Shown in pieces: positions 1-30,299 of a DNA stretch of 30,299 bases (within the stretch, counting starts at the first letter, position 1; every line of letters begins with the position of its first letter). A program made the translations under genes and the position numbers. Below the pieces are notes generated by a model, which had not been told where the DNA came from, made no database searches, and saw only the letters and a program-made list of their open reading frames with translations. The stretch is from a virus, in the IMG/VR virus record IMGVR_UViG_3300044675_001482, positions 1-30,299 of that record; one strand, written 5' to 3'.

Positions 1-93
1 GTCGCCTGCTATGTGACCGGCGGCAACGATGAACCGGCCAGTCACCTCCTCGAGCGGCTGTATCACGCACCGGCCTACGGCGAAGACGAATGA
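1..93 (+). CDS. 3' end of a truncated hypothetical gene
   Basis: An open frame runs from the first base of the window to a TGA at 91-93 and gives 30 residues ending in AYGEDE. Its stop overlaps the start of the next gene in an ATGA arrangement (ATG at 90), as expected for a translationally coupled gene pair, which is the main reason to call it real. Too little is present to identify a family. It belongs to the same plus-strand cluster of small genes that runs up to the attachment region. Confidence 0.5.
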   Translation, partial: VACYVTGGNDEPASHLLERLYHAPAYGEDE

Positions 94-431
94 TCAGCCT
101 TTACGCCGGCCGCCTGCTGCTGTTCTGCGACCGTGCAGATCGGACGTGGCACTGCCGGGTGAACCTTGGCCCCAAGGCTGAGCACCAGCTCGAGGCCGAC
201 ACTGGCACCGTCCAGCTGCAGGAAGCGCTACTGCGCGCTCAGCGGATCTACCAGGCCGCAGTGCTGCGGATCCGCCCTGCAGGGTCGCCGCGGATGTGCT
301 GGGATTGCCTGCAGTGGGAGCTGAGCCGCAAGGGCTGCGCGCTGGGCTTCCCTGAGGCTCGCCAGACTGGTGGCAGGTTTGCTGCACGGTGCGATGTCTT
401 CATCGGAGCCGATCGTTCTCGGCCGCACTGA
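90..431 (+). CDS. Small protein with a four-cysteine cluster
   Basis: The product is 113 residues. The C-terminal half carries C70-x2-C73, C83 and C101, with conserved-looking W71, F87-P88-E89 and GGRFAARC around them. This spacing is typical of a small zinc-binding knuckle. The metal binding is inferred, and I do not recognise a named family. The start overlaps the stop of the preceding gene (ATGA), and the 3' end overlaps the next gene by about 38 nt. The position among early-type small phage genes near an integrase suggests an accessory or regulatory role, but nothing in the sequence proves it. Confidence 0.6.
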   Translation: MISLYAGRLLLFCDRADRTWHCRVNLGPKAEHQLEADTGTVQLQEALLRAQRIYQAAVLRIRPAGSPRMCWDCLQWELSRKGCALGFPEARQTGGRFAARCDVFIGADRSRPH

Positions 432-573
432 TCGCGGTGGCGGTCACATCGAAACGCTTGAGCCTGCTGGTGGTGGGGAGCTGTACTACCGCAGCTGCGC
501 ACGGGGCTGGTGCCGCTACAGCTCCGATCTCTGGCAGGCCGAAATCTACCTAGACCATTTGCTCGCACGCTGA
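394..573 (+). CDS. Hypothetical 59-residue protein
   Basis: The frame is open from 370, but the ATG at 394 (MSSSEPIVLG) is a more plausible start because it shortens the overlap with the preceding gene. The protein has a glycine-rich middle and a C-terminal segment containing YYRSCARGWCRY, with two cysteines five residues apart, then a short helix rich in W, L and D. It ends four bases before the AP2-domain gene, so the two are probably cotranscribed. No family is recognised. It could be a small DNA- or protein-binding accessory factor, but that is only a guess from context. Confidence 0.5.
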   Translation: MSSSEPIVLGRTDRGGGHIETLEPAGGGELYYRSCARGWCRYSSDLWQAEIYLDHLLAR

Positions 574-577
574 CCCG

Positions 578-847
578 ATGGGGTATTTCAACTGCACCAC
601 CACCCGCGAGGCCTATTACCTCTCGCTGGCCAACCGACCACGGCCCGCGAACGCCTCGAGCCCCTACCGCGGGGTCTCGCGCAGCACCAACCCGAAGATG
701 CCCTGGCGCGCTGCGCTGGGCTACCGGGGCCGCCGCTATTACCTCGGCGTGTTTGCCACCGAGCTGGAGGCAGCCAAGGCCTACAACGACGCTGCGCTGC
801 GGGTGATCGGCGATCATGCGGTGATCAATCCGCTGCCCGAGCCATGA
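578..847 (+). CDS. Stand-alone AP2/ERF-domain DNA-binding protein
   Basis: The product is 89 residues. From about residue 28 it matches the AP2 DNA-binding fold: YRGVSR, then PWRAALGY, then RRYYLGVFATELEAAKAYNDAA, followed by a short NPLP tail. The YRGV, W-x-A, LG-x-F and EAA-x-AYN-x-AA positions are the hallmark residues of the family. In phages and cyanobacteria this domain is usually attached to an HNH nuclease, where it directs DNA binding. Here no nuclease motif is present in the 89 residues, so this is either a free DNA-binding protein or a remnant of a homing nuclease. Its stop overlaps the start of the next small gene (ATGA). The DNA-binding role follows from the family; the target is unknown. 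Confidence 0.85.
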   Translation: MGYFNCTTTREAYYLSLANRPRPANASSPYRGVSRSTNPKMPWRAALGYRGRRYYLGVFATELEAAKAYNDAALRVIGDHAVINPLPEP

Positions 848-933
848 CGCTGCCCCTGATGATCGAGCTGCTCGTGGCCTATGTGGTGGCGTGCTGCCTG
901 GCGCTCTGGCTGGCGTCGAAGCTGCTGCCGTAA
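844..933 (+). CDS. 29-residue single-span membrane peptide
   Basis: ATG at 844 overlaps the TGA of the AP2-domain gene (ATGA), and the frame ends in TAA at 931-933. The peptide starts MTLPLMIELL and is almost entirely hydrophobic (L, V, A, C, W) through about residue 25, ending in SKLLP. It would form one transmembrane helix with a short positively charged end. Translational coupling to a convincing gene is the main support. The function is unknown; small membrane peptides of this kind occur widely in phage accessory regions. Confidence 0.5.
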   Translation: MTLPLMIELLVAYVVACCLALWLASKLLP

Positions 934-1029
934 TGGGGTGTGGAGGTGGCGCCGGCTCTCGCGCCTGCACGCCTCACCGCAGCCTCCACACTGCGGAATG
1001 CCCAGCGATGAAATCGTTGGACTGGAATC

Positions 1030-1335
1030 TTAGCCCTCTCCCGCCACCCAGCGCGCGATCGCCCACTCGCCCATGGCAGACCAGAACGGCTGCGCGCGGT
1101 ACCAGTCCACCCAGCCCTTATGACCCTTCTGGCTGTTGCACATGAGGCAGCAGCTGATCAGGTTCTCGCGGACGGTGAGGCCGCCGTGGACCTTGGGCAC
1201 CACATGATCCAGCGTCGGGCTTCGGCCGAGCGGATCGCCGCAGTAGGCGCAGCGGTAGTTCCACGCCAGGTGGATCTGATCGCGGGCTGATCGCCGAGTG
1301 ACCAGCCGGGTCTCGTCAATGTGGTGCCGATCCAC
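1030..1335 (-). CDS. HNH endonuclease
   Basis: The product is 101 residues. It contains the compact HNH nuclease fold: a zinc-binding pair C29-x2-C32, the core LDHVVPKVHGG with H44, then N58-LISC, and a second pair C63-x2-C66 followed by N67. This is the metal-dependent DNA nuclease arrangement seen in McrA-like and phage HNH proteins, and the protein is about as long as minimal members. It overlaps by 20 nt the end of the 61-residue gene upstream on the same strand, so both form a two-gene minus-strand unit set in a plus-strand region. Phage HNH proteins may act in packaging, as mobile nucleases, or against competitors; the sequence does not say which. Confidence 0.9.
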   Translation of the reverse strand: MDRHHIDETRLVTRRSARDQIHLAWNYRCAYCGDPLGRSPTLDHVVPKVHGGLTVRENLISCCLMCNSQKGHKGWVDWYRAQPFWSAMGEWAIARWVAGEG

Positions 1336-1501
1336 CGAGGTCGTCTGGCAGGGTGAACAGCTCGATGCCCAGCTCGAGGAGGTCGTCCTCGGAGTGGATG
1401 AACTCGGCGATCTGGCTGTAGAGGTCGGCTGGGATCTGGTCGGGGTCGGTGTCGCTGCGGATGATCACCTTGGCGGTGATCTCGGCGATGTGCGCGCGCA
1501 T
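1316..1501 (-). CDS. Hypothetical acidic 61-residue protein
   Basis: The product begins MRAHIAEITAKVIIRSDTD and is rich in D, E, I and L, with predicted helices around LYSQIAEFIHSEDDLLELGI. It is immediately upstream of the HNH nuclease gene on the same strand, and the two frames overlap by 20 nt, so they are probably coupled. The size and acidity would fit an inhibitor, partner or DNA-mimic for the nuclease, but this is speculation from position. No family is recognised. Confidence 0.5.
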   Translation of the reverse strand: MRAHIAEITAKVIIRSDTDPDQIPADLYSQIAEFIHSEDDLLELGIELFTLPDDLGGSAPH

Positions 1502-1630
1502 GGGCTGTGGCCCCGGCTTGGCTCACGGTAGCGAGGGAAACCCATATGACGGATTGTGAACGGGCTGGCTCGATCGGGCAGGGTGCGCTGCGGGGGGTGT
1601 ATAGTTCACACATCGACAGCCACCCGACCG
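1502..1630. promoter_or_regulatory. Divergent intergenic region with candidate promoter or operator
   Basis: This gap separates the minus-strand HNH pair from the plus-strand gene starting at 1631. It holds TATAGT at 1600-1605, which could be a -10 box for the plus-strand gene. Overlapping it is ATAGTTCAC (1601-1609), embedded in a short inverted repeat (GTGT at 1597-1600, ACAC at 1608-1611). ATAGTTCA occurs twice in tandem upstream of the late operon, in the same orientation relative to the downstream gene. No clear -35 box is visible. Confidence 0.35.
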
Positions 1631-1849
1631 ATGTTCATCTCCGCCGACGCCGCCACCCGCACCGAAGCCTTCACCCAGACCGTGATCCTGCACTTCGCAG
1701 ACGGCACCAGCGGCATCCACACCACCAAGGCCATCCGCCGCCCCGCTGCCGACGCCGTGACCGGCTCCGCCTCCGCCCGCTACGTGGCCGAATGGCAGGA
1801 CATCAACCCCGCCATCACCGGCGTCACCATCCAGTACGACCCCGCCTGA
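1631..1849 (+). CDS. Hypothetical 72-residue protein
   Basis: The frame is open from 1556, but the ATG at 1631 (MFISADAATRTEAF) is favoured because a -10-like box lies about 25 nt upstream and the preceding residues are of low quality. The protein looks beta-rich (TVILHFADGTSGIHTTKAIRR) and ends ITGVTIQYDPA. No family is recognised. Its stop codon lies inside the 5' arm of a rho-independent terminator, so it may be expressed as a single-gene transcript under its own promoter. Confidence 0.55.
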   Translation: MFISADAATRTEAFTQTVILHFADGTSGIHTTKAIRRPAADAVTGSASARYVAEWQDINPAITGVTIQYDPA

Positions 1850-1879
1850 TCCACCAGCCTCGCTTCGGCGGGTTTTTTT
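1841..1879 (+). terminator. Rho-independent terminator overlapping a stop codon and abutting the next ATG
   Basis: CCCGCC (1841-1846) pairs with GGCGGG (1867-1872) across a 20-nt loop and is followed directly by seven T (1873-1879). The 5' arm includes the last codons of the upstream gene, and the next start codon begins at 1880, immediately after the T run. The long loop weakens the hairpin, so it may act as a partial terminator that sets the level of the two downstream genes. Confidence 0.6.
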
Positions 1880-1990
1880 ATGCCCAAACTCGACCCCGAT
1901 TACGACGACATCCCCGAGGATCTGCCCGAGGATGACGACGACGACCACCCCAGCCTCACCGCTGCCGAACGCAATCCTTCCCTGAGATGA
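1880..1990 (+). CDS. Very acidic 36-residue peptide
   Basis: ATG at 1880 opens a frame that ends in TGA at 1988-1990. The peptide (MPKLDPDYDDIPEDLPEDDD...) has about a dozen Asp and Glu residues in its first 22 positions and ends in ERNPSLR. The next gene starts at 1987, overlapping its stop (ATGA). The start sits directly against the T run of a terminator and there is no upstream ribosome-binding site, so translation may need read-through. Function unknown; a DNA-mimic or binding-partner role is only a possibility. Confidence 0.45.
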   Translation: MPKLDPDYDDIPEDLPEDDDDDHPSLTAAERNPSLR

Positions 1991-2184
1991 CCTACATCCT
2001 CCAGACCGGCCCGTGGCACATCGGCCCGTTCGCCACCCACGTCGCGGCGCAGCACTTCGCCGAGACGCACGGCATCGATGACTTCCGCATGATCCCGCTG
2101 GATGACCCGGCAGAGGCGCCAGGGCGCATCGCGCGGCTGCGGATGGCTCCGCTGAAACATCCGATGGCGAGGGTGCGCGAATAG
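1987..2184 (+). CDS. Hypothetical 65-residue protein next to the attachment region
   Basis: The product begins MTYILQTGPWHIGPFATHVAAQHFAETHGIDDF and ends in a basic tail (RIARLRMAPLKHPMARVRE). The start overlaps the preceding stop (ATGA). Its last codons and TAG stop are part of the first 19-bp arm-type repeat, so the gene directly borders the attachment site. A small, partly basic protein beside attP could be a recombination directionality factor (excisionase), but no winged-helix motif can be identified by eye, and the call stays hypothetical. Confidence 0.55.
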   Translation: MTYILQTGPWHIGPFATHVAAQHFAETHGIDDFRMIPLDDPAEAPGRIARLRMAPLKHPMARVRE

Positions 2185-2192
2185 TGCGCGAA
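2174..2192 (+). repeat. Left arm-type repeat of the attachment region
   Basis: The 19-bp sequence TGCGCGAATAGTGCGCGAA is found here and again at 2424-2442 with no mismatch, exactly 250 bp apart. Each copy is itself two TGCGCGAA units offset by 11 bp, about one helical turn. The two copies flank the tRNA-like core, as expected of integrase arm-binding sites on either side of attP. Arm-site function is inferred. Confidence 0.6.
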
Positions 2193-2208
2193 CGGCGCCC
2201 AAGCGATT

Positions 2209-2227
2209 AAAACCGCCTTGCTGGCGG
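2209..2227 (-). terminator. Minus-strand terminator just after the tRNA-like half
   Basis: Read on the minus strand, CCGCC (2227-2223) pairs with GGCGG (2217-2213) across a 5-nt loop and is followed by TTTT (2212-2209). No protein gene ends nearby on this strand. It lies 33 nt past the CCA end of the tRNA-like half, where a terminator for a tRNA transcript would be expected. This fits a phage that restores both the tRNA 3' end and its terminator after integration. Confidence 0.45.
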
Positions 2228-2259
2228 CACCTCTAAAGCCTTGCAATTACTGGGGAATT

Positions 2260-2304
2260 TGGTGAGCCCGGCCGGGTACGATCCGGCGACCCTCTGATTA
2301 AAAG
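2260..2304 (-). other. Candidate attP core: 3' half of a tRNA-Lys(UUU)-like gene
   Basis: Read on the minus strand, the 45 nt correspond to tRNA positions 32-76: anticodon loop CTTTTAA (anticodon TTT at 2302-2300), variable loop GGGTC, a perfect 5-bp T stem GCCGG/CCGGC, acceptor 3' strand CGGGCTC, discriminator A and an encoded CCA. The 5' half is missing: upstream sequence does not pair with the anticodon stem beyond two bases and no GAGCCCG acceptor strand is present. Phage attP sites often carry such tRNA 3' halves. The T loop reads ATCGTAC rather than TTCGAAY, so positions 54 and 58 are exchanged, which is odd. Confidence 0.6.
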
Positions 2305-2318
2305 TCGTCTCAGAGCAG

Positions 2319-2337
2319 TTCACGGAAATTCACGGAA
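2319..2337 (+). repeat. Short direct repeat beside the attachment core
   Basis: TTCACGGAA occurs at 2319-2327 and again at 2329-2337, a 10-bp spacing of one helical turn. It lies between the tRNA-like core and the right arm-type cluster. It could bind integrase or an accessory protein. The repeat is seen; the role is a guess. Confidence 0.35.
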
Positions 2338-2390
2338 TCTCTCTAAGCCTCTGATTCAGCCACCAGAATCGCACTTGCCTTCTCACGGCA

Positions 2391-2442
2391 GTTCGCGCAA
2401 TCTCAGCCCCGTTCGCGCAAATCTGCGCGAATAGTGCGCGAA
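2391..2442 (+). repeat. Right arm-type repeat cluster upstream of the integrase
   Basis: Two copies of GTTCGCGCAA (2391-2400 and 2411-2420, exactly 20 bp apart) contain the inverse of the TGCGCGAA unit. They are followed by the complete 19-bp repeat at 2424-2442. Together they give four TGCGCGAA-type units, two in each orientation, ending 10 bp before the integrase ATG. Integrase bound here would also cover its own ribosome-binding region, so self-regulation is plausible. Confidence 0.6.
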
Positions 2443-2452
2443 TGGAGAGGCC

Positions 2453-3544
2453 ATGAAACGAGAGTGGATCCCTGACACCAAGGTGCCCGGCTTGGGCATC
2501 CTGAAGCTGCCCAGTGGCGTGGAGACTTGGTACCTGCGGTTCAGGGAACCGGGCGGCAAGCAGCAGCACCACAAGATCGGCCGGCTGCCGATCGTCAGCC
2601 GCACGCTGGCTAGGGAGGAGGCGCACAAGCTGCTAGCCGCTGTGGCCAAGGGTGAGGCGCCCACCAGCGCGCGGCAGGAGCTGCGCCGCGGGCCAACCGT
2701 GGCGGATCTCTACGCCCGGATCCAGCTGGAGCATTACGGCAAGCTGCGCACCAAGACCCGCGCCGGTTACCGGAGCATCTGGGAGGCGCACATCATTCCC
2801 GAGCTGGGCACCACCAAGGTGCAGCAGGTGACCACCGCCCAGGTGATGAAGCTGGTCCAAACGGTCGGTGGCACGCAAGCCAACCGGACGCTGGCGGTGC
2901 TGCGCAAGGCCATGAACCTGGCGATCCTCTGGGGACTCCGGCCGGACAATCCCTGCACCAAGGTGCCGGGCAACGGTGAGCGGAAGCGGCGCCGGTATCT
3001 GAGCCGCGAGGAAATGGCGCGGCTGCTGGCTGCGCTCGAGGCATTCGCGCCGGCTGGTGTCCGCTGGCGGTTTGCCCAGCTGATCCGGCTGCTGCTGCTC
3101 ACCGGCTGCCGCGTCTCGGAAGTCAAGGATGCCCGCTGGAGCTGGGTGCAGGGCAGCGTGCTGGTGGTCCCGCCTGAGTGCCATAAGACTGGCCGCGATG
3201 GCCACCCGCGGCTGGTGCAGCTGACGCCGCCAGCGCTCGAGGTGCTCGAGCAGCTGCGCGCCCGGTCCAACAGCGAGTGGATCATCCAGGGCGATGGCGA
3301 CCACCCGCTGGTGGGTTACCAGAAGCTGTGGGAGGAGCTGCTGACCGCGGCCAAGATCACTGACCTGTTGGTGCATGATCTGCGCCACAGCTATGCGTCG
3401 ATGGCCGTGAGCGCCGGGTTGACGCTGAAGCAGATTGGTGGGCTGCTCGGTCATGCCAGCCCTCTGACCACCGACCGCTACGCCCACCTGATCGAGGAGG
3501 CTGCGGCTGCTGCAGCTGCCAAGGTCGTCGCGGCGATGGCATAA
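2453..3544 (+). CDS. int: Phage integrase, tyrosine recombinase family
   Basis: The product is 363 residues. The N-terminal part (about 1-75) resembles the arm-binding domain of phage integrases, a core-binding helical domain follows (about 80-175), and the catalytic domain covers about 183-350. All catalytic residues are visible: R220 in TGCRVSEV, K245 in HKTGRDG, H308 and R311 in HDLRHSY, H334 in LGHAS and nucleophile Y343 in TDRYAHL. It catalyses site-specific integration and excision at attP/attB. The ATG at 2453 is preceded by GGAGAGG. The gene starts 10 bp after the arm-type repeats. Its TAA stop lies inside the A-run that is the T-run of the opposing late-operon terminator, so the two transcription units converge. 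A poly-alanine stretch near 350-357 forms the C-terminal tail. Confidence 0.97.
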   Translation: MKREWIPDTKVPGLGILKLPSGVETWYLRFREPGGKQQHHKIGRLPIVSRTLAREEAHKLLAAVAKGEAPTSARQELRRGPTVADLYARIQLEHYGKLRTKTRAGYRSIWEAHIIPELGTTKVQQVTTAQVMKLVQTVGGTQANRTLAVLRKAMNLAILWGLRPDNPCTKVPGNGERKRRRYLSREEMARLLAALEAFAPAGVRWRFAQLIRLLLLTGCRVSEVKDARWSWVQGSVLVVPPECHKTGRDGHPRLVQLTPPALEVLEQLRARSNSEWIIQGDGDHPLVGYQKLWEELLTAAKITDLLVHDLRHSYASMAVSAGLTLKQIGGLLGHASPLTTDRYAHLIEEAAAAAAAKVVAAMA

Positions 3545-3572
3545 AAAAGCGGCCGGGTCTCACGCCGGCCGC
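3543..3572 (-). terminator. Late-operon terminator
   Basis: On the minus strand an 8-bp perfect stem GCGGCCGG/CCGGCCGC (3549-3556 with 3565-3572) and an 8-nt loop are followed by six T (3548-3543). This is a strong rho-independent terminator for the 26-kb minus-strand operon. It prevents late transcripts from running antisense through the integrase gene. It has no T run on the plus strand, so integrase transcripts are probably not stopped by it efficiently. Confidence 0.85.
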
Positions 3573-3624
3573 CGGGTTGGCTCTCCACTACCGGGGCCAG
3601 CCTAGCCCTTGCTGGCGGTGACGG

Positions 3625-4128
3625 CTAGGTTAACCACTGCCAAGATCGTCCCTGCTTGATGTGGTTGATGGCAGATGAGGTGACCCCAAACGCTTGGGCT
3701 ACCGCTGCAAGTGACTTGCCTTCGCTCAGCATCTGACGAGCGGCACGCACTTTTGCCGGTGTGAGCACCGCCCTGCCGTGTAGCCCGTGTTTTGCCGCGT
3801 GCTGAAGATTTTGCGAATGGGTTGTCCATTCCAAGTTTTGAACGTAATTGTTTGTCTTGTTGCCGTCTAGGTGGTTCACTTCGTTGGCGTCGGATGGTCT
3901 GCTTAGAAAAGCCTCTGCGACCAGCCGGTGCAGATACAGGGTCCGCTTTACACCCTGCTCCTTGCTGCTGACAGCTAGGTATCCGGCCCCTATGCGCCGC
4001 GGCCGCAGCTCGCATTCAGAGAAGGTCTGCCAGCCACTCCCTTTGCGGCGTGAGCTGGCCATGCGAATGACCCTGCCTGTGTCGCTGACAAGCAGGGTCG
4101 GAGCGCTAGGTGGAACAGCCCATCTCAT
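3625..4128 (-). CDS. HNH homing-type endonuclease with C-terminal helix-turn-helix
   Basis: The product is 167 residues. The N-terminus (about 10-30, VSDTGRVIR) resembles the NUMOD4 segment of phage HNH nucleases. The HNH_3-type core follows: LHRLVAEAFL around H67, VNHLDGNKTNN with H86, N90 and N94, and NLEWTTHSQN with N98. A C-terminal helix-turn-helix is at about 122-160 (LTPAKVRAARQML, then SLAAVAQAFGVTSSAINHIK). This layout is typical of free-standing homing nucleases that copy themselves between phage genomes. Its ATG overlaps the stop of the dCTP deaminase gene (ATGA), so it rides at the end of the late operon. Base composition is visibly less GC-rich than its neighbours, which suggests a later arrival. 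Confidence 0.9.
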   Translation of the reverse strand: MRWAVPPSAPTLLVSDTGRVIRMASSRRKGSGWQTFSECELRPRRIGAGYLAVSSKEQGVKRTLYLHRLVAEAFLSRPSDANEVNHLDGNKTNNYVQNLEWTTHSQNLQHAAKHGLHGRAVLTPAKVRAARQMLSEGKSLAAVAQAFGVTSSAINHIKQGRSWQWLT

Positions 4129-4640
4129 CCAAGCGACGGCATAACGGTTTCGTGTCCATTATAACGCCCAGTGACCGCATAGGAGCGATGGGGGATGGCC
4201 TCCATCCGGTGGAACACCATCTGCCCGATCTTCATGCCAGGCCAGATCGCGACCGGGTGCATCCGCCGCGCGTTGCTCAGCTCCAGCGTCAGCCGGCTGC
4301 CATGCCAGCCTGGATCGCACCACCCGGCGAGCAGATGCTCGAGGCCTTCTCTCGCGCGGCTGGACTTCAGCACAAACTGAGCGGCCACACTGTCCGGCAG
4401 GTTGAAGATCTCGCGCGTCTCCGCCAGGCAGAACTCACCCGGCTGCAGCAGGTAGGGATCCTCTGCGGTGTGGCCGTGGATGCCGTGGATCTGCAGCTCG
4501 GGGGTGCCAGGCACCTCGATCATGATCCGATCGCCCAGCAGCACGTCGAGACTGGCGGGGTTGATCAGCTCGGGATCGAACGGCACCACCATGGCGTGGT
4601 GCTGGCAGAGGTGGTGAAGCTCGTAGTCGGGGAGAGGCAC
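4125..4640 (-). CDS. dcd: dCTP deaminase (dUTPase superfamily)
   Basis: With a GTG start at 4640 the product is 171 residues, close to family length. The frame is open further upstream, but those residues are a shadow of the endolysin gene, and GTG 4640 lies 8 nt after that gene's stop. Family marks are LQPGEFCLAET, LPDSVAAQF, KSSRAREG (residues 92-99) in the nucleotide-binding position, and AGWCDPGWHG followed by LTLELSN. The glutamate at 120 is in the place of the catalytic Glu of Dcd, and PGMKIGQMVF follows. The enzyme converts dCTP to dUTP as a step towards dTTP. It lies in the lysis region rather than with replication genes, which is unusual but seen in mosaic phages. Confidence 0.9.
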   Translation of the reverse strand: MPLPDYELHHLCQHHAMVVPFDPELINPASLDVLLGDRIMIEVPGTPELQIHGIHGHTAEDPYLLQPGEFCLAETREIFNLPDSVAAQFVLKSSRAREGLEHLLAGWCDPGWHGSRLTLELSNARRMHPVAIWPGMKIGQMVFHRMEAIPHRSYAVTGRYNGHETVMPSLG

Positions 4641-4647
4641 TCGATCG

Positions 4648-5730
4648 TCAGTAAACCCACCGGAGCCTAGGGCCGCCCTGACGGATGCCAAGATGCAAAA
4701 ACCCCTTGGGTGCGCCGTAGCCGAGGCTGTGCGGCCAGTTCTGATCGCACCAGTCCTGCACCGCGTAGATGTCGGCGCCGCTGATGTAGAAATCCACCGC
4801 ACCCACGCCGATGGCGTTGTAGAGGTGCTCCGACTGGCTGGCACCATTCACTGCGCGATTGATTGCAGGTGGGCGATAGCCACTTGTCACGATGACTGGC
4901 CGGCCGCCGAACTGCGCGCGCACCTTCTCGAGGAACTGCGCCAGCTTGGTGGCCGTGTCGCATTGGTGCTGGTGATCGAAGCGCCGCGCCTCCTGGCCGA
5001 GCGCGAACTCGCCATAGGTGATGTGCGGGGTGATCTTGAAACTGAACGGGCTCTCGGGCGTGAACATCGCCGAGACGGGGCCAGTGGTCTGCCGCTCACG
5101 ACCCCAGAGATCGCCCTCCGCGATGCGGCGCCGCTTCAGGCCGGCCTCCACGTTGGTGCCAGGGTTGCGGTAGAGCAGCAGGGCATCGGGCACGCCGGTC
5201 CAGTCCTTCTCACGCAGCCGCTTGCTGATGGTCTCGAAGCCCTTGGCGCCATAGAAGCCGGTGCCGAGGTTATAGGCAAAGCTGATCAGCGCACACTTCT
5301 GCTGGTCGGACATCTCGCCCCAGTAGGGCACGGTGGCGCGCAGCTTGGTGGCGATCCGGTCCACCTCCTGGCGGAGCAGCAGATCAGCCTCGATGGCGTT
5401 GATCTTGTCGCCGCGCCTCACCGGCCGGCCGTCACCGTAGCGGGTGGTGCCATAGCCGATCGTCCACGGCTCGCCGCCGCTGAGCGGATCAGGGTATGCC
5501 TCGAGGTGGCAGCCCTCAAAATCCTTGATGATCTTCAGCGCTGCGGCCAGGTCGGCCTGCTTGCCGTCCTGGCTCCAGATCTGAAACCATGCCCGATCGC
5601 GGCGCATTGCAGCCGCGTAGCCGTTGGTGGCGAGATCCTGCTCGAGGGTCTCGATTGCTGCGGCCTGATGGGGGAGCCCTCGGTAGAACCTAAAGAGCTG
5701 CTCCAGCGTGATCGGGGCAGGGTTGGCCAT
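4648..5730 (-). CDS. Two-domain endolysin: GH24 lysozyme plus M15 peptidase
   Basis: The product is 360 residues. A helical N-terminal segment (1-60) precedes a GH24 lysozyme domain (about 62-215) with catalytic E72 in KDFEGCHLEAYPDP, D81 and T95 in TIGYGTT; it would cut peptidoglycan glycan strands. The C-terminal domain (about 225-360) is an M15-type zinc peptidase with VTSGYRPP, SEH (H302), GVGAVDFYI (D313) and GFLHLG (H346) as ligands; it would cut peptide stems. No signal peptide is seen, so release depends on a holin. Two holin candidates lie directly upstream. An antisense open frame across this gene is a composition artefact. Confidence 0.93.
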   Translation of the reverse strand: MANPAPITLEQLFRFYRGLPHQAAAIETLEQDLATNGYAAAMRRDRAWFQIWSQDGKQADLAAALKIIKDFEGCHLEAYPDPLSGGEPWTIGYGTTRYGDGRPVRRGDKINAIEADLLLRQEVDRIATKLRATVPYWGEMSDQQKCALISFAYNLGTGFYGAKGFETISKRLREKDWTGVPDALLLYRNPGTNVEAGLKRRRIAEGDLWGRERQTTGPVSAMFTPESPFSFKITPHITYGEFALGQEARRFDHQHQCDTATKLAQFLEKVRAQFGGRPVIVTSGYRPPAINRAVNGASQSEHLYNAIGVGAVDFYISGADIYAVQDWCDQNWPHSLGYGAPKGFLHLGIRQGGPRLRWVY

Positions 5731-5733
5731 CAG

Positions 5734-5883
5734 TCAACGGCGCTTAGGGAACATCATGCGGCCGGCCTGCAGCAGCAGCTGGAGCCAGCTGTTGGAACGC
5801 AGCGGGCTGATAGCGATGATCTCAGATCCGGCAGCGATGACGATCGCAACGATGGCGGCGGTTTCAGCGTTCACAGCATCCAT
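5734..5883 (-). CDS. Small membrane protein, holin candidate
   Basis: The product is 49 residues. A single hydrophobic helix spans about 8-27 (TAAIVAIVIAAGSEIIAI) and a basic tail ends in MMFPKRR. The segment SEIIAISPLRSNSWLQLLLQ resembles, from memory, short conserved cyanophage membrane proteins. It ends 3 nt before the endolysin ATG and starts 15 nt after the previous gene. Position and topology fit a small holin or lysis accessory protein, but the assignment is by context. Confidence 0.7.
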   Translation of the reverse strand: MDAVNAETAAIVAIVIAAGSEIIAISPLRSNSWLQLLLQAGRMMFPKRR

Positions 5884-5898
5884 GCAAGTGCTCCAAGG

Positions 5899-6132
5899 TT
5901 AGGGCTTCATTTCAAGGGCACGCACACGCTGGTCCAGCTCTGCCAGCTGCGAGCGCGCGTCAGTCTTCAGTTCATCCACCGACTTGGCCATCTGTACCAG
6001 TGTGGCCTCGATCCTGGCGGACTGCACCTGCATCGAGATCAGCAGCGCCCCGATGGCCACCATGCCTGCTGCGAGTGCTGCCGGGAGGGAAGCAGCGAGC
6101 ACTCCGCCAACGGTTTTAGGTTCGTCCACCAT
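5899..6132 (-). CDS. Membrane-anchored coiled-coil protein, holin or lysis candidate
   Basis: The start at 6132 (MVDEPKTVGG) gives 77 residues; upstream ATGs in the frame (6156, 6198) would add 8 or 22 residues. A hydrophobic helix covers about 11-34 (VLAASLPAALAAGMVAIGALLI), followed by a coiled coil to the C-terminus (MAKSVDELKTDARSQLAELDQRVRALEM). One helix plus a coiled coil upstream of an endolysin is seen in XhlA-like and other phage lysis accessory proteins, although XhlA has the reverse order. It overlaps the 57-residue gene upstream by 17 nt. A holin or anti-holin role is likely but unproven. Confidence 0.75.
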   Translation of the reverse strand: MVDEPKTVGGVLAASLPAALAAGMVAIGALLISMQVQSARIEATLVQMAKSVDELKTDARSQLAELDQRVRALEMKP

Positions 6133-6289
6133 CGGGGCGCCCTGCGTCGATCCCATCGTAACGATAAAAGGGATCAGGCATCCCGCGGAGGATGGCAAGT
6201 GCTCGGCGGTAGTAGTGGTTATCCGTCTTCCCCGCAGCTTCCAGCGTGTCGCGTATGCGTCGCCAGTTTTCGCGGGTTTGGCGGTCCAT
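6116..6289 (-). CDS. Small basic hypothetical protein
   Basis: ATG at 6289 opens 57 codons ending in TAA at 6118-6116. The protein begins MDRQTRENWRRIRDTLEAAGKTDNHYYRRAL and is rich in Arg, with a likely helical N-terminal half. It starts within the stop codon of the preceding small gene (TAATG) and overlaps the next gene by 17 nt, so both ends are coupled to neighbours. No family is recognised. The tight packing is the main evidence that it is expressed. Confidence 0.65.
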   Translation of the reverse strand: MDRQTRENWRRIRDTLEAAGKTDNHYYRRALAILRGMPDPFYRYDGIDAGRPDGGRT

Positions 6290-6426
6290 TACCGGCCTTG
6301 CCCGCGGAGGGGTTTCTTCCCGCGGCGCCGTGGGCGGCTGCGAAGGCCGAAGCCTTGGCGGGAGGTTTTCGGCGGGCCGGGCTGATGCTCGAGGCGTGCG
6401 GTGCCGGTCTTGCTGCGGACTGCCAT
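6289..6426 (-). CDS. Very basic 45-residue protein of cyanophage type
   Basis: ATG at 6426 and TAA at 6291-6289 define MAVRSKTGTARLEHQPGPPK... ending in KKPLRGQGR. About a third of the residues are Arg or Lys. From memory, small proteins with the same pattern (SKTG-x-A-R-x-EHQP, then KTRQG, ending in K-rich RGQG) recur in marine cyanophages and cyanobacterial prophages; their function is unknown. It lies between the tail-fibre genes and the lysis genes, with a 3-nt gap upstream and a 1-nt overlap downstream. A nucleic-acid or virion-associated role is plausible from charge only. Confidence 0.75.
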   Translation of the reverse strand: MAVRSKTGTARLEHQPGPPKTSRQGFGLRSRPRRRGKKPLRGQGR

Positions 6427-6429
6427 GGA

Positions 6430-7224
6430 TCAGCCCTCGTACATGATGTTGATGCTGCCGGCGTCGAAGGTGTTAGCGCTGACGGTGGTGACGCGAACGC
6501 GATCAAGAACAGCAGAAAGGGTGACGTTTCCAGCGCCAAAACCGCCACCGTTCGTTGTCGAGGCCGATGTACCTATGCTGGAACTTCCAGCCCATGTATT
6601 ACCTGATACGTTGCCAAGAATGACCACACCGCCGTAGTTGTTTGCCGTGGCGGTTGAACCGCTGCATAGGATTCCAGCGGTGCTGGTAATAGCTGAAATG
6701 CTGCTGCCACCCATAGCAGCGCCGTAGCTGTTGTATCCAGAGGTGGTAAAGCCTGACGACGTGCCTAACTGCATCAAGAATGCGCTTGAGCCGTTCGTGC
6801 TGACGCCGCTGAACATCACCGTGATGCGTTTCACCCAGCTGGGGATGCCAGTGAACTCCACAGTGGTGCCGCTGGTGCTGGCCTTGGCGGTCTCCTGCAC
6901 AAGCCGCGGCTGGGTGCTGGCGTAGGTGATCACGCCGCTCATGGTGCCGCCCGCCTTGGGCAGCGCCGCATTGGCCAAGTCGTAGGCCGCCTTCACCGCG
7001 TTAGCTGTTGCCGCCTGGCTGGTGCTGGTGGATGCGGTGGTGTCGTTCAGCTGCACGATGCCAGCCGCCGACGTGCTTGCCGCCGACAGCTGGCCGGTCA
7101 GATTGGGGATGGTGATCTTCTTATTCTGGTTTGCTGCCGTCTCGGAGATGTCGATGATCGGCAGCACATCATCACTGGCCGGCGTGGTGAGCGCTGTGTA
7201 CTCCGTGATCTTGCGTGATGCCAT
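6430..7224 (-). CDS. Tail fibre protein
   Basis: The product is 264 residues. The N-terminal part includes ASRKITEYTALTTPASDDVLPI, a segment common at the base of cyanobacterial phage fibres. A region AGIVQLNDTTASTSTSQAATANAVKAAYDLANAALPKAGG (about 54-94) matches the short phage_fiber_2-type repeat of lambda-like side fibres. The C-terminal half, rich in Ser, Thr, Gly and Asn, is beta-rich (WVKRITVMFSGVSTNGSSAF) and probably forms the receptor-binding tip. Its ATG overlaps the stop of the 83-residue gene upstream. Base composition is lower in GC than in the tail core genes, as is usual for exchangeable fibre genes. Confidence 0.85.
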   Translation of the reverse strand: MASRKITEYTALTTPASDDVLPIIDISETAANQNKKITIPNLTGQLSAASTSAAGIVQLNDTTASTSTSQAATANAVKAAYDLANAALPKAGGTMSGVITYASTQPRLVQETAKASTSGTTVEFTGIPSWVKRITVMFSGVSTNGSSAFLMQLGTSSGFTTSGYNSYGAAMGGSSISAITSTAGILCSGSTATANNYGGVVILGNVSGNTWAGSSSIGTSASTTNGGGFGAGNVTLSAVLDRVRVTTVSANTFDAGSINIMYEG

Positions 7225-7475
7225 CAGCCTTCAGGTGAGGGTGCAGGAAGACCGAACAGCTCACGCAGCTCGGCGACGGACAGGCCGGCGGCCTCGAGCT
7301 TCTGCTCAGTGGTGAGCACCGGGGCAGGCTCGGGTTCGGGCGCAGGCTCGGGGGTGTTGCCTTCCTCCAGCCACGCCAGATAGGCCTGGAAGTCGGTGTT
7401 GGCGGGATCGGGTGGGATGAATGCTCCGTCTTCGGTGCGGAGGATGGTGTCGCTAGTGGTGAGTTGGTAGGTCAT
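7224..7475 (-). CDS. Small tail-fibre-region protein
   Basis: The product is 83 residues. The N-terminal half contains [31 protein letters not shown], a pattern seen in small proteins next to phage tail fibres. A Pro-Glu linker follows ([11 protein letters not shown], about 42-52), and then a short helical end ([21 protein letters not shown]). It sits between two fibre genes, 3 nt after one and overlapping the other. A fibre-assembly or hinge role is inferred from position only. Confidence 0.7.
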
Positions 7476-7478
7476 GGT

Positions 7479-8849
7479 TTACAGCTCGATTGAGGCCACA
7501 TAGTGAAATACGCAGGCGCTTGTTGCGTTTGTCGAGTACACGCTTGAGTCAACGCCCGCCCGCGTTGCATTAATTCGCGCTGCGGAAGCAGTTGCGTCTC
7601 CGGTGAAACTGCCAGCGTACACATGAACCCGAGACGCGACACCCGTGTTTGGCGAATAAATGGTAATTGAAGGGGCGGCTCTTTTTGGTGTCATAAATTG
7701 AATCAGGGAGCCATGTATTCCTGAACTGTTGCCGAATGTCACGTTGCTTAGCTGGCCAACGCTATCAACGGTTCCAGGGACGGAAGAATCTGAATAGCTT
7801 TTCTCGTAATATCTCTGACACAACGCCAGCTCCTGCCCATGGCTCCTGCGCTCAAACGGGGTGGCGACGGTGCCGGGTTCGAGTTGGACATTGGAAATTG
7901 TCCATGTGCCGGAGGTCTGAGCGCCGACTGTAAAGACAATCTCGATGCCGGTTGACGCAGCAGCGGGGATGCTCATGTTTGCGCTGTAGCGCGTTACGGT
8001 GCTGTTTACTGTAAAGGTGCCGGAGGCGATTTGCGTACGGGTAGGTGATGCCAGGGTGCCGAAACTGTCGTTAGTGCTGGCGTAGTAAGCCGTCCAAGTA
8101 ACAGTAGTGAGCAGACTATTTGCCAGGCTGACGCTCAGCGTTGCCGTGGTGCCAGCCAAATCGTAGCAGTTTAAAGCTTCAATGCGCTGGCCGAAACCAA
8201 TAGATGTGCAGCTTGAAGCGCCTGTGATCCTATAAGCAGAGGAGTAGCTAAGTGTACCTGGAGTCAGAATAGCTCCCGGTATTTTCTGCCCAGTGACATT
8301 GGCTCCGGTGCAGTAGCCGTACCAGCGGTCAACGATGTAGCCCAATGCCGCGCCTGCGGTAAAAGTAACGGCGGCGCCATTAAATCGCTGATCAACATCG
8401 AGACCCCCGTTGATGATGCGGTTGCGGGTGCCAGCCAGCTGGCCGCCGTTGAGGCTGGTTGCCGTGATGCCAGCGCGGTTGGTCTGGTTGCCGTTGGCAT
8501 CCCATGCCACAGCCTGTACACCGCCGGTACTGATCGCAGCCTGGTCAGCGCCGGGGCTGTAGAAGCCGGTGTTCAGGTCGCCGGTAAACGCAACGCCGGG
8601 AGCTGATACGGTGCCGGCCTCAATCGCCAGCGTGCCATCCAGCTCGCGCAACGTGATCCATGCGCTGTTCGCCGCGTTGCGGATCTTCAGCAGGCCAGCT
8701 GTGGTGTCTGCCCAGAACTGATAGGCGTAGGTGGTGCTCGGCTCAACCGCTCCGCTGTTCTGGCTGACGATCGCCGCCAGCGCGTTGTTCAGGTCTTGCC
8801 GGAACGCCGCGCCGGATTGGTTGGCGATGTTGTAGTCGTGCTGGGCCAT
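7479..8849 (-). CDS. Tail fibre protein with C-terminal carbohydrate-binding-like region
   Basis: The product is 456 residues. The N-terminal MAQHDYNIANQSGAAFRQDLNNAL and YQFWADTTAGLLKIRN are typical of cyanobacterial phage fibre bases, as is VAFTGDLNTGFYSPGADQ (about 86-103). NRIINGGLDVDQRFNG (about 143-158) and YIVDRWYG introduce the distal beta-sandwich part, which ends with WTISNVQLEPG and ALCQRYYEKSY. These are common motifs of prophage fibres thought to bind host surface sugars. It directly follows gene J, so it is probably a side fibre. GC is lower in the C-terminal coding half (about 7500-8300), which suggests exchange of the receptor-binding part. Confidence 0.88.
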   Translation of the reverse strand: MAQHDYNIANQSGAAFRQDLNNALAAIVSQNSGAVEPSTTYAYQFWADTTAGLLKIRNAANSAWITLRELDGTLAIEAGTVSAPGVAFTGDLNTGFYSPGADQAAISTGGVQAVAWDANGNQTNRAGITATSLNGGQLAGTRNRIINGGLDVDQRFNGAAVTFTAGAALGYIVDRWYGYCTGANVTGQKIPGAILTPGTLSYSSAYRITGASSCTSIGFGQRIEALNCYDLAGTTATLSVSLANSLLTTVTWTAYYASTNDSFGTLASPTRTQIASGTFTVNSTVTRYSANMSIPAAASTGIEIVFTVGAQTSGTWTISNVQLEPGTVATPFERRSHGQELALCQRYYEKSYSDSSVPGTVDSVGQLSNVTFGNSSGIHGSLIQFMTPKRAAPSITIYSPNTGVASRVHVYAGSFTGDATASAARINATRAGVDSSVYSTNATSACVFHYVASIEL

Positions 8850-8852
8850 GCG

Positions 8853-11800
8853 TCAGGTCTCCTTGCCGTAGCCGATTGCCGTGTAGGTGAACTGGCGACT
8901 GACGGCAGTGCCGCCGCTGTTCCTGAAGATTACTTGGAATCCGGTGCGCGTCACGTCGCTGATGGCGAAGTAATCACCAGTGCCCATGTTAAGAGCCGTC
9001 AACCCCACCGCTGGCGCTTGGTAGAACGGCTCAGCGAACGTCGCGACATAGGTGGCCGCGCCGCTGTTCAGCGTGGCTGAGCGGTCCACTCGCTGCTGCA
9101 GCTCCAGCTCGGCGCCCAGTTCATCGATCACGATGTTCTGGTTTGGATCATTGGAGCTGGCGATCACCTTGAACTGGAAGGCGCGGCCGCGGATGATCGC
9201 GTTGCTGAACTCCCGCCAGTCTCGCCAGACGGGAGAGGCGCCAGGGTCGCCGTCAGTGCTGCGAACGTAGAGCGTGGCATTCACGCCATCGAGGTTGCCC
9301 TCATCCACCTCCGGCCAGGTGTCGATCTCGCCCACCTTGTCATCCCACAGCGAGGCTGGCAGGTAGGGGCGGGTAACGAAGCGGCGCCGCATGTTTACGT
9401 CGAACACGGTGCCCATGTCCCAAGTGCTGCCGAACTCGTACTCGCCGGTGGCATTCACGCCGCCCACGCTGTCAACTGATGCCAGCGCGTCCCAGTCGCC
9501 GGGGTCGGCTTCGGCCAGGATTGGATCGCCGTTCTCATCAAGGATCGGATCGCCGTTCTCATCCACGATCGGGCTGCCAGGCACCACGTCCGGCGCCATG
9601 TCATCCACGTTTTCACCGCTTGAGATGATCAGGCCATCGAGCTCAGAGCTGTAGAACATTCCGGTGACATTGCCGGAGAAGGGCGGGGTTTCCTGATCCT
9701 CTGCGTAAGTCTTGATCAACAGCCGCGGCTGCGGGGTGGGCAGGCTGACCGCCGCGGTGGTGGCCACCAACGAGCGGTTGCCGGTGTCGTCCTCGAACTT
9801 CAGGAGGTAGGTGCCATCCAGCAGCGGCACCTGCTTCTGCGTCTGGCTGCCGGCTGCAGCCGCGACGATCTCCTGGCTCTGCTCCCACGTTGCACCGCTC
9901 GCGGCAACGCTGTGGCGGATCAGCACCTTGCCGCCCAGCAGCACGTCCAGCTCGGTGGCTCGATCCCAGCTGAGGATGGCGCTGGCCTCATCGATCGGCA
10001 CAAGGTTGATGCCGCCGACGTTGGCTGGTGGCGCGGACTTGGCCTGTGCGTAAACCGTCAGCTTCGCCGGCAGCGTTGAAGACAGCAGCGCCGAGTTGAT
10101 GCTGTAAACCTCCACCTCGTAGGTGCCCTGGCCGTTGTCGAGGATCTCGAAATCAGGGCCGGCCGTGTCTTGCTCCTGCCAGTTGTTATCACCCAGCCGC
10201 CAGCGCACGCGGTAAACATCCACGCCGGCCACCGGGCGCCAGGTCAGGATGATCTTCGACAGCGCGCGGCCATTGCTGTCGTAGAGCACCTCCTCGTAAC
10301 CGAGATCAGTGGGCGGATCAGGCAGCTGGTTGAGGTTGGTGATGTCGCGCCGCTGCAGCGGGGCGCCGCGCTCGATGTAGTCGTACTTGCTGGCGTTGTA
10401 GGCCAGCGCGCTGATCGCGTATGTGGCGCCGTCCTGCTCCTGCACTGACAGCACCCGCCAGGTGGATGTCTGCAGGTCGTCGGTCTGGTAGATCCACACG
10501 CTGTTGGCGTTGGGCGCGGCGCTGAACGCAGAGCTGACGGTGATCACGCTGCCGCTGCGGCTGCTGATGGCGCGGCTCTCGACCGTGCCATTGGGCAGGA
10601 TGGCCGACAGGGTGCCGCCAGAACCCGGCAGCCCGGTGGCGTCGTCCACCGTGACCGTGGTAGTGGTTGCCGCGCTGATGCGTCCGCCGCGGCGGCTGCC
10701 CGCGCGCATCGGATCGCTGATCTCGATCACCTGGCCGGGCCGCACCATGACGCCGGCATCGATCGATGCGGTGAAGCTGGCCACCTCGCCCTCGTACTGC
10801 TCGGAATAGAGCAGCCACTCGCCGATGCGGCTGGCCTGGCCGCGGGAGGTGCAGGCAAAGGCGCTGATCTGCGTCGTCACCACGCCGTATTTGGCAATGG
10901 CCGCCTGGTCTTCCACTACCTCGTAGGCGATGTCCCGGCTGCTGAGATCCAGGTAGCTCACCACGGCCACGGTGGGGCGGGTCTTGCGGCTGCTGCCCTG
11001 ATAGCTGAAGCCTTCCTCTGAGACGTTCGCCAGCGTGAACAGGTAGGCCGAGTCTGATGGCCGATCTTGGCTGATCGTCAGTGCGCCGGTGCTCCAGTAC
11101 GGCATGGCCCGGAACACCGAGCACATGTCGTTGATCAGCTTGTAGGCCTCTTCTGCCGTCTGGATGTTGACGTTGCAGCTGAAGCGCGGCTCGTAGCCGC
11201 CGAAGCCATTAGGCACCAGCGCCGATGCGTACTGGCTCGCGGCATAGAACGCCCACTTGTCCAGCTGCGCGGCTTGGATGTGATCGCCGAAGCCGTAGCG
11301 GGTCGAGGTGAGCAGATCCCAGAGGATCCATGCCGGGTCGGAGCACCACTGCGCAGCGCCGAACGTGCCACCCCAGATGCCGGAATAGACCAGCCGGCCA
11401 GTGACCTGATCAACCGTTGCATTGTTGGGGATGCGCACCTTGATGCCACGCACCAGGTAGCTGCGCGCTGGCACTGCGCTGAACTGCTCGGCGCTGACCC
11501 GAAGCGCCACCAGTGCTGTGTTGGGATAGCGCAGCTTGGCGTAGGTGATCTCGGTGTAACTCGACCAGCTAAAGGCGTTCACCATCTTGGTGCCATCGCC
11601 ATCGTTTGTGACGCGTACCACCCGCACGTTGACGGGGAAGGCGCCCTCATTGACAGCGATCTTGTAGTCGCGCTGATAGAGATCAGCAGTGCGGCCTCGC
11701 ATGGTGTCATCCACCACGTCGGAGAAGCCGCCGCCGTTGTATTGGACCTGGATCTTCAGCCTGAGCGTGGCGCCCCTGATGTCGCCATCGTTCTGGAACT

Positions 11801-12188
11801 CCTGAAGCGCAGGGATGGAGATCGTCACCCGAACCGCATCAACGGTGGAGTCAGTGATCGTACGGGTGATCGGATTGTCCTTCTCGACGACAGTGCCGAC
11901 GCCGACTTCGTTCTCGATGTTCTTGGACAGCGGGATATAGCTCTGATCCTGCGTGCCGTTGCGCGTGTTGACTGAAACCCGCTTGAAGTTGCGCGAGCCG
12001 TCTGGGTTTTCCAGAGGCGTGTTGTTGAGGAAGATCGACTGATGGCCGTTTTTCAGCCCTTGGATCTCCCCTTCGCTGAGCACATCCAGCACGGTGACAA
12101 ACTGCCGTGAGTCGAGGCTGTCGCGATCCGTCTCAGGCTTGCGCTGTTTGCTGCCGCCGCCACCGGCGCCGATGATGCGTGTCATCAA
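8853..12188 (-). CDS. J: Tail tip / host-specificity protein J
   Basis: At 1111 residues it is close in size to lambda gpJ (1132). The N-terminal part (IIGAGGGGSKQRKPETDRDSLDS, then ATVLDVLSEGEIQGL-like residues) and TRYGFGDHIQAAQLDKWAFYAASQYA are typical of the TipJ hub domains, followed by fibronectin-like modules (about 630-860, for example PPTDLGYEEVLYDSNGR and PANVGGINLVPIDEASAILSWD). A short acidic insert near residues 875-892 holds the octapeptide DENGDPIL twice, encoded by a 24-bp tandem repeat. The end (FQVIFRNSGGTAVSRQFTYTAIGYGKE) resembles fibre tips. It closes the tail tip and contacts the host receptor. It overlaps gene I by 4 nt. Confidence 0.95.
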   Translation of the reverse strand: MMTRIIGAGGGGSKQRKPETDRDSLDSRQFVTVLDVLSEGEIQGLKNGHQSIFLNNTPLENPDGSRNFKRVSVNTRNGTQDQSYIPLSKNIENEVGVGTVVEKDNPITRTITDSTVDAVRVTISIPALQEFQNDGDIRGATLRLKIQVQYNGGGFSDVVDDTMRGRTADLYQRDYKIAVNEGAFPVNVRVVRVTNDGDGTKMVNAFSWSSYTEITYAKLRYPNTALVALRVSAEQFSAVPARSYLVRGIKVRIPNNATVDQVTGRLVYSGIWGGTFGAAQWCSDPAWILWDLLTSTRYGFGDHIQAAQLDKWAFYAASQYASALVPNGFGGYEPRFSCNVNIQTAEEAYKLINDMCSVFRAMPYWSTGALTISQDRPSDSAYLFTLANVSEEGFSYQGSSRKTRPTVAVVSYLDLSSRDIAYEVVEDQAAIAKYGVVTTQISAFACTSRGQASRIGEWLLYSEQYEGEVASFTASIDAGVMVRPGQVIEISDPMRAGSRRGGRISAATTTTVTVDDATGLPGSGGTLSAILPNGTVESRAISSRSGSVITVSSAFSAAPNANSVWIYQTDDLQTSTWRVLSVQEQDGATYAISALAYNASKYDYIERGAPLQRRDITNLNQLPDPPTDLGYEEVLYDSNGRALSKIILTWRPVAGVDVYRVRWRLGDNNWQEQDTAGPDFEILDNGQGTYEVEVYSINSALLSSTLPAKLTVYAQAKSAPPANVGGINLVPIDEASAILSWDRATELDVLLGGKVLIRHSVAASGATWEQSQEIVAAAAGSQTQKQVPLLDGTYLLKFEDDTGNRSLVATTAAVSLPTPQPRLLIKTYAEDQETPPFSGNVTGMFYSSELDGLIISSGENVDDMAPDVVPGSPIVDENGDPILDENGDPILAEADPGDWDALASVDSVGGVNATGEYEFGSTWDMGTVFDVNMRRRFVTRPYLPASLWDDKVGEIDTWPEVDEGNLDGVNATLYVRSTDGDPGASPVWRDWREFSNAIIRGRAFQFKVIASSNDPNQNIVIDELGAELELQQRVDRSATLNSGAATYVATFAEPFYQAPAVGLTALNMGTGDYFAISDVTRTGFQVIFRNSGGTAVSRQFTYTAIGYGKET

Positions 12189-12754
12189 TCAGTCCTCTCG
12201 GTGTCGATGCCAGCCGAGACAACGACCGAGCCCACCAGCGTCTCGCCGTAGACAATCGGCACGGGCACGCCGGCCCTGCTGGTCTGCTGAATGCCGCTGA
12301 AGCTGTAGGACTTGCGCGGGTCGTCCTTGCCGTCGTCGCCTGAGGGATCCTGCGGAACTGGCGTCAGCAGCTGCGCCACGCCGCCGAGCACCAGAGAGGC
12401 GCCGACGCCCACGAGCAGCTGAACGCCAAGCGCACCGATGCCAGGCACCAAGAAGCCCACGGCAAGCAGCGCAATCCCGGCAATGATCCGCCCGCCAGCA
12501 CCTGCACCCGCCAGCACCGGCACGATCTTGATCTGCTGTTGACCGGCCGGGTCGTGGATCTCCTCGAGGCTGAGATCGTAACCGCCGACGCTCACGCGGT
12601 AGTGCTGATCCGCCATGTGCTGCTCGAGCTGCGGGAAGTTGGCCACGAGAAAACGCACCGCCTCAGCCGCGGTGGCCACTTCAGCGCGGAACACTCGCCG
12701 GCCGAGAAACTTCGCCAACCTCCCGTAAACACGGATCTCGCGCAGCATGGCCAC
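12185..12754 (-). CDS. I: Tail assembly protein I
   Basis: The product is 189 residues (lambda gpI is 223). The N-terminal half (about 1-80: LREIRVYGRLAKFLGRRVFRAEV, then VRFLVANFPQLEQHMADQHYRVSVGG) has the ubiquitin-like start of the lambda gpI family. A hydrophobic Gly/Ala/Val segment (about 81-125) follows, then PQDPSGDDGKDDPRKSYSFSGIQQTSRAGVPVPIVYGE, another family mark near the C-terminus. It helps assemble the J-containing tail tip and is not known to remain in the lambda virion. It lies between K and J, the lambda order, with a 3-nt gap and a 4-nt overlap. Confidence 0.92.
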   Translation of the reverse strand: MAMLREIRVYGRLAKFLGRRVFRAEVATAAEAVRFLVANFPQLEQHMADQHYRVSVGGYDLSLEEIHDPAGQQQIKIVPVLAGAGAGGRIIAGIALLAVGFLVPGIGALGVQLLVGVGASLVLGGVAQLLTPVPQDPSGDDGKDDPRKSYSFSGIQQTSRAGVPVPIVYGETLVGSVVVSAGIDTERTD

Positions 12755-12757
12755 CGC

Positions 12758-13477
12758 TCAGCCTCCACCCATCGTAGTGAACGCGGGATGGCGTAACCTC
12801 CGGCCGGTGCTTTTCTGAAGCCAGCCGCCATAGAGGTCACGACTGCTCAGCCTGCCGCGAATGTGATGCAACAGCAGCTGATCGCCGATGTAGACGCCGC
12901 AGTGGTTCAGGCCATGGCCGGCGATGCTCATCAGCAGGAAATCACCAGCGCGCAGGTCGTCGTCTTCCTCCAGCTCGCGGAACCCTGCAGCACGCCAGCA
13001 GCCGTCAAACATCGGCGCAGCAGCGAACAGCTCAGGCGTCAGCGGTCGCTCCCAGTCGGGCAGCTGCAGGCCATGCTCGGCGTACCAGTCCCGCGCCAGC
13101 GTCCAGCAGTCGGTGATGCCCCATGCCCACTCCCTGCCGATCAGCGGCGCCTGGTGGCCCGATGGTGAGCAGCCACCCCAGCCGCCGGTCTTTGGGTTGA
13201 CGATGTGCCACGGCAGGCCGCTGCGCTCGCACGCCACCAGATCCGGCCCGCTGGGTTGCGGTGGTGTGACCGGGTGGCTGTGAACCACCGCGATGATCTC
13301 GCCGGCATCCTCTGCCGCCGCGTAGTCGTCAGGGTCGAGGATGAACTGCTCAGTGTCGGTGCAAAGGTTCCGGCATGGCCAGTAGCGCTCGCGCCCTTTA
13401 ACCACGACCACCAGGCCGCAGGCTTCGCGGGGATCCTCTGCTCTGGCGTGCTCGAGTGCTGCGCTGCGCCAGGTCAT
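12758..13477 (-). CDS. K: Tail assembly protein K: JAMM peptidase plus NlpC/P60 domain
   Basis: The product is 239 residues. The N-terminal JAMM/MPN+ metallopeptidase domain (about 1-100) shows [17 protein letters not shown] with zinc ligands H66, H68 and D79 and S76, and an upstream acidic E18. The C-terminal NlpC/P60 cysteine-peptidase domain (about 108-239) has C124 in [12 protein letters not shown] and histidines 192 (LNHCGVYIG) and 204. Both activities are kept by visible residues. In lambda-like phages K is needed for tail-tip assembly and probably opens the cell wall during infection. It overlaps gene L by 4 nt. Confidence 0.94.
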
Positions 13478-14154
13478 GTGATGTATGCACCGATGCCAGG
13501 GAAGGAGCCGTAGGGCAGCTCAGCCTTCTCGCCAAAGTGCGCCTTGCAAGCATCGAGGGTCTTGTCGCAAGTGGGCAGGCCGCCGGTGTAACTGCACTCG
13601 ACGGAGCGGTAGACCCATTGGCAGATATTGGCGATGCACTGACGCTTGGGCGCACGCACTCCAGCCAGATCAAAGGATGCTGCCAGCTCGAACTCGATCA
13701 CGTCGCGGGTTTCGGCTGTCTTGCGATCGATGTAGTAGATCTCCCGCGGGAACTCCGCTGTGGGGTCTGGGCTGCCGAAGGGGTTGGTGCCACCGGGGAA
13801 GTTGGCGCCATCGATGTAACGCGCCAGCGTGCGGATCCGCGTGAACTTGGCGCCCTCCAGTCCGCTGGGCAGGCTCAGCAACAACGCGGTGATGGTGCCC
13901 ATCACGTTGCTCGCCCTGATCTTCGGCCGCGGCAGCTGGCCATTGCCGCTGTACTCAAAGCCCTCGGCCTCGATCGGAAAGCGCAGATAGGCCTGGCCAT
14001 TCCAGACCAGCTCGCCGTTGCCGTTCAAGTTGGTGCCGGAGTGGAAGCGATAGGTGGTGCTCACGCCATGCTGCGTGGCGTTGAGCTCCAGCGTGAACAG
14101 CTCGATTACCGAGCTGGGTGCAACCGCCTGAAGGTCTGAGAAGGGAACAGCCAT
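13474..14154 (-). CDS. L: Minor tail protein L
   Basis: The product is 226 residues (lambda gpL is 232). It starts with a family-typical N-terminus ([22 protein letters not shown]) and has the middle region [19 protein letters not shown]. The C-terminal part holds five cysteines, C173, C178, C187, C196 and C203. In lambda gpL four C-terminal cysteines bind an iron-sulfur cluster, so the same is likely here. It forms part of the tail tip between M and the hub. It overlaps M by 1 nt and K by 4 nt. Confidence 0.94.
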
Positions 14155-14489
14155 CAGATCTCAAACACCTCGCGGAACGTGGCTTGGATCTGGTTGTTGT
14201 TGCAGTTGCTCAGCGTGGTCTGCCACTCCTCGCAGACAAACTTACCGGCGCCGCCGCGGGGAGGGGTCCAGTCAAAACTCTCCACGCCGCCGCGCGCCTC
14301 GAGGAAGGCGAGGATGTTCTCGCGCTCGGTGTCGGTCCGGTTAGCAAAGGTGAGCGTCCACTGTTTCGGGTCGGTGTTCAGGCCGAAGCGCACCCGCTGT
14401 TCGTAGCCGTCGCCGGCTTGGAACTTGCGCACGCGGGGCTGGCTGCTCTCGGTGGCTTGGAAGCTTGGGGTATAGGTGAAGGTCGCCAT
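14154..14489 (-). CDS. M: Minor tail protein M
   Basis: The product is 111 residues (lambda gpM is 109). It has the family pattern SFQATESSQPRVRKFQAGDGYEQRVRFGLN, then WTLTFANRTDTERENILAFLEARGGVESFDWTPP, and ends in FREVFEI. The protein is the first tip component that joins the tape-measure complex to L. It starts 3 nt after the tape-measure stop and overlaps L by 1 nt, in the same order as lambda. Confidence 0.95.
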   Translation of the reverse strand: MATFTYTPSFQATESSQPRVRKFQAGDGYEQRVRFGLNTDPKQWTLTFANRTDTERENILAFLEARGGVESFDWTPPRGGAGKFVCEEWQTTLSNCNNNQIQATFREVFEI

Positions 14490-14492
14490 GGG

Positions 14493-16772
14493 TTACGCCG
14501 CCGCCAGAAGGCCGCCAGGCCGCCGTTGCTTCACCAATTCTGCCTGCACCGCCTGCGATATGGCACGGCCCAGCTGCTCGCCCTGGCCGCCGTTGCCCTG
14601 CACCTGCGTGCCCTTGGCGTCCACGGAGACGTTCACCGTCGTGGTGCCACCACCGCCGCCCTGCATGGCCACGGGGATGCGCCGGCCATCGGGGAGGGGC
14701 ACATAGGCCTCAGGCTTGCTGCCCTCGCCGTAGAGCGCCAGCTGGGGGGAGTTGGCGATGCCGCCTGATGCGTACTTCTTGAGGGGCACCGGGCCGTCGC
14801 CGGTCATGATGCCGCCGTTGGCAAAGGCGAAGCCGGGGAAGATCCCGCCAAGCGCTTTGACGATCGGCTGGATGATCGCTGCCCGCAGCGCAATCCGCGC
14901 CAAGTCGGAGAGGATGCTGGCCGCCAGCTCCTTGAAGTTGGCCTTGCCGGTGGTGACGAATGCCGTCAGCTGATCCTCGAGCCCCTGCAGGCCGCTGACC
15001 ACAGCGCTGCCGATGGCGCCGCCCAGATCCTTGACGCTGTTGTAGTAGTCCTGCAGCTGCTTCTGGATGCCGGCGCCGATCGACTCGCTGTCAGCCTTCT
15101 GCTTAGCGGTGGCCTCATCCAGCGCACCAGCACGCTCGCGGAGCAGCCGCACATGCTCAGCCAGCGCGGGGTTGGTTTGAGCCAGGATGTCCAGCTGCAG
15201 CAGGTTCACCTGCGCGTTCAGCTTCTCCAGTTCAGTCAGCTCGGTCTTGCCGCGCGTCACCTCCGCGATCTTGGCGTCGTACTCGGCCACGCTGGGGAGC
15301 AGGTCCTTCAGCCCCTGCAGGTAGTTTTTGTCCGCCAGCGCCACATTGGCTGCAGACAGCCGGTCGATCAGGTCCGCAAAGGGTTTCACGTCGATCGATC
15401 CACCGGCCGCGTTGATCTCGCGCGCCAGCTCCACCACGTCCATGGTGAGCTGCTTTACCTGCCGGTCGTTTTCGGTGATCGCCTCATTCCGCTGGAGAAA
15501 TAGCTGATCGACTGGCGATGCCCCGACGCCCTCATAAGATGCGGCCACATCATCGATGCTGTTGCGCAGCTGCTCCTGCAGGCTGATCGATCGCTGTGTC
15601 AGGCTGGCGCGGCGCTCCTCGAGGCGCTCCTGTTCAGATGCTGCCCGGCGTGCTTCAGCGGCTGCACGGCGCGCTGCAGCCTCGCCGCTTGCGTCGGCCG
15701 TGGATGTGTCGAGCCCCATCTGCCGCCCACCCGTACGGCGGCCGGTGCCGGGGGAGGGAGCATCCGACCAGATCTTGCCGATCTGCTCAAAGTCGCGCCG
15801 CGCCTGCTCGAGCAGTCCGCCGATCCTGTTCTGCACGATGTCGGCAGCACCCGAGAAGTTGCCCTGCAGCACTTGGCCGATGGCCTCGAAATAGGCCACT
15901 AGGTTTTTGATGGCCACGTCCACCAGCTTGATCGTGGCGTAGATCACGGTGGCCACCGAGCGCAGGCCGACCTTGATCACCTCAAATAGCGCGGTCCAGT
16001 CCTGGTCAGTATTGAACAGATCGCCAAACACCTCGAGGATTGACTGCAGCGCTGGCAGCAGCGCGTCGGTCAGCTCCAGCCCGAAGCCGTTGGTCTTGAT
16101 GCCCAGCTCGGTGATGGTGTCGTTAAAGAGATCCGAGCGCGCGGCAAAGTCTTCGCCCACCTTGTAGGTGAACTTCTCCATGCTGGCCGCGCCTTCATTC
16201 AGCAGCGGGATCAGATCTGCGCCGGATTTGCCAAACAGCGCCACCGCAGCAGCAGCTTTCTGCGCACCGTCCGGCATGTCAGCGAAGCGATCGGCGATCT
16301 GCTTCAGCGCCTTGTCAGATGAGACCACCTGCCCGTTGGCGTCTTTCACGTTGACGCCCAGCGCTTCGAACTTGCGCGCCAGACCCTCGTTACCCTCGGC
16401 CGCCTTGACCAGGTTGATGTTGAGCTTGGTGAGCCCCTTGCCCAGCGTGCCTACGTCCACGTCGGCCAGCTTGGCTGCGTTGCCGATGCCGATCAGCGCG
16501 CTGGCTGCCACGCCGGTCTTGGCCTGCAGGTTGAACAGCTCGTCGCCTGCATCGATCGACTTTTTCACCACCGCCGTCAGGCCGCCCACGATGGCGCTGC
16601 CAGCGATCGCAGCGGCGAACCCGCCCACTGCGCCCTTGAGGTTGTTGAACCCCATCGCAGCGTTCTTGGCCTGGCCCTGCAGCCCCTGCATGGAGTTGCC
16701 CAGCCGGCGGATATTGTTCTCGCCCTGAACGTCCGCCTTGATGCGGAGCAAGGCATCCATGTTCATCGCCAT
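14493..16772 (-). CDS. H: Tape measure protein
   Basis: The product is 759 residues, rich in helix-forming Ala, Leu, Lys, Glu and Gln. It has a hydrophobic segment near 49-68 (GGFAAAIAGSAIVGGLTAVV), TMP-like KTGVAASALIGIGNAAKLADV (about 83-105), a strong coiled coil near 365-400 and a C-terminal region with FPGFAFANGGIMTGDGPVPLKKYASGG, a widespread tape-measure ending. It sets tail length and is ejected with DNA. By the rule of about 0.15 nm per residue the tail would be near 114 nm. It follows the G/T frameshift pair and precedes M. Confidence 0.95.
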   Translation of the reverse strand: MAMNMDALLRIKADVQGENNIRRLGNSMQGLQGQAKNAAMGFNNLKGAVGGFAAAIAGSAIVGGLTAVVKKSIDAGDELFNLQAKTGVAASALIGIGNAAKLADVDVGTLGKGLTKLNINLVKAAEGNEGLARKFEALGVNVKDANGQVVSSDKALKQIADRFADMPDGAQKAAAAVALFGKSGADLIPLLNEGAASMEKFTYKVGEDFAARSDLFNDTITELGIKTNGFGLELTDALLPALQSILEVFGDLFNTDQDWTALFEVIKVGLRSVATVIYATIKLVDVAIKNLVAYFEAIGQVLQGNFSGAADIVQNRIGGLLEQARRDFEQIGKIWSDAPSPGTGRRTGGRQMGLDTSTADASGEAAARRAAAEARRAASEQERLEERRASLTQRSISLQEQLRNSIDDVAASYEGVGASPVDQLFLQRNEAITENDRQVKQLTMDVVELAREINAAGGSIDVKPFADLIDRLSAANVALADKNYLQGLKDLLPSVAEYDAKIAEVTRGKTELTELEKLNAQVNLLQLDILAQTNPALAEHVRLLRERAGALDEATAKQKADSESIGAGIQKQLQDYYNSVKDLGGAIGSAVVSGLQGLEDQLTAFVTTGKANFKELAASILSDLARIALRAAIIQPIVKALGGIFPGFAFANGGIMTGDGPVPLKKYASGGIANSPQLALYGEGSKPEAYVPLPDGRRIPVAMQGGGGGTTTVNVSVDAKGTQVQGNGGQGEQLGRAISQAVQAELVKQRRPGGLLAAA

Positions 16773-16773
16773 G

Positions 16774-17094
16774 TCAGCTGCTCCGGCTGTTGATGACCAT
16801 CATCGCGGCGGCTTCCATGATCTGCAGATCCTCCAGCAGCGCGCGCGGGTCTTCCACTGCGTACATCTTAAAGAGCCACGCCACAGCCCCATAGTCGAGC
16901 CCCAGCACGCCGTTCATGGTGGTGCGCCACTGCGTCTGGCATCGCAGGAACATCTCAACCACCGGCCAGTTCTCCTCCCAGATCTCGAAGTCTTCGCGCG
17001 GCTGCTCGGGCATCACGATCCCCAAAGCCGCAGCGTCAGACTGCGTTTCATCCACCACACCGCCGCCGGCCCAATGCTCAGCGGCCTCGGTCAG
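16774..17094 (-). CDS. T: Tail chaperone T part, expressed by -1 frameshift from G
   Basis: This frame has a possible GTG start at 17058 (94 residues, DUF1799-like: EDFEIWEENWPVVEMFLRCQTQW, then LDYGAVAWLFKMYAVEDPRALLEDL). It is open back to the slippery heptamer A-AAA-AAC that ends gene G. A -1 slip continues with CTG-ACC-GAG (LTEAAEHWAGGGVV) straight into this frame. The fused GT product would be about 225 residues. In lambda the GT fusion binds the tape measure through T and the tube protein through G. It ends 1 nt before the tape-measure gene. Confidence 0.85.
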   Translation of the reverse strand: MTEAAEHWAGGGVVDETQSDAAALGIVMPEQPREDFEIWEENWPVVEMFLRCQTQWRTTMNGVLGLDYGAVAWLFKMYAVEDPRALLEDLQIMEAAAMMVINSRSS

Positions 17095-17450
17095 TTTTTT
17101 CTCTTGGCTCCCTTGATGCTGTCCATGTAGGACTTGAGCACCGCCACCGCCAAGAAGGGCACCTCGAGCAGCTGCTCGAGCGCCTTCTGGCTGTAGGGGA
17201 TCTCCTTGCCGTCGTCGCCGGTCACGCCCGACCAGCCCACCAGCAGCTCGGCTGAAATCTCCGTGATGCGATCGAGATCGCCCAGATCCTCCAGCTTCTG
17301 CAGCTCGGCCACCATCGGGCCGATCTTGCTCTGCGGCAGGCGTTTGAACTCACCGTCGAATGTTTGCCGCTCGTGCCGGCCACCATCAACGGGAACGTCA
17401 AAGGTGATCGGCCAGATGTAGGTGTCGGACTGCTTGAGAACAAACGCCAT
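17091..17450 (-). CDS. G: Tail assembly chaperone G
   Basis: The product is 119 residues (MAFVLKQSDTYIWPITFDVPVDGG..., ending GAKRKN), close to the size of lambda gpG (140). It lies between the tail tube and tape-measure genes, the fixed position of phage tail chaperones. Its last codons AGA-AAA-AAC-TGA contain a textbook -1 slippery site immediately before the stop. The short product coats the tape measure; the frameshifted product carries the T domain. A start 14 nt after the tail-tube stop fits operon organisation. Confidence 0.88.
   Translation of the reverse strand: MAFVLKQSDTYIWPITFDVPVDGGRHERQTFDGEFKRLPQSKIGPMVAELQKLEDLGDLDRITEISAELLVGWSGVTGDDGKEIPYSQKALEQLLEVPFLAVAVLKSYMDSIKGAKRKN
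17094..17100 (-). promoter_or_regulatory. Programmed -1 ribosomal frameshift site A-AAA-AAC
   Basis: On the minus strand the heptamer AAAAAAC is in the correct phase (zero-frame codons AAA and AAC, preceded by the A of AGA) and is followed at once by the TGA of gene G. A GC-rich segment 3' of it can form a short stem (GCCGC with GCGGC), which may stimulate slipping. The -1 frame has no stop until the end of the T part. Confidence 0.85.
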
Positions 17451-17464
17451 GAAATGGGCTCCTA

Positions 17465-18394
17465 TCAGGTGAAGGCGAGGCTCAGTTCATCATTGCCGGC
17501 CGTGGTCGGAACGGCAACGTAGGGGATGCTCAGCATCTGCACGCCATCCTGATCCGCGTAGGTCGGGTTGCTGATGTCGCACTGACCAGCCGTGAAGGTG
17601 ACACGGTTGCCGGCGGTGGTGCCGTGCAGGAAGGTGAGGTTTCCGGTGGTCTCGGTCTGGGCGATGTTGAAATAGTCCTTCGTCGCCAGCGCGGGAGCCT
17701 CGATCAGCACGGTGCCGCTGGGGGCGCGGTTGGTGATCAGGATCTCCTTGGTGCAGCCCACCAGCTCGCGGTAGACGGTCTCGTTGGCGATGTCGAACGA
17801 CACCGACTGGAGACAGCCTGCGTAGCTGAAAAACTGGAAGCTGGAGGTATTGCCCTGCTTGAAGATCAGCGGGCTGGCCTGTGCGCTGTAGGTGGTCGTG
17901 GGCAGCGCCGTGTCGGTCGGTGCGTTGTAGACACCCACCATGGTGAAGTCGATCGTGGGGATCTGCCCCACTTCGCCGGTCATGGTGAAGGTGCCGCGGC
18001 AGCCGGTCAGGATGTGACGGATGCCGTCGTTGTTGAAATAGATCGTGGCAGAGCTGAAGGCGCTGCTCACCGGCGCGTAGGTGACGCTGGTGCTGGCCAC
18101 GATCGTCTCGCTGAGGCCACATGCCTGCAGCAGCGAGCCATAGCGGGGTGCCGTGCCAGCAGTGCCGGAGCCGGCCAGCTCGACCTGGAAGGTGATGCTC
18201 ACCCGCGTGTTGGCCAGCAGCTGGGGGCTGTTGCCGAGATAGTTGCGGATCAGATCGCGGCTGACCACATCAGCCTCGATCGGGGTGATCTCGAGGTTCC
18301 GCACCAGCAGCGCGTCAGTCCCTGCAGGGGTGCTGTCCGTCCCGTAGGTGGATTCCTTTTTAACCTGGATCAGTCTTTTGCGTGTCAGAGCCAT
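17465..18394 (-). CDS. V: Major tail tube protein
   Basis: The product is 309 residues. The start MALTRKRLIQVKKESTYGTDSTPAGTDALLVRNLEITP is a common opening of siphovirus tube proteins, and the body is beta-rich with ITFQVELAGSGTAG, GCRGTFTMTGEVGQIPTIDFTMVG and a C-terminal SIPYVAVPTTAGNDELSLAF. It is longer than lambda gpV (246), so it may include an extra domain. It lies directly upstream of the chaperone pair in the usual order. The 55-residue gene overlaps its start by 35 nt. Confidence 0.9.
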   Translation of the reverse strand: MALTRKRLIQVKKESTYGTDSTPAGTDALLVRNLEITPIEADVVSRDLIRNYLGNSPQLLANTRVSITFQVELAGSGTAGTAPRYGSLLQACGLSETIVASTSVTYAPVSSAFSSATIYFNNDGIRHILTGCRGTFTMTGEVGQIPTIDFTMVGVYNAPTDTALPTTTYSAQASPLIFKQGNTSSFQFFSYAGCLQSVSFDIANETVYRELVGCTKEILITNRAPSGTVLIEAPALATKDYFNIAQTETTGNLTFLHGTTAGNRVTFTAGQCDISNPTYADQDGVQMLSIPYVAVPTTAGNDELSLAFT

Positions 18395-18527
18395 CGCTCA
18401 GTTCCTCGGCTTGGGGTTCAGAGGGATTGGCCGGCTCTGTCCGCTCCAGGAGCTTCCGTTTGCCGGTTTTCGGGTCGAGGAGGTAGGTGCCGCCTTGCCC
18501 TTGGTATTCGTCTTCCATCGTAGCCAT
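18360..18527 (-). CDS. Small hypothetical protein between tail terminator and tube genes
   Basis: ATG at 18527 overlaps the TGA of the tail-terminator gene by one base (TGATG), and the frame ends in TAA at 18362-18360, inside the tube gene. The 55 residues begin MATMEDEYQGQGGTYLLDPKTGKRKLLERTEPANPSE and are charged and probably flexible. Short proteins with the same GGTY-x-LDPKTGKR core occur, from memory, in other cyanobacterial prophages. Function unknown; overlap at both ends supports expression. Confidence 0.65.
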   Translation of the reverse strand: MATMEDEYQGQGGTYLLDPKTGKRKLLERTEPANPSEPQAEELSDGSDTQKTDPG

Positions 18528-18955
18528 CACGCTGTTGCGAGGTTAGCGTTAGCGGTGCGGTAGCGGATCAGGTAGTCGCAGCTGATCACACCAGCTGGCT
18601 GATCCGCCTCGACCATTTCAAAGCTGACACTCTGTGGCCTGATGTCCATCGCCACGCCGCCCAGCGTCAGGTCTGCCATCAGCTTGCTGTGCAGATCCTC
18701 CACGATCGGATCCGCCAGCTGATCAGGGATGGCGCCGCGGACAATCACCGCGATGCGTACCGTCAGGCTCCAGTCCAGCGTAGGGAGGCTGGTGTTCTGC
18801 TCGGCGGTATCGTTCACCGGCTCGATCACGATCGCCGGGCTCTCAGCCCGTGCCATCGGCTCAACGCGGCTGCGATAGATCCGCGTGCCCACCTGCGTGG
18901 TGCTGGTGAGCGCCGTGCGGACTGCGGCCAGGATTGTCTCGCGGCGGGTGGTCAT
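18527..18955 (-). CDS. Tail terminator protein, U-like
   Basis: The frame is open to 19150, but ATG 18955 (MTTRRETILAAVRTAL) gives 142 residues and overlaps the previous stop in an ATGA arrangement. It resembles tail terminators in length (lambda gpU is 131) and pattern: N-terminal helix, then RIYRSRVEPMARAESPAIVIEPVND, LDWSLTVRIAVIVRG, a helix with LADPIVEDLHSKLMADLTLGG, and a final strand. It would cap the tail tube and join the connector. The order before the tube gene matches U before V in lambda. Confidence 0.78.
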   Translation of the reverse strand: MTTRRETILAAVRTALTSTTQVGTRIYRSRVEPMARAESPAIVIEPVNDTAEQNTSLPTLDWSLTVRIAVIVRGAIPDQLADPIVEDLHSKLMADLTLGGVAMDIRPQSVSFEMVEADQPAGVISCDYLIRYRTANANLATA

Positions 18956-19230
18956 CAGCAATCCTCCGCGTCGGCGTATTCGGGCTGCGTCTTCAGCCAG
19001 GCGTAGCCGATGGCAATCGGATCCGCGCCGGGTTGCAGCTCTGCTGTAGGAGCAAAGAACGTGCGGTCGTAGACCGGCTGGGCATTGGCGTGCCGTGCAT
19101 CGGCGGTGGCGTAATGCGAAACCTGCATTAGGCACTGTTCCTTGTCGCAACGCAGCAGGGTGATGCGGGCGTAGGTATCGGCCAAAGGGATGCCGATGTT
19201 GGTTTCAGCTAGGGAGGCTGTGAAGGCCAT
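18955..19230 (-). CDS. Hypothetical 91-residue protein in the Z/U region
   Basis: The frame is open to 19350 but ATG 19230 (MAFTASLAETNIGIPLADTYARITLL) is the natural start, since it overlaps the fibre-gene stop. The protein is mixed alpha/beta, with LQPGADPIAIGYAWLKTQPEYADAEDC at the end. It sits where lambda has Z, but is half the length and not recognisably related. It may instead belong with the fibre cassette upstream. Overlaps of 4 nt or less on both sides support expression. Confidence 0.7.
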   Translation of the reverse strand: MAFTASLAETNIGIPLADTYARITLLRCDKEQCLMQVSHYATADARHANAQPVYDRTFFAPTAELQPGADPIAIGYAWLKTQPEYADAEDC

Positions 19231-20414
19231 CAGTAGGTCATCTCCGTGGTGTTGATTTTGCAGACCCAGCGGATCGTGGTGCTGGCTGCACCAGTCACCT
19301 CCACCTTGATGCCACCGTTGGTGGTGTCTGCGGTGACGGCAACAGCCCAAGCTGCAGCGCCAGCGTCGTTGTGGGTCATGGTGACGGTGGCTGTGCCAAC
19401 CATCGCGGTGGAGGCTGCGTTGGCGCCACGTTTGATGGCACCGTTGATTGTCCAGCGGGCTGTGTTGCCTGCGCCGGTCACGCCAGCGATCACCTCACCC
19501 GAGAAGCTGTAGGCGCTGTTGTTGGGGAGGATGACTTGGTTGGTGGTACCTGCGGCAGTGGTATTGCTGGTGAGGACCGTGGCGGTGGCGTCGGTGGTTT
19601 GGCGAGCTAGGAGCAGGAGGGCGGACTGGGTGACGCCTGCGGCGTCGGCAATGGGAACATTGCAAGCGGGGAAAACTTGATAACCAATGATTGAACGTGT
19701 TGTCCCTCGCCTTCCGCCACTAATAAACGAATAATCACCGCTTGCTGAATTTTGATACCCTCCGACAGTGGTTGAATAACTGTTTGACACAACATTATTA
19801 AATCCACCGCCTATAAAGCCCCAAGAAGCAGAGCTGGAATTACTTTGTCCGCCAACAACACATGAGTATTGCTGGCCAGCGACATTACTTGCCCCACCCC
19901 CCACAAACGAATTCAGCCCAGTCGCCGCACTGCTGCTACCCCCACACACCGTTGCGTGCGTGTTGGTTTGGGCGGTGTTGCTCTGGCCGCCGCCGACGAA
20001 GCTGTAGTTGCTGGAGGCGGTGTTAAACTCGCCACCTCCGACCGCAGTTCTTGTTGCGCTAGCAAAATTGAATCGGCCTCCGCTTACAGTTGATAGTTGT
20101 CCGCTGGCTAGATTCTCAGTCCCACCTCCAATGACTGAATTAAGTCCAGAAGCCACATAAGTTCGATCAGACCGAACAACTTGCCAATCAACAGCATTTG
20201 CGCCGCGCTTATTTCCTCCCGTAATTGTTCCATCCGGCACCTGCGCCAACAATGCGCCCGTGCCTTTGGCAACCAACGCAATATCTGCATTAGCCACACC
20301 AATCGGTGCCTCGCTGATCGCCGTGACAGGCACCGCACTGTTCACGCCGCTGTTGAACAGCCGCGCCACCAAGCGCAATGACGATGACGCCCAACCCACA
20401 GGGTTCAGGTTCAT
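19230..20414 (-). CDS. Fibre or adhesin with YadA-head-like repeats
   Basis: The product is 394 residues. Residues about 88-234 contain ten repeats of 14-16 residues built on a GG(G)-x-x-N-x-A/S-x-S pattern (for example SVIGGGTENLASGQ, TAVGGGEFNTASSN, SFVGGGQSNTAQTN). This matches the left-handed beta-roll repeats of YadA/Hia adhesin heads, which form trimers. The C-terminal 140 residues (SIIGYQVFPACNVPIADAAG..., RWVCKINTTEMTY) form a beta-rich end domain. The coding sequence at about 19670-20330 is clearly lower in GC than the neighbours. It is the last gene of a fibre cassette set between head-tail connector genes and tail genes, so it is probably a virion surface adhesin or decoration. Confidence 0.8.
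   Translation of the reverse strand: MNLNPVGWASSSLRLVARLFNSGVNSAVPVTAISEAPIGVANADIALVAKGTGALLAQVPDGTITGGNKRGANAVDWQVVRSDRTYVASGLNSVIGGGTENLASGQLSTVSGGRFNFASATRTAVGGGEFNTASSNYSFVGGGQSNTAQTNTHATVCGGSSSAATGLNSFVGGGASNVAGQQYSCVVGGQSNSSSASWGFIGGGFNNVVSNSYSTTVGGYQNSASGDYSFISGGRRGTTRSIIGYQVFPACNVPIADAAGVTQSALLLLARQTTDATATVLTSNTTAAGTTNQVILPNNSAYSFSGEVIAGVTGAGNTARWTINGAIKRGANAASTAMVGTATVTMTHNDAGAAAWAVAVTADTTNGGIKVEVTGAASTTIRWVCKINTTEMTY
19713..20153 (-). repeat. YadA-like repeat block in the fibre gene
   Basis: Ten degenerate repeats of about 45 nt (14-16 codons) encode the GGG-x-x-N-x-A-x-x motifs, with GG pairs near residues 96, 112, 126, 141, 158, 172, 188, 202, 218 and 233. DNA identity between units is low, so these are protein-level repeats rather than recent duplications. 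Confidence 0.75.
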
Positions 20415-20806
20415 GTCAGGTCACCCCCGAACGCTGCGACTCGAACCGTGCCAGTCGTTGGGGCAACCGTGATCGTGGCACCTAGCTTCCACGTCGCGCT
20501 CGGCAGCACCAGATCGGTGTAGGCCGTCACCAGGCGGTAGCTCTTGGCAGTGTTACTGCCGGTCGTGGCGCTGATCGTCACCTGATCAAACAGGTCCCAC
20601 TGGGTGCCGTCGTACAAGAACAGGTTCACCAGCGCAGCCACGGTCGTCGCGGTGCCCTGGACGTTCACGCTCAGGATTCTGGTGCCAGCAGAGGCGCCCA
20701 CTAGCAGGTCGCTGATCGTGCCGGTGCCATCGGTAGCAGTGTTCGCTGTGCTCAGCGACAGGCGCCCGATGCGTGGTGTTGAGATGAAGGCGGGTGAAGC
20801 AGCCAT
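20411..20806 (-). CDS. Beta-rich hypothetical virion protein
   Basis: The product is 131 residues: MAASPAFISTPRIGRLSLSTANTATDGTGTISDLLVGAS, then NLFLYDGTQWDLFDQVTIS and a C-terminus VRVAAFGGDLT. It looks like a single beta-sandwich domain with few charged residues. It lies between two fibre-type genes, overlapping the next one by 4 nt and starting 3 nt after the collagen-like gene. A decoration or fibre component is likely from context; no family is recognised. Confidence 0.7.
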   Translation of the reverse strand: MAASPAFISTPRIGRLSLSTANTATDGTGTISDLLVGASAGTRILSVNVQGTATTVAALVNLFLYDGTQWDLFDQVTISATTGSNTAKSYRLVTAYTDLVLPSATWKLGATITVAPTTGTVRVAAFGGDLT

Positions 20807-20809
20807 GGC

Positions 20810-21616
20810 TCAGATGCAGTTGCTGTTGAGGTACAGGTTGTCGCCCACGGAGCTGCCCCCGCCGCCACCGGTTGCGCTAATCGTACCGGCGGAAAGAGTT
20901 AAACCGCTTCCAATACTGATCTCTTCGGCCACACCCGTGCCAGCAGTTGAGCGGCCCAGCAGTTTGCCGGTGCCCATGCTGGTGCTGACGGTTTGCGTGC
21001 CGCTGTCATAGGAGATCGGCGCTGTAGCCGCGACCACGCCAGCTGGGCCTTGCGGGCCGGTTGCACCCGTAGCGCCCGTTGCACCGGCAGGGCCTTGAGG
21101 CCCAGTGGCACCCGTAGCGCCGGCCGGGCCGGTGGGGCCGGTATCACCCGTGTCTCCCTTAGGGCCCTGCGGACCTGTCGCACCAGTGGCGCCCGTAGCT
21201 CCTGTGGCGCCGATGGCACCAGCCGGTCCCTGCGGGCCGGTGTCGCCAGTGTCGCCTTTCAGGCCCTGCGGGCCTTGCGGGCCTGTGGCGCCTGTTGCAC
21301 CTGTGGCACCCGTAGGACCGGCCGGGCCTGTATCGCCAGTGTCTCCCTTGGGGCCTTGCGGACCTATTGCGCCAGTGGAGCCCGGCGCGCCGGTAGTGCC
21401 TGTGGGGCCGGCTGGACCCTGCGGGCCTGTCGCACCGGTAGGCCCCTGTGGTCCCTGCTGCCCCACGAAATACCCGAGGCTGTTCCAGGCCGTAACACCG
21501 TTGCCAACCTTGAACTGGCCGGTGTCGGTCTCATAGCCAAGCTCACCCACAAGCAGCACCGTGTTGGCTGCTGTCCATTGGGCTGCTGTCTTGCGTTGGG
21601 CCTGTACCTTTGCCAT
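20810..21616 (-). CDS. Collagen-like fibre protein
   Basis: The product is 268 residues. Residues 1-50 ([38 protein letters not shown]) match the short N-terminal trimer domain found in Mtd-like and other phage fibres. Residues 52-192 are 47 unbroken Gly-X-Y triplets (GPQ, GAT, GPK, GDT, GPA), which form a collagen-type triple helix. A C-terminal domain of about 75 residues includes a poly-Gly hinge. No lysine-rich tip is seen. Collagen stalks in phages carry fibres or tip domains. Its start overlaps the stop of the connector gene upstream by one base. Confidence 0.92.
21041..21463 (-). repeat. Collagen Gly-X-Y coding repeat
   Basis: Forty-seven consecutive triplets with Gly at every third residue are encoded here, with recurrent blocks such as [10 protein letters not shown] and [12 protein letters not shown]. 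The repeated 9-nt and 18-nt DNA units make the tract prone to length change by recombination or slippage. Confidence 0.9.
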
Positions 21617-22050
21617 CAGGTGTTCCCGTCAATCACGTCTTCATTCACCCAGTTGGTGCCGTCATAGACCAGCACATCACCAGCTTGCGGGTTGTCAGCG
21701 TTGACGTCGCCAAGGTCGCTGAGCTTGAGCGTGTAGTCCGCCGGATCGCTGCCAGGTGCCGGGATGTCGGGCGCCAGCTTCAGCAGCGAGATCTCGACAA
21801 ACTTCCCATCATCAATGCGCCGCGTCTCGCGCACTTGATAGTTGGTGCCGTCCACCGTGATGCTGTCGCCATACAGCAAACCGCCAAAATCGGCAGCGCG
21901 GCATGTCAGCGTGTAGTCAGTGCTGAGCACCATCTCGCCAGCCACTACCTGCGTTGGCATGTCGAGGATGCCCAATGCTGTGATGGCGCCAGCCGTGCAG
22001 CTGACGCCGAAGTCGTCCAAGAAGACCGCGAGATCTTCAGTCAGCGCCAT
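21616..22050 (-). CDS. Head-tail connector protein, FII-like, with C-terminal extension
   Basis: The product is 144 residues. Residues 1-92 ([18 protein letters not shown], then [33 protein letters not shown]) resemble lambda gpFII (117 residues), which joins head and tail. The last 45 residues contain [30 protein letters not shown], a motif that normally belongs to phage fibres and adhesins. This suggests a fusion of a connector with a fibre-linking segment. It overlaps the previous gene by 14 nt and the collagen-like gene by 1 nt. Confidence 0.75.
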
Positions 22051-22225
22051 CGGTGGCCTCCGCCTTCACCTTGCGCGCGCGTGGCTTGGGCTCCTCGGCT
22101 GGCGCCTCTACAGCGCGACCCATGCGGAGCAGATCGGCAGCCACCGCGGTGTCCAGCTCGTAGACCTTGCCGGCCTCGAGATACTCGCCTCGAGCAGCGC
22201 AATCATTTTGGATCAGAACCTTCAT
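22037..22225 (-). CDS. Small head-region protein
   Basis: ATG 22225 (MKVLIQNDCAARGEYLEAGKVYELDTAVAADLLRMGRAVEA) gives 62 residues, a small beta-rich N-terminal part of a type common after phage capsid genes, followed by a basic tail (PKPRARKVKAE). The frame is open to 22321 but the earlier part covers the terminator. The position corresponds to lambda FI, though no homology is visible. The ATG lies 4 nt after the T run of the capsid terminator. Confidence 0.7.
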   Translation of the reverse strand: MKVLIQNDCAARGEYLEAGKVYELDTAVAADLLRMGRAVEAPAEEPKPRARKVKAEATDGAD

Positions 22226-22228
22226 GAG

Positions 22229-22255
22229 AAAAAAGGGGGCCGGTTGCCCGGCCCC
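22229..22255 (-). terminator. Strong terminator between capsid gene and connector genes
   Basis: On the minus strand GGGGCCGG and CCGGCCCC form an 8-bp stem with a 4-nt loop, followed by a C and then six T (22234-22229). It starts 7 nt after the capsid stop codon and ends just before the next ATG. It would cut transcription after the capsid gene, allowing more capsid than tail message; enough read-through or antitermination is needed for the rest of the operon. Confidence 0.85.
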
Positions 22256-22262
22256 GCTCCTA

Positions 22263-24152
22263 TCAGGCGAGGATGTCGAGGATGGCGGCGAAGCTCTTGG
22301 GATCGCGCACGGCCACGTCATAAGTGACGATGCCGCGAACGCTGGTCAGAGCCTTGCTGAAGTCGTCCTGGTCTTCGCCCACGGTGATCTCGAGGCCGTT
22401 GCCCCAGAAGCCCACCATGGCTTGGCTGAAGTCGCCCATCAGCAGAGCCGAGCAGACGGCGCCGCTGCTGCCCTTCACCAGGTTGCTGGGCACCTGGTTG
22501 GTGGCGGCCAGAGGGTAGCCGTTCAGCTGTGCGGGGGTAGGACCACGGCCGATGGTGGCGCCGTCAGTGTTGAACAGGAAGGGGCCGTCGCCGGTGGTGG
22601 AACCGCCAGCGCGCAGCTTCTTCAGCGCTGCCATCACCTTGTAGTTGGTGAGGTAGGCCACGTTGCCGGGGTTAACGGCACCGTTCACGGTCATCACCGC
22701 AGACTCAAGATCCACCACCTTCTCCATGGTGATGGCTGCACCGTTGGTGCCCATCGCCACCGAGCCGATGCCGGAGGTCTGCAGGATGCCGGTGGGCTGG
22801 CCGCTGCCACCAGAGCCGTTCAGGATGCCCAGATCGATGGCGAGGTTGATGCCATCGGTCAGGTCACGACGCACCAGCTCCTCGATGCCAGGGGTGCCCT
22901 GCAGCAGGGTCTGGCGGCTGTACTTGGACAGCGCAGCCAGGTTCTTAGGAGCCATCGTCACCTGGTCGAAGGTGGACTCCGACTGAGTGATCGCGGTGGT
23001 CTGGGTGCTCAGGTAGTAGGTCGAGGCAACACCGGAGCGGCGGGGGATCGCCACGTTGCCGACCAGGCCAGGCATGGTGCGAACGCCGAGGCTCAGCATC
23101 ACGCCGGTGTTCCGCAGGAACTCGATGAAGTCATCGGCCAGCAGATCGGTTGCAACCAGGTTGCCGCCAGTGGAGGCGCCAGAGGTCACATAGGTGGCGC
23201 GCTGGTTCAGTGCCGAGAAGGGCACGAAGAAGGAGCGCTCGGTGGTCTTGGCCACGCCGGACTTCTCCACCTCGCGGGAGAGGTCACGCACCAGACCGGC
23301 CTCGCGGCTGGACCAGTCGCCGGTCAGCATTGCGCGGATGCCAGCGGTGATGCTGTAACCGGCGCGCTCCTGAGCGGCCATTTCAACGGGTGCCACGGTC
23401 TCGACGGGCTTGATGCCCAGCTTGTCGAGTACAGCAGCGCGAGCCTCATCAAGGCTGCGGCCACCGTCGATAAGCTGGCGGCCAAGATCGGCCATGCCAT
23501 GCTTCTCGGCCAGTGCAGTGATGCCGGCAATACGGGCGCGCTCGGCCTTGGCAGCCTCGGCAGCCGCTTCAGCCCGCACCGCCGTGAGATCGGGGGTGTT
23601 TTCCATCGGAACCTCTGGTTCTGTTTCGGGGGTTGGTGATGCGGCTGGGGCCGCAGGATCGGTCTCGAGAGACCGACCCACACCCACAGTGGGGTCTGCA
23701 GGTATGCTAACCACGCTGATCTCGTAGGGAGCCCAGCTGGTAGCCACGAAGTCGCCGCTACCTCTCTGCTCCATTTCGTTGATTGCGTAGCCGAAGGATA
23801 CGTTCCGCAGAACGCCATCCTTCACGTCAGCCAACACCTCTTGGGCGAAGGCGTTACGGCTGAACTTCACCGTGGCATAACCACGTTTCTTCTGCCCGTC
23901 GATCCAGGCGCGCTCGACCACGCCGATCACCTTGCCGGGGTCATGGTTGAACAGCAGCGGCGCTGCATCGTTCAGGCGGCCCAGATCCACGCTGCGGCTG
24001 TCGTGCTGCAGCACCTCGTTGCCGAAGTACCGAGCCACTGGATACTCGCTCGAGAAGGGAAACTCGATGGTGCGCTCGTCATCGCTGACCGTGAAATCAG
24101 CAACCTCAGAGCGCTTCAGCAGTTGCCCCTCAAGGTCACGCGATAGGTCCAT
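22263..24152 (-). CDS. Fused prohead protease and HK97-type major capsid protein
   Basis: The product is 629 residues. Residues 1-160 are an HK97-type prohead protease (S78 family) with H70 in LLFNHDPGKVIG, S119 in LRNVSFGYA and E144 in APYEISVVSIP. A Pro/Glu linker (162-182), a helical scaffold-like part (about 187-260) and the HK97-fold capsid domain (about 265-629, with GGNLVATDLLADDFIEFLRN and GNVAIPRRSG) follow. In most HK97-like phages these are two genes. An internal ATG at 23606 (residue 183) has GAGG a few bases upstream and could yield a separate 447-residue capsid precursor. It overlaps the portal stop by 17 nt. Confidence 0.93.
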   Translation of the reverse strand: MDLSRDLEGQLLKRSEVADFTVSDDERTIEFPFSSEYPVARYFGNEVLQHDSRSVDLGRLNDAAPLLFNHDPGKVIGVVERAWIDGQKKRGYATVKFSRNAFAQEVLADVKDGVLRNVSFGYAINEMEQRGSGDFVATSWAPYEISVVSIPADPTVGVGRSLETDPAAPAASPTPETEPEVPMENTPDLTAVRAEAAAEAAKAERARIAGITALAEKHGMADLGRQLIDGGRSLDEARAAVLDKLGIKPVETVAPVEMAAQERAGYSITAGIRAMLTGDWSSREAGLVRDLSREVEKSGVAKTTERSFFVPFSALNQRATYVTSGASTGGNLVATDLLADDFIEFLRNTGVMLSLGVRTMPGLVGNVAIPRRSGVASTYYLSTQTTAITQSESTFDQVTMAPKNLAALSKYSRQTLLQGTPGIEELVRRDLTDGINLAIDLGILNGSGGSGQPTGILQTSGIGSVAMGTNGAAITMEKVVDLESAVMTVNGAVNPGNVAYLTNYKVMAALKKLRAGGSTTGDGPFLFNTDGATIGRGPTPAQLNGYPLAATNQVPSNLVKGSSGAVCSALLMGDFSQAMVGFWGNGLEITVGEDQDDFSKALTSVRGIVTYDVAVRDPKSFAAILDILA

Positions 24153-25767
24153 CGCTGTCCTCTGCTTCTACGTTGTCTTCCACATTATCGGCGGGCTCGG
24201 GTGCACCAGGCTGCGCTTGCTCGGCCATCGTGTCGTCAGGCATGTAGGGATCCTGCGGAATGATCGAGCCCGCAGGGCGCGCCTGCGTTAGGCCGGCGTT
24301 GCTGACTTTGCCGGGGTCAGTGTCGAACACGAGGCCGTGCTCCTCGGCCAGTTCGCGTTCGCGCGCCAGCTGCAGCAGCAGCTCCTCGAGGTCGCCGCCT
24401 TGCTCGGCCACCACATCCGCCTGCGTCTTGAACCCGCAGCGCACCGCATCTTTGTAGGCCTGCACCTCCTTGGCCGGATCCACCCACGACCAGCCGCGCG
24501 GCATCCACCGGGCCATCCGGTAGCGATCGGGATCAGTCTCGTAGGCCGGCAGGTTCAGCGCACCGCTCAGCACCGCCATCTCCAGCCATGCCTCAAAGAC
24601 AGGCCGGTGGAAGTTCTCAATCATGTACTGCTGCAGCGCCTTCCAGTTCTCCCGGTCCTCGAGCAGGCTGAGGCGGCTGCTGCTGTAGTTGGTCTGGCTG
24701 AAGTCGCGTGAGATCGTCTCATAGCTGCAGCCCACGCCGGCCGCCATCGCGCGCAGCATCGCGCGCATGAACGGCTCCAGCTGGCCATCCGGCGCATCGA
24801 GCTGCGGCACCGTCACGCTCTCGCCTGGCGCCAGATACTTGAACACGCCGGGCTCAAAATTCGAGACCCGCTCGCCGTCGTACACCTCATCACCCATCAG
24901 CTCGCCCTCGGGGCTGGTGATGAAACCCATCAGCGCGCTGCTCGCCCGAGCCCGCACCACCTCAGCCTGCTCGTAGCCGGCGACCATGTGCAGTCGCTGG
25001 ATCGCGCTCGACAGCCACGGCACGCCGCGGGTCTGGCCTGGCCGCTCCATCAGGTACAGGTGGATCACCTCATCAGCAGGCACCAGCCGGTGGCGTGGCG
25101 CGCTCACAGGCATTCCGCCCACGCCGCTGTCGCCAGGGTGTTTCGTCAGGAACGCGTACTGCACCGGGCGGCCCCAGCGGTTCAGCTCCACGCCCATCCG
25201 CCACTCATTGCCCTCGATCGTGCTGCCGCCCGTGTAGGTGTCGTCCAGCAGATCGCTCTCGATGATCTCCAGCGCAAATGGCACCTTGCTGGCGCCAAAC
25301 GGCTGCCGCACCATCCGCACAAACACCTCGCCGCTCTCAGCCATCGAGCCGACCAGCAGCCGCTCGATGTCCGCAAAGCTCAGCCGGCCAGCCGTGTGGC
25401 AACTATCCGCGCGGCCCCACAGCGTCCAGGCATTCTCGATCGCATCGTTCACCGCCTGGTCCAGCCGGCCGCCGCCGCGCTGCATCCGCACCTGCGCCTG
25501 CATCTTGATGCCGGTGCCGATCACGTTATTGCGCACGGCGCGGATCGCCTGCCGCGCGTAGTCGTTGTCGCGCACCAGCTGCCGCGAGCGGTTGCGCAGC
25601 CGGGGCAGGCTGCCCTTGATCTCGGCATCGGCGCTGGTGCCGCCTGTCACCCAGTCACTGGTGAGCCGGCTTACCTTCGCGCCCTCATACATCCGCCGAC
25701 GCGGGGCGGGGATTGCCACGGGTGTGCCGCGTTGCAGCCAGCCGAGGATCGAGGATCGGATGCCCAT
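24136..25767 (-). CDS. B: Portal protein, lambda gpB family
   Basis: The product is 543 residues (lambda gpB is 533). Family features include LRNRSRQLVRDNDYARQAIRAVRNNVIGTGI near the N-terminus, WGRADSCHTAGRLSFADIERLL, the ALEIIESDLLDD and HRLVPADEVIHLYLMERPGQTRGVPWLSSAI region, and the C-terminal RMARWMPRGWSWVDPAKEVQAYKDAV. It forms the ring at the capsid vertex through which DNA is packaged. It overlaps the upstream gene by 1 nt and the capsid fusion by 17 nt. Confidence 0.96.
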   Translation of the reverse strand: MGIRSSILGWLQRGTPVAIPAPRRRMYEGAKVSRLTSDWVTGGTSADAEIKGSLPRLRNRSRQLVRDNDYARQAIRAVRNNVIGTGIKMQAQVRMQRGGGRLDQAVNDAIENAWTLWGRADSCHTAGRLSFADIERLLVGSMAESGEVFVRMVRQPFGASKVPFALEIIESDLLDDTYTGGSTIEGNEWRMGVELNRWGRPVQYAFLTKHPGDSGVGGMPVSAPRHRLVPADEVIHLYLMERPGQTRGVPWLSSAIQRLHMVAGYEQAEVVRARASSALMGFITSPEGELMGDEVYDGERVSNFEPGVFKYLAPGESVTVPQLDAPDGQLEPFMRAMLRAMAAGVGCSYETISRDFSQTNYSSSRLSLLEDRENWKALQQYMIENFHRPVFEAWLEMAVLSGALNLPAYETDPDRYRMARWMPRGWSWVDPAKEVQAYKDAVRCGFKTQADVVAEQGGDLEELLLQLARERELAEEHGLVFDTDPGKVSNAGLTQARPAGSIIPQDPYMPDDTMAEQAQPGAPEPADNVEDNVEAEDSDGPIA

Positions 25768-26336
25768 CAGAAGCGCACAAAGAGGTTATGGGGATTGCCG
25801 AGACCGTTGGCAGCCATGGCCGCAGCCTGCTGGCGCTTCACCTCGGCCTTCAGTTTGCCCTCCAGCGTCAACAGGTCGGCAACTTCCATCTTCTTTAGCC
25901 GCCGGCTGCCGATGCTGTACTCGGCCACCGCACCGCCGGAGATCATCGCGCGGATCGCAGCCTGCACCGCGTCCAGATCCTTCTGTGCTTGGGTCCGGCC
26001 ATCGAATGCGCTCGGCTGGCCGGCGTAGCTCAGCCCAGGCAACACCTCGAGCTGCCCAGCTCCGAGCGTCACATGTTCGCCGCTCTTCGTGGCCTCGGCC
26101 TGCCAATACCACTGCCCGGCATCGAATTGGATGCTGGTGCCCTGCGCGATCAGAAACTCCCACCCGGTGCCGTAGGCCGTGCCTACCACCGTCGCGCCTT
26201 CATGCGTCTTGTTGAACCGCAGGTAATAGGTGAGCGTCCAGCTGCTGCTGTCGATCGCATTGCCTAGGTTGTCGCGGCCAGCAACATCCCGCCACTTCAC
26301 CGTGTCGCCGGCTCTGATCTGGGCAGGGAAGTTCAC
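25767..26336 (-). CDS. Head-tail joining protein in the W position
   Basis: The frame is open from 26375, but a GTG at 26336 (MNFPAQIRAGDTVKWRD) lies 4 nt after the terminase stop and gives 189 residues, the more likely start. The N-terminal about 100 residues are beta-rich (WTLTYYLRFNKTHEGATVVGTAYGTGW). The last 70 residues (TQAQKDLDAVQAAIRAMISGGAVAEYSIGSRRLKKMEVADLLTLEGKLKAEV) have the helical pattern of lambda gpW. Position between terminase and portal also matches W. It may thus be a fusion of a beta-domain with a W-like domain. The function as a connector component is inferred. Confidence 0.72.
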   Translation of the reverse strand: MNFPAQIRAGDTVKWRDVAGRDNLGNAIDSSSWTLTYYLRFNKTHEGATVVGTAYGTGWEFLIAQGTSIQFDAGQWYWQAEATKSGEHVTLGAGQLEVLPGLSYAGQPSAFDGRTQAQKDLDAVQAAIRAMISGGAVAEYSIGSRRLKKMEVADLLTLEGKLKAEVKRQQAAAMAANGLGNPHNLFVRF

Positions 26337-26340
26337 GGCC

Positions 26341-28215
26341 TCACCAGTTGTTGATAAACGCCGACGCCGCGGCACCCCCTGATCTTAGGCGCGGCTTGCG
26401 TGGCTCAGCATCCCCATTCTGCAGTCGCTTCTCCAGCTGATCCCAGATTGTTCTCCGGTCGTATCGCTGATAGAGCCGATTTAACGCCGCGTATGCGTAG
26501 ACCATGCAGTCCAGCGCCTCGTTCCGTGCGCTTGGTTTCTTCACCCACTCACGCACCGGGAAGCCTTTCACATAGCGGAGCGCTTGCTTCTCTGCCGTCA
26601 GCTGCTGGAAATACTCCTCACCCGTCTGCGCATGGAAGTGCAGATAGCCCGGTCCTGGCTCGTTGTGTTTCAGCCTCCCGAACAGCGTGGTCTTTACCGT
26701 GTCGCCACCCACCGGGAACACAGCCGCGCCGCGCTTCAGCGTCTGCCCCTTGGCGTTGATGTCCACCTTGCTGGCCTTGCCGATCGGCGGCTTACCCCGC
26801 TGGCTCTGGCCCTTGATGGCGATCACCCCCGCACCAGCTCGCTCGCGCGCGTACTGGTAAACCTCCGCCGTGGCATGGCCGCCCGAGTCCACGCAGGTCA
26901 CATCCGCCCGCAGCTTGCCGCCGCTCGCGTGCTCCCACTCGTGCATCACCAGCAAGTCCAGCTGCTTCCACACCTCCGCCCGGCATGGGTCGCCCATGAT
27001 CTCCTGGTGATCGATCAGCCAGCCTTCCTCATCGCGGCCCCACGCCCACACGCTCACCGCAAGGCGATCACCCGCTGATCCGCCGCCGCCCTGAACGTCC
27101 ACGCCGATCGTCACCGCCAGCGCACCATCCGGCAGCTTGCCAGCCGGGTACGCCTCGCATCGCTCGAGCAGCACGCTCGCGCTCACCTTGCTGGCGAAGT
27201 CCTCCTCCCACGTCTCGGCCAGCCGCGTGTTCACAAACGACTTCAGCATCGGAGCATCGGTCTTGGCCCGCAGGAAGTCGTCCACCATGTCCGCCCAGCT
27301 CAGCCAGCCCAGTGGGCTGTAGAGCCCGCTCAGCTGGAAGCCGGCAGTTTTCCCATCGCTCGGGGCCGTCGCGCGCCACTCGCCCTTGCGCAGCATCGCC
27401 GGCTTGTGGATCTCCGCAAACCGCTCGCGGCACGCCTCGCACTCATAGGCCGCGGTGGCCGGGTCGTTCTTCTCCCACTTCAGCTGCGGCCATTTCAGCC
27501 ACTGCATTGCCTGACAATGCGGGCACGGCACATAGAACCGCCGCTGATCGCTCCGCTCAAACTCCGCCTCAATCCGGCTGAAGTCCTTCACGGTCGGGGT
27601 GCTCGTCAGCAAGATCTTGCGCCGCGCAAACGTGGTCGCCCGCTTCTCCGCCAGGCTCACCGGGTCGCCCTCACCATCCACGTCCAGCGGGAACGCGTCC
27701 ACCTCATCGCAGAAGATGTAGCGGCACGGCGTCGATCGCAGGCCGGTGGCCGAGTTGGCCCCAGTCAGCAGCATCATCCCGCCGGGGAACTCCTTGCTGA
27801 ACATCGTGTTGCCACTGTCGCGGCTGCGGCTCGGTGCGATCTTCTCCGCCAGGATCGGCGTCTCAGTGATGAGACTCTCGAGACGCTGTTTAGATAGCCG
27901 CTTGGCCATCTCCACCGTGGGCTGCACCAGCAGCATCGGCCCCGGCGCGTGCGCAATCACATAGCCCAGCCAGTTGCTGCCGCTCTCGGTCTTGCCCGTC
28001 TGCGCCGCGAACATCATCACCACCCGCTGCACCGTGCTGGTCGTGCTCAGGCAATCCATCGGCTCCCGCAGGTACGGCGTCCGGTTGGTGCGCCACGGTC
28101 CCGGCTCCGCGCTTGCCTTGCTGCTCAGCCGCCGGTGCTTATCTGCCCACTCGCTTACCTGCAGCGGCGGCTCCGGCCGCAGGCCATCCATGAACGCAGC
28201 GCGCCACACGCTCAC
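26341..28215 (-). CDS. A: Terminase large subunit, lambda gpA family
   Basis: The product is 624 residues (lambda gpA is 641), starting at a GTG that overlaps the methyltransferase stop (GTGA). The ATPase has a Walker A-like AQTGKTES (about 71-78), Walker B YIFCDEVD (167-173) and coupling motif LTSTPT (203-208). A zinc ribbon is formed by CPHC (231-234) and CEAC (259-262). The nuclease domain begins near 366 with VTIGVDVQGGG (D373) and includes TCVDSGGH (D443). The enzyme cuts concatemers at cos-like sites and drives DNA into the prohead. gpA-family phages normally have cohesive ends. Confidence 0.97.
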   Translation of the reverse strand: MSVWRAAFMDGLRPEPPLQVSEWADKHRRLSSKASAEPGPWRTNRTPYLREPMDCLSTTSTVQRVVMMFAAQTGKTESGSNWLGYVIAHAPGPMLLVQPTVEMAKRLSKQRLESLITETPILAEKIAPSRSRDSGNTMFSKEFPGGMMLLTGANSATGLRSTPCRYIFCDEVDAFPLDVDGEGDPVSLAEKRATTFARRKILLTSTPTVKDFSRIEAEFERSDQRRFYVPCPHCQAMQWLKWPQLKWEKNDPATAAYECEACRERFAEIHKPAMLRKGEWRATAPSDGKTAGFQLSGLYSPLGWLSWADMVDDFLRAKTDAPMLKSFVNTRLAETWEEDFASKVSASVLLERCEAYPAGKLPDGALAVTIGVDVQGGGGSAGDRLAVSVWAWGRDEEGWLIDHQEIMGDPCRAEVWKQLDLLVMHEWEHASGGKLRADVTCVDSGGHATAEVYQYARERAGAGVIAIKGQSQRGKPPIGKASKVDINAKGQTLKRGAAVFPVGGDTVKTTLFGRLKHNEPGPGYLHFHAQTGEEYFQQLTAEKQALRYVKGFPVREWVKKPSARNEALDCMVYAYAALNRLYQRYDRRTIWDQLEKRLQNGDAEPRKPRLRSGGAAASAFINNW

Positions 28216-29609
28216 AGCAGCGCTCCCTGTTCAGGCAGCTGGATCCGGCCGCGCGCGATCTCGAGATACTCCGCCTCCCGCTCGATGCCGATGAACCGGA
28301 AGCCCTCGAGCGCCGCGGCCTTGCCGGTGCTGCCGCTGCCCATGAACGGATCCAGCACCACGCCGCCAGGTGGTGTCACCAGCCGGCACAGGTAGCGCAT
28401 CAGCTCGGTGGGCTTCACGGTCGGATGGCTGTTGCCCTCATCGCGGTCGGCCTTGCTGGCCTTTGCGCAGTAGAAGAAGCGGGCGGCGCTGCCGGAGTCT
28501 GAATAGAGCGGCCCCTGCTTCTCGCCAATGGCGCCGAACATTCCGCCTCTGAGATCGCCTTTTGCTGGCTTGGCAGGGCGGCCGGGCTTGCCAGTGGAAG
28601 CCGCCTGCGGAAACAACCCCACCACCTCATCGCTGCCGTCGTGGATCAGGTTGGCGGGCCAGCGGCAGGCAGTGAGCGCCACAACTTGATGCCCAGTGCG
28701 CCATCCGCTTTCTGCGTAAGGAGCCTGTTCGCTGCGCGTGGTTCCGCCTTCCGTCCCCACCCGACACCCATCCACGTTGATCGCCCCGGTGCCGTGCTCC
28801 AGCACGTTGCCTGCCACCGTGCCCTTGAACGGCTTGCGCGCCACCGTGATCGGCTCCAGCGCAGGCTTCAGCGCGGTGCCCCAGCCGGCCCATTGCTGCG
28901 CTTGATCAGACAGCGCGCGAATCTTTGTGTCGCTGACTTCAAAGCGGTGATTCCCGAAGCCAGGCGTTTGCCCTTGGTGCTCGCCGATCACCTCGGCCGT
29001 TTGCCATGCGTCACCCGGCTGCCCCTTGCGGCCATTGAGCCTCCACACCTCGGCATCATGCTCGGCGTCCAGCTCCAGCAGCTCGCGCAGCCTTAGCCAC
29101 TGCTCCCACGTCGGCAGTGATGGCTGGCTGTCGGTGTCGCGCGCAGCCCAGTGGTCGATCAGCCTCGGATGGCAGCCGTCGAAATGATCCACAAGGTGCC
29201 GCGATTTGAGACCGCGGGTTTCCATCGCCGCGCGGATCACACAGCAGATCTTCCGCACCGGCTCCAAGTCCTCTGTGCGCCGCTTGTCGATCGCCTTGCT
29301 CACATCGAGCGACTTAGGAAACCCCGAGCCATAAACCCACGCGATCATGTCCCTGATCTCAAAGCCCGCATCCTCGATCTGCACCGCCATCCGGTGCTGC
29401 GTCCTGGTGCCCGCAAACGCCAGCAGGTGGCCGCCGGGCTTCAGCACCCGCAGCACCTCGCGCCACACGTCCACCTGCGGCACGTCGTAGTCCCATGCCT
29501 TGCCCATGAAGCTCAGCCCATAGGGCGGGTCCGTCACGCACGCGTCCACGCTGCAGTCGGGCAGCTCCTTCAGCCGCTCCAGACAATCCCCGTGCAACAG
29601 CTCGATCAT
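28212..29609 (-). CDS. DNA methyltransferase, N6-adenine type (beta group)
   Basis: The product is 465 residues. Catalytic motif DPPY is at 27-30 (VTDPPYGLSFMGKAWDYD), and the SAM-binding motif DPFMGSGSTG comes late at 420-429, the beta-class order. LKPGGHLLAF follows motif IV as expected. A large insert at about 115-225 (VRKICCVIRAAMETRGLKSRHLVDHFDG..., PTWEQWLRLRELLEL) resembles an XRE-like helix-turn-helix seen in other phage methyltransferases. DPPY predicts adenine methylation, but the target sequence is unknown. It lies between the terminase genes, overlapping both by 4 nt. It likely protects phage DNA from host restriction or marks a packaging site. Confidence 0.93.
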   Translation of the reverse strand: MIELLHGDCLERLKELPDCSVDACVTDPPYGLSFMGKAWDYDVPQVDVWREVLRVLKPGGHLLAFAGTRTQHRMAVQIEDAGFEIRDMIAWVYGSGFPKSLDVSKAIDKRRTEDLEPVRKICCVIRAAMETRGLKSRHLVDHFDGCHPRLIDHWAARDTDSQPSLPTWEQWLRLRELLELDAEHDAEVWRLNGRKGQPGDAWQTAEVIGEHQGQTPGFGNHRFEVSDTKIRALSDQAQQWAGWGTALKPALEPITVARKPFKGTVAGNVLEHGTGAINVDGCRVGTEGGTTRSEQAPYAESGWRTGHQVVALTACRWPANLIHDGSDEVVGLFPQAASTGKPGRPAKPAKGDLRGGMFGAIGEKQGPLYSDSGSAARFFYCAKASKADRDEGNSHPTVKPTELMRYLCRLVTPPGGVVLDPFMGSGSTGKAAALEGFRFIGIEREAEYLEIARGRIQLPEQGALL

Positions 29610-30148
29610 GATCCAGAGTCTGCCAGCGCCAGCAGCGCATCACGGTGCTCATCGCTCAGCAGCTGGTGGATCACCGCAGGGTCCGTCTCGCCCGCCAGCT
29701 GATGGCTCAGCCGATCAGCCAGGTTGCTCAGCGCCTCTCGCACGCTGCGTCCAATCTGGAACGCCTGCTTCTTCACCTCCTCGGCCGGCACCAGCTCCTT
29801 GCGCTGCTGCGCCACCTGCAGTTTGCTCAGCTCAGCCTGGTAATGCTCACGCCGTGCCCGGCTTTCGTTCAGCTCGGGGATCGCATCATCCGGCAGCGCC
29901 TCGATCGCCTTCCGCAGCTCGCGCGGGCTCTCAGGCAGCGGCGCCTCGATCGGGTCCGGCTTGCTCACCTTCGCGTTATGGGTTGCCTTGGTGTTCCGGT
30001 TCCACAGCTCCAGCGCCAGGTCGCGGTCCAGCCACCGCTTGCCGTCCTTCTCCACCACCGCTGCTGCAATGCGGCTCTTGGTGGCTGACGTGACCGTGCC
30101 CTTCGCGCAACCCTTCAACGCCGCAAACTCGCTAAACGTGACCAGCAC
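29606..30148 (-). CDS. Terminase small subunit, Nu1-like
   Basis: The product is 180 residues (lambda gpNu1 is 181). A GTG start at 30148 is the first in frame. Residues 1-50 (VTFSEFAALKGCAKGTVTSATKSRIAAAVVEKDGKRWLDRDLALELW) form a DNA-binding winged helix-turn-helix of Nu1 type. A Pro-rich linker and a helical region (about 75-180) for oligomer formation and large-subunit contact follow. It would bind the cos-like site and load the large subunit. It is the first gene of the late operon in this window. Confidence 0.85.
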   Translation of the reverse strand: MLVTFSEFAALKGCAKGTVTSATKSRIAAAVVEKDGKRWLDRDLALELWNRNTKATHNAKVSKPDPIEAPLPESPRELRKAIEALPDDAIPELNESRARREHYQAELSKLQVAQQRKELVPAEEVKKQAFQIGRSVREALSNLADRLSHQLAGETDPAVIHQLLSDEHRDALLALADSGS

Positions 30149-30299
30149 TAGCGTTGTGCGCCCTTAAGGTTCGACAAAATCATAGTGAACTATTGAACTA
30201 TCAAACAGCTGGGGAGCCTATGGCCGTTTTTCTCACGCTGAGTCCCGTTTGAGACTGATTGGGGCTGACGCTAGAGAAATGCCGCGCGCGCGAATTACC
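30149..30299 (-). promoter_or_regulatory. Candidate late-promoter and packaging-site region
   Basis: No gene is supported here. On the minus strand ATAGTTCA occurs twice in tandem (30201-30194 and 30193-30186), followed by TATGAT (30184-30179), a possible -10 box 30 nt before the GTG of the terminase small-subunit gene. On the plus strand ATAGT-GA-ACTAT (30182-30193) is an inverted repeat. In lambda-type genomes the cos site lies just before this gene; the GC-rich run near 30282-30292 could be part of one, but no cos can be defined from one genome. Confidence 0.4.

Follow-up and report, generated by a model that had tools for sequence, protein, structure and literature searches.

An attP site built on a tRNA-Lys(UUU) 3' half in a siphovirus-like phage related to Synechococcus phages, and its relatives with tRNA halves or whole tRNA genes

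The window, i.e., the whole stretch of DNA analyzed here, constitutes a complete IMG/VR record (30,299 bases). Its region 2174-2442 very probably represents an intact attP from a temperate, siphovirus-like phage; this site would be bound by the phage integrase and would target a host tRNA-Lys(UUU) gene at its anticodon loop. The first-pass annotation had proposed an intact attP belonging to a free or induced phage or to a phage-derived contig, and the fact that both arm clusters flank a single core supports this proposal. Related phages carry the same arms around other tRNA pieces, and the evidence is about evenly balanced on the wider claim that the family switches repeatedly between a tRNA half and a whole spare gene placed for host-promoter capture, the arm-core distance changing by whole helical turns.

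Organization of the attachment region

The 8-mer TGCGCGAA was found at 2174+, 2185+, 2392-, 2412-, 2424+, and 2435+, with a single further copy in the whole window at 30102-. These seven copies compare with 2.06 expected, and seven were reached in 0/100 shuffles. With six copies in 270 nt, this is the top 8-mer cluster of the window, the runner-up 8-mer having four. The features of the region are listed in Table 1.

Table 1. Coordinates of the features of the attachment region in the window.
Feature	Position	Strand	Description
Small conserved phage gene	1987..2184	+	Its TAG stop codon doubles as the 3-bp spacer within the left arm pair
Left (P) arm	2174..2192	+	Two direct putative integrase arm-type sites, TGCGCGAA-TAG-TGCGCGAA; exact repeat of 2424-2442
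Weak terminator-like hairpin	2206..2228	-	GCCGCC AGCAA GGCGGT TTTAAT, 3' of the tRNA half
tRNA-Lys(UUU) 3' half	2260..2304	-	45 nt, anticodon loop to CCA, read from sequence
CCA	2262-2260	-	Part of the tRNA-Lys half
A73	2263	-	Part of the tRNA-Lys half
Acceptor 3' strand	2270-2264	-	Part of the tRNA-Lys half
T arm	2287-2271	-	Part of the tRNA-Lys half; perfect 5-bp T stem
Variable loop	2292-2288	-	Part of the tRNA-Lys half
3' anticodon stem	2297-2293	-	Part of the tRNA-Lys half
Anticodon loop with UUU	2304-2298	-	Part of the tRNA-Lys half
Recombination core (putative)	2296..2306	+	GATTAAAAGTC, anticodon loop and inner stem; in whole-tRNA relatives, the one tRNA part kept between the two arms
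Right-side inverted arm unit 1	2392..2399	-	Position conserved, -32 relative to the right pair
Right-side inverted arm unit 2	2412..2419	-	Position conserved, -12 relative to the right pair
Right (P') arm	2424..2442	+	Two direct putative arm-type sites; identical to 2174-2192
Tyrosine integrase, 363 aa	2453..3544	+	Intact ORF; arm-binding, SAM-like (core-binding), and catalytic domains

Most of what the first-pass annotation had described in this region was recovered as it stood: the two identical 19-bp repeats (2174-2192 and 2424-2442) with units 11 bp apart match exactly, the 45-nt tRNA-Lys-like 3' half at 2260-2304 runs from the UUU loop to CACCA with a perfectly paired T stem, and the integrase start given as 2453 opens an intact reading frame (2453-3544). 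The two inverted units that it had placed at 2391 and 2411 are present, but each position had to be shifted by one base, to 2392 and 2412. The left arm pair is kept in about 60 relatives, and the recurrence of the layout in about 60 independent contigs is far beyond chance. As in a canonical tRNA-gene attP, repeats of the arm type lie on either side of the core, as far as sequence can tell. These observations support the identification of the TGCGCGAA units as arm-type sites, to which the integrase would bind.

The integrase gene adjoins the site, which is the canonical position of a tyrosine recombinase gene beside an attP. The protein matched PF13356 (2.9e-11), PF14659 (4.1e-7), and PF00589 (3.7e-18), and its N-terminal arm-binding, core-binding, and catalytic domains are those of a heterobivalent (lambda-type) integrase. 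The catalytic residues R220, K245, H308, R311, H334, and Y343 are invariant among the aligned relatives. No integrase relatives were detected in two scans of 84,980 species genomes, a result that was counted against the attP explanation, as was the lack of attL and attR among the viral contigs. In eight contigs (L058, L077, L093, L103, L113, L116, L117, and L122), the left arm pair is kept while the core and nearly all of int are gone, and all eight end in what appear to be the last codons of int. Deletion seems to have cost these phages their capacity for lysogeny, probably on more than one occasion. Internal deletion or decay beside an attP or arm pair was also observed in L047, where int is in fragments, and in L066, where int residues 184-294 are present, with a TGA.

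The tRNA half and the core

The minus strand from 2304 to 2260 reads CTTTTAA TCAGA GGGTC GCCGG ATCGTAC CCGGC CGGGCTC A CCA, and thus provides from the crossover onwards a contiguous 3' half including the CCA, as in canonical tRNA-gene attP sites. Pairing with a tRNA 5' side, followed rightward from the core, ends at position 29 (window 2307), so that the phage holds only positions 30-76 and no 5' half. No whole tRNA was found in the window by ARAGORN. The Rfam scan of the half gave no match, as expected of a half.

The T loop ATCGTAC (2276-2282) departs from the usual TTCRANN, and this was counted against the attP interpretation with a rebuilt tRNA. The same loop, in which positions 54 and 58 are swapped with respect to TTCRANN, also occurs in the phage tRNA-Lys pieces of L075, L160, and L171. 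The idea that ATCGTAC reflects the avoidance of a TTCGAA restriction site was unsupported in the case of the window. The terminator-like hairpin following the half was missed by a stricter terminator scan. Since such a hairpin occurs in just 7 of 32 half-carrying relatives (and in 0/12 whole-tRNA relatives), it is not a general feature.

Phage origin of the flanking DNA

The closest isolates are the Synechococcus phages S-CBS3 and S-CBS1 (endolysin 70%, portal 63-65%, and a tail protein 68%). The temperate, siphovirus-like phage is related to S-CBS1, S-CBS3, and S-LBS1, which have homologous endolysin, portal, tail, and terminase genes; its hosts, assigned by these relatives, are aquatic bacteria, probably cyanobacteria. 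A collagen-like protein with GxY repeats is encoded among the tail genes (20810-21616). The phage differs from S-CBS1 and S-CBS3, which have no annotated integrase, and from S-LBS1, the integrase of which is set among tail genes. The arm pair was absent from all three genomes, with up to two mismatches allowed. The att sites proposed for S-LBS1 are 14-bp repeats inside genes (PMC6157547).

Of the 2,152 bases to the left of the site, 1,870-1,900 are matched, at 88-90% identity, by the corresponding left-hand DNA in the phage contigs L054, L056, and L099, the targets of which are tRNA-Phe or tRNA-Met, unlike that of the window. Host genes to the left of 2184, which the first-pass annotation had named as the finding that would contradict it, are not what lies there: this flank is phage DNA, as the small conserved gene at 1987-2184 also shows. 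The fact that the flanks on both sides consist of phage DNA common to the relatives, as expected of an attP and not of an attL or attR, indicates that the attP is unintegrated. The contig L014, which has the same arms and integrase, carries a 127-base terminal direct repeat and hence corresponds to a closed phage genome of about 55.3 kb; other relatives of 55-57 kb are circularly permuted against it. In view of these closed or permuted relatives of 55-57 kb, the phage genome is most likely larger than the window, which would represent one part of it. No attL or attR junctions were found among the 97 contigs with an arm pair. Whole tRNA-Lys genes with the right anticodon arm gave at least 120 matches in viral contigs, and among the matches listed none had arm pairs around the core, i.e., the attR arrangement.

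A family with exchangeable tRNA cassettes

The relatives, which were collected both by their integrase and by their arm pair, comprise about 60 distinct att regions, with 97 contigs carrying the arm pair. In nearly all these att regions the core is an anticodon loop. The exception is L069 (950-1205), where the spacing is of the whole-tRNA type (187 nt between the pairs) and there is neither a recognizable anticodon-loop core nor a tRNA gene at the locus. The cores on the minus strand are those of Lys(UUU), Asn(GUU), Thr(UGU), Phe(GAA), and initiator Met(CAU), and those on the plus strand are those of Thr(UGU), Arg(UCU), Arg(UCG), and Gly(CCC). The tRNA piece is therefore a cassette that is swappable among seven amino-acid types, as read by eye from the anticodons, under shared arms. 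The Met halves end in ...CCCCGCA-ACCA, with A72, which is the mark of an initiator tRNA. Pairing of the T stem is 100% in each of the 21 half types, and compensation was counted in 32 cells versus 7.8 in shuffles; part of these 32 cells reflects the different tRNA species, and the stems among the Lys halves co-vary too. A tRNA-Lys 3' half nearly the same as that of L004, without the TGCGCGAA arms, was observed in L155, L158, L233, L241, and L242, which probably represent other integration systems aimed at the same host gene.

All types on the minus strand have 118-120 nt between the core and the right arm. The distance from the left arm to the core in these types is 104-106 nt when the half is present, 94 nt in some Met phages, 84 nt in L027, and 62-63 nt when the half is absent; the plus-strand types show 59-60 nt on the left and 130 or 140-142 nt on the right. 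The class means of the left arm-core distance fall within 0.5 nt of 10.5-nt steps (1, 2, and 4 turns), and three random indel lengths fitted helical steps as well in 0.3% of trials. As there are few independent events, the pattern is only suggestive of spacing changes by whole helical turns. It fits a looped integrase complex tolerating whole turns only, and in this respect it supports the units being arm-type sites.

Relatives carrying a whole tRNA gene

In 12 contigs (L002, L010, L011, L012, L013, L014, L025, L031, L033, L034, L046, and L099), the half is absent and the anticodon-loop core alone is kept, with no T arm and no acceptor strand between the arms and a spacing of 62-63 nt. All 12 carry a complete tRNA gene within about 10 nt outside the left arm. 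This spare tRNA is tRNA-Lys(UUU) in 11 of the 12 and initiator tRNA-Met in L099, the core of which is that of tRNA-Met; it thus has the isotype of the core and lies on the strand of the target in 12/12, the target being read from the core and not from a host. The spare tRNAs scored 60-78 bits with Rfam (11 scanned), and each is the sole tRNA gene in the six whole-tRNA contigs scanned entire. No tRNA genes were found in 11 half-type contigs, two of which (42-43 kb) were read with a gap of 2-3.5 kb. In most whole-tRNA relatives, the tRNA stands in place of the upstream gene, and the spacer of the left pair is no longer TAG.

Beyond the spare tRNA lies the same phage DNA as that bordering the left arm in half-type kin, which means that the spare gene is phage-borne. 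A search for its host by blastn against plasmids and phages gave only distant matches, to unrelated bacteria and phages. No terminator-like hairpin was detected between the core and the spare gene in any of the 12, and no consensus promoter was found for the spare tRNA in L014, a scan of one relative that carries little weight; the spare gene may have a promoter of its own.

The whole-tRNA-Lys type requires four changes on a tree of 50 integrases, at least three of which are forced by well-supported branches, the count of independent switches depending on a tree in which some branches are weak. The Met case (L099) is a fifth, separate origin on this tree. Half and whole types occur as sisters: L032 (half) with L033 (whole), and L099 (whole) with L057 and L094 (half). 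Recombinational exchange of the left part of the attP, rather than change in place, may account for part of this pattern.

In tRNA-dependent lysogeny, which was described in actinobacteriophages in 2024, a short core is combined with a cognate phage tRNA (PMC10865867). The core of the 12 relatives is likewise too short to rebuild the tRNA, and these phages fit this type of lysogeny, in which the spare gene would be needed by the lysogen. The window itself, where the half is present and no whole tRNA occurs, is not of this type.

Predicted course of integration

Binding of the integrase encoded from 2453 is predicted at the six TGCGCGAA arm sites and at a core (about 2296-2306), and this core would recombine with a host tRNA-Lys(UUU) gene within its anticodon loop. 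The predicted attB is a tRNA-Lys(UUU) gene carrying GACTTTTAATCA in its anticodon arm; the host tRNA is expected to have the anticodon arm TCTGACTTTTAATCAGA, the acceptor GAGCCCG/CGGGCTC, and the CCA. The phage would contribute the tRNA from position 30 to the CCA (2260-2306), the host 5' half and the phage 3' half would form a whole tRNA under the host promoter, and the host's own 3' half would end up at the opposite end of the prophage. In the whole-tRNA type, the host gene would be cut and replaced by the cognate spare gene outside the left arm. Transcription started at the host promoter would then cross the 5' half, the core, 62 nt, and the left arm before reaching the spare gene, which has the same orientation in 12/12; we infer that the spare gene would use the host promoter in this way.

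Alternative interpretations

Because tRNA 3' halves are generally known to mark prophage ends, the record might derive from an integrated prophage or result from an assembly join, with the half coming from a host gene at the phage end. This is highly improbable, given that the half is flanked by both arms and lacks its 5' counterpart, that both flanks are phage DNA common to contigs with other tRNA targets, and that the relatives are closed or circularly permuted phage genomes. It is hardly more credible that the half is a functionless tRNA fragment in decay: the odd T loops of the window and L016 might suggest it, but the CCA, the acceptor strand, and the fixed spacing are all retained, and T stems are fully paired, with compensatory change, in 21/21 half types. 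The possibility that a repressor or excisionase controlling int has its operators in the TGCGCGAA units, which would then not be arm sites, has more in its favor and is nevertheless quite unlikely. The right cluster sits at the place expected of the int promoter, pairs accompanied by inverted units look like operators, and the left pair is retained in the eight phages without int. This last point reads as a deletion scar, however. The left pair is set about 280 nt upstream, on the far side of the swappable cassette from int, and its distance from the core shifts in helical steps, as expected for a looped intasome; moreover, Int carries an arm-binding domain.

As regards the whole-tRNA relatives, the spare tRNA might serve lytic translation or defence against tRNA-cutting enzymes, its location at the attP being incidental. 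Such uses of tRNAs are common among phages, and tRNA-Lys(UUU) is the target of PrrC of E. coli (PMC10865867). We consider this explanation unlikely since no other tRNA gene occurs in the six such contigs scanned entire, and since the spare tRNA always has the isotype of the core, in the Met as well as the Lys phages, is never found alongside a half, and always adjoins the left arm in the orientation of the target.

Possible implications for cyanobacterial lysogeny

Lysogeny has been described as rare in unicellular cyanobacteria, and inducible prophages were not found in Synechococcus or Prochlorococcus isolates (PMC6157547). In view of this reported rarity, the junctions predicted here are useful: the family points to specific genes as targets, among them those of tRNA-Lys and initiator tRNA-Met, and defines exactly which junctions to seek. 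The relatives probably add a second phage group with tRNA-dependent lysogeny, as well as a new placement of the spare gene. This bears on points left open in 2024, namely tRNA-dependent lysogeny beyond the actinobacteriophages and its relation to half-tRNA sites, the half and whole states being found here in close sister phages within one integrase family. If the proposed use of the host promoter is true, this would be a promoter-capture form of tRNA-dependent lysogeny outside the actinobacteriophages.

Comparison with known systems

Half-tRNA attP sites are classical, and the window is a member of this canonical kind. It resembles the lambda-type attP in having an integrase with an arm-binding domain and arm sites on both sides of the core, and differs from it in that the target is a tRNA gene and the arms are pairs of 8-bp units with a 3-bp spacer.

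In the mycobacteriophages Boilgate and Ximenita, a core of 38-45 bp contains a tRNA-Lys(UUU) 3' half (PMC10865867). These phages and the window have in common a tyrosine integrase beside the attP, arm-type sites on both sides, a core starting from the anticodon loop, and a 3' half supplied by the phage. Unlike them, the window belongs to a different, cyanosiphovirus-like phage group, and its family exchanges the tRNA half among seven amino-acid types under shared arm units and shows an arm-core spacing that seems to step by helical turns.

The phages in which tRNA-dependent lysogeny was described are Fionnbharth, Cain, LeBron, Gaia, and Mollymur, and the authors left open its frequency in other phages and its relation to the half-tRNA type (PMC10865867). 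The relatives L014, L033, L002, and L099 show the same combination of a short core and a phage tRNA of the same isotype, and the half and whole types are close kin in the family of the window, as are Cain and Ximenita. The tRNA of Fionnbharth, however, lies away from the attP, overlapping gene 37, and has its own promoter, and that of Gaia lies downstream of int (PMC10865867), whereas the relatives of the window place the spare tRNA directly next to the left arm and in the orientation of the target. In a further departure from the known tRNA-dependent phages, one of these relatives (L099) uses the initiator tRNA-Met.
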